DNA from: Pseudarthrobacter defluvii
GTDB lineage: Bacteria > Actinomycetota > Actinomycetes > Actinomycetales > Micrococcaceae
Length of the DNA stretch: 64,000 nucleotides
Reading direction: 5' to 3'
NCBI RefSeq assembly: GCF_030323865.1
Contig: NZ_CP066362.1
Span: forward strand, 1,550,001 to 1,614,000
Shown in pieces: positions 1 to 64,000 of the stretch; positions within the stretch are counted from its first letter, which is position 1, and every line of letters starts with the position of its first letter. Under the pieces are notes generated by a model. It was not told where the DNA came from. It saw nothing but the letters and a program-made list of their open reading frames with translations, and did no database searches. The position numbers were made by a program, and so were the translations under genes.

Positions 1-147
1 CCTCCTCATTGTGACCGGGATTAATAGTCCCGATGAGGCTCAAGCTAACATAAGCACCCCCTAAAGTCAGTAGCCCCAGGGGCGGCGTTGCAGCATCGTT
101 AGGCCCCCTGTCGGCAGGCCACTCAAAAGAGGGCTGGCCCGCGCAAC

Positions 148-1356
148 TCAGGCAGCCAGCGGCCGTTTGCGTTCCATCAGGCCGCTGAAGAGGGCAACGC
201 CGAAACCGAGGAGCGCCAGGACGGCGCCGACAAGCGCCGGGGCGGTGAAGCCCCATCCCAGGGCAATGACCAGACCGCCGAGAAACGCTCCCAACGCATT
301 GGCGACGTTCAGCGCGGCATGGTTCAGCGAGGATGCCAGTGACGGTGCATCCGGCGAGGCGTCCAGCAGCCGGGTCTGCAGCGCCGGAATCAGCATGGAT
401 CCAGAGGCACCCACCACGAACACCATGACCATGGCGCTCCACGGCCAGTGCGCTGCCACGGCGTAGACCACCAGGGCTACGGCAACAGCCGGAAGGACCC
501 GGTACAGGGTGCCCATGACGGACTTGTCGGCCAGCCGGCCGCCTACGATGTTCCCGGCCACCATGCCCAGCCCATACAGCGCCACCACCAGGGGGATCAG
601 TGCGGACGGGATGCCGGCCACGGCGGTCATGGTGTGCGCGATGTAGGTGTAGGTGGCGAAGAAGCCGCCGAAACCCACGATGCCCACCAGGAGGGCCAGC
701 CACACCTGCAGCCGCTTGAGGGCGCCAAGCTCACGCCGGATGCTCGCATCGGGATGGGTGGCCTGGAAGGGGACGAACTTCCACACCATGGCCAACGCCA
801 GCAGTCCGATGGCACCCACCAGGACAAACAGGAGCCGCCAGCCGAAGGTCTGGCCCAGCCACGTGGCAAACGGTACGCCCACCACGTTGGAGACGCTGAG
901 CCCGGCCATGACCATCGAGATGGCCCAGCCGCGCCGGGTGGCAGGGACCAGGGAGGCGGCGATGACGGCAGCAACTCCGAAGAAGGCCCCGTGCGGGAGG
1001 CCGGCGGCAAAGCGGGATAGGAGCATCGACCCGTAGTCAGGGGCGATGAAAGAACTCAGATTGGCCACCGTGAAGAGCAGCAGGAGGCCGAGCGCCAGTT
1101 TCTTGCGGGGGAGCTTGGCTCCGACGGCGGCCAGCAGGGGAGCGCCGACTACCACTCCCAGCGCGTAGGCGGAGATCAGGTGGCCGGCCTCGGGCGTGCT
1201 GATCCCCAGTCCCTGTTCCACTTCCTTCAGCAGGCCCATCATGGTGAACTCGGTGACACCAATGCCCACACCGCCCATGGCCAGGGCAAAGATGGCCATG
1301 CCGATATTGGGGGCCTTGGTGCCGGCTGCCGTGGACGGGGAAAGAACGCTGCTCAT
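148..1356 (-). CDS. MFS transporter, DHA1 AraJ-like efflux family
   Basis: The 402-residue product is an integral membrane protein with about twelve hydrophobic segments, the usual size for a major facilitator. The N-terminal segment carries the G-V-G-V-T-E-F signature and, after the second helix, a G-x-KLPRKK loop typical of the drug/sugar efflux (AraJ/CmlA-like) DHA1 branch. Proton-driven export of a small molecule is therefore likely, but the substrate cannot be read from sequence. The ATG at 1354-1356 is chosen because the hydrophobic core starts about 20 residues later and a GCAGG precedes it. A longer in-frame start at 1434 would add an unconserved Pro/His-rich leader. It is transcribed divergently from the NUDIX gene at 1525. 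Confidence 0.85.
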   Translation of the reverse strand: MSSVLSPSTAAGTKAPNIGMAIFALAMGGVGIGVTEFTMMGLLKEVEQGLGISTPEAGHLISAYALGVVVGAPLLAAVGAKLPRKKLALGLLLLFTVANLSSFIAPDYGSMLLSRFAAGLPHGAFFGVAAVIAASLVPATRRGWAISMVMAGLSVSNVVGVPFATWLGQTFGWRLLFVLVGAIGLLALAMVWKFVPFQATHPDASIRRELGALKRLQVWLALLVGIVGFGGFFATYTYIAHTMTAVAGIPSALIPLVVALYGLGMVAGNIVGGRLADKSVMGTLYRVLPAVAVALVVYAVAAHWPWSAMVMVFVVGASGSMLIPALQTRLLDASPDAPSLASSLNHAALNVANALGAFLGGLVIALGWGFTAPALVGAVLALLGFGVALFSGLMERKRPLAA

Positions 1357-1512
1357 ATGCCTGCTTTTCGAAGGTGGAACATGGAATGGACGGTGCCACG
1401 GCAATGGGGCAGGAAGATCCGGACAATGTGGCAAACCCCGGGCGGGCAGGAGCTATTCCTGTGGCGTCGGTGGACTGCCGGATGCTGTTCCGGACCTTCC
1501 CATTGTGGCCCA

Positions 1513-1518
1513 TAGAAT
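1513..1518 (+). promoter_or_regulatory. -10 box of leaderless promoter for the NUDIX gene
   Basis: TAGAAT is followed by six bases and then the GTG start codon at 1525. There is no Shine-Dalgarno in the gap. The spacing places the transcription start at the start codon itself. Confidence 0.55.
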
Positions 1519-1524
1519 GGGCCG

Positions 1525-1980
1525 GTGACTGGACTGATACAGGTAGTGGGCGGAGCCGTGGTGGACAACCTGGCCCAGCCGGCGGCAATGCTGGTGGCGC
1601 GGAGGAGCGCCCCGGAGCACCTGGCCGGGCTGTGGGAGTTTCCAGGAGGCAAGGTGGAACCCGGCGAGGAACCCGAAACAGCGCTGGTGCGCGAACTTGC
1701 CGAGGAACTGGGTATCGATGTCCGCCTGGGTTCGGAGCTGCCCGCGGAGGAACCCCAGGGCTGGCCCCTCAATGAGCGCGCCAGCATGCGGGTCTGGTTC
1801 GCCGAAGTGACCAGGGGCGAGGCGATGCCCCTCGAAGAGCATGACGAACTGCGGTGGGTGGACCTGCGGAACCGGCAAGCCGTCCTTGGCCTGCCGTGGA
1901 TTCCGGCGGATTATCCGATTGTCAGTGCCCTCCTGGACTCTGTGGCGGTGCCGGTGCAGGAGCCCCTGGCAAAGGATTGA
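1525..1980 (+). CDS. NUDIX hydrolase, MutT/8-oxo-dGTP diphosphatase-like
   Basis: A 151-residue single-domain NUDIX protein. The NUDIX box is intact: G42-x5-E48-x7-R56-E57-L-A-E60-E61-L-G63, which binds the catalytic Mg2+. Its size, the early A-M-L-V-A-R-R strand and the L-W-E-F-P-G-G-K segment match the MutT/CTP pyrophosphohydrolase group that cleans oxidised nucleotides from the pool. The exact nucleotide cannot be fixed from sequence. The GTG start at 1525 is supported by a -10 box six bases upstream (leaderless). It converges with the radical-SAM gene, with only 34 bases between their stop codons and no clear terminator there. Confidence 0.8.
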   Translation: MTGLIQVVGGAVVDNLAQPAAMLVARRSAPEHLAGLWEFPGGKVEPGEEPETALVRELAEELGIDVRLGSELPAEEPQGWPLNERASMRVWFAEVTRGEAMPLEEHDELRWVDLRNRQAVLGLPWIPADYPIVSALLDSVAVPVQEPLAKD

Positions 1981-2014
1981 ACTCCTGCGACTGACCCCCA
2001 GACCCCCAAGAAAT

Positions 2015-3133
2015 TCAGAACAGTGAGTCCTGCACTCCGGGCCCGGAGGCTGCTGAATCAGCAGGGGAGCCACCCGGAACGGCGACGGGGATGCTGCCTG
2101 CGGGGTACTGCGCCTCTTCCACGCGCGGGTCGTCCAGGTCCGGCTTGTCCAGGTCCCGGTGGCTGAAGCCTGATGAATGCGAAAAACCGTGGCGTGCCTT
2201 GAAGTATCGGACCCTGCCGGCGAGCCACGTCCGGTATTCCTTGGACGCGTAGGAGCCGGTGCCGTACAGCCGCCGGTAGCGGCCGGCCAGTTCGGGGTGG
2301 TTGGCCGCGATCCACTTCATGAACCACTCCCTGGTGCCGGGCTTCAGGTACAGGGCACCCGCGGTGACGCCGGTTGCGCCCGCCGCCGCCAACGAGCCGA
2401 ACAGCGAATCGAGTGCTTCGTCGCTGTCGGACAACCACGGCAGGATGGGCATGGCCATCACCCCGCAGGGCAGTCCCGCTTCGCGGAGCCGGGACACCAG
2501 CCGGAGCCGGGCCCTGGGTCCGGGCGTCCCGGGTTCGATCGCCTCGGACAGGGCTTCGTTGGTCATGGCCAGCGAAATGCCGAGCCCTACGGGGACCTGC
2601 GTGGCGGCGCTCTTGAGCAGCGGGATGTCCCTCGCCAGCAGGGTTCCCTTGGTGAGGATGGACAGGGGAGTGCCGGACTCCGCCAGGGCGTTAATGATTC
2701 CCGGCATGAGGCGGTACCGGCCCTCGGCCCGCTGGTAGGGGTCGGTGTTGGTGCCCAGCGCCACCTGCTGGCGGGTCCAGGAAGCCTTGTTCAGTTCCTT
2801 GCGCAGGACCTCCGCCGCGTTCACCTTCACCACTACCTGGCTGTCGAAGTCCATGCCGGCGTCGAAATCCAGGTACGTGTGCGTCTTGCGGGCAAAGCAG
2901 TAGACGCAGGCGTGGCTGCAGCCGCGATAGGGATTGACGGTCCATTCGAACGGCATCTTCGACCCCGCCGGCACCCTGTTGAGCACCGTTTTGGCAGTGA
3001 CCTCGTGGAATGTGATGCCGGCGAACTCAGGCGTGGTGACGGAGCGGACCAGGCCCGCCAGCGGAAGCAAGGCGGGAGCGGCCGCGCCTGCGGGGTTGGG
3101 TGTGGGCACCAGTGCTTGCGCTTCCCATCTCAT
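2015..3133 (-). CDS. Radical SAM protein of the Rv2578c/SplB-like family
   Basis: Counting from the ATG at 3131-3133 the protein has 372 residues. It carries the radical-SAM cluster motif C72-x3-C76-x2-C79 within G-C-S-H-A-C-V-Y-C-F, preceded by N-P-Y-R-G, as in Rv2578c-type proteins distantly related to spore photoproduct lyase. The cluster would cleave S-adenosylmethionine to a 5'-deoxyadenosyl radical; the substrate is unknown. An upstream ATG at 3151 lies inside the probable LexA operator, and a -10 box sits six bases before the 3133 ATG, so 3133 is preferred. I recall the M. tuberculosis homologue being listed as DNA-damage inducible, which fits the operator here. A role in DNA photoproduct or nucleic-acid repair is plausible but inferred. 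Confidence 0.75.
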   Translation of the reverse strand: MRWEAQALVPTPNPAGAAAPALLPLAGLVRSVTTPEFAGITFHEVTAKTVLNRVPAGSKMPFEWTVNPYRGCSHACVYCFARKTHTYLDFDAGMDFDSQVVVKVNAAEVLRKELNKASWTRQQVALGTNTDPYQRAEGRYRLMPGIINALAESGTPLSILTKGTLLARDIPLLKSAATQVPVGLGISLAMTNEALSEAIEPGTPGPRARLRLVSRLREAGLPCGVMAMPILPWLSDSDEALDSLFGSLAAAGATGVTAGALYLKPGTREWFMKWIAANHPELAGRYRRLYGTGSYASKEYRTWLAGRVRYFKARHGFSHSSGFSHRDLDKPDLDDPRVEEAQYPAGSIPVAVPGGSPADSAASGPGVQDSLF

Positions 3134-3139
3134 GCCTCC

Positions 3140-3168
3140 ATTCGAAAACATGTTCGAATGTAAGTCAA
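3140..3168 (-). promoter_or_regulatory. Promoter overlapped by a probable LexA (SOS) box
   Basis: On the minus strand TTGACT (3163-3168) and TCGAAT (3140-3145) are separated by 17 bases, with the ATG six bases further on. The palindrome TCGAAAACATGTTCGA (3142-3157) occupies the spacer. It differs at one position from the actinobacterial SOS consensus TCGAAC-N4-GTTCGA. Confidence 0.65.
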
Positions 3169-3211
3169 GGCCGCAACACCTCCCGTCGGCCCCATCCCTG
3201 CTGAAAGAGTG

Positions 3212-3868
3212 TCAGCGCTGCAGTTCCCACGTGACGGTCACGGCCGCGTCCACCCGGTTTTCCCCGGGCTCCACCGCCAGGGACTCGGTGGCGGATGTCC
3301 GCTGCAGCCCGGCAAGCGGTACGGGGCCTGAAGCCGGGCGCTGGTCCGTCACGGACAACACCCGCCCCAGGGTGGCCGAGGCCAGGGCGGCGTACTGCCC
3401 GGCAGTGTGGAACGCGTCCTCCCACGCGGCATCCCGTGCCTGTGCCCGGATGGCGGAATCATCGGACAGGACCAGCTGCAGGCTGTTGAGCCGGGCAGCG
3501 TCCCCGGCCGCGCGGACGGCTTCCGAAACCGTGCCCGATGCGCTGCTGAGATCCTTCAACCTCACCAGAAGACTGCCGGCTGCCACGTAGCCCACGAGTT
3601 TTTGTCCTTCCCCGTCCCGCCAGGCGAGGTCGGCCCGGACGCTCAGCCCAGCGGTCCGGAGATCGGCCGGGGCAACGCCGCGGCCGCGGAGCGCGGATCC
3701 CACAGCAGCCAGGGCCCCGCCCGCTGCCGCATACGCTTCCTGCACCGACCCTGCCCGGCACTCCACGCCTACTGAAACCAGCATCAGATCCGGGGCCGCC
3801 TCCGCGGAGCCCGTTCCCGTCACGGTGACCGTGCCTGCTCCAACCTGCACATGGGGGTCCTCAACCAT
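3212..3868 (-). CDS. SIMPL domain (DUF541) protein
   Basis: A 218-residue protein that is almost entirely one SIMPL/DUF541 domain: an early V-T-V-T-G-T-G-S-A strand, an alternating V-S-V-G-V-E strand, and the C-terminal V-D-A-A-V-T-V-T-W-E-L strand. I see no signal peptide, unlike many periplasmic homologues, so a cytoplasmic product is likely. Members have been linked to oxidative-stress tolerance and signalling, but the biochemical activity is unclear. The ATG at 3866-3868 shares a base with the TAA stop of the upstream HExxH gene (TAATG), so the two are translationally coupled. Confidence 0.75.
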   Translation of the reverse strand: MVEDPHVQVGAGTVTVTGTGSAEAAPDLMLVSVGVECRAGSVQEAYAAAGGALAAVGSALRGRGVAPADLRTAGLSVRADLAWRDGEGQKLVGYVAAGSLLVRLKDLSSASGTVSEAVRAAGDAARLNSLQLVLSDDSAIRAQARDAAWEDAFHTAGQYAALASATLGRVLSVTDQRPASGPVPLAGLQRTSATESLAVEPGENRVDAAVTVTWELQR

Positions 3869-4317
3869 TACATCCGCCTCCCCGTAAGGGGGTAACCGCC
3901 CGCGGCCAGCCCCGCCTGCCGTTCAAAGATGTTCGCCGTCCCCGGATTTCCCGTGCGCAGCACGGACCAGCCGGCGGCTGCGAGGTACAACGGGATAAAC
4001 GGCAGCCCCAGGCACCACGCGTACTGGCTGCAGTGCCGTTCCTCATGTCCCAGGAGCGCCGGCCGGGACGCCAGCTCCTCGGCTGTGCTGCGGCACAGCA
4101 CCACATTGCCCAGGGTGTAGGCGTGCGCAAAGGGCACCCGCCAGCGGTAACCCGCGGCGATGACCAGGCCCCGGGGGCCGCGGCTGATGCGCGTCCGGGC
4201 GGCGAGGGCGACGGCGAGCCCGGCCAGGGTGCTTCCGTTAAGGAGGTTGGCTGCCCGCCTGAGCCGCTGGGCCGTCGTCGGGCCCTCAAGGGAACCCCTG
4301 CGCTGCCGCAAAGTCAT
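3868..4317 (-). CDS. Small HExxH-motif protein of unknown function
   Basis: A 149-residue protein of a family I do not recognise by name. It contains H91-E-E-R-H95, an HExxH zinc-metalloprotease motif, with a glutamate at E132 that could be the third ligand. A hydrophobic stretch at 104-120 could anchor it in the membrane. The start at 4315-4317 is favoured because TACCAT, a -10 box, sits exactly six bases upstream; a longer frame from 4407 has no such support. It overlaps the SIMPL gene start. Peptidase activity is suggested by the motif only. The protein is short for a gluzincin, so a non-proteolytic zinc protein is also possible. Confidence 0.6.
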   Translation of the reverse strand: MTLRQRRGSLEGPTTAQRLRRAANLLNGSTLAGLAVALAARTRISRGPRGLVIAAGYRWRVPFAHAYTLGNVVLCRSTAEELASRPALLGHEERHCSQYAWCLGLPFIPLYLAAAGWSVLRTGNPGTANIFERQAGLAAGGYPLTGRRM

Positions 4318-4323
4318 GAGGCC

Positions 4324-4329
4324 ATGGTA
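4324..4329 (-). promoter_or_regulatory. -10 box of leaderless promoter for the HExxH gene
   Basis: TACCAT on the minus strand, followed by six bases and the ATG at 4317. It repeats the spacing seen at other genes in the window. Confidence 0.4.
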
Positions 4330-4426
4330 GCCGGAGGGTTCTACTAGACTGGAGGGCAGTGGCCGCCGGTCCTGCCGGCGAGCCCTGACCTGGTCATTGA
4401 ATGCCACTGACGTTCAGCATTCATCC

Positions 4427-4507
4427 ATGACCTGCCAGCGACGGACACGCCGGGCGGGAAACCGCGCGCGGCTGCCCCGCCCGCCGGCAGCCACGACTCG
4501 TAGCTAA
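4427..4507 (+). CDS. Arg-rich 26-residue upstream ORF before pheS (putative leader peptide)
   Basis: An ATG at 4427 opens a 26-codon frame ending in TAA at 4505-4507, nine bases before the pheS ATG. The peptide begins M-T-C-Q-R-R-T-R-R-A-G and holds eight arginines and three clustered prolines, with no phenylalanine. A perfect 8-bp stem, CGGGCGGG (4451-4458) with CCCGCCCG (4476-4483), lies inside it. No run of T follows, so it is not a simple terminator. Translation has not been shown. It may be a leader peptide that gates pheS translation, or a chance frame in GC-rich DNA. Confidence 0.3.
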   Translation: MTCQRRTRRAGNRARLPRPPAATTRS

Positions 4508-4516
4508 GAACAGTAG

Positions 4517-5578
4517 ATGACTGAAACTTTGCCGGGCGCCGCCATTCCGAACCCCACGGATGAGGCCGCCATCAACGCCGCTGTAGACCAGGCCATCACC
4601 GCCATTGCCGGTGCGGCCACCCTTGACGAGCTGAAGGCGGTGCGCCTTGCCCACAGTGGCGAGAAGTCCCCGCTCAGCCTTGCCAACCGTGAGATCGGCC
4701 GGTTGCCCAAGGACCAGAAGGCGCTCGCCGGAAAGCTGATGGGTGCCTCCCGCGGGAAGGTCAACAAGGCGCTCGCCGAGCGCGCCGAAGTGCTGGAGGC
4801 TGAGAACGACGCCCGGATCCTGGTGGAGGAAACCGTGGATGTCACGGCCGCTCCGCGCCGCCGCCGTGCCGGTGCCCGCCACCCGCTCTCCACGCTGCAG
4901 GACCGCGTGGCGGACATCTTCGTGGGCATGGGCTGGGAAATCGCCGAGGGCCCGGAGGTGGAGTCGGAGTGGTTCAACTTCGATGCCCTGAACTTCAAGC
5001 CGGACCACCCTGCCCGCGAAATGCAGGACACCTTCTTCGTGGAACCTCCGGAGGCGCACCTGGTCATGCGCACCCACACTTCCCCGGTGCAGGTGCGGTC
5101 CATGCTGGAGCGCGAGGTGCCCATCTACGTGCTGTGCCCGGGCAAGGTGTTCCGCACCGATGAGCTCGATGCCACGCACACGCCGGTGTTCCACCAGTTC
5201 GAAGGCCTGGCCATCGACAAGGGCCTGACGATGGCCGACCTGCTCGGAACCCTGGAGCATTTCACCCGGCAGATGTTCGGCGACGAGGCGAAGGTACGGC
5301 TGCGGCCCAACTACTTCCCGTTCACCGAGCCCTCCGCCGAGCTGGACATCTTCCACCCCGGCGCCAAGGGCGGACCCCGCTGGATCGAGTGGGGCGGCTG
5401 CGGCATGGTCAACCCCAACGTCCTGCGCGCCGCCGGCATCGATCCGGAGGTCTATTCAGGTTTTGCCTTCGGCATGGGCATCGAGCGTGCCCTCATGTTC
5501 CGCAATGAGGTGGGGGACATGCGCGACATGATCGAAGGCGATGTACGGTTCAGCGAGCACTTCGGGATGGAGATTTAA
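4517..5578 (+). CDS. pheS: Phenylalanine-tRNA ligase alpha subunit
   Basis: The 353-residue catalytic subunit of the (alpha-beta)2 enzyme that charges tRNA-Phe. The N-terminal 100 residues are the expected tRNA-binding coiled coil. The class II core follows, with motif 2 around F-H-Q-F-E-G-L (near 226) and motif 3 as [12 protein letters not shown] (near 316-327), which bind ATP and aminoacyl-adenylate. Full length for the family. pheT starts two bases after its stop codon. No Shine-Dalgarno is evident before the ATG; the leader holds a short Arg-rich ORF and a GC hairpin. Confidence 0.97.
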
Positions 5579-5580
5579 CA

Positions 5581-8124
5581 GTGCGTATCCCACTTTCCTG
5601 GCTGCGTGAATTCGCGGCAGTACCGGCCGAAGCAACGGCCGAAGACGTCATGGCAGAGCTGGTCAAGGTCGGCTTCGAGGAGGAGGCGGTCCACCGCCCC
5701 ACGGAAACCCTGCGCGGCCCCATAGTGGTGGGCCAGGTCCTGAGCCTGGTCAAGGAACCGCAGAGCAACGGCAAGACCATCAACTGGTGCCAGGTCCGCG
5801 TTGTCCCCGAAGGCAAGGAACAGACCCTCACGGGGGACGGCATCGACCCCTCCGGTGTGCAGGGCATCATCTGTGGCGCCCACAACTTCGTGGAAGGAGA
5901 CAAGGTGGTGGTCACCCTCCCGGGTGCCGTGCTGCCCGGCGACTTCCACATCTCCGCCCGCAAGACCTATGGCCACCTCTCCGCCGGCATGATCGCCTCC
6001 GTCCGCGAACTGGGGATCGGCGAGGACCACGACGGCATCCTGGTGCTGTCCCGCATCGGGCTTGACCCGGAAGTGGGCACCGACGCCATGGAGCTGCTGG
6101 GCCTCTACGACCAGGCGGCGGAAATCAACGTCACCCCGGACCGCGGCTACGCCTTCTCCATCCGCGGCGTGGCCCGCGAATACGCGCACGCCACCGGAAC
6201 CTCCTTCACGGATCCCGCATCCAGGGTGCAGGCCCCGGCCGAGCTTTCCGGCGGCTACGGCATCAAGCTCAATGACGATGCCCCCATCTACGGCAAGCCC
6301 GGCTGCGACCGCTTCGTAGCACGCACCGTTCGTGGAGTGGATGCAACGAAGCCGACGCCCCAGTGGATGGTGTCCCGGCTCCGGCTGGCCGGCATCCGTT
6401 CCATCTCGCTGCCGGTGGACATTTCCAACTACGTCATGCTCGAGCTGGGCCAGCCCACCCACTGCTACGACTTGGACAAGCTGTCCGGGGACATCGTGGT
6501 GCGGCGCGCTTCCGCCGGCGAGAAGATCACCACGTTGGACGGCAAGGAACGCACCCTTGATGCCGAGGACCTGCTGATCACCGACGACTCCGGCGCCATC
6601 GGGATCGCCGGCGTCATGGGCGGCGCGGCGACTGAGGTGAGCGATTCGACGTCGAACGTCCTGGTGGAGTCGGCGCACTTCGACGAGGTGTCCATCGGGC
6701 GCTCGCGGCGCCGGCACAAGCTGCCGTCCGAGGCTTCCAAGCGCTTCGAGCGCGGCGTGGACTGGCAAGTGGCCGGCATCGCCGCCCAGCGCGTGGTGGA
6801 CCTCCTGGTGGAACTGGCCGGCGGCACGGCAGATGAGACCGGCACCGACGTCGGCACCGCTCCCGAAACCGTCACCATCGAGCTGCCCGCAGGCTTCGCC
6901 GCCGCGCGGATCGGCATCGACTTCACCGAGGACCAGATCGTCACCTCCCTTGAGGACCTGGGTGCTGCAGTGGTGAAGAACGACGGCGGCTGGACCGTTA
7001 CGCCGCCCAGTTGGCGCAGCGACCTGGAGACCAAGGAAGACCTGACCGAGGAGATCGCCCGGCTGGTGGGTTACGACAAGATCCCCGCCACGCTTCCGGT
7101 GGCCCCTCCCGGCCGCGGCCTCACCAGGGTCCAGCAGCAGCGCCGGCGCCTGATCCAGGCCCTGGCGGACTTCGGGCTTACCGAGGTCCTGGCGTACCCG
7201 TTCGTGTCCAAGGCCGCCAATGACACCTTCGGGGTGGCGGAGCAGGGTGCGGAGCGGAGCGCCGTCAAGCTCGCCAACCCCATCAGCGAGGAGCACGGCT
7301 ACCTGCGCACCTCCATCCTGCCCGGGTTGATCGAGGTGGCCAAGCGGAACCACTCGCGCGGCTTCCGTGACCTGGCCCTCTTCGAATCCGGCCTGGTGTT
7401 CCTGCCCGGTGAAAGCGTGGGCACAGCCTCCATCCCGCCGCTGGGAATCAAGCCCTCCGACGAGGTGCTGGACGACCTGTTCGACGGCGTCCCGGAGCAG
7501 CCGTTCCACCTCGCCGCGGTCCTCACCGGCCACGATTCCCCGGCAGCCGCGTCCCACACCCCCCGGGCGTGGGACTGGGCCGATGCGCTGGACGTTGCCC
7601 GCCTTGCCGGCGATGTCCTCGGCGTGGACCTTGTGGTCAGCCAGGGCAGCCACCAGGCATTCCATCCCGGCCGCACCGCCAGGCTTGCACTGCGGACGGG
7701 GGAAACCGTGGGGTACGCGGGCGAACTGCATCCCAAGCTGCTGGCAGCCTCGGACATGCCGGCCCGTTCCGTTGCACTGGAAATCAACGCCGACGCCCTG
7801 TTTGAGGCGGCTCCGGACGTGATCGTGGCCCGCCATATCTCCACGTTCCCCGTGGCAACCCAGGATGTGGCCCTGGTGGTTCCGGCCGACGTGCCGGCAG
7901 ACGAGGTTCTCGCCGCACTCCGCGAAGGGGCCGGTGAGCTGCTGGAGGACGTGGCGCTGTTCGACGTCTATGCAGGCAAGGGCATCGAGGAAGGCAGGAA
8001 GTCGCTGGCCTTCGGACTCCGTTTCCGTGCCGCTGACCGCACCCTGACCGCCGATGAAGCCTCGGCAGCCCGCGAAAGCGCCGTGGCCCTCGCGGCCGAG
8101 CGCTTCGGAGCTGTCCAGCGCTAA
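5581..8124 (+). CDS. pheT: Phenylalanine-tRNA ligase beta subunit
   Basis: The 847-residue beta subunit, starting with GTG two bases after pheS. The order is as expected: an N-terminal EMAP-like tRNA-binding fold (about 40-150), B3/B4 editing domain (about 220-390) that hydrolyses Tyr-tRNA-Phe, B5 domain (about 410-480), a catalytically inert class II-like core, and the C-terminal ferredoxin-fold anticodon-binding domain (last 95 residues, with R-H-I-S-T-F-P near 760). Length is normal. A strong bidirectional hairpin follows at 8144-8181 and ends the pheST transcript. Confidence 0.97.
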   Translation: MRIPLSWLREFAAVPAEATAEDVMAELVKVGFEEEAVHRPTETLRGPIVVGQVLSLVKEPQSNGKTINWCQVRVVPEGKEQTLTGDGIDPSGVQGIICGAHNFVEGDKVVVTLPGAVLPGDFHISARKTYGHLSAGMIASVRELGIGEDHDGILVLSRIGLDPEVGTDAMELLGLYDQAAEINVTPDRGYAFSIRGVAREYAHATGTSFTDPASRVQAPAELSGGYGIKLNDDAPIYGKPGCDRFVARTVRGVDATKPTPQWMVSRLRLAGIRSISLPVDISNYVMLELGQPTHCYDLDKLSGDIVVRRASAGEKITTLDGKERTLDAEDLLITDDSGAIGIAGVMGGAATEVSDSTSNVLVESAHFDEVSIGRSRRRHKLPSEASKRFERGVDWQVAGIAAQRVVDLLVELAGGTADETGTDVGTAPETVTIELPAGFAAARIGIDFTEDQIVTSLEDLGAAVVKNDGGWTVTPPSWRSDLETKEDLTEEIARLVGYDKIPATLPVAPPGRGLTRVQQQRRRLIQALADFGLTEVLAYPFVSKAANDTFGVAEQGAERSAVKLANPISEEHGYLRTSILPGLIEVAKRNHSRGFRDLALFESGLVFLPGESVGTASIPPLGIKPSDEVLDDLFDGVPEQPFHLAAVLTGHDSPAAASHTPRAWDWADALDVARLAGDVLGVDLVVSQGSHQAFHPGRTARLALRTGETVGYAGELHPKLLAASDMPARSVALEINADALFEAAPDVIVARHISTFPVATQDVALVVPADVPADEVLAALREGAGELLEDVALFDVYAGKGIEEGRKSLAFGLRFRAADRTLTADEASAARESAVALAAERFGAVQR

Positions 8125-8143
8125 CGGCAGCCCCAACAAATCC

Positions 8144-8181
8144 GAAAGTCCCCGCAATCCTCATGGGTTGCGGGGACTTTC
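8144..8181. terminator. Bidirectional terminator between pheT and the quinone oxidoreductase
   Basis: GAAAGTCCCCGCAA (8144-8157) is the perfect inverse of 8168-8181, giving a 14-bp stem with a 10-base loop. The A/T ends on each side serve both converging genes. Confidence 0.8.
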
Positions 8182-8214
8182 TGCTGGCGGCGTGTTTTGG
8201 CCGACGACCATATG

Positions 8215-9180
8215 TCAGGGCACCAGGAGGACCTTGCCGGTTGTCTTGCGGCCCTCGAGGTCGCGGTGCGCCTGCCCGGCCTGGCTCAACGGATAGCGGG
8301 CGCCGATGCGGACCTTCAGGCTGCCGTCCGCGGCGGCGGCAAAAATTTCGTCCGAGCGCCAGCGCCGCTCCGCCGCATCCCGCAGGTAATGGCCCATGGT
8401 GGGGCGCGTCAGGAAAAGGGAACCGCCGGCATTGAGGCGTTGCGGGTCAACGGGTGGAACGGGGCCCGAGGCGGCACCGAACAGCACCAGCATTCCGCGG
8501 ACCCGCAATGACGCCAGCGAACCGTCGAAAGTATCCTTGCCCACGCCGTCATAAACGACGTCCACGCCGGTCCCGCTGGTGATGTCCCTGACCCGCCCGG
8601 AGAAGTCGCCGTAGCGCAGCACGTGGTCCGCGCCGGCGTCGAGCGCAAGCTGTTCCTTTTCGTCGGTGGAGACCGTGGTGATGACTTCCGCCCCGCGCGC
8701 CTTGAGCAGCTGGATCAGCAGCAGCCCCACGCCGCCGGCCCCGGCATGCAGCAGGACCTTGTGCCCCGGCTCCACCTTGAACGTCGAATTCATCAGGTAA
8801 TGCGCTGTGACACCCTGCAGGGGGAGCGCTGCGGCAGTGAATACGTCCAGGCCCTTGGGGACCGGCAGTGCGGCATCCTCATCCACCAGCGCGTAGTCCG
8901 CGTAGCAGCTGACGCCTTCCGCGGTAGCTACCCGATCACCCACGGCGAAACCGGTCACACCGTCGCCTACTGCTTCCACCGTGCCCGCGGCCTCCGAACC
9001 GGGGATGAAGGGGTAGGGCACCTTGTAGATGCCGCTGCGCTTGTAGGTGTCGATGAAGTTGACGCCCGCCGCCCCGACGTGGATCAGCAATTGTCCGGGA
9101 CCTGGAGTGGGAGGTTCAACTTCAACGTAGTCAAGGACTTCCGGACCGCCTGCCTGCCGTGCGACGATTGCGTGCGTCAT
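8215..9180 (-). CDS. Zinc-independent quinone oxidoreductase (MDR family)
   Basis: A 321-residue medium-chain dehydrogenase/reductase. It has the N-terminal GroES-like fold, with G-V-N-F-I-D-T-Y-K-R-S-G typical of QOR enzymes, and a Rossmann domain with A-G-A-G-G-V-G-L-L-L-I-Q near 145. It lacks the zinc-ligand pattern of alcohol dehydrogenases. It should reduce quinones with NADPH by one or two electrons. The ATG at 9178-9180 is preceded by AAAGGAGA, a good Shine-Dalgarno, so the longer frame to 9231 is not used. It is transcribed away from argC; TAGGAT at 9230-9235 on the minus strand is a possible -10 box. Confidence 0.85.
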   Translation of the reverse strand: MTHAIVARQAGGPEVLDYVEVEPPTPGPGQLLIHVGAAGVNFIDTYKRSGIYKVPYPFIPGSEAAGTVEAVGDGVTGFAVGDRVATAEGVSCYADYALVDEDAALPVPKGLDVFTAAALPLQGVTAHYLMNSTFKVEPGHKVLLHAGAGGVGLLLIQLLKARGAEVITTVSTDEKEQLALDAGADHVLRYGDFSGRVRDITSGTGVDVVYDGVGKDTFDGSLASLRVRGMLVLFGAASGPVPPVDPQRLNAGGSLFLTRPTMGHYLRDAAERRWRSDEIFAAAADGSLKVRIGARYPLSQAGQAHRDLEGRKTTGKVLLVP

Positions 9181-9288
9181 GGCTCTCCTTTCGCGGGTCC
9201 CGGCGTTTCCGGACCCGGCTGCCGAAACCATCCTAGGGACAGGGGTGTCCGGGAGGACAAGTACGGCACGCCTCTTGCAGCCAATGCC

Positions 9289-11533
<2,245 letters not shown>

Positions 11534-11588
11534 GAGCACCGCCCGGGGCAAAACCCGCCGGGCCCCAACTGCTGTGGAAAGTGACACC

Positions 11589-12548
11589 ATGAACACCCAG
11601 ACGCGTGAAACCACCAGCATGTCCGCCGCGCAGGACAAGGCTGAGACCCTGATCGAGGCCCTGCCCTGGATCCAGCGGTTCGCCGGCAGCATCATGGTGG
11701 TCAAATACGGCGGCAACGCCATGGTTAACGACGAACTCCGGCGCGCCTTCGCCGAGGACATCGTCTTCCTCCATCATGTGGGCATCCACCCCGTGGTGGT
11801 CCACGGCGGCGGCCCGCAGATCAACTCCATGCTGGGCCGGCTGGGCATCGAATCCGAGTTCAAGGGCGGCCTGCGCGTCACCACTCCAGAGGCCATGGAG
11901 GTGGTCCGCATGGTCCTCACCGGCCAGGTGGGCCGCGAACTGGTGGGCCTGATCAACTCCCACGGCCCCTACGCCGTGGGCATGTCCGGCGAAGACGGCG
12001 GCCTGCTCCGCGCCGTCCGCACCGGCACCGTAGTGGACGGGGAAGAGGTGGACCTTGGCCTGGTGGGCGAGGTGGTGGGCGTCGACCCCGCCGGCATCGT
12101 GGACATCCTCGACGCCGGACGCATCCCCGTCATCTCCACCGTCGCCCCGGAAATCGTCGACGGCGGGGAGGGCGTGGTGGGAACCGCGCGGTTCCAGCCC
12201 ACCGGCCAAGTCCTGAACGTCAACGCGGACACCGCGGCGGCCGCCGTCGCCTCGGCGCTGGGCGCCTCCAAGCTGGTGATCCTGACCGATGTGGAAGGAC
12301 TCTACGCCAACTGGCCGGACAAATCCTCCCTGATTTCGTCCCTCACCGCGTCGGAACTGCGGAAGATGCTGCCGAGGCTTGAGTCAGGCATGATCCCCAA
12401 GATGGCCGCGTGCCTGAAGGCCGTCGACGAGGGAGTGGAACGGGCACACATCGTGGACGGCCGCCTGGCCCACTCCATGCTTCTTGAAACATTTACGACG
12501 GCGGGCATCGGCACCCAGGTAGTCCCGGACGAGGAGATCAACGGATGA
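11589..12548 (+). CDS. argB: Acetylglutamate kinase
   Basis: Phosphorylates N-acetylglutamate, the usual point of arginine feedback control. The 319-residue amino-acid kinase has the phosphate-binding K39-Y-G-G-N-A-M at the N terminus and V-H-G-G-G-P-Q-I for substrate. A short N-terminal helix (about 15-33) precedes the kinase fold, the feature linked to hexamer formation and arginine sensitivity in other bacteria. The ATG at 11589 has GGAAAG at suitable distance; a second ATG at 11619 lacks one. A 55-base gap separates it from argJ, the largest gap in the operon. Confidence 0.95.
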
Positions 12549-13798
12549 ACACGATCGAGAAGGCATCAGTGACCGAGCTGGTGGAGACCACGGGCCACGC
12601 CGGCTCCGAGTGGCTGTCCCGCTACTCCTCTTCGCTCATGAACGTATTTGGCACGCCCCAGCGCGTCCTGGTCCGCGGGGCCGGCTGCCTGGTGTGGGAC
12701 GCCGACGGCAAGGAGTACCTGGACCTGCTGGGCGGCATCGCCGTGAACGCCCTGGGCCACGCCCACCCCTTCGTGACCTCGGTCATCGCCAGCCAGCTGG
12801 CCACCCTGGGCCACGTCTCAAACTTCTTCACCAGCCCCACCCAGGTGGCGCTGGCCGAGAAGCTCCTGGAACTTGCCCACGCCCCCGCCGGTTCCAAGGT
12901 GTTCTTCAGCAACTCCGGCACCGAAGCGAACGAGGCCGCCTTCAAGCTGGCCCGCCGCAACACGGGCAACGCGGACACGAAACGCACGAAGATTATTGCC
13001 CTTGAGGGCGCGTTCCATGGCCGGACCATGGGAGCCCTGGCGCTCACGGCGAAGGAGGCCTACCGGGCACCCTTCGAGCCGCTTCCCGGCGGTGTGGTGC
13101 ACATTCCGTTCGGCGACATCGCCGCGCTGGAGGCGGCGGTAGACGACACCGTGGCCGCGGTCTTCCTGGAGCCCATACAGGGCGAGGCCGGTGTCCGGCC
13201 GCTGCCCCCCGGCTACCTCAAGGCCGCGCGCGAAGCCACCAGCAAAGCCGGTGCCCTGCTGATCCTGGATGAGGTCCAGACCGGCATCGGCCGGACCGGC
13301 AAGTGGCTGGCCAGCGAGGATGCCGGGATTGTCCCCGATGCCGTCACCCTGGCCAAGGGGCTGGGCGGTGGATTCCCCATCGGTGCCCTGATCACGTTCG
13401 GTGAGGCAACGTCGTCGCTGTTGTCCGCCGGCCAGCACGGCACCACCTTTGGCGGAAACCCGGTAGCCACCGCGGCGGCCCTGGCCACCCTCCACGCCCT
13501 GGAAAGCCAGAACGTGCTGGCCAACGCCGCGGCGGTGGGGGAGCACCTGCGCTCCGCACTGGCGGCCATCCCGGGCGTCACCGAGGTCCGTGGCGAAGGG
13601 CTCCTGATCGGCTTCGACCTGGACGCCGACGTGGCACCGGCGGTGGTGCAGGCCGCCCTCGATGCCGGGTTCATCGTCAACAGCCCCGGCCCGCGCACCA
13701 TCCGCCTGGCCCCGCCACTGATCCTCACCACGGCGCAGGCAGACACCTTCCTCGCCGCTTTCCCGGCAATCCTCCAAGCAGCTAAGGACGCCCAGTGA
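12545..13798 (+). CDS. argD: Acetylornithine aminotransferase
   Basis: PLP-dependent class III aminotransferase that converts N-acetylglutamate semialdehyde to N-acetylornithine using glutamate. Of its 417 residues, K271 ([10 protein letters not shown]) forms the internal aldimine with PLP, D242 (L-I-L-D-E-V-Q-T-G) holds the pyridine nitrogen, and S-G-T-E-A-N (124-129) binds the phosphate. ATG overlaps the argB stop by four bases. Confidence 0.95.
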
Positions 13799-14796
13799 CA
13801 ACCGCAACCCGGCACTTCCTCAAGGACACCGACCTTTCCCCGGCCGAACAGGCGGAAGTCCTGGAGCTGGCCGCCCGCATGAAGGCCGCCCCCTACAGCG
13901 TCCAGCCGTATGCCGCGGAAGGCAGCGGCCGAAAGACCGTGGCCGTGATCTTCGACAAGACCTCCACCCGGACCCGCGTCTCCTTCGCCACCGGCATCGC
14001 CGACATGGGCGGCAATGCCCTGATCATCAACCCCGGCGAAGCACAGATCGGGCACAAGGAATCCGTAGAGGACACGGCAAAGGTGCTGGAACGGATGGTT
14101 TCCACCATCGTGTGGCGCACCGGTGCGCACGCCGGCCTGGTGGCCATGGCGGAGAACTCAAAGGTTCCGGTCATCAACGCCCTCTGCGACGACTACCACC
14201 CATGCCAGCTCCTGGCGGACCTGCTGGCAGTGAAGGAACACAAGGGCGAACTCACGGGGCTGACCATGAGCTACCTCGGCGACGCCGCCAACAACATGGC
14301 CAACTCCTACCTGCTGGCCGGCGTCACGGCCGGGATGCACGTCCGCATCGCCGGGCCGGCGGGCTACCTGCCGGCGGAGGACATCGTCGCGGCAGCCCGG
14401 GAGCGTGCGGCGGAAACCGGCGGCTCCGTGCTCATCACCACCGATGCCAAGGAAGCGCTGCAGGGGGCAGACGTGGTGGCCACCGACACCTGGGTGTCCA
14501 TGGGCCAGGAGGCCGAAAAGGAAGCCCGGATGCAGCTGTTCCGGGACTACTCCGTGGACTCGGACGCCATGGCACTCGCCGCGGATGACGCCGTCGTGCT
14601 TCACTGCCTGCCCGCCTACCGCGGCTACGAAATCTCGGCCGACGTCATCGACGGCCCGCAGTCCATCGTGTGGGACGAGGCGGAAAACCGCCTCCACGCC
14701 CAGAAGGCCCTGATGGCCTGGCTGATGCACCGTTCGGGCCTGGCGTTCGTCGACGGCCTTTCTCCGGTCGAAGGCACCGGAGAAAGCACGTTCTAG
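13795..14796 (+). CDS. argF: Ornithine carbamoyltransferase
   Basis: Makes citrulline from ornithine and carbamoyl phosphate. The 333-residue protein carries the carbamoyl-phosphate loop S57-T-R-T-R61 and the ornithine-side motif [10 protein letters not shown] near the C terminus. GTG start with a four-base overlap with argD; its TAG shares one base with the argR GTG. Confidence 0.95.
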
Positions 14797-15326
14797 TGTC
14801 CGCCCAACCGTCCTCCCCGGGCACCAGCCCGGCCACCAAGACCGCCAGGCAGGCGCGCATCACCGCCATCCTCACCGGGCAGTCCGTGCGTTCCCAGGCG
14901 GAACTGGCGGCATTGCTGGCGGACGACGGCGTACAGGTCACCCAGGCCACGCTGTCCCGCGACCTCGTGGAACTCGGGGCCGTCCGGGTGCGCGGCAAGG
15001 AAGGCGTGCTGGTGTACGCGGTCCCCGGCGAAGGCGGCGAACGCGGCGCCAAGAGCGGCGTGACTCAGGAAATCCTGGACGCCCGGCTGGCCCGGCTGTG
15101 CAGCGAACTGCTGGTCACCGCAGAGGCATCGGCCAACATCGCCGTCCTCCGGACGCCGCCGGGAGCCGCCAACTTTCTGGCCCTGGCCATCGACCACTCG
15201 GTGATGCCGTCCATCCTGGGCACCATTGCCGGCGACGATACCGTCCTGCTGGTCTCCCGCGATCCGCTGGGGGGCCAGGACCTCGCCGCCCGCTTCCTGC
15301 AACTGGCCGAGGAAGCCGGGCAATAA
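14796..15326 (+). CDS. argR: Arginine repressor
   Basis: A 176-residue ArgR. The N-terminal winged helix (about 18-85, with [12 protein letters not shown] as recognition region) binds ARG boxes. The C-terminal domain holds the arginine-binding and hexamerisation segment, with [10 protein letters not shown] and G-T-I-A-G-D-D-T. The GTG at 14796 shares its first base with the argF stop codon. Being sixth in the operon it controls, it is probably autoregulated through the paired TGCATAA sites upstream of argC. Confidence 0.95.
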
Positions 15327-15371
15327 GCTTGAAGACAAAGAACCAACCAACCCCAACAAGGAGCATCAAAA

Positions 15372-18064
<2,693 letters not shown>

Positions 18065-18208
18065 ACGCCCGCTCACTTCCTGCATGTTTTGGGCCGACGC
18101 CCGCTCACTTTCCTTAGGAAAGTGAGCGGGCCTTGCTCTTTAACCTGCAGAACCTGAGCGGGCGTCGCCGGTTAAGCTGCAAAACGTGAGCGGGCGTTGG
18201 GGGTTGAG
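18065..18208. repeat. 32-bp tandem repeat array, locus A (2 minus + 3 plus units)
   Basis: The core GCCCGCTCAC occurs at 18067 and 18099. Its inverse, STGAGCGGGC, occurs at 18122, 18154 and 18186. Each step within a cluster is exactly 32 bases. Around the plus cores the sequence reads CTGCARAAC then STGAGCGGGCGTYG. The array starts at the base after the argH stop codon and runs to just before the next promoter. The same design recurs at 32094-32325. Confidence 0.8.
18099..18131. terminator. Hairpin at the inversion point of array A; argH terminator candidate
   Basis: GCCCGCTCACTTTCC (18099-18113) pairs perfectly with 18117-18131 across a three-base loop. It is formed by one minus and one plus repeat unit meeting head to head. 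CTTGCTCTTTAA follows. It probably ends the arg operon transcript. Confidence 0.6.
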
Positions 18209-18225
18209 GGGCGTTGACCCGCGGC

Positions 18226-18231
18226 TAGGCT
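18226..18231 (+). promoter_or_regulatory. -10 box of leaderless promoter for the PNPOx gene
   Basis: TAGGCT followed by six bases (GGGGCC) and the ATG at 18238. Confidence 0.5.
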
Positions 18232-18237
18232 GGGGCC

Positions 18238-18786
18238 ATGAGCGAAACCTTCCGCAAGTTTCTTCGCACCCTGCCCGACTTTCCGTCCGACCTGCCCGGT
18301 TTCGACCCGGAGAACGCCCCGCAGGACCCGGCGCTGCTCTTCAAGCAGTGGCTGGACGAGGCGCTGGACGCGGGGGAGCGGCAGCCGCACGCTTTCAGTC
18401 TTGCCACGGTGGGCGCCGCGTCCGACGGCGGGGCGCAGCCGTCCTCCCGGATGCTGATCCTGAAAAACATTGACGACGACGGCTGGCACTTCGCCACGTC
18501 CCGCACCTCCCGGAAGGGCCGGGAACTGGCGGAGTCACCTCGCGCCGCGATGAACTTCTACTGGCCCGGACTGGGCCGGCAGGTCCGTGTGGTGGGGGCG
18601 GTGACGGAGCTGTCCGCGGAGTCATCCTCCGTCGATTGGCACGAGCGGCCCCGGGCCGATGGCAGCGACAACCCGGACTGGCAGCTCTACGCCCTCCAGC
18701 CGGCCGAAATCGAGTTCTGGCAGGCCAGCAACGACCGCCGACACGTCCGCCACCGTGTCAGCGCAGACGGACGGCCGCTCGGCTAA
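18238..18786 (+). CDS. Pyridoxamine 5'-phosphate oxidase family protein
   Basis: A 182-residue FMN-binding split-barrel protein. The segments S-S-R-M-L-I-L-K and T-S-R-T-S-R-K-G-R-E-L correspond to the FMN-phosphate contacts of PdxH, and N-F-Y-W-P-G-L-G-R-Q-V-R-V is its conserved central strand. Classical PdxH is about 210-220 residues and ends in a W-R-x-x-R-L-x-P motif. Here the C terminus is shorter and reads D-R-R-H-V-R-H-R-V, so a PdxH-like oxidase of related but uncertain substrate is the safer call. It has its own leaderless promoter and is followed by another leaderless gene. Confidence 0.75.
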   Translation: MSETFRKFLRTLPDFPSDLPGFDPENAPQDPALLFKQWLDEALDAGERQPHAFSLATVGAASDGGAQPSSRMLILKNIDDDGWHFATSRTSRKGRELAESPRAAMNFYWPGLGRQVRVVGAVTELSAESSSVDWHERPRADGSDNPDWQLYALQPAEIEFWQASNDRRHVRHRVSADGRPLG

Positions 18787-18795
18787 GCGCTCCGC

Positions 18796-18801
18796 TAGGC
18801 T
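18796..18801 (+). promoter_or_regulatory. -10 box of leaderless promoter for the MDMPI-family gene
   Basis: TAGGCT, six bases (GGCCGC), then ATG at 18808. The pattern is the same as before the preceding gene. Confidence 0.5.
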
Positions 18802-18807
18802 GGCCGC

Positions 18808-19545
18808 ATGACCTCTCCTTCTCCTGCCGGCCTCCTGGCTGAGCTGCACAAGGCCGCCTCGGCGCTGACCGCGGCCATGGACCGAATCCCCGACGGCGGC
18901 GAACGCGCACCGTCCACCCTTCCCGGCTGGAGCCGCGGCCACCTCCTGGCCCACATCGCCGGTATCTGCAGTGCGTTGGCCCGCCAAGTGGAATACGGCC
19001 GGCGCGGTGAAACCGTGGAGCTTTACGACGGCGGCGTGGACGGCCGCAACCGGGCGATCGAACTCGCCGCCGGGCACAGCCTTCAGGAGCACCGGGACGA
19101 CGTGGCCGCGGCCATGCAACGGGCGCTCACCGGCTTCGACGCCCTGAGCGGGGATGAGTGGCAGACCCGTATCGCCTTCCGCGACGGCGTGATTTTCGAC
19201 GCCGGCCTGGCGCTCTGGCGGGAACTGGTCATCCACACCGCGGACCTGGACACCGGAACGGGCCCCGAAACCTGGAACAAGGAATTCTGCTCCCACCTGT
19301 TCGATTTCCTGGCCGCCCGCGTGCCGGCCGACAAGCGGTTGGTCCTTCAGCCCGTGGCACTTCCGCCGCTGGCACTCGGTGCCGGCGGCAGCACCGTCGT
19401 CGTCAGCGGCATGGTCACCGACATCGCCGCCTGGCTGGCCGGACGGACGCCGTCCCTGGACAGCCTGCGCGCCACTGCCGCCGGCGACAGTACGGACCTT
19501 CCCAGCCTGCTCCCGTGGCCGTCGGCAATGCCGGACCCCAAATAG
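18808..19545 (+). CDS. Maleylpyruvate isomerase-family, mycothiol-dependent-type metalloenzyme
   Basis: A 245-residue protein of the DinB-fold MDMPI family found in actinobacteria. The N-terminal helical bundle carries G-W-S-R-G-H-L-L-A-H-I-A and, later, W-R-E-L-V-I-H-T-A-D-L, which together supply the metal-binding histidines. A small C-terminal domain (about 165-240) with a T-D-I-A-A-W-L-A-G segment matches the SCP2-like tail of the family. Mycothiol as cofactor is expected from family knowledge; substrate unknown. It converges with ogt across a long hairpin. Confidence 0.75.
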   Translation: MTSPSPAGLLAELHKAASALTAAMDRIPDGGERAPSTLPGWSRGHLLAHIAGICSALARQVEYGRRGETVELYDGGVDGRNRAIELAAGHSLQEHRDDVAAAMQRALTGFDALSGDEWQTRIAFRDGVIFDAGLALWRELVIHTADLDTGTGPETWNKEFCSHLFDFLAARVPADKRLVLQPVALPPLALGAGGSTVVVSGMVTDIAAWLAGRTPSLDSLRATAAGDSTDLPSLLPWPSAMPDPK

Positions 19546-19551
19546 CACACC

Positions 19552-19612
19552 GTTGCTCCATCACTTATGGTCCCTAAACCGGGGTTTTAGGAACCATAAG
19601 TGATGGAGCAAC
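19552..19612. terminator. Long near-perfect palindrome between converging genes
   Basis: Arms 19552-19580 and 19583-19612 pair over about 29 positions with one mismatch and one bulged T. The arms begin GTTGCTCCATCACTTATGG. The length greatly exceeds a usual terminator, but its position between two converging stop codons suits bidirectional termination. Confidence 0.7.
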
Positions 19613-19623
19613 CCGGGGAGCGG

Positions 19624-20118
19624 TCAGGCGGCTTCCCGGGCCAGCAGGCTTTCCTTGACGCGCAGGCCCCAGCGGAAGCCGCCCAGCGAGCCGTCCGTCC
19701 GGATCACGCGGTGGCAGGGAACGAACAGTGCGGCGGCGTTGAACGCGCACGCGCTGGCGGCGGCGCGGACGGCCCGCGGGTTGCCGGCCAGGGCTGCGTA
19801 CTCGGTGTACGTGACCGGTGAACCAGGTTTGACCTGGCGCAGGACGTCCCACGCGTGGGCGCGGAACGGGCCCGACTGCTGAAGGACGGGGACGGCCATG
19901 GCAGGGGCGGGCTCGCCGTCGTAAAAGGCCTCGACGGCGGCTGAGATGTCTCCGAGGTCCGTCACCTCCTCCACGGTGTCGGGGCGGAGGGCGGGATGAA
20001 CCTGCCCTGTCAGCTCGGCAAGGCCGGGAGTCCAGCCCGAGGCAAGGACCACGCCGTCCCGGGCAAGGACGGTGAACGGTCCGTCCGGCGTGGACAGCTG
20101 CAGCAGTTGGGCTTTCAT
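19624..20118 (-). CDS. ogt: Methylated-DNA-protein-cysteine methyltransferase
   Basis: The 164-residue suicide repair protein that takes the methyl group from O6-methylguanine. The acceptor C135 lies in the invariant P-C-H-R-V, preceded by the helix-turn-helix P-V-T-Y-T-E-Y-A and the R-A-V-R-A-A-A-S arginine-finger region. The start at 20116-20118 has AAAGGGA upstream and overlaps the ada-alkA stop by four bases (ATGA), so the two repair genes are translationally coupled. Confidence 0.93.
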
Positions 20119-21608
20119 GGCATCCCTTTCGCAGGAGCGTTGGTTGTCAGGGCGGGCCGGGCGGCAGCACGCCAAAGGTGCATGGTGGCGTAGGAACGCC
20201 AGGGGCTGGACTCGCGGAAGTCAGGGCTCAGGACGCTGTTCCCGTTGGCGCTGTTCCCATTATGGAGGGCGCGGATCCCGTTCCGGACCGCGGCGTCATT
20301 GGCAAGGAAGATGTCCGGGGCGCCCAGGACGCGCATTGCCACGTACCCCACGGTCCACGGCCCCACCCCGGGCAAGGGCAGCAGTTTCGCGCGGAGGCCG
20401 GCCACGTCGTCCCCGTACCCGAACTCAAGGCGTCCGTCAGCCATCGCTGTCGCGGCGTGCACCAGCGACTCGATCCTGCGCCGCGGACCGCGCAACAGAT
20501 GTCCGGCCGCCGCGATCTGCGCAGGGGTAGGGAACAGCCGGTCCAGGCCTTCGCCGGGTGCGGCGGTGGGACTCCCGGCAGCCGACAACTGGGTCAACGC
20601 GGTCCGGGCTGCCGCTACCGTAATCTGCTGGCCCACCATGGCCCGGACCAGCAGTTCCTGGGGATCCAGCGCTCCGGGCATCCGCATCCCCGGTGCCTGG
20701 GCGACGGAGGTGGCCAGCCGCGGGTCTGCGGCAAGGGCGCCGTCGATCGCTTCCGGGTCCGCGTCGAGGTCGAAAAGCCGGCGCACGCGGCTGAGCAGTG
20801 CAGGAAGGTCGCGCAGGTCCACCGCGCCGACGGTGAGCGTCAGCGGCCGTCCCCGGGCGCCGCCGTCGTACTCCACCCGGAACCTGGCGTCACCATGGGG
20901 GAGCCGCAGGGTCCGGGCGTAGGAGGTGGGCGTCCCCTCCTCGATTCCGGGGATGGCTCGGACCGCCAGGAAGGAGAAGATGCCCGGGTCGAAGGGCGGC
21001 CGGAAGGGCAGGCCCAGGGTCAGGGCGGTCGTGCCTCCGGCGGTTGCCGGGTGCCGGGACGTTTGACGCAAGGCGGTGGGCGTCATCGCGAACACTTCGG
21101 CGATGGTTTCGTTGAACTGCCGGACGCTGCTGAAGCCCGCCGCAAACGCCACGTCGGCGAGCTTCATGGAGGTGGACACCAGCAGGGTGCGTGCCGTCTG
21201 GGCCCTCGCCGCCCGGGCCAGGGACAGGGGCCCGGCGCCCAGTTCCTGGGCCAGGATCCGGTTAAGCTGCCGGGGCGAATAACCCAGTCGGGCGGCAAGG
21301 CCTGCCACCCCGTCCCGGTTGATCACGCCGTCGTTGATCAGCCGCATCGCCCGGCCCGCAACATCCTGCCGCACATTCCAGGCCGGGGTGCCCGGCACCG
21401 CCTCCGGCAGGCAGCGCTTGCACGCCCGGTACCCTGCCTCGTGGGCCGCTGCGGACGTTTCATAGAACGTCACATTGGCGGCCTTGGGAGTCCGGGCGGG
21501 GCAGGAGGGGCGGCAGTAGATCCCGGTGCTGCGGACGGCGGTGAAGAACTGGCCGTCGAAGCGGGGGTCGCGCGCATCGATTGCCCGGTAGCGCTGCCAG
21601 AAGTCCAT
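20115..21608 (-). CDS. alkA: Ada/AlkA fusion: methyl-sensing regulator and 3-methyladenine glycosylase
   Basis: A 497-residue fusion like M. tuberculosis Rv1317c. The N-terminal Ada zinc domain has C32-x3-C36 and C63-x2-C66, one of which would accept methyl groups from phosphotriesters. An AraC-type helix-turn-helix region follows (about 95-190), then the AlkA N-terminal fold (about 205-310). Last comes a HhH-GPD glycosylase with [11 protein letters not shown] and the catalytic aspartate in F-L-A-N-D-A-A. The same chain would sense alkylation, activate transcription and excise alkylated bases. The start at 21608 follows a CAGGAT-N6 arrangement; the frame to 21719 carries no family residues. 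Confidence 0.92.
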
Positions 21609-21724
21609 TCCTCCATCCTGCCAGTCGGCGCCCAGTGCTACTAGCGGAAATCGGACATGGCCGTGGAGGGGGCAAAAGTCCGCCGGGCCGCGCTTCAACG
21701 GGGATGAAATCCGTAGCAACTGGG

Positions 21725-21730
21725 TAAGGT
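21725..21730 (+). promoter_or_regulatory. -10 box of leaderless promoter for mpg
   Basis: TAAGGT, six bases (CAAGAA), then the ATG at 21737. Confidence 0.45.
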
Positions 21731-21736
21731 CAAGAA

Positions 21737-22426
21737 ATGGATGAAAGCACTTTGGGCGCGGAAGGGCTGCGGAACTTCCTGTCCGCCGACGCCCGCGAGC
21801 TCGCCCCGCAGCTGCTGGGCGCTGTGCTGACCCATGAGTCCCGCGACGGCGCCGTGTCCATCCGGCTCACGGAGGTGGAGGCCTACATGGGCCCCGAAGA
21901 CTCCCTGCACCCCGATCCCGGCTCACACACCTACCGTGGTCCGACGCCCCGCAACGCCCCCATGTTCGGTCCCGCCGGGCACCTCTACGTTTACTTCACC
22001 TACGGGATGCACCACTGCACCAACATTGTCTGCGGTCCCGCAGGCGTGGCCTCCGCCCTGCTGCTCCGGGCGGGGGAAATCGTGGACGGGGTGGAGCTGG
22101 CGCGGCTTCGCCGCCCGACGTCGAAAAGTCCCGCCGACCTCGCCAGCGGCCCGGCGCGTCTCGCCAAGGCGCTGGGATTGACGACGGCGGACAGCGGCCG
22201 GGATGCGCTGGCTCCGCCTTTCGGCCTGGAGCTTCCGTCCGGCCCCCGAGGCCCCGTGAGTTCGGGTCCGCGGGTGGGCGTGGCAGGCGCCGGCGGATCC
22301 GACGAATACGCGTGGCGGTTCTGGCTCACCGGAGATCCCACCGTCTCCCAGTACAAGGCGGCGAAGCCCCGGAACCTGAAGCGAATGGCAGATGCGCCGC
22401 CCGGCGCAACGTTTCACAAGCGTTAA
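21737..22426 (+). CDS. mpg: 3-methyladenine DNA glycosylase, MPG/AAG family
   Basis: A 229-residue Aag-type glycosylase, structurally unrelated to AlkA, that removes alkylated and deaminated purines. It has the L-T-E-V-E-A-Y segment with the catalytic glutamate, and [14 protein letters not shown] followed by [11 protein letters not shown]. It is transcribed divergently from ada-alkA-ogt, so three alkylation-repair activities share one intergenic region of 128 bases. The M. tuberculosis homologue also lies close to tyrS. Confidence 0.93.
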
Positions 22427-22438
22427 TCGAAATGGTAG

Positions 22439-22444
22439 TAGAAT
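22439..22444 (+). promoter_or_regulatory. Possible -10 box for helD
   Basis: TAGAAT 33 bases before the helD ATG. A leadered transcript is implied, since the ATG is too far away for a leaderless one. Confidence 0.35.
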
Positions 22445-22477
22445 GGACGGTCTGTCTTTCGCGATAGGGGAACGTTA

Positions 22478-24706
22478 ATGCTCGACGCCGAATTGGCCCA
22501 CGAACGGGAGTATGTAGCCGGCCTGTACGCCCGGCTGGAGGAACTCCGGGAGGAAAAGCGCCGCCAACTGGCGCAGGTCCGTCGTGCCGGAGCCGTGGGC
22601 ACCATGCAGAACGTTTCGGAACGTGACGCGTTCGCCGCACTGTATGAGGACCGCCTGGCGCAGCTGGATGCGGTGGATGACCGGCTGGTCTTCGGCCGAC
22701 TGGATTTGGACTCCGGGGAGGCGCAGTACATCGGCCGCATTGGCCTCACCACAGAGGACCTGCAGCGGCTCATGGTGGACTGGCGCGCCCCCGAGGCCGG
22801 GCACTTCTACCAGGCCACGGCCTTTGACCGGCAGGGCGTGCGGCGCCGCCGGCACCTGATCCTGCAGGGACGCGACGTCAAGGCCATCGAGGACGATGTG
22901 CTGGACGCCTCCATGCTCACGGACGCCGATACCCTCCAGGGCGAAGGGGCCCTGCTGGCGGCCCTGAACTCCAAGCGGACGGGCCGCATGTCGGACATCG
23001 TCAGCACCATCCAGTCCGAGCAGGACCGCATCATCCGGTCCTCCATCTCCGGCGCCGTGGTGGTCCAGGGCGGGCCGGGCACGGGCAAAACCGCCGTGGC
23101 CCTGCACCGCGCCGCCTACCTGCTCTACACCCACCGCGACCGGCTCAAAAGTGCAGGCGTGCTGCTGGTTGGCCCGTCGTCGTCGTTCATGAAGTACATC
23201 GAACGGGTGCTGCCTTCGCTCGGCGAGACCGGCGTAGTCATGGCGAGCCTGGGCCGCCTGATGCCCGGCATCAACGCGGTTCCCGAAACAAACGCGGACG
23301 TTGCCGCCATCAAGGGGCGCCTGGACATGGCCGCCATCGTGGCCAATGCCGTGTCCAACCGCATGCGGGTACCGCCGCAGAACCGGATCCTGGAGGTGGA
23401 CGGGCGCAAGCTCACGCTGACGCCGCGGCAGGTCCGTCGCGCCCGGGAACGTGCGCGCGCCACCGGTAAGCCGTACAACGAGGCACGCGTGACGTTCGTG
23501 AAGATCCTGCTGCGCGAACTGACGGAGCAGATGACCGAGCTCGTGGAAGCCGGGAACATCGGCAATAACGCGGACCGCTCGTACCTTGCCGAGGACGTCC
23601 GGACCGCCCGGGACGTGCGGATCGCGCTGAACCTCTGCTGGATGCCCATGACGCCGGAGAAACTCATCTCGGATCTCTTCAGCAAGCCGGAAATTCTGGA
23701 GTTCTGCACCCCGAACCTCACCCCTGCCGAGCGCGCGCTGCTGCAGCGCCCGGCCGGTGCCCCCTGGACCGAGTCCGATGTCCCGCTATTGGACGAGGCC
23801 GCCGAACTGCTCGGCGAGCTGGACCCTGCGGCAGGGCGCGGGCTGGCGCAGCAGGAGCACGACCGTGCCCGGGACCTGGCCAACGCCAAGCAGACCCTGG
23901 TGAACATGGAGGCCGCGGGGGTGGACCCGCTCATGTCCGCGGAAGAGCTGGCCGAGCAGAACCGGGAGCAGGAAGCACGGCAGACAGCCGCCGAGCGGGC
24001 AACCAGCGACCGCACCTGGGCCTTCGGGCACATTGTGGTGGATGAGGCCCAGGAGCTCTCGCCCATGCAGTGGCGGCTTTTGGTGCGCCGGTGCCCGCTG
24101 AAGTCCTTCACCATCGTCGGTGACATTGCCCAGACCAGCTCCGTTGCCGGTGCCAACTCCTGGCAGGGCGCGCTGGCTCCCATGTTCGGTGACCGGTGGC
24201 AGCTGGAGGAGCTGACGGTCAACTACCGCACGCCCTCGCAGATCGCTGAGGCAGCTGTCCGCATGGCCAATGCTGCCGGGCTGGTGGTTTCCGCCCCGAA
24301 GGCCGTCCGGGAGGGCCGCTGGGAGCCCATCATCGACGAAGTCTCCGCGGGTGCCGTGGTGGACCGGCTGGTCGAGGTGCTTCCGGAGGAGCTTGAAGCG
24401 CTCGACGGCGGCCTGCTCGCCGTGATTGCCGACGGTGACCTCCTGCCCCAGGCCACCTCAGCCCTCCGTGCCGTGTACGGGCGCCGGATCGGCAGCGGGG
24501 CGGGCAGCTACGAGCAGGACATCGTGGTCATCAGCCCCCGTGAGGCGAAGGGCCTGGAGTTCGACGGCGTGGTGGTCCTGGAACCGTCAGTGATGCTCAA
24601 CCACGAGCACGGCAAGGTGGGGGATCTTTACGTGGCCATGACCCGCGCAACACAGCGGTTGCGGTTGATTGCGGCCCAGCCGGTACCTGCAGGGATTGCC
24701 GGCTGA
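22478..24706 (+). CDS. helD: HelD-like RNA polymerase recycling motor (UvrD/Rep-type ATPase)
   Basis: A 742-residue superfamily 1 ATPase. Residues 1-70 form the long antiparallel coiled coil that HelD inserts into the RNA polymerase secondary channel. Walker A is G198-G-P-G-T-G-K-T205. Later come V-D-E-A-Q-E-L-S-P-M-Q (motif II) and V-A-M-T-R-A-T-Q-R-L (motif VI). HelD frees stalled or rifamycin-bound polymerase, and actinobacterial HelR gives rifamycin tolerance. I see no obvious rifamycin-associated palindrome upstream. Start ATG at 22478, about 50 bases after mpg. Confidence 0.88.
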   Translation: MLDAELAHEREYVAGLYARLEELREEKRRQLAQVRRAGAVGTMQNVSERDAFAALYEDRLAQLDAVDDRLVFGRLDLDSGEAQYIGRIGLTTEDLQRLMVDWRAPEAGHFYQATAFDRQGVRRRRHLILQGRDVKAIEDDVLDASMLTDADTLQGEGALLAALNSKRTGRMSDIVSTIQSEQDRIIRSSISGAVVVQGGPGTGKTAVALHRAAYLLYTHRDRLKSAGVLLVGPSSSFMKYIERVLPSLGETGVVMASLGRLMPGINAVPETNADVAAIKGRLDMAAIVANAVSNRMRVPPQNRILEVDGRKLTLTPRQVRRARERARATGKPYNEARVTFVKILLRELTEQMTELVEAGNIGNNADRSYLAEDVRTARDVRIALNLCWMPMTPEKLISDLFSKPEILEFCTPNLTPAERALLQRPAGAPWTESDVPLLDEAAELLGELDPAAGRGLAQQEHDRARDLANAKQTLVNMEAAGVDPLMSAEELAEQNREQEARQTAAERATSDRTWAFGHIVVDEAQELSPMQWRLLVRRCPLKSFTIVGDIAQTSSVAGANSWQGALAPMFGDRWQLEELTVNYRTPSQIAEAAVRMANAAGLVVSAPKAVREGRWEPIIDEVSAGAVVDRLVEVLPEELEALDGGLLAVIADGDLLPQATSALRAVYGRRIGSGAGSYEQDIVVISPREAKGLEFDGVVVLEPSVMLNHEHGKVGDLYVAMTRATQRLRLIAAQPVPAGIAG

Positions 24707-24733
24707 CAGGGCCTTCGGCGTTACTGCTAACTT
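24703..24733 (+). promoter_or_regulatory. tyrS leaderless promoter
   Basis: CTGACA (24703-24708) and TAACTT (24728-24733) with 19 bases between, followed by seven bases and the GTG at 24741. Confidence 0.4.
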
Positions 24734-24740
24734 AGGAAGC

Positions 24741-26054
24741 GTGCCAGAACTGAACAACCTCGAACCGCAGCGCAACGACCCCACTTTTGCCAACGTTTGG
24801 CAGGAACTGAAGTGGCGTGGGCTGGTCCATGTCTCCACCGACGAAGCGGAGCTGGAAAAGCTCCTCGCCAATGGGCCGGTCACCTACTATTGCGGCTTCG
24901 ACCCCACCGCGCCGAGCCTGCACCTGGGCAACCTGGTCCAGTTGCTGGTCATGCGGCGGCTCCAGCTGGCAGGCCACAAGCCACTGGGACTGGTGGGCGG
25001 CTCGACCGGCATGATCGGGGATCCGCGTCCGACGGCGGAACGCACCTTGAACACCAAGGACACGGTGGCGGAATGGGTCGGCTACCTCCAGGCCCAGGTG
25101 CAGCGCTTCCTCAGCTTCGAGGGGGACAACGCTGCCAGGATGGTGAACAACCTGGACTGGACGGCGCCCTTGAGCGCCATCGACTTCCTGCGCGAAGTGG
25201 GCAAGCACTTCCGCGTGGGAACCATGCTGCGCAAGGACGCTGTGGCATCCCGCCTGAACTCGGACGAGGGCATCAGCTACACGGAGTTCAGCTACCAGAT
25301 CCTGCAGGGCATGGACTACCTGCAGCTCTACCGTGACTATGGCTGCGTGCTGCAGACCGGCGGTTCGGACCAGTGGGGCAACCTGACCAGCGGTACGGAA
25401 CTGATCCGGAAGGTGGAGGGCAAGAGTGTCCACGCACTGGGAACGCCGCTGATCACCAACTCGGACGGAACCAAGTTCGGCAAGAGCGAGGGCAATGCCA
25501 TCTGGCTCGATGCCGGCATGTGCAGCCCGTACGCCTTTTACCAGTTCTGGCTCAATACGGCTGATGCCGATGTGGTGGACCGGCTCAAGGTGTTCACCTT
25601 CCTGACGCGGGCCGAGATTGAAGAGATCGCAGTGTCCGTGGCGGAGCGCCCCTTCGCCCGCGAAGGACAGCGGAAGCTCGCTTTCGAGGTGACCTCGCTG
25701 GTGCACGGCGTGGAAGCCACCGAGAAGGTGATTGCCGCCTCGGCAGCCTTGTTTGGCAACGGGGACCTGGGCGCGCTGGACAAGGCAACCCTCCAGGCCG
25801 CCACTTCCGAACTTCCTACCGCCACCGTGCAGGTGGATGAAATGGGGATCGTGGACCTGTTGGTCGCGTCCGGACTTTCCGAGAGCAAGTCTGCTGCACG
25901 CCGAACTGTGGGGGAGGGCGGCGCCTACGTGAACAACGAGAAGGTATCCGATCCTGAAGCAGTGATTTCGGAGTCCGAACTTCTGCACGGCCAGTACCTG
26001 TTGCTGCGCCGGGGCAAGAAGAACCTGGCCACTGTTGAGGTGCTGGTTCCCTAG
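24741..26054 (+). CDS. tyrS: Tyrosine-tRNA ligase
   Basis: A 437-residue class I synthetase. It has H61-L-G-N64 as the HIGH motif inside C-G-F-D-P-T-A-P-S-L, K-F-G-K-S as the KMSKS loop near residue 245, and a C-terminal S4 RNA-binding domain (last 65 residues). The GTG at 24741 is preferred because a -10 box lies seven bases upstream and no Shine-Dalgarno exists; a longer frame to 24669 would run into helD. No T-box leader is seen. Confidence 0.95.
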   Translation: MPELNNLEPQRNDPTFANVWQELKWRGLVHVSTDEAELEKLLANGPVTYYCGFDPTAPSLHLGNLVQLLVMRRLQLAGHKPLGLVGGSTGMIGDPRPTAERTLNTKDTVAEWVGYLQAQVQRFLSFEGDNAARMVNNLDWTAPLSAIDFLREVGKHFRVGTMLRKDAVASRLNSDEGISYTEFSYQILQGMDYLQLYRDYGCVLQTGGSDQWGNLTSGTELIRKVEGKSVHALGTPLITNSDGTKFGKSEGNAIWLDAGMCSPYAFYQFWLNTADADVVDRLKVFTFLTRAEIEEIAVSVAERPFAREGQRKLAFEVTSLVHGVEATEKVIAASAALFGNGDLGALDKATLQAATSELPTATVQVDEMGIVDLLVASGLSESKSAARRTVGEGGAYVNNEKVSDPEAVISESELLHGQYLLLRRGKKNLATVEVLVP

Positions 26055-26072
26055 CACCTTCCCGACGTGTAT

Positions 26073-26125
26073 GCACGCCCTTCGGCAGCCGATTTGCACG
26101 GCTGCTGGGGGGCGTGTATTGTTTT
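26073..26125 (+). terminator. Probable tyrS terminator
   Basis: GCACGCCC (26073-26080) with GGGCGTGT, and GGCAGCCG with CGGCTGCT inside, form an interrupted stem that ends in TATTGTTTT. Confidence 0.5.
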
Positions 26126-26269
26126 CTGAGTCGCCGCCACTGAGTGGTGACAAACCCCCAATTAATGAGAAGCAATTCTTGCCGCGGAGCACGCGGACTT
26201 GGAGAAATTGCTTCTTATTCTGCTGGGCGGATTCATTCCACCGAGTGAATTCCGGGAAAATCACCGGAT

Positions 26270-26299
26270 TTGCAAAAGTGAATATGAATGAAATAAGAT
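26270..26299 (+). promoter_or_regulatory. Candidate rRNA promoter
   Basis: TTGCAA (26270-26275) and TAAGAT (26294-26299) with an 18-base spacer, in the A/T-rich leader about 250 bases before 16S. Confidence 0.4.
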
Positions 26300-26373
26300 A
26301 AAAACATCGCAGCGAAGAAATGCGGAATAAAAATTCTTTGAATTGTTTCCGCGAGTATTCGAAATGTGTCTGT

Positions 26374-26399
26374 TGTTTGAGAACTCAATAGTGTGCCAA
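26374..26399 (+). other. 5' arm of the 16S precursor processing stem with boxA-like element
   Basis: TGTTTGAGAACTCAATAGTG and the next bases pair, with G-U wobbles, with 28295-28320 in the spacer after 16S. TGTTTGAGAAC is repeated before 23S at 28441, as expected for antitermination elements. Confidence 0.65.
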
Positions 26400-26549
26400 G
26401 TTTGTTGATACCGATTATGTATGTAATTGGTTGAATTTGCCGAATCGTGCCGCCCCTGTGGTATTGGTTTGGTGTTTTTAGCTGGTTTCAAATTTTGTGC
26501 AGCCAATGATTGTCGTTATTTCCGGTGGTTTTGGTTGTGTCTGTTTGTT

Positions 26550-31707
<5,158 letters not shown>

Positions 31708-31729
31708 CCACACAGAAACATACATATTC

Positions 31730-31756
31730 TGCTTGCGTCCACTATGTGGTTCCCAA
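31730..31756 (+). other. 3' arm of the 23S precursor processing stem
   Basis: TGCTTGCGTCCACTATGTGG and the next bases are the inverse of 28445-28470 apart from G-U wobbles. Substrate for RNase III-type cutting. Confidence 0.6.
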
Positions 31757-31893
31757 CCAACAACCCCCAAACACCGGGCTTATTGGCGGAACCAACAATT
31801 GAATAACACCACTACCTGCCCTCACGGGCAGGGATGTTGTAACCACTAATCTTCCCACCCCCGCAGCGTTACCGCGGGGGAGCGGGTGAAAGG

Positions 31894-32013
31894 GTTACGG
31901 CGGTCATAGCGTGGGGGAAACGCCCGGTCCCATTCCGAACCCGGAAGCTAAGACCCACAGCGCCGATGGTACTGCACCCGGGAGGGTGTGGGAGAGTAGG
32001 TCACCGCCGGAAC
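31894..32013 (+). rRNA. rrf: 5S ribosomal RNA
   Basis: 120 bases from GTTACGGCGGTCATAGCG to TCACCGCCGGAAC; the ends pair to form helix I. The central CCGAACCCGGAAGCTAAG is typical of 5S. Confidence 0.95.
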
Positions 32014-32025
32014 AACTATTAGGTC

Positions 32026-32055
32026 GAGGCCCCGAACCACACGGTTCGGGGCCTC
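32026..32055 (+). terminator. rRNA operon terminator
   Basis: GAGGCCCCGAACC (32026-32038) pairs perfectly with 32043-32055 across a four-base loop, just after 5S. No long T run follows. Confidence 0.7.
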
Positions 32056-32093
32056 CCACATTTAAACAAACAAACCACCTGGCCCACCCCGAA

Positions 32094-32325
32094 AACCCCC
32101 GCTCACCTCTGACACCCAGGACAGGAACCCCCGCTCAGTTTTGACAGGTAAACGAGCAACCCCAGCTCACCTCTGACACCCAGGACAGGAACCCCCGCTC
32201 CGCACCGAGGACAGGCACATGGGCCGCCCCGATCCCGTGTGAGCGCGCGTTCGGGGAGGAGCTGCCAGACGTGAGCGGGCGTTGAGGGAGAGGCTGCCAG
32301 ACGTGAGCGGGCATCCCTCGTTGTG
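32094..32325. repeat. 32-bp tandem repeat array, locus B (4 minus + 3 plus units)
   Basis: Minus-oriented units begin at 32094, 32126, 32158 and 32190; their cores are CCCMGCTC at 32097, 32129, 32161 and 32193. Plus-oriented cores GTGAGCGSGC lie at 32239, 32271 and 32303. All steps within a cluster are exactly 32 bases. Units 32094 and 32158 match at 31 of 32 positions. The rest of the 490-base gap between 5S and the next gene holds only the rrn terminator and a promoter. Confidence 0.8.
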
Positions 32326-32387
32326 TGAAGATGGCCACGATACCGCTGCCAGGGCTCCTACCGTTCCGGGGAATTTTGCGGCTCCAC

Positions 32388-32393
32388 TAGAAT
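32388..32393 (+). promoter_or_regulatory. Possible -10 box for the RGG/TPR gene
   Basis: TAGAAT; a transcript from about 32400 would have a leader of roughly 100 bases before the AGGAGG-preceded ATG at 32500. Confidence 0.35.
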
Positions 32394-32499
32394 TGATGAA
32401 GATGTACGGACTTCGAAGCGCTTGATTTCGGGTTGCGTAGGAAACGAAACGAGCGGCTGCAGTTGCGCCAGTGGTCGGCTCACAACAGGAGGAATCCAT

Positions 32500-34431
32500 A
32501 TGGCCGAGCACAACGGTGGCAACCGCGGCAACGACCGCGGCGCGTTCCGCGGCAACAACAACTCCGGCGGTGAGCCCCGCGGCTTCAGGTCGCGGTCCGA
32601 CCGTGACGGCAACAACTTCTCCCGCGGTGGAGCTACCGGTGGCGGGGAGCGTAAGTCCTACGGTGATCGGCCGCGTCGGGATGGTGAAGGTGACCGGCGT
32701 GGTTTCGGCGGTGGTGCCGGTGATCGTGACCGTAAGCCGTTTGGTGATCGTCCCCGTCGTGATGGTGAGGGTGAGCGCCGTCAGTTTGGTGACCGTGACC
32801 GTAAGCCGTTTGGTGATCGGCCGCGTCGTGATGGCGAGGGTGACCGGCGTGGTTTCGGCGGTGGTGCCGGTGATCGTGACCGTAAGCCGTTTGGTGATCG
32901 TCCCCGTCGTGATGGTGAGGGTGAGCGCCGTCAGTTCGGTGACCGTGACCGTAAGCCGTTTGGTGACCGGCCGCGTCGCGATGGTGAAGGTGACCGGCGT
33001 GGTTTCGGCGGCGGGACCGGTGATCGCGATCGTAAGCCCTACGGTGACCGTGACCGTAAGCCGTTTGGTGACCGGCCGCGTCGCGATGGTGAAGGTGACC
33101 GGCGTGGTTTCGGCGGCGGGACCGGTGATCGCGATCGTAAGCCCTACCGTGACCGTAAGCCGTTCGGTGACCGGCCGCGTCGTGATGGTGAGGGTGAGCG
33201 CCGCGGTTTCGGCGGCGAAAACCGCAAGCCGTTTGGCGACCGGCCGGATCGTGCGCCCCGCAGCTTTGACCGCGGCGACGCCCGTGCTGAGTCCGGCCGC
33301 GGCTCCGGCCCCCGCGGCTTCGGCCGCGACCGCCAGGAAGAGCGCCCGGCACGCGTACCCAACGCTGCCGATCTTCGCAGCGCCAACCGGCCGGACCGGG
33401 AACGCTCACCCGAAATCGACGAGGACGTCACGGGCAAGGAGCTCGACCGCGCCACGCAGCACCAGATCAAGACGCTCGAGTCCAAGAGCGCGGAATGGGT
33501 GGCCCGCCACCTGGTCATGGCCGGCCGCCTGATTGACGACGAGCCCGAGCTGGCCTTCCAGCACGCCCTTGCCGCCAGCCGCCGCGGCGGAAGGCTCGCG
33601 GCCGTCCGTGAAGCCGTCGGGCTGACTGCCTACGCCGCAGGCCACTACGGCGAAGCACTGCGTGAGTTCCGCACCTTCCGGCGCATCAGCGGCTCCAACG
33701 TGCACCTGCCCGTGATGGCCGACTGCGAGCGTGGCCTGGGCCGGCCGGACCGGGCCCTTGACGTTGCCCGTTCCGAGGAAGCCCAGGATCTGGACGCCCC
33801 GGGCAAGGTTGAACTGGCCATTGTTGCCGCCGGCGCCCGCACCGACCTCGGTCAACTGGATGCCGCAGTGGCGGAACTTGAGATTCCGCAGCTGGACATC
33901 AACCGTGCGTTCTCCTACAGCCCGCGTCTCTTCCGCGCCTACGCCGACGCACTTGCCGCGGTCGGGCGCGATGAAGAGTCGCATAAGTGGAGCCGGCAGG
34001 CCGTGGTGGCGGAAAATGCCCTGGGCCAAGGTATGGATGAGGAGCCCGAGATCATCGACCTCGGCTGGGATGAGGAAGAAGAAGCCCGCCAGGAGGCTGA
34101 GCGCCGCAGGATGCTGGAGCGCGCGTCGCAGGCCGCAGGCACCGGGGCTGCTCCCGAGGCTTCGGCGACGGGCCCGGACTCCTCCACCCCGGAGAGCAGC
34201 CGCGCCTCCGAAGCGAAGGCTGTCCAGGACAGCAGCATCGACGACCAGGACGCTGACTACTTCGTCTCTGACGACGCCGAGTCTGATCAGGACTCGGTGG
34301 AACACGACGAGATTGAGCTCGACTCCGCATCCGCGGACGAGCCCGGCAACGAGGACGCCGCGGAAGACGAAGGCCCCGTGGAACACCATGACAGCGCCGA
34401 CACCTTTGCGAATGAAGAACGGCGGGACTGA
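32500..34431 (+). CDS. RGG-rich repeat protein with TPR-like C-terminal half
   Basis: A 643-residue two-part protein. Residues 1 to about 260 are disordered and built from repeats of R-K-P-F-G-D-R-P-R-R-D-G-E-G joined by D-R-R-G-F-G-G-G or E-R-R-Q-F-G-D-R, rich in Arg, Gly and Asp, like RGG RNA-binding tails. Residues about 300-540 form regular helical pairs resembling tetratricopeptide repeats. The last 90 residues are strongly acidic (D/E/S). The ATG at 32500 has AGGAGG eight bases upstream. It occupies the place of M. tuberculosis Rv1691 and leads the HAD-tlyA-nadK-recN group. RNA or ribosome binding is an inference from composition and neighbours; no function is established. Confidence 0.8.
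   Translation: MAEHNGGNRGNDRGAFRGNNNSGGEPRGFRSRSDRDGNNFSRGGATGGGERKSYGDRPRRDGEGDRRGFGGGAGDRDRKPFGDRPRRDGEGERRQFGDRDRKPFGDRPRRDGEGDRRGFGGGAGDRDRKPFGDRPRRDGEGERRQFGDRDRKPFGDRPRRDGEGDRRGFGGGTGDRDRKPYGDRDRKPFGDRPRRDGEGDRRGFGGGTGDRDRKPYRDRKPFGDRPRRDGEGERRGFGGENRKPFGDRPDRAPRSFDRGDARAESGRGSGPRGFGRDRQEERPARVPNAADLRSANRPDRERSPEIDEDVTGKELDRATQHQIKTLESKSAEWVARHLVMAGRLIDDEPELAFQHALAASRRGGRLAAVREAVGLTAYAAGHYGEALREFRTFRRISGSNVHLPVMADCERGLGRPDRALDVARSEEAQDLDAPGKVELAIVAAGARTDLGQLDAAVAELEIPQLDINRAFSYSPRLFRAYADALAAVGRDEESHKWSRQAVVAENALGQGMDEEPEIIDLGWDEEEEARQEAERRRMLERASQAAGTGAAPEASATGPDSSTPESSRASEAKAVQDSSIDDQDADYFVSDDAESDQDSVEHDEIELDSASADEPGNEDAAEDEGPVEHHDSADTFANEERRD
32650..33245 (+). repeat. In-gene tandem repeats encoding the RGG-type segment
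   Basis: Alternating units of about 81 and 69 bases, both starting CGTAAGCCGTTTGGTGA and encoding R-K-P-F-G-D. The 150-base pair of units is present twice almost unchanged from about 32720, and later units carry G-T-G-D and K-P-Y variants. CGT, GGT and GAT codons dominate, unlike flanking genes. Confidence 0.75.
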
Positions 34432-34437
34432 CCACCC

Positions 34438-35427
34438 ATGGCTGACGTTTCCCTGGTTTCCCGCTTCGATGCCCTGCTGGCCGACCTGGATGGCGTGGTG
34501 TACGCAGGGCCGCACGCCATCCCCGGCGCAGTGGAATCGCTGAAGCAGCTCGCCGGGCTGGGCATCGGTTTGGGCTATGTGACGAACAACGCCTCCCGTT
34601 CGCCGGCAGAGGTGGCAGCCCACCTGCGTGAACTCGGTGCACCCGCCGAGGACAACCAGGTGGTCAGCTCCTCACAGGCAGCGGCGGACCTGCTTGCTTC
34701 GCTGCTGGCACCCGGGTCACGGATCCTCATCACGGGCAGCCCGGCGCTGGCCCGGGAAATCGAGCTGGCCGGTCTGGTGCCGGTGGGCAGCCAGGACGAG
34801 GAACCGGTGGCGGTGGTGCAGGGCTTCAGCCCCGGCATTGGCTGGAAGGAGCTGGCGGAAGCCACCTATGTGGTGAACGCCGGCGCCCTCTGGGTGGCCA
34901 CCAACACGGACATGACGATTCCGCAGGCGCGCGGGATCGCCCCGGGGAACGGCACGCTGGTTGCAGCCGTTGCCGCCGCTACCGCGCAGCAGCCCAGAGT
35001 CGCGGGTAAACCGGAGGCTCCGCTGTTCCACTCCGCTGCCAAACGCCTTGGGGCCGAGCGCCCCCTGGTGGTGGGGGACCGGCTGGACACGGACATCCTG
35101 GGCGGCAACAACGCCGGCTTCGCCACCGTGGCGGTGCTGACCGGCGTCGACACGCGAGAGACGATCCTTGCGGCCCGTTCCGCTGAACGGCCCAACTACG
35201 TCATCGGGAACCTGGCGGACCTGCACCGCCCCTACCCGGACGTGACGCACGACGACGGCACGTACGCGTGCGGGGACGCGACGGCACGGGTGGCCAACGG
35301 AGCGGTGGGCATCATCGGCAGCCAGGACGACTTGAACTCCTGGCGGGCGGCGTGCGCCGCCTGGTGGGCGGAGACGCCGGACGCCGCAACCCCGCAGGCA
35401 CCCAAGCTGGTGTGGCTCAATCACTAG
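34438..35427 (+). CDS. HAD-superfamily hydrolase, NagD-like subfamily IIA
   Basis: A 329-residue phosphatase-type protein. The nucleophile motif is D16-L-D18-G-V-V-Y-A-G, followed by the threonine/asparagine motif V-T-N-N-A-S-R-S and the C-terminal G-D-R-L-D-T-D-I-L-G-G metal site. The order fits HAD subfamily IIA (NagD, PGP-like). Substrate not evident. The ATG lies six bases after the upstream stop codon. Confidence 0.85.
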   Translation: MADVSLVSRFDALLADLDGVVYAGPHAIPGAVESLKQLAGLGIGLGYVTNNASRSPAEVAAHLRELGAPAEDNQVVSSSQAAADLLASLLAPGSRILITGSPALAREIELAGLVPVGSQDEEPVAVVQGFSPGIGWKELAEATYVVNAGALWVATNTDMTIPQARGIAPGNGTLVAAVAAATAQQPRVAGKPEAPLFHSAAKRLGAERPLVVGDRLDTDILGGNNAGFATVAVLTGVDTRETILAARSAERPNYVIGNLADLHRPYPDVTHDDGTYACGDATARVANGAVGIIGSQDDLNSWRAACAAWWAETPDAATPQAPKLVWLNH

Positions 35428-35430
35428 ACT
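35425..35430 (+). promoter_or_regulatory. -10 box of leaderless promoter for the 87-residue gene
   Basis: TAGACT, which includes the HAD stop codon, then six bases and the ATG at 35437. It would allow tlyA and the genes after it to be expressed separately. Confidence 0.45.
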
Positions 35431-35436
35431 GGTTCA

Positions 35437-35700
35437 ATGACTGAGCTGACCGAACCGGACGACTCGACAGCCCAGCCCACCCCGGAGTGGCCGCAGGCGG
35501 CCTCCCGGGACAGCGGGCAGGAGATCAGCGATCCGCAGGTGGCGCGGGCCGTGGCCAGGCTTTCCGACATACCCGGCCTCCCTGCGGCAGATCACGAAGC
35601 TGTATACAACGGACTCCACGACGAACTGCTGGCGGCCCTGAACAGCGATCCCATCGACCAGGTCAGGGCGGCGGCCGACCGTGCCGGCGGGGCAGCCTGA
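35437..35700 (+). CDS. Small conserved protein between HAD gene and tlyA
   Basis: An 87-residue, mostly helical acidic protein with a disordered first third (E/D/T/P-rich) and a helical second half containing D-P-Q-V-A-R-A-V-A-R-L-S and H-D-E-L-L-A-A-L-N. I recognise no domain. A small gene lies at the same place in M. tuberculosis (Rv1693), so it is likely real. Its TGA shares a base with the tlyA ATG (TGATG), which couples them. Confidence 0.7.
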   Translation: MTELTEPDDSTAQPTPEWPQAASRDSGQEISDPQVARAVARLSDIPGLPAADHEAVYNGLHDELLAALNSDPIDQVRAAADRAGGAA

Positions 35701-36515
35701 TGCCGGTCCGCCTCGACCAGGCCCTGGTGGCCCGCGGCCTGGCGAGGTCGCGAACGCATGCAGCCTCTCTGATCGCCGAAGGCAAGGTCAGCTCGGGAGG
35801 CCAGGTCCTCGTCAAAGCCTCCCTGCAGGTTGACGAAAGCCGGGACCTCGCCGTTGAACTTGATGACCAGGACACCTACGCCAGCCGGGCCGCCCACAAG
35901 CTGGCCGGTGCCCTCGATGCCTTCCCCGAGGTGTTGCCGCAGGGCAAAAGGTGCCTCGACGCGGGTGCCTCGACCGGAGGTTTCACCGACGTCCTGCTTC
36001 GGCGCGGCGCCGCGCACGTGGTGGCGGTCGACGTCGGGCACGGCCAGTTGGTGCCACACCTCCGCAACGATCCCCGCGTGGACGTCCACGAGGGGATGAA
36101 CGTCAGGTACATGGCCCCGGCCGACATTGGCGGCCCCGCCGCCCTGACCGTGGCGGACCTGTCCTTCATCTCCCTCACCCTGGTGGTGCAGCCGCTGGCG
36201 GACTGCACCGAACCGGGCGGTGACCTGGTGCTGATGGTCAAGCCGCAGTTCGAGATCGGCAAGGACCGGCTGGCCCGCACCGGGGTGGTCACCTCGGAGC
36301 GTGAGCGGCGGATGGCGGTCGAAAAGGTTGCCAAGGCAGCGCTCGACGCAAGGCTGGACCTCTGCGGCCTGGCGCCCAGTCCGTTGCCCGGACAGGACGG
36401 AAACGTCGAATACTTCCTGTGGATAAAACGCAGGATCAGCAAAGACTTGCCTAAGATCGAAGAGCGAGAGGCAGCAGCCGCTGCGTTGCTCGGACAAATC
36501 TGGCCGAACCACTAG
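35700..36515 (+). CDS. tlyA: TlyA rRNA 2'-O-methyltransferase
   Basis: 271 residues. The N-terminal S4 RNA-binding domain (1-60, M-P-V-R-L-D-Q-A-L-V-A-R-G) is joined to a FtsJ-like Rossmann methyltransferase with C-L-D-A-G-A-S-T-G-G-F-T-D (SAM motif I), V-A-V-D-V-G-H-G-Q-L and L-M-V-K-P-Q-F-E. TlyA methylates C1409 of 16S and C1920 of 23S rRNA, and this makes ribosomes sensitive to capreomycin. It begins at the ATG overlapping the upstream stop codon. Confidence 0.94.
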   Translation: MPVRLDQALVARGLARSRTHAASLIAEGKVSSGGQVLVKASLQVDESRDLAVELDDQDTYASRAAHKLAGALDAFPEVLPQGKRCLDAGASTGGFTDVLLRRGAAHVVAVDVGHGQLVPHLRNDPRVDVHEGMNVRYMAPADIGGPAALTVADLSFISLTLVVQPLADCTEPGGDLVLMVKPQFEIGKDRLARTGVVTSERERRMAVEKVAKAALDARLDLCGLAPSPLPGQDGNVEYFLWIKRRISKDLPKIEEREAAAAALLGQIWPNH

Positions 36516-36528
36516 AGAGCGGAACCTG

Positions 36529-37554
36529 ATGAGCAGGCGTGTACTGGTCCTTGCCCACACCGGCCGCGAGGAGTCACTGAAAGCCGCCTGGGAAGCCTGC
36601 GCCCTGCTGCACGCCTCGGGCATGGTCCCCGTGATGCAGGAGTCCGAGCTGGGGGACATGGAGCGGTTCTTCGGGCACCTGGCCCAGCCGGTGGAAGTGC
36701 TCCACGACCACGTGCAGCTGCCCGATGTTGAACTAGTCATGGTCCTCGGCGGCGACGGGACCATCCTGCGGGCCGCCGAACTGGTCCGCGAGGTGGATGT
36801 CCCGCTGCTGGGCGTTAACCTGGGCCACGTGGGGTTCCTGGCCGAAAGTGAACGGGCGGACCTGGCCCAAACCGTCGAGTGGATCGCCAGCCGCGAGTAC
36901 ACGGTGGAAGAGCGCATGACCATCGACGTTCAGGTCTGGGTCCGTGGCCAAAAGATTTGGCACACCTGGGCTTTAAACGAGGCCGCCATCGAGAAAGCCA
37001 ACCGTGAACGGATGCTGGAAGTGGTGACCGAGGTGGACGAACGTCCGCTGACGTCCTTTGGCTCCGACGGCATTGTCCTGGCCACTCCCACCGGATCCAC
37101 GGCGTACGCGTTCTCCGCCGGCGGACCCGTCGTGTGGCCGGAAGTGGAGGCGCTGGTGATCGTGCCCATCAGTGCCCATGCGCTCTTCGCCAAGCCGCTC
37201 GTCGTATCGCCCCGGTCCAGGCTGGCGGTTGAGGTGCTGGGCCGGACCGACGCCCAGGGGGTCCTGTGGTGCGACGGGCGGCGCTCGGTGGACCTGCCGC
37301 CCGGCGCCCGCGTGGAAGTGACCAAGTCAGCCACCCCGGTCCGGCTGGCCCGCACCCACCAGACCCCGTTCTCGGCACGCCTGGTCCGCAAGTTCGAGCT
37401 GCCCATCCACGGCTGGCGCGGGCCACTGCCCAAGTCCGACGCCGTACACACCGGCCCCATCCCCGTGGTGCGCACGCCCCGGCCCATGCCGCCGCTGCCC
37501 GTACCGCACGTTGAGAACCCGGACAGCGATCCCGATCCGTCGACTGCAAAGTGA
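36529..37554 (+). CDS. nadK: NAD kinase
   Basis: 341 residues. L-G-G74-D-G-T78-I-L-R is the phosphate/NAD motif, with N-L-G-H-V-G-F-L-A and A-T-P-T-G-S-T-A-Y-A-F-S-A-G-G-P further on. It makes NADP from NAD using ATP or polyphosphate. The C-terminal 45 residues are Pro-rich and probably disordered, beyond the usual family end. Starts 13 bases after tlyA; recN follows four bases after its stop codon. Confidence 0.95.
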   Translation: MSRRVLVLAHTGREESLKAAWEACALLHASGMVPVMQESELGDMERFFGHLAQPVEVLHDHVQLPDVELVMVLGGDGTILRAAELVREVDVPLLGVNLGHVGFLAESERADLAQTVEWIASREYTVEERMTIDVQVWVRGQKIWHTWALNEAAIEKANRERMLEVVTEVDERPLTSFGSDGIVLATPTGSTAYAFSAGGPVVWPEVEALVIVPISAHALFAKPLVVSPRSRLAVEVLGRTDAQGVLWCDGRRSVDLPPGARVEVTKSATPVRLARTHQTPFSARLVRKFELPIHGWRGPLPKSDAVHTGPIPVVRTPRPMPPLPVPHVENPDSDPDPSTAK

Positions 37555-37558
37555 ATCC

Positions 37559-39298
37559 ATGCTTGAAGAACTGAGAATCCGCGATCTGGGCGTCATCACC
37601 GACGCAACGCTTCCGCTCGGCCCGGGACTGAGCGTGGTGACCGGTGAAACCGGCGCCGGAAAGACCATGGTGGTCACCGCCGTCGGACTGCTGCTGGGCG
37701 CCCGCTCGGACGCAGGGGCCGTCCGCAGCGGTGCGAAGAGCGCCACCGCCGAAGCCGTGCTCAAGCTTGAGACCGGACATCCCGCCGTCGCCCGTGCCCT
37801 CGAAGCCGGCGCCGACGCTGAGGAGTTCGACGGAGGCACTGAACTGATCCTGGCCCGCCGGCTGGGTGCGGACGGACGGAGCCGCGCGTTCCTTGGCGGC
37901 CGCGCCGCACCCGTGGGCGTCCTGGCCGAGATCGGCGAATCGTTGGTGGTGGTGCACGGCCAGACGGACCAGATCCGGCTCAAGGGCGCCACGGCCCAGC
38001 GCGAAGCCCTGGACAAGTTCGCCGGCGAGGCACTGGCCAAACCCCTGGTCGCCTACCAGGACCTGTACAGCCGGTGGAAGGCCAGCCAGGCGGAACTGCA
38101 TGCCCTGCGCAGCGCCGCCCGTGACAGGCTCCGCGAAGCTGAATCCCTGGAGGCGGCCCTGGCGGAGATCGATGAGGTGGACCCACAGCCGGGGGAGGAC
38201 GAGCTGCTCAAGGCCGAGGCCGTGAAGCTTGCCAATGTTGAGGAACTGCGAATTGCCGCCAGCACAGCGCACCAAGCCCTCATTGCCGAGGACTTCGGCG
38301 AAGCGGGTGACGCCACCACCCTGGTGGACTCGGCCAAACGGACCCTTGAACACGTGGCCGAGCACGACGCCGAGCTGGGATCTGCGGCCGCGCGCCTGGC
38401 CGAGGTGGGCTTTCTGCTCAACGACATCGCCACCGAGCTGGCCAGCTACCAGGCGGGCCTGGACTCCGAGGGCCCGGAACGGCTCGCCGAGATCGAAGAC
38501 CGGCGCGCCGCCCTGGCCAAGCTGGTCCGCAAATACGCCCCCACCATCGATGAGGTGCTGGAGTGGGCGGAGAAGGCACGCGTCCGGTTCGACGAGCTGC
38601 AGGACGATTCCTCCCGCATCGAGGCCCTGGACGGGGAAGTGGTCCGCGCCGAAGCGGACCTGAAGAAGCAGTCGGCGGCCATCAGCAAGATCCGGGCCAA
38701 GGCCGCCAAGGACCTCTCCGCCCGGGTCAGCGCCGAATTGAAGGCCCTGGCCATGGCCGACGCCACCCTGGTGATCAACCTCGACCCCGCCGCGCAGCTG
38801 GGCCCTTACGGCGCGGACGAGATCAGCTTCCTGCTGCAGCCGCACTCGGGCGCCCCGGCCCGGCCGCTGGGCAAGGGTGCCTCCGGTGGTGAGCTCTCCC
38901 GCGTGATGCTGGCCATCGAAGTGGTGCTGGCGGCCGTCGATCCCGTCCCCACATTTGTCTTCGACGAAGTGGACGCGGGCGTGGGTGGGCGCGCCGCCGT
39001 CGAGATCGGCCGGCGGCTGGCCATGTTGGCACGCCACGTGCAGGTGCTGGTGGTCACGCACCTTCCGCAGGTGGCCGCCTTCGCGGACCAGCACATCACC
39101 GTGACCAAGACATCGGTCAGGGGAGCCGACGGCGGCACCGCCACCGGGTTCACCTCCAGTGACGTCCGGCTGCTTGACGGACCGGAGCGGGTGCGTGAGC
39201 TTGCGCGCATGCTGGCGGGCCAGGAGGACTCGGAATCGGCGCAGGCGCACGCCCAGGAACTGCTGGACGACGCCAAACTCCTGCCGCAGCGGGCCTGA
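37559..39298 (+). CDS. recN: DNA repair protein RecN
   Basis: 579 residues, an SMC-like ATPase for double-strand break repair. Walker A is G29-E-T-G-A-G-K-T36. The centre is coiled coil (about 160-390). The C-terminal ABC signature is G-A-S-G-G-E-L-S-R, followed by Walker [13 protein letters not shown]. The ATG at 37559 is used because L-R-I-R-D-L-G-V-I begins the family. No SOS box lies directly upstream; it appears to be expressed with nadK. Confidence 0.95.
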
Positions 39299-39333
39299 GC
39301 GGGACGGCTCTGGCCACCCACGGGAAGGCGCAA

Positions 39334-41112
39334 ATGATGATAGGCTCGAATTCCGTGGTGCAGCGATCAAATTCCCGTGTAAATTCCCGGTTCCCGGGCT
39401 CCTCCAAGACGACCAAGCATATTTTCGTCACTGGCGGTGTGGCGTCCTCGCTCGGTAAGGGACTGACGGCCTCCAGCCTTGGTCATCTACTGCGGGCACG
39501 CGGCCTGTCGGTCACGATGCAGAAGCTCGATCCCTATCTGAACGTGGATCCGGGCACGATGAACCCCTTCCAGCACGGTGAGGTCTTCGTCACGGACGAC
39601 GGCGCCGAGACGGACCTGGACATCGGGCACTACGAACGCTTCCTCGACGAGAACCTCGAAGGTTCTGCGAACGTGACCACGGGGCAGGTGTACTCCACCG
39701 TTATCGCCAAGGAACGCCGGGGCGAATACCTCGGGGACACCGTTCAGGTCATCCCGCACATCACCGATGAGATCAAGCGCCGCATGCGGCTGCCCGCCGA
39801 GGGCAAGAACGCCCCGGACGTGATCATCACCGAAATCGGCGGCACCGTTGGCGATATCGAGTCCCAGCCCTTCCTGGAATCGGCCCGCCAGGTCCGCCAG
39901 GACATCGGCCGGAACAACGTGTTCTTCCTCCACGTCTCCTTGGTGCCCTACATCGGGCCTTCCCAGGAACTGAAGACCAAGCCCACGCAGCACTCCGTGG
40001 CCGCGTTGCGCTCCATCGGCATCCAGCCCGAGGCCATCGTGATCCGGTCGGACCGCGAAGTGCCTGAGGCCATGCGGGAAAAGATCGGCCGCATGTGCGA
40101 CGTCGACATCGACGCCGTGGTGAACGCCGCCGATGCCCCCAGCATCTACGACATCCCCAAGACCCTGCACGGCCAGGGACTGGACTCCTACATCGTCCGC
40201 GCCCTGGACCTGCCGTTCAAGGACGTCGACTGGACCAGCTGGGACCGCCTCCTCGAGGCCGTGCACAACCCCAAGCACCACGTCGAGATCGCCCTGGTGG
40301 GCAAGTACATCGACCTGCCGGACGCCTACCTTTCGGTCACCGAGGCGCTGCGGGCCGGCGGCTTCGCCAACGAGGCCAAGGTCAAGATCCGCTGGGTCCC
40401 GTCGGATGAGTGCGAGACCCGCGAAGGGGCCATAAAGGCCCTCGACGGCGTGGACGCCATCTGCGTTCCGGGCGGTTTCGGCATCCGCGGCCTCGAAGGC
40501 AAGCTGGGCGCGCTGAAGTTCGCCCGCGAAACCAAGCTGCCGGTCCTGGGCCTCTGCCTTGGCCTGCAGTGCATGGTGATCGAGTACGCCCGCAATGTGG
40601 TGGGGCTGGAAGGCGCCTCCTCCAGCGAGTTCGAGCCGGACTCCAAGTACCCGGTCATCGCCACCATGGAAGAGCAGCTGGAGTACGTCGAGGGCCGCGG
40701 CGACCTGGGCGGCACCATGCGCCTGGGCCTGTACGAAGCCAAGCTCGACGAAGGCTCTGTCATCGCCGGAACCTACGGCAAGACCACCGTCAGCGAACGC
40801 CACCGGCACCGCTACGAGGTCAACAACAAGTACCGCGAGCAAATCGCGGACAAGGGCCTGGTCTTCTCCGGCACCTCCCCGGACGGCAAGCTGGTGGAAT
40901 TCGTCGAGCTGCCCGCCGATGTCCACCCGTACTACGTTGCCACCCAGGCGCACCCCGAGCTGAGCTCGCGGCCCACGCGCCCGCACCCGCTGTTCGCCGG
41001 CCTGGTCAAGGCTGCGCTGGACCACCAGAACGCGAACCACCAGGACGCTGCCGACACGGCGGCGCCCGCGGACGGCGAGCCTGCAGCATCGGGTAGCGTT
41101 ACCGCTAAGTAG
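39334..41112 (+). CDS. pyrG: CTP synthase (glutamine hydrolysing)
   Basis: Up to 592 residues. The amidoligase domain starts [18 protein letters not shown], and the C-terminal glutaminase domain has the nucleophile in G-L-C-L-G-L-Q. It converts UTP to CTP. The start is uncertain. ATG 39334 has GGGAAGG upstream, but TAGGCT at 39341-39346 is a good -10 box eight bases before an in-frame GTG at 39355, which would give a leaderless mRNA and a protein seven residues shorter. recN and pyrG are adjacent here, whereas in M. tuberculosis two genes (Rv1697, Rv1698) lie between them. Confidence 0.95.
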
Positions 41113-41137
41113 TCAAGAGAACACAAAGGACGGCGCG

Positions 41138-41797
41138 ATGCCTGGTACACCTGAAGCCACCCCTGCCAAGCAGGTTTCGGATGCACCAAGCCCGCGCCGT
41201 CTCTTGTCTTCCGAGAAGGTCTATGAGGGCCGGATTTGGGACGTCGTCAGCGACACCTTCCAGCTCTCGGAGTCCGGGGACCCCCTTACCCGCGACTACA
41301 TTGACCATCCCGGCGCTGTAGCGATCCTGCCCATGAACGACGAAGGCCAGATCCTCCTCCTGAAGCAGTACCGGCACCCGGTGGGAATGGACCTCTGGGA
41401 GGTCCCCGCGGGCCTGCTGGACGTCGAAGGCGAAGACTTCGTGGTGGGGGCGGCACGCGAACTTGCCGAGGAAGCAGACCTGGCCGCAGGGACCTGGAAC
41501 GTGCTGGCTGATGTCTTCAACTCCCCGGGATCCTCCAGCGAGGCCATCCGGATCTACCTTGCCCGGGACCTCACCGAGGTGCCGCACCACGAACGCCATG
41601 AGCGGACGGACGAGGAAGCGGAGATCGAGTTCCACTGGATCAACCTGGACGACGCCGTGGCCTCCGTACTGGCCGGCCGCCTGCACAACCCGTCCGCCGT
41701 CGTCGGGATCCTTGCCGCCGCAGCCGCCCGGGCCGCCAACTATGAAGACCTCCGGCCCGCCGACGCCCCCTGGCCCGCACACCCCAGCCAGCGCTGA
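41138..41797 (+). CDS. NUDIX hydrolase, ADP-ribose pyrophosphatase-like
   Basis: 219 residues. The order is an N-terminal strand region ([11 protein letters not shown]), L-K-Q-Y-R-H-P, then the NUDIX box running from G-L-L-D through [11 protein letters not shown]. This is typical of the ADPRase/NudF group, and it matches the place of Rv1700. It would hydrolyse ADP-ribose to AMP and ribose 5-phosphate. Its TGA overlaps the xerD ATG. Confidence 0.87.
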
Positions 41798-42816
41798 TGG
41801 TCCCGGGTCCTTCGGCTGAAGCACTACCGTCCGTCCCGCCGGCCGCGGCGCCGGCCTCCGATGCGGCCCCGGCGGCCATTCCTCCCGCAATCGACCGCGG
41901 AATCACTGACTACCTCCAGCACATGGGCGTGGAACGGGGGCTGGCAGTGAACACCCTGGCGGCCTACCGCCGCGACCTGGCCCGCTACGCCCGCTACCTG
42001 GCCGCTGCCGGGTGCAGTCGGCCGGAGGAGATCACCCGGCAGCATGTCACCGGCTACGTCCGTGCTCTCTCCGACGGGTCCGACGGCGGTTCCACCCTTG
42101 GAGTGCGTTCGGCAGCCCGGACGGTGGTGGCCGTCCGGGGGTTGCACAAGTTCTGGGCCCTTGAGGGGTACACGCCCGCGGACCCAGCCAGCGAGGTCCA
42201 CCCGCCGATGGCCGGCAAGCGGCTGCCCAAAGCCATCAGCGTCGATGAGGTGACCCGTATCCTCGAGGCCGCGGGAACCGACACCGCCACGGGGTTGCGG
42301 GACCGCGCCCTCCTTGAATTCCTCTACTCCACCGGCGCGAGGATCAGCGAAGCCGTAGGCCTGGACGTGGACGATATCTCCCTGGCGGAACCCGAATCCG
42401 GACCGGCCGTTGTCCGCCTGTTCGGCAAGGGATCGAAGGAACGGATAGTTCCGCTGGGCTCCTACGGCGCACGTGCGCTGGATGCCTACCTGGTCCGCGG
42501 CCGGCCACTGCTCGCCGCCAAGGGAAAGGGCACCCCGGCGCTGTTCCTGAATGCCCGCGGCGGCAGGATCAGCCGGCAAAGCGCCTGGACCATCCTGAAG
42601 GCGGCGGCGGAGAAAGCGAACATCACCCGGGACGTCTCGCCGCACACGCTGCGGCACTCCTTTGCCACCCACCTGCTCGAAGGGGGCGCCGACGTGCGCG
42701 TGGTGCAGGAACTGCTGGGCCACGCGTCCGTGACCACCACCCAGGTGTACACCCTGGTTACGGCCGACACCCTGCGCGAGGTTTACGCCGCCGCCCATCC
42801 CCGGGCCCTGGGCTAG
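41797..42816 (+). CDS. xerD: Tyrosine recombinase XerD
   Basis: 339 residues. An N-terminal SAM-like core-binding domain (about 35-125) is followed by the catalytic domain with R in [27 protein letters not shown] and the nucleophile Y in Q-V-Y-T. It resolves chromosome dimers at dif with XerC. The first 30 residues are an Ala/Pro-rich extension not usual for XerD; the start is nevertheless fixed by the TGATG overlap with the NUDIX gene. Confidence 0.93.
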
Positions 42817-42825
42817 GGGATAGGC

Positions 42826-43308
42826 GTGGCTGCAGCGGCAGTAACCCTTTGCTTCCTCCTGCGGGAGGGGGAGAACGGCACGGAGGTGCTCCTGGGGCTG
42901 AAGCAGACAGGCTTCGGCAGGGGCAAGATTGTAGGCATCGGCGGCCACGTGGAGCCGGGGGAGACCTCCGCCCAGGCCGTCATCCGGGAAGTCCTGGAGG
43001 AAACCGGGGTGGTGCTGGAGGAAGCGGCCCTGGCCGACGCCGGCGCGGTGCACTTCGTGTTCCCGGCCAGACCCGACTGGGACATGAAGACCACGCTTTT
43101 CACGGCGCGCACCTGGCAGGGTGATCCGGAGCCCAGCGAAGAAATCCTGCCCGAATGGTTCAGCGTTGCGGCCCTGCCGGTGGAGCGCATGTGGCAGGAC
43201 GCGGACCATTGGCTGCCGGTGGTGCTGGAAGGTGGCCGGATCAACGTGGTGGTCACCATGCACACCGACAACGAGTCGGTTGCCTCGTCCGAAAGCCGCC
43301 TGGAGTAA
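42826..43308 (+). CDS. NUDIX hydrolase, MTH1-like (oxidised purine nucleotides)
   Basis: 160 residues beginning with GTG. The NUDIX box G-H-V-E-P-G-E-T-S-A-Q-A-V-I-R-E-V-L-E-E ends T-G, and the upstream G-F-G-R-G-K-I-V-G-I-G-G is the G-K-W-N-G-F-G-G-K-like substrate loop of MTH1 (8-oxo-dGTPase). Sanitising oxidised purines is the likely role. Nine bases after xerD; a terminator follows. Confidence 0.8.
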   Translation: MAAAAVTLCFLLREGENGTEVLLGLKQTGFGRGKIVGIGGHVEPGETSAQAVIREVLEETGVVLEEAALADAGAVHFVFPARPDWDMKTTLFTARTWQGDPEPSEEILPEWFSVAALPVERMWQDADHWLPVVLEGGRINVVVTMHTDNESVASSESRLE

Positions 43309-43338
43309 GTCCGGCAGCGCCCGTGCTGTTAAACGTCC

Positions 43339-43374
43339 GACGGCGGGTGGCCACCAAAGTGCCCACCCGCCGTC
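43339..43374. terminator. Bidirectional terminator between NUDIX and prpC
   Basis: GACGGCGGGTGG (43339-43350) pairs perfectly with 43363-43374 across a 12-base loop. It lies between two converging genes. Confidence 0.75.
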
Positions 43375-43393
43375 GTAATCTTCCTGCCAGGAG

Positions 43394-44533
43394 CTATGGA
43401 AGGTGCCGTTCCTCCACGCCGTTGTATTCGCTCAGCGGCCTGATCAGCGAGTTGGCATCAAGCTGCTCCATGATGTGCGCGGTCCAGCCCGTGATCCGGC
43501 TGGCCACGAACAGGGGAGTGAACGTGGGGGTGTCGAAACCCATCAGGTGGTACGTGGGCCCCGCCGGGTAGTCGAGGTTCGGCTTGATGGCCTTGGCCTC
43601 GTCCATCGCCGTTTCCAGGCCGTTGTACAGACCCAGCAGCTCGGGGCGGCCATAGTGGGCAATCATCTTGTCCAGGGCCGCCTTCATGGTGGGAACCCGG
43701 GAATCGCCGTGCTTATAGACGCGGTGGCCGAAGCCCATGACCTTCTTCTTCTGTGCAAGGGCATCTTCCATCCAGGCCTTGGCCCGGGCGGCGGCCTCCT
43801 CCAGCGACTCCTCTTGCCGGATGCCGATCTCGTCGAACGTGTGCATCACGGCTTCGTTCGCTCCGCCATGCAGCGGACCCTTGAGGGCACCAATGGCTCC
43901 GGTCACTGCGGAGTGAAGATCGGAGAGCGTGGACGTAATCACCCGGGCGGTGAACGTGGAAGCGTTGAACGAGTGCTCCGCGTACAGGATCATCGAGACG
44001 TTGAAGGCCTCCACCACTTCCGGGACCTGTTCCTCGCCGAAGGCCATCCACAGGAAGTTCGCGGAGTAACCCAGGTCGTCCCGGGGTTCCACGACGTCCT
44101 GCCCGTGGCGGCGGCGCTGGTCATAGGCCACCACCGCGGGCATGGCCGCGAACAGGTCCACGGCCTTGGCCATGTTCGCGTCGCGGGAGGAGTCCTCGGC
44201 CAGCGGGTGCCGGGCGCCCATCACGGAAGCCGCGGTCCGGCAGACGTCCATCGGGTGGGAGGTGACCGGCAAGGCGTCGATGACCTGCTTGACTACGGGG
44301 TCCAGGGCGCGGCCGGCGCGTTCCCTGGCCGTGAACTCCGCCAACTGCTCCTGCGTGGGAAGTTCACCATTCCAAAGCAGGTAGGCCACTTCCTCGAAGC
44401 TGCACTTGGCGGCCAGTTCCTGGACCGGGTAGCCCCGGTACAGCAGCGAGTTCGTGTCCGGGTTGACCTTGGAAACCGCGGTGTAGTCCACCACGACGCC
44501 GGCAAGGCCCTTTTTGATCTCATTTTCAGCCAT
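43394..44533 (-). CDS. prpC: 2-methylcitrate synthase (citrate synthase family)
   Basis: 379 residues with the type II citrate synthase core: G-A-L-K-G-P-L-H-G-G-A-N-E, G-F-G-H-R-V-Y-K-H-G-D-S-R with the oxaloacetate histidine, and a C-terminal D-Y-P-A-G-P-T-Y. The context prpD-prpB-prpC makes condensation of propionyl-CoA with oxaloacetate the expected reaction. The fold is shared with citrate synthase, so some activity on acetyl-CoA is possible. ATG 44533 has AAAGGAG upstream. Last gene of the prp operon. Confidence 0.9.
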   Translation of the reverse strand: MAENEIKKGLAGVVVDYTAVSKVNPDTNSLLYRGYPVQELAAKCSFEEVAYLLWNGELPTQEQLAEFTARERAGRALDPVVKQVIDALPVTSHPMDVCRTAASVMGARHPLAEDSSRDANMAKAVDLFAAMPAVVAYDQRRRHGQDVVEPRDDLGYSANFLWMAFGEEQVPEVVEAFNVSMILYAEHSFNASTFTARVITSTLSDLHSAVTGAIGALKGPLHGGANEAVMHTFDEIGIRQEESLEEAAARAKAWMEDALAQKKKVMGFGHRVYKHGDSRVPTMKAALDKMIAHYGRPELLGLYNGLETAMDEAKAIKPNLDYPAGPTYHLMGFDTPTFTPLFVASRITGWTAHIMEQLDANSLIRPLSEYNGVEERHLP

Positions 44534-44620
44534 GCTGAAACTCCTTTGTTCCTAAAGCCTGTGTTCCTGGAGCCGTTGGCCGGCTGCTGCCGGCATTCCG
44601 GTGGGTGTCAGGGTTGGGTG

Positions 44621-45523
44621 TCAGATGCCGGGGATCTGGAAGTTGAACACCCCGGTGTCAAAGCGGTTGTAGGCCTCATAGTCGACGAGGTCGTAGAGCC
44701 GGGCACGGGTCAGCATGTTTGGGACCTGTGCCTCCTGGGTGCCGTCGGACTTGATCGATTCCAGAGTACGCTCAGCAGCGCCCATGGCACTACGGAGCAG
44801 TGTCACCGGATAGATGATCATGTTGACGCCGACGCCGGCCAGCTGGTCCACGGTGAACAGGTCGCTTTTGCCGAACTCCGTCATGTTGGCCAGGATCGGC
44901 ACGTCCACGGCGTCCCGGATGGCCTGGAACTCGCTGAGATCCTTCATGGCCTCCGGGAAGATGGCGTCCGCTCCGGCCTCAACCAGGGCCTTTGCCCGGT
45001 CCTGGGCCGCTTCCAGCCCGTCGGTGGCACGGATGTCGGTCCGGGCCATGATCAGGAAGTTCGGGTCCCTGCGTGCGTCTGCGGCGGCACGGATCCGTTT
45101 GGTGGCGGTGTCCAGGTCCACCACGTTCTTGCCATCCAGGTGGCCGCAGCGCTTCGGGTTGAACTGGTCCTCGATGTGGCAGCCGGCAAGGCCTGCATTC
45201 TCGAGTTCCTGCACGGTGCGGGCCACGTTCATGGGCTCACCGAAGCCGGTGTCGGCGTCCACGATCGAGGGCAGGTCCGTCATGCGGGCGATCTGCCCGG
45301 CGCGGGTGGCCACCTCGGTCAGCGTGGTCAGTCCGATGTCCGGCAGGCCCAGGTCGTTGGCCAGGACGGCACCGGAGATGTAGACCCCGGCGAAGCCCTT
45401 CTCCTCGATCAAGCGGGCGGAGAGCGGGTTGAACGCGCCGGGGAACTGCTGGATGGTGCCGGAGGACAGCAGCTCGCGGAAGCGGATTCGCTTCTGCTCC
45501 GGTGTGGTCTTGGAGTACAGCAT
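44621..45523 (-). CDS. prpB: 2-methylisocitrate lyase
   Basis: 300 residues of the PEP mutase/isocitrate lyase superfamily. It carries V-D-A-D-T-G-F-G (88-95, Mg2+ site) and K124-R-C126-G-H, where C126 is the catalytic cysteine. It splits 2-methylisocitrate into pyruvate and succinate, the final step of the methylcitrate cycle. The ATG at 45521-45523 shares one base with the prpD stop codon (TGATG); the longer frame upstream lies inside prpD. Confidence 0.94.
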   Translation of the reverse strand: MLYSKTTPEQKRIRFRELLSSGTIQQFPGAFNPLSARLIEEKGFAGVYISGAVLANDLGLPDIGLTTLTEVATRAGQIARMTDLPSIVDADTGFGEPMNVARTVQELENAGLAGCHIEDQFNPKRCGHLDGKNVVDLDTATKRIRAAADARRDPNFLIMARTDIRATDGLEAAQDRAKALVEAGADAIFPEAMKDLSEFQAIRDAVDVPILANMTEFGKSDLFTVDQLAGVGVNMIIYPVTLLRSAMGAAERTLESIKSDGTQEAQVPNMLTRARLYDLVDYEAYNRFDTGVFNFQIPGI

Positions 45524-47043
45524 CAGAAGAGTCCCTTCGGTGCCGCGGCCAGGTCGATGACGCCCGGGGCGGCGGTGATGTTCAGCTGGTCCAGTTCGCC
45601 GGCTGCGAGTTCGGGGAGGCGTTCGACGGCGGTAAGGAACCTTTCGATTTCGGCCTCCTCCACCAGGTCTGCGGCGAGGGTGCGGAACTTGTTGACGTAC
45701 TGCCCGCGTGCGAAGGGGCGGGCACCCAGCGGGTGGGCGTCGGCCACTGCGATCTGGTCCGTGATGACGGTGCCGTCCTTGAGCGTGATCTCCACGGAGC
45801 CGCCGAAAGCCTTCTCGGAGATGTCCAGGGAGTGGTAGCGGCGGGTCCATTCGGGGTCTTCCACGGTGGTGACCTTGTGCCACAGCTCCACGGTGTCCGG
45901 CCGTGCAGCGCGTGCCGGCGCGTAGGAGTCCACGTGGTGCCAGGCCCCGTCCTGCAGAGCGACGGTGAAGATGTAGGGGATGGAGTGGTCCAGCGTTTCC
46001 CGGCTGACGGTGGGGCTGTATTTCTGGGGGTCGTTGGCGCCGGAGCCGATCACGTAATGCGTGTGGTGGCTGGTCTTGATCAGCACGGATTCCACGTTGG
46101 CGGGGTCGGTCACCTCCGGGTGCTCACGGTGCAGCTTGCGGGCCAGGTCGATCCAGGCCTGGGCCTGGTATTCGGCGGAGTGTTCCTTGGTGTAGGTGTC
46201 CAGGATGGCGCGCTTGGCTTCGCCGGGGGTGGGGAGCGGGACCATGTAGGACGCGTCCGGCCCGTCCAGCATCCACGCGATAACGCCGTCTTCGCCCTCG
46301 TAGATGGGCACGGGGGAGGTCTGGCCGCGCATGGCCCGGTCCGCGGATTCGATGGCCATCTTTCCGGCAAAGGCCGGGGCATGGGCCTTCCAGGTGGAGA
46401 TTTCGCCCTTGCGGGACTGCCGGGTGGCGGTGGTGGTGTGCAGCGCCTGGCCCACCGACTGGAAAATGGTTTCCACATCGAGGCCCAGCAGGGTGCCGAT
46501 GCCGGCGGCGGCGGAGGGGCCCAGGTGGGCGACGTGGTCGATCTTGTGCTTGTGCAGGCAGATGGCCTTGACCAGGTTGACCTGGATTTCGTAGCCGGTG
46601 GCGATGCCGCGGATCAGATCGTGGCCGCTGGAGCCAACGTGCTGGGCGACGGCCAGGATCGGCGGGATGTTGTCGCCCGGGTGGGAGTACTCGGCGGCGA
46701 GGAAGGTGTCGTGGTAGTCCAGCTCGCGGACGGCCACGCCGTTGGCCCAGGCAGCCCATTCCGGTGCCACCCGCTCCTCGATGCCGAACACCTTGGAGCC
46801 CTGGCCACCGGTGCTTGGGCCGTGGGTGAGTGCCTGTGCACGGGCCGCGACGATGGGAGCCCGGTTCAGGGAGGCGATGGCAACCGAGGCGTTGTCGATG
46901 ATGCGGTTGATCACCATGTCAGTCACCTCATCGGAGACGGCGACGGGGTCCGCTGCCACCTGGGCGATCTTGTAGGCGAGCTGGTCCTCGCGGGGGAGGT
47001 TCTCTTCGCTCTTGTAGACGCGGACGTGGTGTTCCTTAACCAT
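45523..47043 (-). CDS. prpD: 2-methylcitrate dehydratase
   Basis: 506 residues of the MmgE/PrpD family, which dehydrates 2-methylcitrate to 2-methyl-cis-aconitate without an iron-sulfur cluster. It shows the expected [20 protein letters not shown] and [12 protein letters not shown] segments. The ATG at 47041-47043 has AAAGGAGC upstream and lies inside the last eight bases of the GntR gene, so regulator and enzyme are translationally coupled. No PrpF/AcnD pair is present. Confidence 0.94.
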
Positions 47044-47692
47044 GATGCTCCTTTGGGTGGGATGCGTGGGTTGCTTTGACGTGGGAGAGGCTTCGGTGCA
47101 GATGGACGATGGTGGCCGCCTCGGCGAGCTTCGGGTTGCCGGCCGCAATGGCCTCAGCGATGGCCGCGTGTTCTGCGGCTGCGGCGGTGAGGCGGCGAGC
47201 GTCGTCGGCTGCCAGCCGCCGGATCCGGACCAGGTGGACGCGCAGGCTGCGCATGGCCTGGGCCAGGTAGGAATTGGAGATGGCTGCGTCGATGGCGGTG
47301 TCCAGCCGCCCCACCAATTGGTAGTAGTCATGGAGGCCGGGCTCGCCGCCGCTGATCAACTCGGGGGCCCGGAGCAGCTCGTGCTGCAGGCGCTGGAACG
47401 TTGCGGCGTCGCCGCGCCGGGCGGCCAACGCTGCGGCCCTGCCCTCAAGTGTTTCGCGGAGTTCGAAGAGCTCATCGATGTCCTCCAGGGAAATGTCCGT
47501 AACGACGACGCCGCGGCCGCCCGCCGTCGTCAGCCCTTCCGCTGTGAGGCGCCCCAGCGCTTCCCGCAGCGGTGTGCGCGAGACGCCCAGGCGTTCGGAC
47601 TGTTCCACTTCGGCAAGGACGGTTCCGGGCGCCAGGCGCCATTCGATGATGTCGTCGCGCAGGGCGGCGTACGCCTTGTCGCTGGCGCGCAT
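47036..47692 (-). CDS. GntR-family regulator with FCD domain, probable prp repressor
   Basis: 218 residues. The winged helix-turn-helix spans about 5-72 ([16 protein letters not shown]). The helical FCD effector domain follows (about 78-205), with [14 protein letters not shown] and metal-ligand histidines late in the chain. FCD regulators bind organic acids, so methylcitrate or propionyl-CoA derivatives are reasonable effectors. ATG 47692 has GGAGGA upstream. Two TGTATACA palindromes in the divergent region are probable operators. Confidence 0.85.
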
Positions 47693-47722
47693 GGCGTCCT
47701 CCTTCCTCGATAACTGGATCAG

Positions 47723-47730
47723 TGTATACA
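47723..47730. promoter_or_regulatory. Putative GntR operator 1
   Basis: TGTATACA, a perfect 8-base palindrome 31 bases upstream of the gntR start. Its copy lies 63 bases away at 47786, about six helical turns. Confidence 0.55.
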
Positions 47731-47785
47731 GAACGGCGGGGGAATAACAGCGTTCTTTCCGTTCATCGCCAAAAAACAGTACCTA

Positions 47786-47793
47786 TGTATACA
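47786..47793. promoter_or_regulatory. Putative GntR operator 2
   Basis: Second TGTATACA. TAGGCT (47803-47808), a -10 candidate for prpE, lies ten bases downstream, so binding here could cover the prpE promoter. Confidence 0.55.
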
Positions 47794-47864
47794 AGGCCCT
47801 TGTAGGCTGGCCTGCATTGCCACTAGCATGAGCTGCATCACAACGTCGTGGACGGGATTACCTC

Positions 47865-49769
47865 ATGGTCACCAACAGCTACCGGGACAGCTACCGGCGC
47901 AGCGTTGAACAGCCCGAAGATTTCTGGCTGGAGGCAGCGCAAAAGATCTCCTGGACTTCTCCTCCAAGCCAAGCACTGGACGCCGGCCGGGCGCCGCTGT
48001 ACAGCTGGTTTCCGGACGGCGTCCTGAACACCTGCTACAACGCGCTGGACCGGCATGTTGCCGAGGGCCGCGGAGGGCAGGACGCCCTGATCCATGACTC
48101 CGCCATGCTGGGAACACAGCAGCGCTATACCTACTCAGAACTCACGGACCTCGTGGCGCGATTTGCCGGTGTGCTGCGCGGCAATGGCGTAGGCAAGGGT
48201 GACCGGGTGGTGATCTATATGCCGATGATCCCGGAAGCGGCCATTGCCATGCTCGCCACCGCCAGGCTGGGCGCGGTCCACTCCGTGGTGTTCGGCGGCT
48301 TTGCGCCCAAGGAGCTTGCGGCCCGGATCAGGGATGCGGCACCTGCGGCAGTGGTCACCGCTTCGGGCGGGATCGAACCCTCCCGACGCATCGAGTACCT
48401 CCCGGCCGTCGCCGAGGCACTTGAGCTGGCGGGCGCGGGGGACCTTCCCGTACTGGTCAAAGCGCGCGACGGATTTGCGTCAACGGCGGCGGACCACGCC
48501 GGCTGGCTGGACTGGGACGCAGCAATGGCATCCGCCCAGCCGGCTGGCCCTGTCGATGTGAAAGCCACGGACCCGCTCTACATCCTTTACACTTCCGGCA
48601 CCACCGGCACGCCCAAGGGGGTGGTGCGGGACAACGGTGGCCACGCCGTCGCCCTGCGCTGGACGCTGGAAAATATCTACGACGTCGGTCCCGGGGACGT
48701 GATGTGGACCGCCTCCGATGTCGGCTGGGTGGTGGGGCACTCGTACATCGTGTATGGCCCGCTGCTGGCCGGTGCCACCACCGTGATGTACGAAGGCAAG
48801 CCGGTGGGAACGCCGGACGCCGGTGCATTCTGGCGGGTGGTCCAGGACCACAAGGTCAACGTGCTCTTTACCGCCCCCACGGCACTGCGGGCCATCCGCA
48901 AGGCCGATCCGGAAGCGTCGCTGCTGGCGGACTATGACGTCTCCAGCCTGCGGACGCTTTTCACGGCCGGTGAGCGGCTGGACACGGACACCTTCCACTG
49001 GGCATCCCGGGTCCTCGGCGTGCCGGTGGTGGACCACTGGTGGCAGACCGAAACCGGCTGGGCCATCTGTGCCAACCCGCGCGGGCTGGAGCGGCTTCCC
49101 ATCAAGGCCGGCTCCCCAAGCGTTCCGATGCCTGGTTTCCGGCTGCAGATCCTCGACGGCGCGGGCGGGGAGGTGGAGTCCGGGACCGAGGGCAACATCG
49201 TGCTGGGCCTGCCGCTGCCACCGGGAACACTAACCACTCTGTGGGGGAACGATGAACGGTTCGTCTCCTCCTACCTGCAGGCCTTTGAGGGCTGCTACGC
49301 GACGGGCGACTCCGGATATCGCGATGAGGACGGCTACCTGTTCGTCATGGGCCGCACCGACGACATCATCAACGTCGCCGGCCACCGGCTGTCCACCGGC
49401 GCCATGGAACAAGTCATCGGGCAGCACCCGGCGGTTGCCGAATGTGCCGTCATCGGCCTCGCGGACCCTCTGAAGGGCCAGCGGCCCAGTGGCTACGTGG
49501 TGCTCAAATCCGGGGTCGACATCCCTGAAGAGGTTCTGGCCAAGGACCTGGTGGCACTGGTCCGCCGGGATATCGGCGCTGTCGCGGACTTCAAGCACGT
49601 GACGGTGGTGGACGCCCTGCCCAAGACGCGCTCCGGGAAGATCCTGCGCAAGACCATGCGCCAGATAGCCGATGGCGAGGAATACACGGTGCCCTCCACC
49701 ATTGAAGATCCAGGGGTCATTGACCAGCTGGCCGGAGTGCTTCGGGTCGGCAGGGCCCAGGCCGGCTGA
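47865..49769 (+). CDS. prpE: Propionyl-CoA synthetase (acyl-CoA synthetase family)
   Basis: 634 residues of the acetyl-CoA synthetase family. The order is the N-terminal ACS cap, Y-T-S-G-T-T-G-T-P-K-G followed by V-V-R-D-N-G-G-H (the latter typical of PrpE rather than Acs), W-W-Q-T-E-T-G-W, and the C-terminal catalytic lysine in K-T-R-S-G-K-I-L-R-K. It activates propionate with ATP and CoA and feeds the divergent prpDBC operon. A lysine acetylation switch on that residue is known for the family. Start ATG at 47865. Confidence 0.9.
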   Translation: MVTNSYRDSYRRSVEQPEDFWLEAAQKISWTSPPSQALDAGRAPLYSWFPDGVLNTCYNALDRHVAEGRGGQDALIHDSAMLGTQQRYTYSELTDLVARFAGVLRGNGVGKGDRVVIYMPMIPEAAIAMLATARLGAVHSVVFGGFAPKELAARIRDAAPAAVVTASGGIEPSRRIEYLPAVAEALELAGAGDLPVLVKARDGFASTAADHAGWLDWDAAMASAQPAGPVDVKATDPLYILYTSGTTGTPKGVVRDNGGHAVALRWTLENIYDVGPGDVMWTASDVGWVVGHSYIVYGPLLAGATTVMYEGKPVGTPDAGAFWRVVQDHKVNVLFTAPTALRAIRKADPEASLLADYDVSSLRTLFTAGERLDTDTFHWASRVLGVPVVDHWWQTETGWAICANPRGLERLPIKAGSPSVPMPGFRLQILDGAGGEVESGTEGNIVLGLPLPPGTLTTLWGNDERFVSSYLQAFEGCYATGDSGYRDEDGYLFVMGRTDDIINVAGHRLSTGAMEQVIGQHPAVAECAVIGLADPLKGQRPSGYVVLKSGVDIPEEVLAKDLVALVRRDIGAVADFKHVTVVDALPKTRSGKILRKTMRQIADGEEYTVPSTIEDPGVIDQLAGVLRVGRAQAG

Positions 49770-49774
49770 CACTT

Positions 49775-49795
49775 GTGGCTGGAACGTCCAGCCAC
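49775..49795. terminator. Hairpin between prpE and the response regulator gene
   Basis: GTGGCTGGA (49775-49783) pairs perfectly with 49787-49795 across three bases. It lies between converging genes; no T run. Confidence 0.5.
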
Positions 49796-49802
49796 GGGCA
49801 CG

Positions 49803-50516
49803 TCAGCGGGCGTTCCAGCGGTACTCGTTTTCCGGCCTGCCCGGCGTTCCGTAGCGGGCGGTCCGGGAAACGGTGCCGGCGTCGGCGAGGTACTCAAGGT
49901 AGCGCCGGGCGGTTACGCGGGACATGCCCAGGGCATCCATGACTTCGGTGGCAGACACTGCCTCCGGCTGTTGGCGGAGGAACTCCTGCACCGAGCCGAG
50001 GGTCGAGGTGGAGAGGCCCTTGGGAAGCGGGAGTTCAGACGGAGCCCGGAGGCTGGCAAAAGCCCGGTCAACCTCGCTCTGGGAAGTGCCGCCCTTGCCG
50101 GCGCCCGCACTGGAACCGGCCAGCTGCATGCGGAACTGGCGGTAGTTCTCCAGCTTGTCGGAGAACGTGGCGAACGTGAAGGGCTTGATCAGGTACTGGA
50201 CCACACCGATGGCCACGGCGCTGCGGACAATCGCCAGCTCACGGACAGCGGTAATGGCAATAATGTCCGCGAGGATTCCCGCTGAACGCATCCGCCGGGC
50301 AATGTCCAGGCCGTGCAGGTCGGGCAGGTTCATGTCCAGCAGGACCAGCTCCACCGGCTCGCCGGCCGCCACGAATTCGGTCAGAAGCCGCAGGGCGGAC
50401 TGTCCGTCCGGGGCCGTTCCGGCGAGCTCGAATCCTTCCAGCCGGCCCACATATGCTGCATGTGCTGCCGACGCGATGGCCTCGTCTTCGACGACGAGGA
50501 CCCGGATATTGCTCAC
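49803..50516 (-). CDS. CitB/DcuR-type response regulator
   Basis: 237 residues. The receiver domain has V-V-E-D-E at the start, phosphoacceptor D61 (V-L-L-D-M-N-L-P-D) and K in L-I-K-P-F. A C-terminal helix-turn-helix follows (about 165-225, with S-A-T-E-V-M-D-A-L-G-M-S-R-V-T-A-R-R). This arrangement is that of CitB/DcuR/DctR regulators of citrate and C4-dicarboxylate uptake. Its ATG overlaps the kinase stop codon by four bases. The dctA gene just beyond the kinase is the likely target. Confidence 0.87.
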   Translation of the reverse strand: MSNIRVLVVEDEAIASAAHAAYVGRLEGFELAGTAPDGQSALRLLTEFVAAGEPVELVLLDMNLPDLHGLDIARRMRSAGILADIIAITAVRELAIVRSAVAIGVVQYLIKPFTFATFSDKLENYRQFRMQLAGSSAGAGKGGTSQSEVDRAFASLRAPSELPLPKGLSTSTLGSVQEFLRQQPEAVSATEVMDALGMSRVTARRYLEYLADAGTVSRTARYGTPGRPENEYRWNAR

Positions 50517-52147
50517 TGTCTGTGCTCCTTCTCCGCGGGAACCGCTGCGGGCAGGAATACTTCGAACTTGGCGCCACGCCGGCCGTTGATGGCCAGCGTA
50601 CCGCCCAAGCGCTGCACAGCCTGCCGGACCAGTGCCAGGCCGATGCCCCGGCCGCCGGTTCCCGCCGGCTTCGTGCTGAATCCGTGCCGGAAAATCTTCT
50701 CTGCATCCTCACCGCTGATCGGTGTCCCCGAATCGTTGACGGCGACGTCGAGTCCCTCGTCGTCCGCCTCCAGGGTCAGCACCACACGCCGCGGCGGCGG
50801 TGCATCCGCGGCAGCGTCAATCGCGTTGTCCAGCAGGTTGCCCAAGATAGTCACCAGGTCCTGCACGGCAATGCCTGCGGCAGCGCCCGAACCGAGGGTG
50901 GACAGTTCCAGCTGGACGCCGCGCTCGTGGGCCTCGGCCACCTTGCCCATGACCAGTGCCGCCACCACGGGTTCATCGATGGAGCTCACCATGTCATCCG
51001 TCAACTGCTGGCTCAGTGCCAGGTCCTGGGTGGCGAAGTCCAGGGCCTCCCCGGTACGGCCAAGTTCCAGGAGCGAAACCATGGTGTGGAGCCTGTTGGC
51101 GTGCTCATGGGTTTGCGCCCGGAGAGCGTCGGAAAGGGTCCGCATGGTTTGCAGTTCGTTGCCCAGCGCTTCGATCTCGGTCCGGTCCCGAAGGGTGGCC
51201 ACTGTTCCGTATACCGGAACTTTCCCCCGTGAGCCGCGGGATTCGGGGCCCCGTGCCTTGCCCTGGTTCACCACCAGCACCCGGGAGCCGGTCAGGACCA
51301 TCTCGTCCTTGGTAGCGCGTCCGGATTCGAACAGGCTGCGCAGTTCGGCGTCCAGGGGCAGGTCCGCCAGCGAGGGAGGCTGGGTGGGATCATTGCTGCC
51401 GGTTTCCGGCAGGCCCAGCAATTCGGCAGCCTGGTCGTTGTACATCACCACACGCTTCCTGGCGTCAACCAGAATGAGGCCCTCGCGGACTGAGTGCAGG
51501 ACCGATTCGTAGTAGGCGAACAGTTGCGCCAGCTGTTCAGGTCCCCAGCCGCGGGTCACCTGCCGCAGGTACCGGCCCAGCAGCCAGGATGCCAGCGAAC
51601 CGCCCAACAGGAGGGCAATGCCCACGGCCAGCAGGACCGGCAGGCGGCCGGCGAGGGCGACGTCGACGTTGCGGACGGTAACCCCTGCAGCCACCAGCGC
51701 CTTGACCGCGCCCGCGGAGTCCTTGACCGGAACGATGGTCCGGACGGAGGGACCCAGGGTCCCTGCTGTGACCTCGGTAAACGCCTGGCCGCGCAGGGCG
51801 GCGTCGATGGAGCCGATGTAGGGGCGGCCCAGTTCCTCATCCCGCGGGTGCGTCCAACGGGTCCGGTCAGGAGACATGATGGTGATGAAGTCGACGTGGG
51901 CAGCGGAAGACACATCCCTGGCGTAGGGCTGCAGGAGGATGGACGGGTCCGGCGTCGCCGCGGCCTGCAGCACCAGGGGATTGGCTGCGATGGACGCGGC
52001 CACCCCTTCCATGCGGCGGCCCGCTTCGTCATACGTGCGGTCCCGCGCGTCGACATAGGCTGCCGTCCCGACAATGGCGATGAACGAGACGACAATCAGC
52101 AGGTTCGCCAGGAAAAGCCGGCGGGCAATGCTCCAGCGGTGGATCAT
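50513..52147 (-). CDS. CitA/DcuS-type sensor histidine kinase
   Basis: 544 residues. TM1 is at about 12-30, an extracytoplasmic sensor of roughly 135 residues follows, TM2 at about 168-192, a cytoplasmic PAS at about 212-320, the phosphoacceptor helix with H347 in A-Q-T-H-E-H-A-N-R-L-H, and HATPase with L-G-N-L-L-D-N-A-I-D-A and G-R-G-I-G-L-A-L-V. It should sense citrate, malate, succinate or a related acid outside the cell. ATG 52147 has GGGAGG upstream. It is transcribed divergently from dctA. Confidence 0.88.
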   Translation of the reverse strand: MIHRWSIARRLFLANLLIVVSFIAIVGTAAYVDARDRTYDEAGRRMEGVAASIAANPLVLQAAATPDPSILLQPYARDVSSAAHVDFITIMSPDRTRWTHPRDEELGRPYIGSIDAALRGQAFTEVTAGTLGPSVRTIVPVKDSAGAVKALVAAGVTVRNVDVALAGRLPVLLAVGIALLLGGSLASWLLGRYLRQVTRGWGPEQLAQLFAYYESVLHSVREGLILVDARKRVVMYNDQAAELLGLPETGSNDPTQPPSLADLPLDAELRSLFESGRATKDEMVLTGSRVLVVNQGKARGPESRGSRGKVPVYGTVATLRDRTEIEALGNELQTMRTLSDALRAQTHEHANRLHTMVSLLELGRTGEALDFATQDLALSQQLTDDMVSSIDEPVVAALVMGKVAEAHERGVQLELSTLGSGAAAGIAVQDLVTILGNLLDNAIDAAADAPPPRRVVLTLEADDEGLDVAVNDSGTPISGEDAEKIFRHGFSTKPAGTGGRGIGLALVRQAVQRLGGTLAINGRRGAKFEVFLPAAVPAEKEHRQ

Positions 52148-52305
52148 GCGGACCTCCCATCCGACCTTTGCGGGTGCGCGACCAATATGAACGCAACGGT
52201 GAGCTGGATCACGGGGTGCCGAATGATGGGTATCACATTGCAAGGACGTGTTGAGCCCAGAGACTGCGCCGCAGCGTCTATCAGAATATCCACAAGGAGA
52301 CACAC

Positions 52306-53649
52306 ATGGCTTCTCAACGAGGAGAGTCGCTCGAGACCGCGACACCGCGGCGCAAGGGACTGGACAAGTCCCATTACCTCTACATCGCCGTCATCGCCGC
52401 CGTCATTCTGGGCGCGCTGGTCGGCTTGATCTTCCCGGAGGTGGGCAAGTCCCTCAAGCCCCTGGGCGACGGCTTCGTCAAGCTCATCAAGATGATGATC
52501 GCTCCGGTCATCTTCTGCACCATCGTCCTGGGCATCGGCTCAATTGCCAAGGCAGCGACCGTCGGCAAAGTAGGCGGCCTGGCGCTGGGCTACTTCATCA
52601 TCATGTCCACTTTCGCCCTGGCCATCGGCCTGGTGGTGGGCAACCTGATCCACCCGGGTGAGGGCCTGAAGCTCACGCCCTACGATCCCAACAAGAAGGC
52701 TGCCACGGACAGCACCGTTGACTTCCTGCTGGGCATCATTCCCGGCGATATCCCCGTGCTGCCGACGCTGCTGGCAGCAATCCTGGTTGGCTTCGCGCTG
52801 CAGAAGATGGGCGCCCAGGGCGCTCCGATCCTCAAGGCGATCGGCCACGGCCAGGCACTGGTGTTCCGCATCCTCATCATGATCATGTGGCTCGCCCCGG
52901 TCGGCGCCTTCGGTGCCATCGCCGCCGTCGTCGGTGCAACCGGCGTCCAGGCCATCGTGAGCATGTTCACCCTGATGGTCGCCTTCTACATCACCTGCGC
53001 GCTGTTCATCGTGGTCATCCTGGGCGGCCTGCTCCAGGTGGTTGCCGGAGTGAACATCTTCAAGCTCATGAAGTACCTGGCCCGTGAATACCTCATCATC
53101 TTCTCCACCTCGTCCTCCGAGGCCGCCCTCCCGCGGCTGATCGCCAAGATGGAGCACCTGGGTGTCTCCAAGCCCGTCGTCGGCGTCACCGTTCCCACCG
53201 GCTACTCCTTCAACCTTGACGGCACGGCCATCTACCTGACCATGGCCTCCCTCTTCGTGGCCAACGCCATGGGCACCCCGCTGGACCTCGGCGCCCAGAT
53301 CTCGCTGCTGGTCTTTATGATCATCGCCTCCAAGGGCGCCGCCGGTGTCACCGGCGCCGGCCTCGCCACCCTGGCCGCAGGCCTGCAGGCCCACCGGCCG
53401 GAACTGCTGGGCGGCGTGGGCATGATCGTAGGCATCGACCGCTTCATGTCCGAGGCCCGCGCCTTGACCAACTTCACCGGCAACGCCGTGGCCACGGTCC
53501 TGGTGGGCACCTGGGTCAAGGAGATCGACGGGGGACAGGTCTCCCGGGTCCTCTCCGGCGAAGTACCCTTCGACGAGCAGACCATGATCGCCGGACACGG
53601 CGAAATGGCGCCGAAGGAAGAAGGCGCCCGCGAGGCAGCCAAGGCCTAG
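52306..53649 (+). CDS. dctA: C4-dicarboxylate transporter, DctA family (DAACS)
   Basis: 447 residues of the dicarboxylate/amino acid:cation symporter family. It has the serine-rich re-entrant loop S-T-S-S-S-E-A-A-L-P, the G-Y-S-F-N-L-D-G-T-A-I-Y segment and M-S-E-A-R-A-L-T-N-F-T-G-N, which form the substrate and cation sites. It takes up succinate, fumarate or malate with protons or sodium. AAGGAG precedes the ATG. Divergent from the CitA-type kinase; ended by a strong terminator. Confidence 0.93.
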   Translation: MASQRGESLETATPRRKGLDKSHYLYIAVIAAVILGALVGLIFPEVGKSLKPLGDGFVKLIKMMIAPVIFCTIVLGIGSIAKAATVGKVGGLALGYFIIMSTFALAIGLVVGNLIHPGEGLKLTPYDPNKKAATDSTVDFLLGIIPGDIPVLPTLLAAILVGFALQKMGAQGAPILKAIGHGQALVFRILIMIMWLAPVGAFGAIAAVVGATGVQAIVSMFTLMVAFYITCALFIVVILGGLLQVVAGVNIFKLMKYLAREYLIIFSTSSSEAALPRLIAKMEHLGVSKPVVGVTVPTGYSFNLDGTAIYLTMASLFVANAMGTPLDLGAQISLLVFMIIASKGAAGVTGAGLATLAAGLQAHRPELLGGVGMIVGIDRFMSEARALTNFTGNAVATVLVGTWVKEIDGGQVSRVLSGEVPFDEQTMIAGHGEMAPKEEGAREAAKA

Positions 53650-53671
53650 CCTCCGGCCCGACACCCACGCG

Positions 53672-53708
53672 AAACCGCCCCCGCAGCCTGCCTGCGGGGG
53701 CGGTTTTT
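53672..53708 (+). terminator. dctA rho-independent terminator
   Basis: AAACCGCCCCCGCAG (53672-53686) pairs perfectly with 53692-53706 across five bases, and a run of five T covers 53704-53708. Confidence 0.9.
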
Positions 53709-53868
53709 CGTTCGCTGCGGACTCAACCTTCGACCTCAGCTAGAGGGTCAAGGCTCAACATTCGCAGAAAGTCAAGTTCCCTCGAATACCGTGTCGGGCG
53801 CTGTAACGTAGGGAGCAGAACGAACGCCGCCGGCAAGCCGGCGGCAGGAAATCACCGTCATCGAAAGT

Positions 53869-54780
53869 GTGGACAGATACGTGAGCAGCGAACAGGGTTC
53901 AGCAACTCTGGAGGGCACGGAATTCGACCTCGAGAACGCGGTGATGGGGCCCACCGGGCGCCCATACCGCGAGTTCCCGGAACCCGCGCCGCTGTCCTCC
54001 CACGGTCCGGCCCGTGTCATCGCCATGGTTAACCAGAAGGGCGGCGTGGGGAAGACCACCTCCACCATCAATCTCGCTGCGGCCCTTGCGGAGTACGGCC
54101 GCCGTGTCCTGCTGGTGGACTTCGACCCCCAGGGCGCGCTGTCCGCCGGCCTGGGCGTCAACCCGCATGAGCTGGACCTCACCGTGTACAACGTGCTCAT
54201 GGACCGCAAGGTGGACATCCGCGACGCCATCCACCAGACCGGCGTCGATAACGTCGACCTGCTGCCGGCCAACATCGACCTCTCGGCCGCCGAAGTGCAG
54301 CTGGTCAACGAGGTGGCGCGTGAACAGGTCCTGGACCGTGCGCTGAAGAAAGTCGAAGACGATTACGACGTCGTCCTGATCGACTGCCAGCCGTCCCTGG
54401 GGCTCCTGACGGTCAACGCACTGACAGCAGCCCACGGCGTGATCATCCCGCTCATTTGCGAGTTCTTTGCCCTCCGCGCCGTGGCACTCCTCGTGGAAAC
54501 CATCGACAAGGTGCAGGACCGCCTGAACCCGCGGCTGCAAGTGGACGGCGTGCTGGCCACCATGTACGACGCCCGGACCCTGCACAGCCGCGAAGTGATT
54601 ACCCGGCTGGTGGAGGCGTTCGGTGACAAGGTCTTCGAGACCGTGATCAAGCGCTCCATCAAGTTCGCGGATGCCACCGTGGCTGCCGAGCCCATCACCA
54701 GCTATGCCGGAAACCACGTGGGGGCTGACGCCTACCGCCGGCTCGCCAAGGAGCTGATCTCCCGCGGCGGCGCACCCTAA
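53869..54780 (+). CDS. ParA/Soj-family ATPase
   Basis: 303 residues from the GTG at 53869; a second GTG at 53881 is equally possible and neither has a clear Shine-Dalgarno. The deviant Walker A is K57-G-G-V-G-K-T-T, followed by V-D-F-D-P-Q-G and V-L-I-D-C-Q-P-S-L-G. The first 45 residues form a disordered acidic/Pro extension. It corresponds to Rv1708, the ParA-like protein next to scpAB rather than the parAB pair at the origin, and no parB or parS is seen here. A role in chromosome organisation with ScpAB is inferred. A GC hairpin (GCCGCCGGC / GCCGGCGGC, about 53826-53845) lies in its leader. Confidence 0.88.
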   Translation: MDRYVSSEQGSATLEGTEFDLENAVMGPTGRPYREFPEPAPLSSHGPARVIAMVNQKGGVGKTTSTINLAAALAEYGRRVLLVDFDPQGALSAGLGVNPHELDLTVYNVLMDRKVDIRDAIHQTGVDNVDLLPANIDLSAAEVQLVNEVAREQVLDRALKKVEDDYDVVLIDCQPSLGLLTVNALTAAHGVIIPLICEFFALRAVALLVETIDKVQDRLNPRLQVDGVLATMYDARTLHSREVITRLVEAFGDKVFETVIKRSIKFADATVAAEPITSYAGNHVGADAYRRLAKELISRGGAP

Positions 54781-54787
54781 CCACGCC

Positions 54788-55603
54788 GTGGCCGAATCCA
54801 AGCCCGGCTTTGAGGTGCGGCTGGCCAACTTCACGGGTCCCTTCGATCTCCTCCTGGGACTGATTGCCAAGCACCAGCTGGACATCACCGAAGTGGCCAT
54901 CGCCACGGTCACCGATGAGTTCATCAAGTACATCCGGAAGCTGCAGCAGCTCGGTGAAGAATGGGCCCTGGACGAGGCAAGCGAGTTCCTGGTGATTGCC
55001 GCCACCCTGCTTGACCTCAAAGCGGCGCGGCTCCTCCCTGCAGGTGAAGTCGAGGACGACGAGGATATCGCCCTGCTGGAGGCTCGGGACCTCCTGTTCG
55101 CCCGGTTGCTTCAGTACAAGGCCTTCAAGCAGGTGGCAGGCATCCTCGGTGAGACCCTGGACCAGGAAGGCAGCCGTTTTCCCCGGCAAGTGGCACTGGA
55201 AGAACACTTCGCGGCGATGCTGCCCGAACTGGTCTGGAAACACACGCCCCAGCAGTTTGCGGCGCTGGCTGAAGCCGCGCTCCGGCCCAAGGCGCCGGCG
55301 CAGCCACCGCAGGTGGGACTTGGCCACCTGCATGGCAGCAACGTCAGCGTCAAGGAGCAGGCGGAACTGCTGGGGCTCAGGCTCCAGCAGGAGTCACCGA
55401 TGACGTTCCGGTCGCTGATTGCCGACGCCGGCTCCACCCTGGTGGTGGTGGCCCGGTTCCTGGCCCTCCTGGAACTGTTCCGGGACCGGGCAGTCGCATT
55501 CGACCAGTTGTCACCGCTGGCGGAGCTTGCCATCCACTGGACGGCCGAAGGCCGGGACTGGTCAGCGGACAATCTAAGCGAAGAATATGAGGAGCAACCG
55601 TGA
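54788..55603 (+). CDS. scpA: Segregation and condensation protein A
   Basis: 271 residues. The N-terminal F-T-G-P-F-D-L-L-L-G-L-I signature and a C-terminal winged helix identify the kleisin that bridges SMC heads. GTG start seven bases after parA. Its TGA overlaps the scpB GTG by four bases, as usual for the complex partners. Confidence 0.94.
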   Translation: MAESKPGFEVRLANFTGPFDLLLGLIAKHQLDITEVAIATVTDEFIKYIRKLQQLGEEWALDEASEFLVIAATLLDLKAARLLPAGEVEDDEDIALLEARDLLFARLLQYKAFKQVAGILGETLDQEGSRFPRQVALEEHFAAMLPELVWKHTPQQFAALAEAALRPKAPAQPPQVGLGHLHGSNVSVKEQAELLGLRLQQESPMTFRSLIADAGSTLVVVARFLALLELFRDRAVAFDQLSPLAELAIHWTAEGRDWSADNLSEEYEEQP

Positions 55604-56289
55604 ACCCGCCATGGCAGGACAGGCAGCCACAGGAGTCGGAGCAGCAGGAGGACCCCGGCCACGGCACGGACTTTGACCATCTTCCCGGCGGTGCCAAGGC
55701 CGCCCTCGAGGCGGTGCTCATGGTCCTGGACCAACCCGCCAACGAGGAAGAACTGGCAGCAGGGCTTGGCTTGACGGTCCAGTCAGTCCGTTCTCTTCTG
55801 GCCGAACTGCAGCGTGAGTATGACGGCTATACTGTTAAAGCCCCGGAGATGGATAGTGCCAGCCACGCTGGTATCGGTTCCAGCCCCCGGGGTTTTGAAT
55901 TGCGGAACATCGCTGGTGGCTGGCGGATCTACTCCCGTACTGAATTTGCCGACATTGTTGGCAAATATGTGCTGGAAGGACAGACAGCCAGGCTCACCCA
56001 GGCGGCGTTGGAAACACTGGCAGTCATCGCATACCGGCAGCCTGTCTCCCGTGCACGTGTGTCTGCAATTCGCGGCGTCAATGTTGACTCCGTCGTACGG
56101 ACGCTCACCCAGCGCGGGCTGATTGAGGACTCGGGAACGGATCCCGAGTCCGGCGCAATCCTGTACCGGACTACCTCCTATTTCCTCGAGCGGATGGGAA
56201 TCAGTTCGGTTGAGGACTTGCCCCAGCTCTCGCCGCACCTTCCGGGGCTCGACGGAATCGCCGAGTTCTACGACGCCGAAACCATGTAG
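55600..56289 (+). CDS. scpB: Segregation and condensation protein B
   Basis: 229 residues with two winged-helix domains (about 30-110 and 115-200), including A-L-E-T-L-A-V-I-A-Y-R-Q-P-V-S-R and R-G-L-I-E-D-S-G, typical of ScpB. It binds the centre of ScpA. The first 25 residues are Gln/Glu-rich and disordered. Coupled to scpA by the GTGA overlap. Confidence 0.94.
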   Translation: MNPPWQDRQPQESEQQEDPGHGTDFDHLPGGAKAALEAVLMVLDQPANEEELAAGLGLTVQSVRSLLAELQREYDGYTVKAPEMDSASHAGIGSSPRGFELRNIAGGWRIYSRTEFADIVGKYVLEGQTARLTQAALETLAVIAYRQPVSRARVSAIRGVNVDSVVRTLTQRGLIEDSGTDPESGAILYRTTSYFLERMGISSVEDLPQLSPHLPGLDGIAEFYDAETM

Positions 56290-56412
56290 GCAGGGCACCC
56301 TGCCCGCAACAATTATTTACAGGTTTAGTTATCAGGGCAGACGAAGTCTGCACGGCTGGCTAGGGTTGTCCTTGGACATCGCTGCCGGCCAAAACACATT
56401 GAAGGACGGGTC

Positions 56413-57621
56413 ATGACACAGGCGGGACGCCAGGGTTCACCACGTAACGGTTCGGGACGCGGCGGGAACGAACGCAGCAATTCCCAGCAGCGCAACTCAC
56501 AGGGAGGCAGCTTCAGCGGGGGCTCCCGCGGCGGCACAGGAAAACGTGCTGCAGGGTTCGGCGGCGACCGTCCGCACCGCGCTCCAAAACCGCGCGAGGA
56601 ACGCTTCATCGACCCCGACCTCGCCGGGAACCAGCCCGAACGCGGCGCCGAGGGCGCCAGGAGTGCCAAGCCGTCGTCGCGCAAGCCTGCCGCCAGGAAG
56701 CCCGGCGCCAAAAAGGCTCCCGGAACTCCCGGCGCGCCCAAGCCCAAGCCGCGCACCGGCGCGCCCGGAGCGGCAGCTTCCCGCGCGTTCGGCAGCGAAC
56801 GCTTCGGCCAGAACCTTGGCCCGGTCCGTAAGCCGGCCCGGAAGAAGCACCCCCGCGGCAATGTTCCCCAGTCCGAACTCCACGACGCCGACGGCGTGCG
56901 CCTGCAGAAGGTCATGGCCTCCGCAGGAGTCGCCTCCCGGCGCGTCTGCGAGGAAATGATCGCCGAGGGCCGCGTTGAGGTAGACGGCCAGGTTGTCACC
57001 GAACTCGGTGTCCGCGTTGATCCCAAGACCGCAGTGATCCACGTTGACGGCCTGCGGATCCAGCTGGACGAAAACCTGGTGTACATGGTGTTCAACAAGC
57101 CCAAGGGCGTGGTGTCTACCATGGAGGACCCCGAGGGCCGGCCCTGCATCAGCGATTTCCTCAAGAACAACAAGAACACGGGTGAACGTCTCTTCCACGT
57201 GGGTCGGCTCGACGTCGCCACCGAGGGCCTGCTGCTGCTGACCAACGACGGCGAACTGGCCAACCGGCTGACCCACCCGTCCTACGAGGTGCCCAAGACC
57301 TACCTGGTGCAGGTTCGGGGGCCGTTCCCGCAGGGCGTCGGCGCCCAGCTGAAGTCCGGCGTCGAACTGGAAGACGGCATGGCCGCCGTCGACTCCTTCC
57401 GCCTGGTGGATTCCACCCCCGGCCACGTGCTGATCGAAGTTGTGCTCCACTCCGGCAAGAACCGCATCGTGCGCCGCATGTTCGATGCGGTCGGCTTCCC
57501 GGTCCAGCGGCTCGTGCGGGTCAAGGTGGGCCCGATCGGCCTCGGCGACCAGCGCCAGGGCAGCATCCGCAACCTCGGCAAGCAGGAAGTCGGCCACCTG
57601 CTGGCATCCGTAGGGCTCTGA
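56413..57621 (+). CDS. rluB: 23S rRNA pseudouridine synthase (RluB family)
   Basis: 402 residues. Residues 1-155 are a basic, Gly/Arg/Ser/Gln-rich disordered tail. The S4 domain follows (157-215, V-R-L-Q-K-V-M-A-S-A-G-V-A-S-R-R), then the catalytic domain with D267 in H-V-G-R-L-D-V-A-T-E-G-L-L. By family it makes pseudouridine 2605 in helix 93 of 23S rRNA. The long tail is an actinobacterial feature that probably adds RNA affinity. ATG start; 123 bases separate it from scpB, so a separate promoter is possible. Confidence 0.92.
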   Translation: MTQAGRQGSPRNGSGRGGNERSNSQQRNSQGGSFSGGSRGGTGKRAAGFGGDRPHRAPKPREERFIDPDLAGNQPERGAEGARSAKPSSRKPAARKPGAKKAPGTPGAPKPKPRTGAPGAAASRAFGSERFGQNLGPVRKPARKKHPRGNVPQSELHDADGVRLQKVMASAGVASRRVCEEMIAEGRVEVDGQVVTELGVRVDPKTAVIHVDGLRIQLDENLVYMVFNKPKGVVSTMEDPEGRPCISDFLKNNKNTGERLFHVGRLDVATEGLLLLTNDGELANRLTHPSYEVPKTYLVQVRGPFPQGVGAQLKSGVELEDGMAAVDSFRLVDSTPGHVLIEVVLHSGKNRIVRRMFDAVGFPVQRLVRVKVGPIGLGDQRQGSIRNLGKQEVGHLLASVGL

Positions 57622-57624
57622 CGC

Positions 57625-58731
57625 ATGTCCGCGTTCAAAAGCCAGGGCCGCGGCCACCTGGATGGCCCGGTGGTGGTCATTGGTACCGGACTGCTGGGCA
57701 CCAGCATCGGGCTGGGCCTCCGGGGGCGCGGCGTGCCCGTGTTCCTTTCCGACCCGTCGCCCACCAACCAGGCCGTGGCTGTGGACATCGGTGCGGGCCG
57801 CCCCTTGGCGGAGCTGGGCGGCACGCCCCAACTGGTGGTGGTTGCTGCCCCGCCGGACGTGACGGCCGACGTCGTCTGCCGGGCACTGGCTGACTACCCC
57901 GAGTCCGTCGTGGTGGACATTGCCAGCGTCAAGGCGGATATCCAGTCGCGGCTTCGCAGCCTCGGCGCCGACCTCTCGCGGTACGTGGGCACCCACCCGA
58001 TGGCCGGCCGGGAAAAGTCAGGGCCCGTGGCGGCGCGCGGCGAGCTGTTCACGTCCATGCCGTGGGTGCTCTGCCCCTCGGAGGAAACCTCAGGCAGTGC
58101 CCTGCAGGTGGCCCGTTCGCTTGCCTCCGATTTGGGCGCGGTAGTGTCGCAGTTCAGCGCGGACGAACACGATGAAGCCGTGGCACTGGTGTCGCACCTG
58201 CCGCAGGTCATGTCATCCCTGCTGGCCAGCCGCCTGCAGGGGACGCCGCTGCATGCGCTGTCGCTGGCCGGCAACGGCCTGCGCGATGTCACGCGGATCG
58301 CGGCCAGCGATCCCACGCTATGGGTGCAGATCCTGGGCGGCAACGCGGCCAAAGTGGTCCAGATCCTCTACGGCGTCCGCGAGGACTTGAACCGCCTGAT
58401 CGGCACACTGGAGCACCCCTCCGCACCGGGCGCCAGGCTGGACCTGGCGCAGCTGATCAGCGAGGGCAACGCAGGCCAGGCCCGGATCCCCGGCAAGCAC
58501 GGCGGCCCGCCGCAGGCATACTCCTGGCTCACCGTCCTGGTGGACGACAAGCCCGGCCAGATCGCGCAGCTGCTCACCGAAATCGGTGAAATCGGCGTCA
58601 ACGTCGAAGACCTTCGGCTGGACCATTCCTCCGGACAGAACGTGGGCATGGTGGAATTGTCTGTATTGCCGAACAAGCACGACCACCTGATCGAAGCTCT
58701 CAACGACCGCGGATGGCGGGTACTTCAGTAA
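57625..58731 (+). CDS. tyrA: Prephenate dehydrogenase
   Basis: 368 residues. The NAD-binding loop G-T-G-L-L-G-T-S-I-G starts near residue 18, followed by the H-P-M-A-G-R-E-K-S-G prephenate site. A C-terminal ACT domain (about 295-368, with V-D-D-K-P-G-Q-I-A-Q-L-L) probably gives feedback control by tyrosine. It makes 4-hydroxyphenylpyruvate. The ATG follows rluB by three bases; its TAA shares a base with the cmk ATG. Confidence 0.92.
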   Translation: MSAFKSQGRGHLDGPVVVIGTGLLGTSIGLGLRGRGVPVFLSDPSPTNQAVAVDIGAGRPLAELGGTPQLVVVAAPPDVTADVVCRALADYPESVVVDIASVKADIQSRLRSLGADLSRYVGTHPMAGREKSGPVAARGELFTSMPWVLCPSEETSGSALQVARSLASDLGAVVSQFSADEHDEAVALVSHLPQVMSSLLASRLQGTPLHALSLAGNGLRDVTRIAASDPTLWVQILGGNAAKVVQILYGVREDLNRLIGTLEHPSAPGARLDLAQLISEGNAGQARIPGKHGGPPQAYSWLTVLVDDKPGQIAQLLTEIGEIGVNVEDLRLDHSSGQNVGMVELSVLPNKHDHLIEALNDRGWRVLQ

Positions 58732-59444
58732 TGACACAGGAACTCCTCGAAACCATGCGCGCGTTGCGCATTGGGCGGCCCCTGGTGGTCGCCATCGACG
58801 GGCCTTCCGGCTCCGGCAAATCCAGCGTGAGCAAGGAAGTTGCCCGCCGGCTCCGGCTGGCATACCTGGACACCGGCGCGATGTACCGTGCCCTGACCTG
58901 GTACTGCGTGACCGAAGGCATCGACCTTGACGACACACCCGCCGTCGAGCAGGCATCCAGGGACTTCGTCCTGGAAGTGAGCACCAGCCCGCAGGATGAG
59001 TACGTCCGGGTGGGTGGCGTGGACGTTACGGATGCCATCCGTGAGCCGGCCATCTCGTCCGCCGTCAGTGCCGTTGCCACCACCCTCGGTGCCCGGACTG
59101 AACTGATCCGCCGGCAGCGCGAACTCATCGAAAAGCACCACCGCCGCATGGTGGTGGAAGGCAGGGACATCACCACCGTCGTCGCGCCCGGGGCTGAGGT
59201 ACGAATGCTCCTCACGGCCAGCGAGGAAGCACGGCTGCGCCGGCGGGGCATCCAGCTGGGCGGCACGCAAAACGCCGAGCAGCTCGCGGCCCAGGTAACC
59301 CGCAGGGACGCCAAGGACTCGACCGTGGTGAATTTCACCAAGGCGGCCGACGGCGTGGTCACCCTGGACTCCTCGGACCTGGATTTCGAGCAGACCGTGG
59401 ACGCCGCCCTGGTGATCGTCACCAAGGTCCTCAACCGTGACTGA
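58731..59444 (+). CDS. cmk: Cytidylate kinase
   Basis: 237 residues. The P-loop is G24-P-S-G-S-G-K-S31, followed by Y-L-D-T-G-A-M-Y-R-A-L-T and the G-R-D-I-T-T-V-V segment with CMP contacts. It phosphorylates CMP and dCMP. The ATG at 58731 lies in TAATG with the tyrA stop; an in-frame ATG at 58713 lies inside tyrA and is less likely. Confidence 0.94.
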   Translation: MTQELLETMRALRIGRPLVVAIDGPSGSGKSSVSKEVARRLRLAYLDTGAMYRALTWYCVTEGIDLDDTPAVEQASRDFVLEVSTSPQDEYVRVGGVDVTDAIREPAISSAVSAVATTLGARTELIRRQRELIEKHHRRMVVEGRDITTVVAPGAEVRMLLTASEEARLRRRGIQLGGTQNAEQLAAQVTRRDAKDSTVVNFTKAADGVVTLDSSDLDFEQTVDAALVIVTKVLNRD

Positions 59445-60147
59445 GCCCGCGGCCGCCCTTCCATCCGGCCTGACCATGGCGTGGAGCAGGCCGGTGGGGT
59501 GGATCCTCGACCATCTGGTCTACCGGACCACCGTGACCGGCAGGAGCAACGTACCCACCGGCGGGCCGGTGATCTTCGCGGCCAACCACATCAGCTTCCT
59601 TGACGGGCCCGTGATGTTCGGCGCGGCGCCGCGCCCCATGCATATCCTGGTTAAACAGGAGATGTTCAAAGGATTCCTGGGCCGGGTGCTCACCGCCTCC
59701 GGGCAGCTTCCGGTGGACCGGCGCGGCGACCGCGCAGCGCTGCAGCGCTGCAGGGACGTGCTCGACGCCGGGCGCTGCGTCGGAATCCTTCCTGAAGGGA
59801 CGCGGGGGAGCGGGGCAGCCGCGGACATCAACGGCGGCGTGGCCTGGCTGGCATTGAACAGCGGGGCGCCAGTAGTGCCGGTCGCCATCCTGGGAACACG
59901 CCAGGGCGATGAACACCTGGACTTCGTTCCGCGGCCCGGGCGGCGCTTCCACGTCAGCTTCGGCTCCGCCCTCACCCTGGCCCGCCGGGCCGGCGAAACC
60001 GGGCGTGCTTCAATGGACAGGGCGGCGCAGGAGATCCGTGCAGCGCTGGCAGGGCACGTCCAGGACACGATCCAGGTCAGCGGGCAGCCACTGCCCAATG
60101 CTGACCACAAAGACTTGACAGCAGTAGCCGGGGACGCCGGCAGATGA
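59437..60147 (+). CDS. 1-acyl-sn-glycerol-3-phosphate acyltransferase family protein
   Basis: 236 residues of the PlsC family. The acyltransferase motif N50-H51-I-S-F-L-D56 holds the catalytic His/Asp pair, and L-P-E-G-T-R-G is the phosphate-binding block III. It would acylate lysophosphatidic acid or a related lysolipid at the membrane. GTG start eight bases inside the cmk end, so the two genes are coupled. Confidence 0.87.
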
Positions 60148-60163
60148 CCACAAAGGACTTGCA

Positions 60164-61711
60164 ATGAGCGACACCACCCAGACTTCCGGGCATTCCGGCG
60201 CCGACGACGACTACAGGCCCACAGGCACCGACCAGGTTGCCGAGCGGCTGGCAGCCATTGACGACGACGAAGCGGAGTTGCGTGCCGCTTCCCTCCGGGC
60301 CGGCCTGGAGGATTACGAGCTTGACGAGGACGACGCCGCCCTGCTGAGCGGCGAGTACGGCGACGAGGACTTTGAGGGCCCCCTCAAGCTGGATCCCGTC
60401 CTGGCCATCATCGGCCGGCCGAACGTGGGCAAGTCCACCCTGGTAAACCGCATTCTGGGCCGCCGGGAAGCAGTGGTGGAGGACACCCCGGGCGTTACCC
60501 GCGACCGCGTCATGTACTCGGCGCACTGGAACGGCCGCAACTTCACCCTGGTGGACACCGGCGGGTGGGAGCATGACGCCCGCGGCATCCACGCCCGCGT
60601 TGCCGAACAGGCCGAGATGGCAGTGGAACTCGCCGACGCCGTGCTGTTCGTGGTGGACTCCGCCGTCGGTGCTACGGCCACGGATGAAGGCGTCATGAAG
60701 ATGCTGCGCCGCAGCAAGAAGCCGGTCATCATGGTGGCCAACAAAGTGGACGACTTTGCCCAGGAAGCCGACAGCGCAGCACTCTGGGGCCTTGGCTTCG
60801 GCGAGCCTTACCCGGTGTCGGCCCTCCACGGCCGCGGCGTGGCCGACCTCCTGGACCACGTCATGGACGTCCTGCCCGAGTTCTCCACCGTTGAGGGTGT
60901 GGAACGCTCCGGCGGTCCGCGCCGCATCGCCCTGATTGGACGCCCGAACGTAGGCAAGTCCTCGCTGCTGAACAAGCTCGCGGGATCCGAACGCGTGGTG
61001 GTGGACAACACCGCAGGCACCACCCGCGACCCCGTGGACGAATTTATCGAGCTCGGTGGCCGCACCTGGCGTTTCGTGGACACCGCCGGCATCCGTCGCC
61101 GCCAGCACATGGCGCAGGGTGCGGACTACTATGCCTCCCTCCGGACGCAGGCCGCGCTCGAGAAGGCGGAGGTCGCCGTCGTGCTCCTCGCAGTGGACGA
61201 GGTCCTCAGCGAACAGGACGTGCGCATCCTTCAGCTGGCCATCGAGTCCGGGCGCGCCCTGGTCCTGGCCTTCAACAAGTGGGACCTGCTCGATGACGAA
61301 CGCCGCCGCTACCTGGAGCGCGAGATCGAGCAGGACCTGGCACACGTCGACTGGGCGCCGCGCGTCAACATCTCGGCAAAGACCGGCTGGCACAAGGACC
61401 GCCTGGTTCCTGCGCTGGACCTGGCCCTGGAGAACTGGGACCGGCGCATTGCCACCGGGCGCCTGAATGCCTTCCTCGGGGAGCTCGTGGCCGCGCATCC
61501 GCACCCGGTCCGCGGTGGCAAGCAGCCGCGCATCCTCTTTGGCACCCAGGCGTCCAGCCGGCCGCCGAAGTTCGTGCTGTTCACTACCGGATTCCTGGAC
61601 CCCGGGTACCGCCGGTTCATCACGCGCCGGCTGCGCGAAACCTTCGGATTCGAGGGCACGCCAATTGAGGTCAGCATGCGCGTGCGCGAGAAGCGCGGCC
61701 GGAAGCGTTAA
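60164..61711 (+). CDS. der: Ribosome assembly GTPase Der (EngA)
   Basis: 515 residues. Two GTPase domains in tandem each show G-R-P-N-V-G-K-S (84-91 and about 262-269), with D-T-P-G/D-N-T-A-G-type switch regions and N-K-x-D motifs. A C-terminal KH-like domain follows (about 430-510). Der acts in 50S assembly. Residues 1-76 form an acidic extension (D/E-rich) absent from enterobacterial Der but usual in actinobacteria. Confidence 0.95.
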
Positions 61712-61847
61712 TTGCGACACACCTTCGAGCCGATCGCCGGAAAGTGTCACAGGCACCCTTCCGGATCGTGTAAGCTCTTCTAGGTGGTTCGGCCGGACTG
61801 CTGATGAAAACCTTCGGGTTGAGTTCAGCGGAGAACGGCGGAACCAG

Positions 61848-61921
<74 letters not shown>

Positions 61922-61928
61922 CCGAAAA

Positions 61929-61971
61929 GCGGAAAGCGCCGGAGAATTTCTCCGGCGCTTTCCGCTTTTTT
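61929..61971 (+). terminator. Terminator after tRNA-Pro
   Basis: GCGGAAAGCGCCGGAGAA (61929-61946) pairs perfectly with 61948-61965, an 18-bp stem with a single-base geometric loop, followed by six T. Confidence 0.9.
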
Positions 61972-62005
61972 GGCGTCGTGGCCATGAGTGGCCCCGCACC
62001 TTCCT

Positions 62006-62045
62006 CCGGACAAATCACCCCGGAGGCCGGGGGTGGTTTGTCCGG
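62006..62045. terminator. Hairpin between tRNA-Pro and the deacetylase gene
   Basis: CCGGACAAATCACCCC (62006-62021) pairs with 62030-62045 (one G-U pair), a 16-bp stem with an eight-base loop. It lies downstream of the deacetylase stop codon and could end that transcript. Confidence 0.6.
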
Positions 62046-62087
62046 ATGGGGGTGTCCTGGGCGGGACGCGCCATCACAGCGGGCCGG

Positions 62088-63866
62088 CTAGCCGAGGGCG
62101 GCGTCGAGGGTGACGAAGCCGTAACCCGCCGCCCGGAGCTGGGAAATCACCTCGGGGAGTGCAGCGGCGTCGAGCGTTGAACCGTCGTCGGGGTTCGAGC
62201 CGAGGTGCATCAGGACGATCTCCCCGGGCTGCGCGGAAGCCATGACGCGCTGGACGATGAAGCCCGGGCCGCGCGTTCCGTTCATGGTGCCTGCCCAGCC
62301 CAGGGTGTCAACGGTCCACCGAATCGCCGCGTAGCCGGCGGAGTTGGCGTCTGCGACCGTACGGGAATCGCGGGCGCCGAAGGGGAAGCGGAAGAACGGG
62401 AGCGGGTCGGCTCCAGCGGCCTCGATGGTCCTCTGCGCGCTGTTGATCTCGGCTGCGATCTGGGCGTCGGTCAGGGTGGTGAAATCCGGGTGGGTCATCG
62501 AATGGTTGCCGATCCGATGCCCCGCGTTGTAGATCAGCGCCGGGTCTGCGGGGAACTGGTTGACCCAGTCTCCGGTGAGGAAGAACGTACCAGGGACGCC
62601 GTTGGCGGCGAGGGTGGCGAGGACCGAACGGAGGGCGGCGTCGTTGGCGCCGGCGTCGAACGTAAGCGCGACAACCTTCTGTGTAGTCGGAATGCGCTCA
62701 AGGTCTACGCCCAGGAGCGCTGACGGGACGCTCGTGTAGACGACCTCGGTCCTGCCGCTGGCAGCGTGCCACAGGATCGATCCGTGCTGGAAGTCGTTGC
62801 GGCGCCCGCCCGTGATGCCGTACTCGCCGCTGACCGGGTAACCGAGCCGGCTGCGCTCCCAACCGAGGGCCGCCCACTGGGCCCGGATGGCCCCATACAC
62901 CTCGTGGGCTCCAGTGGCCGGCGACCAGTAGATCGACGAGCCGGCGTTCGTGCCGCTGAAGTGGTTGTACCTGCCGGTCCCGTCGGGGGCGCCAGTCTCG
63001 TCCGTCACTGGGAATCCGAGCAAGCCGGCCGGCCCCCCTAGCTCCAAATAGCGTCCGCGGATGGCCCCGTGCACCTCGTGGGCTCCGGTGCCGGGGCTCC
63101 AGTAGATTGTGCCGCGCTCGAAGTCGTTGTACTGGCCGCCACCGCCCGGAGTCGCGGTCTCGTCCGTCACCGGGAAGCCAAAGAACCCCGCGGGCCCGCC
63201 CAGTGCCAGATAGGTGCCGCGGATGGCCCCGTGCACCTCGTGGGCTCCGGTGCCGGGGCTCCAGTAGATTGTGCCGCGCTCGAAGTCGTTGTACTGGCCG
63301 CCACCGCCGGAAGTGGCGGCCTCGTCGGTGAGCGGGAAGCCCAGGTAGCCGCCCGGTCCGCCGAACGCCAGATAGCGTCCGCGGATGGCCCCGTGCACCT
63401 CGTGGGCTCCGGTGCCGGGGCTCCAGTAGATCGTGCCACGGGCAAAGTCGTTGTACCGGCCGGGGGCGCCCGGGGTGGCGGTCTCGTCCGTTAAGGGGAA
63501 GCCAAAGAACCCGGCCGGGCCGCCCAGCGCGAGATAGCGTCCGCGGATCGCCCCGTGCACCTCGCGCGCCCCGGTGCCGGGGCTCCAGTAGATCGTGCCG
63601 GCGGTGTAGTCCTGGGCGCGGCCTCCAGCGATGTCATACGCGCCGCCGACTGGCGTGCCGAGGAATGATGCGCTGCCCCCGAGCTGCTCATAGTGCTGGA
63701 TGATGGCGTCGTCGCCAGCCTGCAGGACCGCCATCGACGCCGGAACGCTCTGCTGCGAGGCTGCCGCCGCTGTAGCCGCGGGCGGCGCCAAGGCAGTGCC
63801 CCCGGGACCACCGCCGAGGGCGAGGGCCAAGGCTATTCCGAGGACGGCGAATCGAGACCGGCGCAT
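62088..63866 (-). CDS. Secreted LGFP-repeat polysaccharide deacetylase
   Basis: 592 residues. A signal peptide (about 1-38: R-R-S-R, a hydrophobic core, then A-T-A-A-A-A) is followed by six LGFP repeats of 52-58 residues (54-105, 106-159, 160-213, 214-267, 268-325, 326-377), each containing G-x-P-x-G-F-x-G-F-P or a variant and Y-W-S-P-x-T-G-A. A NodB domain (396-590) carries T-F-D404-A-G-A-N-D, H455-S-M-T-H459 and R-F-P-F-G-A-R-D. LGFP repeats bind cell-wall arabinogalactan-type polymers, so deacetylation of a wall or surface glycan is likely. It begins the accessory DNA after the conserved der-tRNA end. Confidence 0.88.
   Translation of the reverse strand: MRRSRFAVLGIALALALGGGPGGTALAPPAATAAAASQQSVPASMAVLQAGDDAIIQHYEQLGGSASFLGTPVGGAYDIAGGRAQDYTAGTIYWSPGTGAREVHGAIRGRYLALGGPAGFFGFPLTDETATPGAPGRYNDFARGTIYWSPGTGAHEVHGAIRGRYLAFGGPGGYLGFPLTDEAATSGGGGQYNDFERGTIYWSPGTGAHEVHGAIRGTYLALGGPAGFFGFPVTDETATPGGGGQYNDFERGTIYWSPGTGAHEVHGAIRGRYLELGGPAGLLGFPVTDETGAPDGTGRYNHFSGTNAGSSIYWSPATGAHEVYGAIRAQWAALGWERSRLGYPVSGEYGITGGRRNDFQHGSILWHAASGRTEVVYTSVPSALLGVDLERIPTTQKVVALTFDAGANDAALRSVLATLAANGVPGTFFLTGDWVNQFPADPALIYNAGHRIGNHSMTHPDFTTLTDAQIAAEINSAQRTIEAAGADPLPFFRFPFGARDSRTVADANSAGYAAIRWTVDTLGWAGTMNGTRGPGFIVQRVMASAQPGEIVLMHLGSNPDDGSTLDAAALPEVISQLRAAGYGFVTLDAALG
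63066..63551 (-). repeat. Three near-identical 162-bp repeats inside the LGFP gene
   Basis: These encode LGFP repeats 2, 3 and 4. The stretch for G-T-I-Y-W-S-P-G-T-G-A-H-E-V-H-G is nearly base-for-base identical among copies, which suggests recent duplication or gene conversion. Confidence 0.8.
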
Positions 63867-64000
63867 GGTGGCCCCTTAGAACTGATCGAGACTTGCGAGC
63901 CTTGATCAGGACGTTACGCCGCAGGGGCCTGCGCGGGCAGGACCGGAAGTCCCGAATTGCAGACTTCGGTGCCGGATCATCCTACTTCAGGAACTTCGAG

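Follow-up and report, generated by a model that had tools for sequence, protein, structure and literature searches.

A 32-bp inverted repeat array behind an rRNA operon of Pseudarthrobacter defluvii as a likely non-autonomous offspring of the repeat bracketing a predicted AbiEi-Vsr nuclease gene

The inverted array of 32-bp units that lies behind an rRNA operon of Pseudarthrobacter defluvii, here called locus B, probably descends, as a non-autonomous element, from a repeat that stands on both sides of a chromosomal gene whose predicted product is a nuclease of the AbiEi-Vsr type. The array lies in the window, i.e., the whole stretch of 64,000 nucleotides that was analyzed (NZ_CP066362.1, positions 1,550,001-1,614,000 of the forward strand), the features of which are collected in Table 1.

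Table 1. Repeat arrays and neighboring features, in coordinates of the window
Feature	Coordinates	Strand	Remarks
Locus A, minus arm, two units	18064..18107	-	family shared with locus B
Locus A, plus arm, three units	18123..18198	+	strong predicted RNA hairpin together with the minus arm
61-bp inverted pair, motif GTTGCTCYATCACTTATGG / GTTGCTCTATCACTTATGG	19552..19612	.	in other genomes, motif found on both sides of genes of a paralogous nuclease subfamily
5S rRNA gene, closing the operon ahead of the array	31896..32012	+	Rfam RF00001
Terminator-like hairpin following 5S, a perfect 13-bp inverted repeat	32026..32055	+	distinct from the array and ahead of it
Locus B, minus arm, four 32-bp units	32094..32201	-	cores 32094-32105, 32126-32137, 32158-32169, 32190-32201
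Locus B, plus arm, three 32-bp units	32240..32315	+	cores 32240-32251, 32272-32283, 32304-32315

At locus B the minus cores read TGAGCGGGGGTT on the minus strand, with one mismatch in the third and fourth cores, and stand at the four positions where the initial annotation of this DNA had placed them. Its further claims of an exact 32-bp spacing and of a minus cluster followed by a plus cluster were likewise confirmed, as was the presence of three plus cores, except that the start claimed for these, 32239, is the G preceding TGAG and the cores themselves begin at the tabulated positions. TRF calls period-32 arrays in both halves, and Rfam at its gathering threshold reports no family at the arrays of the window. 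The orthologous site was resolved in 15 of 18 relatives (all but G149, G009 and G138), 10 of which carry at least three units of the scanned core at no more than two mismatches; in G001 the site holds, by eye, units of another core type (TGATG). Relatives in which the site was viewed together with the 5S gene have a similar hairpin ahead of it, again as judged by eye. Additionally, a 643-aa open frame directly behind the array (window 32500-34431) contains tandem repeats (32662-33217) and has no Pfam match, and a tandem repeat of 162 bp in 3.7 copies occupies window positions 62995-63600.

The second array of the window, locus A (18064-18198), belongs to the same family and keeps the minus-then-plus order, a rule that 20 two-strand arrays obey, with none reversed and one mixed; in 18 of 39 arrays all units lie on a single strand. 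The proposal that these arrays form a dispersed family was borne out beyond the two loci from which it had been drawn: the paired-unit pattern (two cores 32 bp apart, at most two mismatches) has 52 matches in the P. defluvii genome versus none for a reversed-pattern control, the chromosome holds at least 14 array loci, and 55 of 60 arrays of at least three units are mostly intergenic in position. The pattern occurs in 32 of 73 genomes of the genus (P. defluvii included) versus 0 of 46 from other genera of the order, with array number ranging from 0 to 370 pairs between genomes, and among 120 stretches listed in a scan of named genomes 119 belong to Arthrobacter, Pseudarthrobacter or Paenarthrobacter and one to Streptacidiphilus. 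Well beyond the Arthrobacter group, one exact match to the paired unit occurs on a Streptacidiphilus contig (L091). The suggested expansion by unit is also seen, as the array behind the rRNA operon at ~3.954 Mb has the same 5S offsets as locus B and 4/8 units versus 4/3. At the locus A site an array is present in nine of 18 relatives and absent in eight, with one (G009) not resolved; three of the sites with 2/2 units measure 127-128 bp and three with five units 159 bp, i.e., one unit more, and three further 2/2-unit sites measure 131, 146 and 159 bp. At an array ~120 bp upstream of a nuclease gene (L207) the assembly has a run of N, a hint that assembly may fail at arrays and that drafts may undercount them.

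These observations bear on whether the arrays end transcription from both sides or, as the initial annotation had it, insulate strongly expressed operons, such as arg and rrn. Such a role is consistent with the very stable fold predicted for the locus A hairpin (z -6.86), with the unrelated hairpin-like sequence that, by eye, takes the place of the array at the locus A site of relatives without it, and with some preference for convergent gaps, which hold 18 of 39 arrays versus 79 of 247 of all gaps. This gene-context count, covering the 39 of 55 intergenic arrays that have a called gene on both sides, carries little weight because the crude gene caller scored locus A as divergent, whereas both its neighbors are plus-strand genes with Pfam matches. 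However, locus B folds about as its shuffles do (z -1.16; 24 of 200 at least as good), a separate terminator-like hairpin lies upstream of it, only three of the four rRNA operons in the stretches fetched have an array behind them, the locus A site is often empty, nearly half of the arrays scored carry units on a single strand, and the linkage to a nuclease gene described below is left unexplained. On these grounds insulation of the arg and rrn operons was not supported, and a terminator or insulator role was rejected as the general function; the reading is regarded as highly improbable. The rRNA operon that lacks an array, at ~0.745 Mb (L402/L419), is followed by a different terminator-like hairpin, and the idea that a core-like match at ~0.885 Mb is part of a 23S gene was ruled out, as it does not lie in that gene.

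The widest inverted gap seen in the P. defluvii genome lies outside the window, has units at 2867868-2867996 (minus) and 2869134-2869262 (plus) and encloses one gene of 318 codons, and the only other frames of at least 80 codons between these arrays, on either strand, are two overlapping ones inside it. Its neighbors are the genes for formate-tetrahydrofolate ligase (FTHFS) and inositol-phosphate synthase. The 318-aa product is predicted to join an AbiEi-like part to a Vsr/I-Bth0305I-like nuclease: in the predicted model the fold of AbiEi, a DNA-binding antitoxin, spans residues 3-199 and the I-Bth0305I/Vsr nuclease fold residues 204-307, with conserved acidic and QYDG-H residues, and the active-site-like residues of the nuclease part are invariant. 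A Pfam scan of 36 members at an E-value of 0.1 found DUF559 in 36, MTES_1575 in 36 and AbiEi_4 in nine, and no Y1 family (HUH transposase, PF01797). Matches in PADLOC include AbiEi and, very weakly (E 0.063), a methyl-directed nuclease.

This arrangement is shared across the genus. Among the homologs fetched, 91 loci matched, namely 87 orthologs (at least 59% identity) and four paralogs; the proteins of L188 and L235, which have internal stops, were left out of the protein set before counting. When 350-bp flanks were scanned for lags without recourse to a motif, period 32 emerged in 153 of 182, each of them beside one of the 87 orthologs (153 of 174), against a background in which unrelated lags average ~1.5, the next lag (27) reaches 23 flanks and gene bodies give 0 of 182; the orthologs L235 and L241 show no period at the threshold of the scan. 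In the control, period 32 was found in one of 254 flanks of 127 ordinary P. defluvii genes. Further, the units recognized upstream of the orthologs are all minus (224 versus 0 plus) and those downstream all plus (180 versus 0 minus), so that 404 of 404 point outward from the gene. Among the 30 best nuclease loci one flank is common to 28 and the other to 27, so that the gene seldom moves and is for the most part passed on where it stands. If the arrays were tandem repeats that grew passively through slippage, and the nuclease gene merely happened to sit at one of them, unit numbers that vary in whole 32-bp steps would be accounted for. However, linkage in nearly all of the 87 orthologs, the uniformly outward units and the absence of equal bracketing from the 127 control genes strongly disfavor such a reading, as do the agreement of cores in trans and the parallel bracket of the paralogs (see below), and it is given hardly any credence.

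The gene is not everywhere intact: its orthologs in G021 and G141 are broken into two frames, those in G121, G062 and G009 are partial, and in G042, G165, G226, G027 and G139 no ortholog was found (G042, a draft assembly, has 234 C-type pairs). These five genomes are rich in arrays, as are G021, G121, G141 and G062, and suggest that the nuclease is not needed for the upkeep of arrays; the arrays can outlive the nuclease, or draft assemblies can miss the gene. Against phage records the nuclease has one distant match (31% identity) and against plasmid records three (36-38%). A phage origin was rejected, as the exact paired pattern has no matches in viral contigs and the nuclease only this one in phages. 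The 31% homolog is encoded at MT837503.1:4977-5960, a 6.7-kb phage record from human fecal samples.

The cores that accompany the nuclease gene differ by clade, with TGAGCGGG, TGAGCGCG, TGAGCGAG, TGACCGGG, TGAGAGAG, TGAGGGAG and TGATGGGG among them, and can be classed by their fifth base. In this way 75 of the 87 loci were classed (C 25, A 35, G 11, T 4), the cores of the remaining 12 misfitting the motif, though several look A-like by eye. Across each genome, the arrays for the most part share the core type found beside its own nuclease gene: C-type arrays outnumber A-type ones for 22 of 25 C-class loci, and A-type arrays outnumber C-type ones for 34 of 35 A-class loci. The lone exception of the A class, G067, has both cores beside its nuclease gene, and the three of the C class (G162, G171 and G168) have both array types, two of them (G162 and G171) along with a second nuclease locus with A-type units. 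Likewise, G-type pairs number 8-106 in each of 11 genomes tested versus 0-9 in 12 others, where the test set comprised 10 of the 11 G-class genomes (without G036) and G133, classed by eye. Shared descent accounts for part of this agreement: core class changes 12 times on the tree, which yields only three independent pairs, of which a mean of 2.5 agree with expectation and 0 contradict it (p 0.25, underpowered). The co-variation of cognate core and nuclease, together with AbiEi and the very weak methyl-directed nuclease among the PADLOC matches, would also suit a defense nuclease with self-marks, in which the arrays would tag the chromosome and DNA either without or with that tag would be the target of the nuclease. 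However, the range in pair number between genomes is uneven for a protective mark and the bracketed unit of P. defluvii holds no other gene of at least 80 codons, making this reading improbable.

A second sequence feature accompanies the gene. The exact word TTATCCACA, which we take to be a DnaA box, lies no more than about 80 bp ahead of the match start at 84 of 87 orthologs (e.g., L185) and is found in none of the 87 downstream flanks; it is also present in either flank of 52 of 72 paralogs, upstream of only one of 127 ordinary genes, and at two places in 464 kb of the P. defluvii genome, one of them at a paralog. Its placement suggests that expression of the nuclease may follow the replication cycle. 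Alternatively, the word could form part of a promoter, and the stretch CCTGTGGATAACTTC is conserved here.

A comparable bracket is seen around the paralogs of the nuclease. In a search covering 297 genomes of the order, an inverted repeat shared between the left and right flanks (at least 17 of 20 positions) was found around 49 of 72 distinct paralog loci with 26-57% identity, as compared with one of 127 ordinary genes and 34 of 282 shuffled left-right pairs, a figure that is raised by related loci. Six broken or partial orthologs and L391, which is the gene of L215, were excluded from this count, and L363, a 35% paralog, was included. The left flank of L363 has a two-copy 32-bp tandem of a different motif, and it is the only paralog with period 32, in this one flank. 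The bracket motifs differ between paralog subfamilies. Those of the 42 paralog loci whose repeats agree at 18 or more of 20 positions have 94 matches in 1.66 Mb of other DNA versus 0 for reversed motifs; these merge into 38 places, or 35 after dropping three repeats of the same DNA, of which five adjoin a nuclease gene and 30 lie elsewhere, many as inverted pairs. The inverted pair between loci A and B in Table 1 is of this kind, and the array-free locus A sites of G234 and G028 hold a palindrome of a paralog-bracket motif. In G461, from another genus of the family, two homologs are accompanied by 32-bp repeats of their own, built on different cores, with one flank of the four below threshold. 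A further 50% homolog with an internal stop, from another genus (G441, L385), is flanked by arrays with a 21-bp rather than a 32-bp period, and at L410:3461-3985 there is a cluster of copies of the motif CGATTGCTCCGTAACTGCCG, some inverted, with no nuclease gene found nearby.

Taken together, these patterns are best accommodated, with moderate confidence, by a nuclease that drives the spread and the resizing of its private repeat. The AbiEi-like part would read the core of the repeat unit, the nuclease part would nick or cut beside it, and repair of the break would copy units into other intergenic sites and lengthen or shorten the arrays. Weighing against it are the array-rich genomes that have no intact ortholog, the rarity with which the gene itself moves, the share of descent in the agreement of cores, the two orthologs that show no period and the 12 loci that fit no core class. 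No target-site duplication was established. The main rival, though an unlikely one, is a domesticated regulator or nucleoid protein, a nucleoid-protein role having been raised by the initial annotation too: the AbiEi-Vsr protein would use the arrays as operator or architectural binding sites that share one face of the helix, with 32 bp being about three turns, and ordinary recombination would spread them. A binder would be in keeping with the AbiEi fold, which belongs to a DNA-binding antitoxin, with the binding of inverted repeats by AbiEi as reported in the available portion of the source (PMC7319586), with the mostly intergenic position of the arrays and with their exact 32-bp phasing. The nuclease part, however, retains its invariant active-site-like residues, array sites are not conserved between related species, and the arm downstream of the nuclease gene serves no obvious regulatory need; gaps between divergent genes, which are rich in promoters, hold if anything too few arrays (5 of 39 arrays versus 59 of 247 gaps, a weak contrast from a crude gene caller).

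Extending the nuclease-driven reading to the whole AbiEi-Vsr (DUF559/MTES_1575) superfamily of Arthrobacter and its family, we lean slightly towards an independently evolved second answer of the REP/RAYT kind, in which each nuclease would have a private gene-bracketing repeat that seeds inverted pairs or 32-bp arrays throughout the chromosome, different nuclease-repeat pairs would share intergenic sites and the DnaA box would tie the nuclease to replication. This matters in that DUF559 is a family with no assigned function, and a likely cognate DNA sequence is now available for each protein of the nuclease clade, by which binding and cutting become directly testable. It may also explain where a large class of the intergenic repeats of these bacteria comes from. 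Confirmation would mean that repeats and enzymes have entered long-lived partnerships of the REP/RAYT kind more than once, with unrelated enzymes, and would provide natural matched sets of nuclease and core for learning how such proteins read DNA.

Several known systems share individual features with the one described here. BIMEs and MITE-type non-autonomous elements are short, dispersed, non-coding inverted repeats between genes, as are the present arrays; the latter, however, go with a nuclease gene and not with a DDE or Y1 transposase, have a fixed 32-bp phasing and point outward from that gene. The Vsr repair endonuclease and the EDxHD/Vsr homing endonucleases such as I-Bth0305I share the fold predicted for the nuclease domain, but the P. 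defluvii gene is free-standing between other genes and its arrays, outside any intron, intein or split gene, and an AbiEi-like part precedes the nuclease domain. Similarly, AbiE type IV toxin-antitoxin systems have an AbiEi-like protein, whereas here this protein itself carries a nuclease domain and the P. defluvii copy has metabolic neighbors with no AbiEii nucleotidyltransferase toxin gene beside it.

Among repeats, the CGTC-tagged palindromic repeats are reported to be without a dedicated transposase and to occur in five phyla, with actinobacteria not among them and, by term counts in the available text, Arthrobacter and DUF559 unnamed (PMC3733652). Many cores here likewise end in GCGTC, but as this end alternates between GCGTC, GCGTT and GGGTT there is no fixed tag. 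The available text of the same source reports that some relatives of RAYTs, the TIRtrons, are bracketed by private inverted repeats (PMC3733652); the bracketed enzymes there are tyrosine transposases, whereas here they are AbiEi-Vsr nucleases. In one Arthrobacter species REP-like sequences were counted by RepRanger (PMC12306157), whose main text, as far as available, contains the term "nuclease" once, within "exoribonucleases", and neither transposase nor RAYT. The titles and abstract openings of the best matches in the open-licence literature hold no description of a repeat-bracketed AbiEi/DUF559/Vsr nuclease system.

The closest parallel is REP/RAYT, with its IS200/IS605-like Y1 enzyme TnpAREP. 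The available portions of the sources describe an enzyme gene lying between two inverted repeat copies, an enzyme phylogeny that largely follows the species, dispersed intergenic copies that often form inverted doublets and a repeat type that tracks the enzyme type (PMC2817692, PMC3116915). Each of these features recurs here, in the inverted arrays flanking the nuclease gene, the many intergenic copies and their frequent inverted pairs, the agreement of core with nuclease and the inheritance of the enzyme largely with the species. However, the enzyme here is an AbiEi-like protein with a Vsr/EDxHD-type nuclease and no match to a Y1 transposase, the 32-bp unit (e.g., TGCCAAAAGTGAGCGGGCGTT) is by inspection not self-complementary, only the minus/plus pair being so, and tandem arrays of 32-bp period have formed in this clade. 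By analogy, the nuclease and its repeat would work like REP/RAYT through an unrelated enzyme, by presumed cutting and mobilization. The array-nuclease system thus resembles REP/RAYT in its logic and falls outside it on the enzyme and the palindromic unit.
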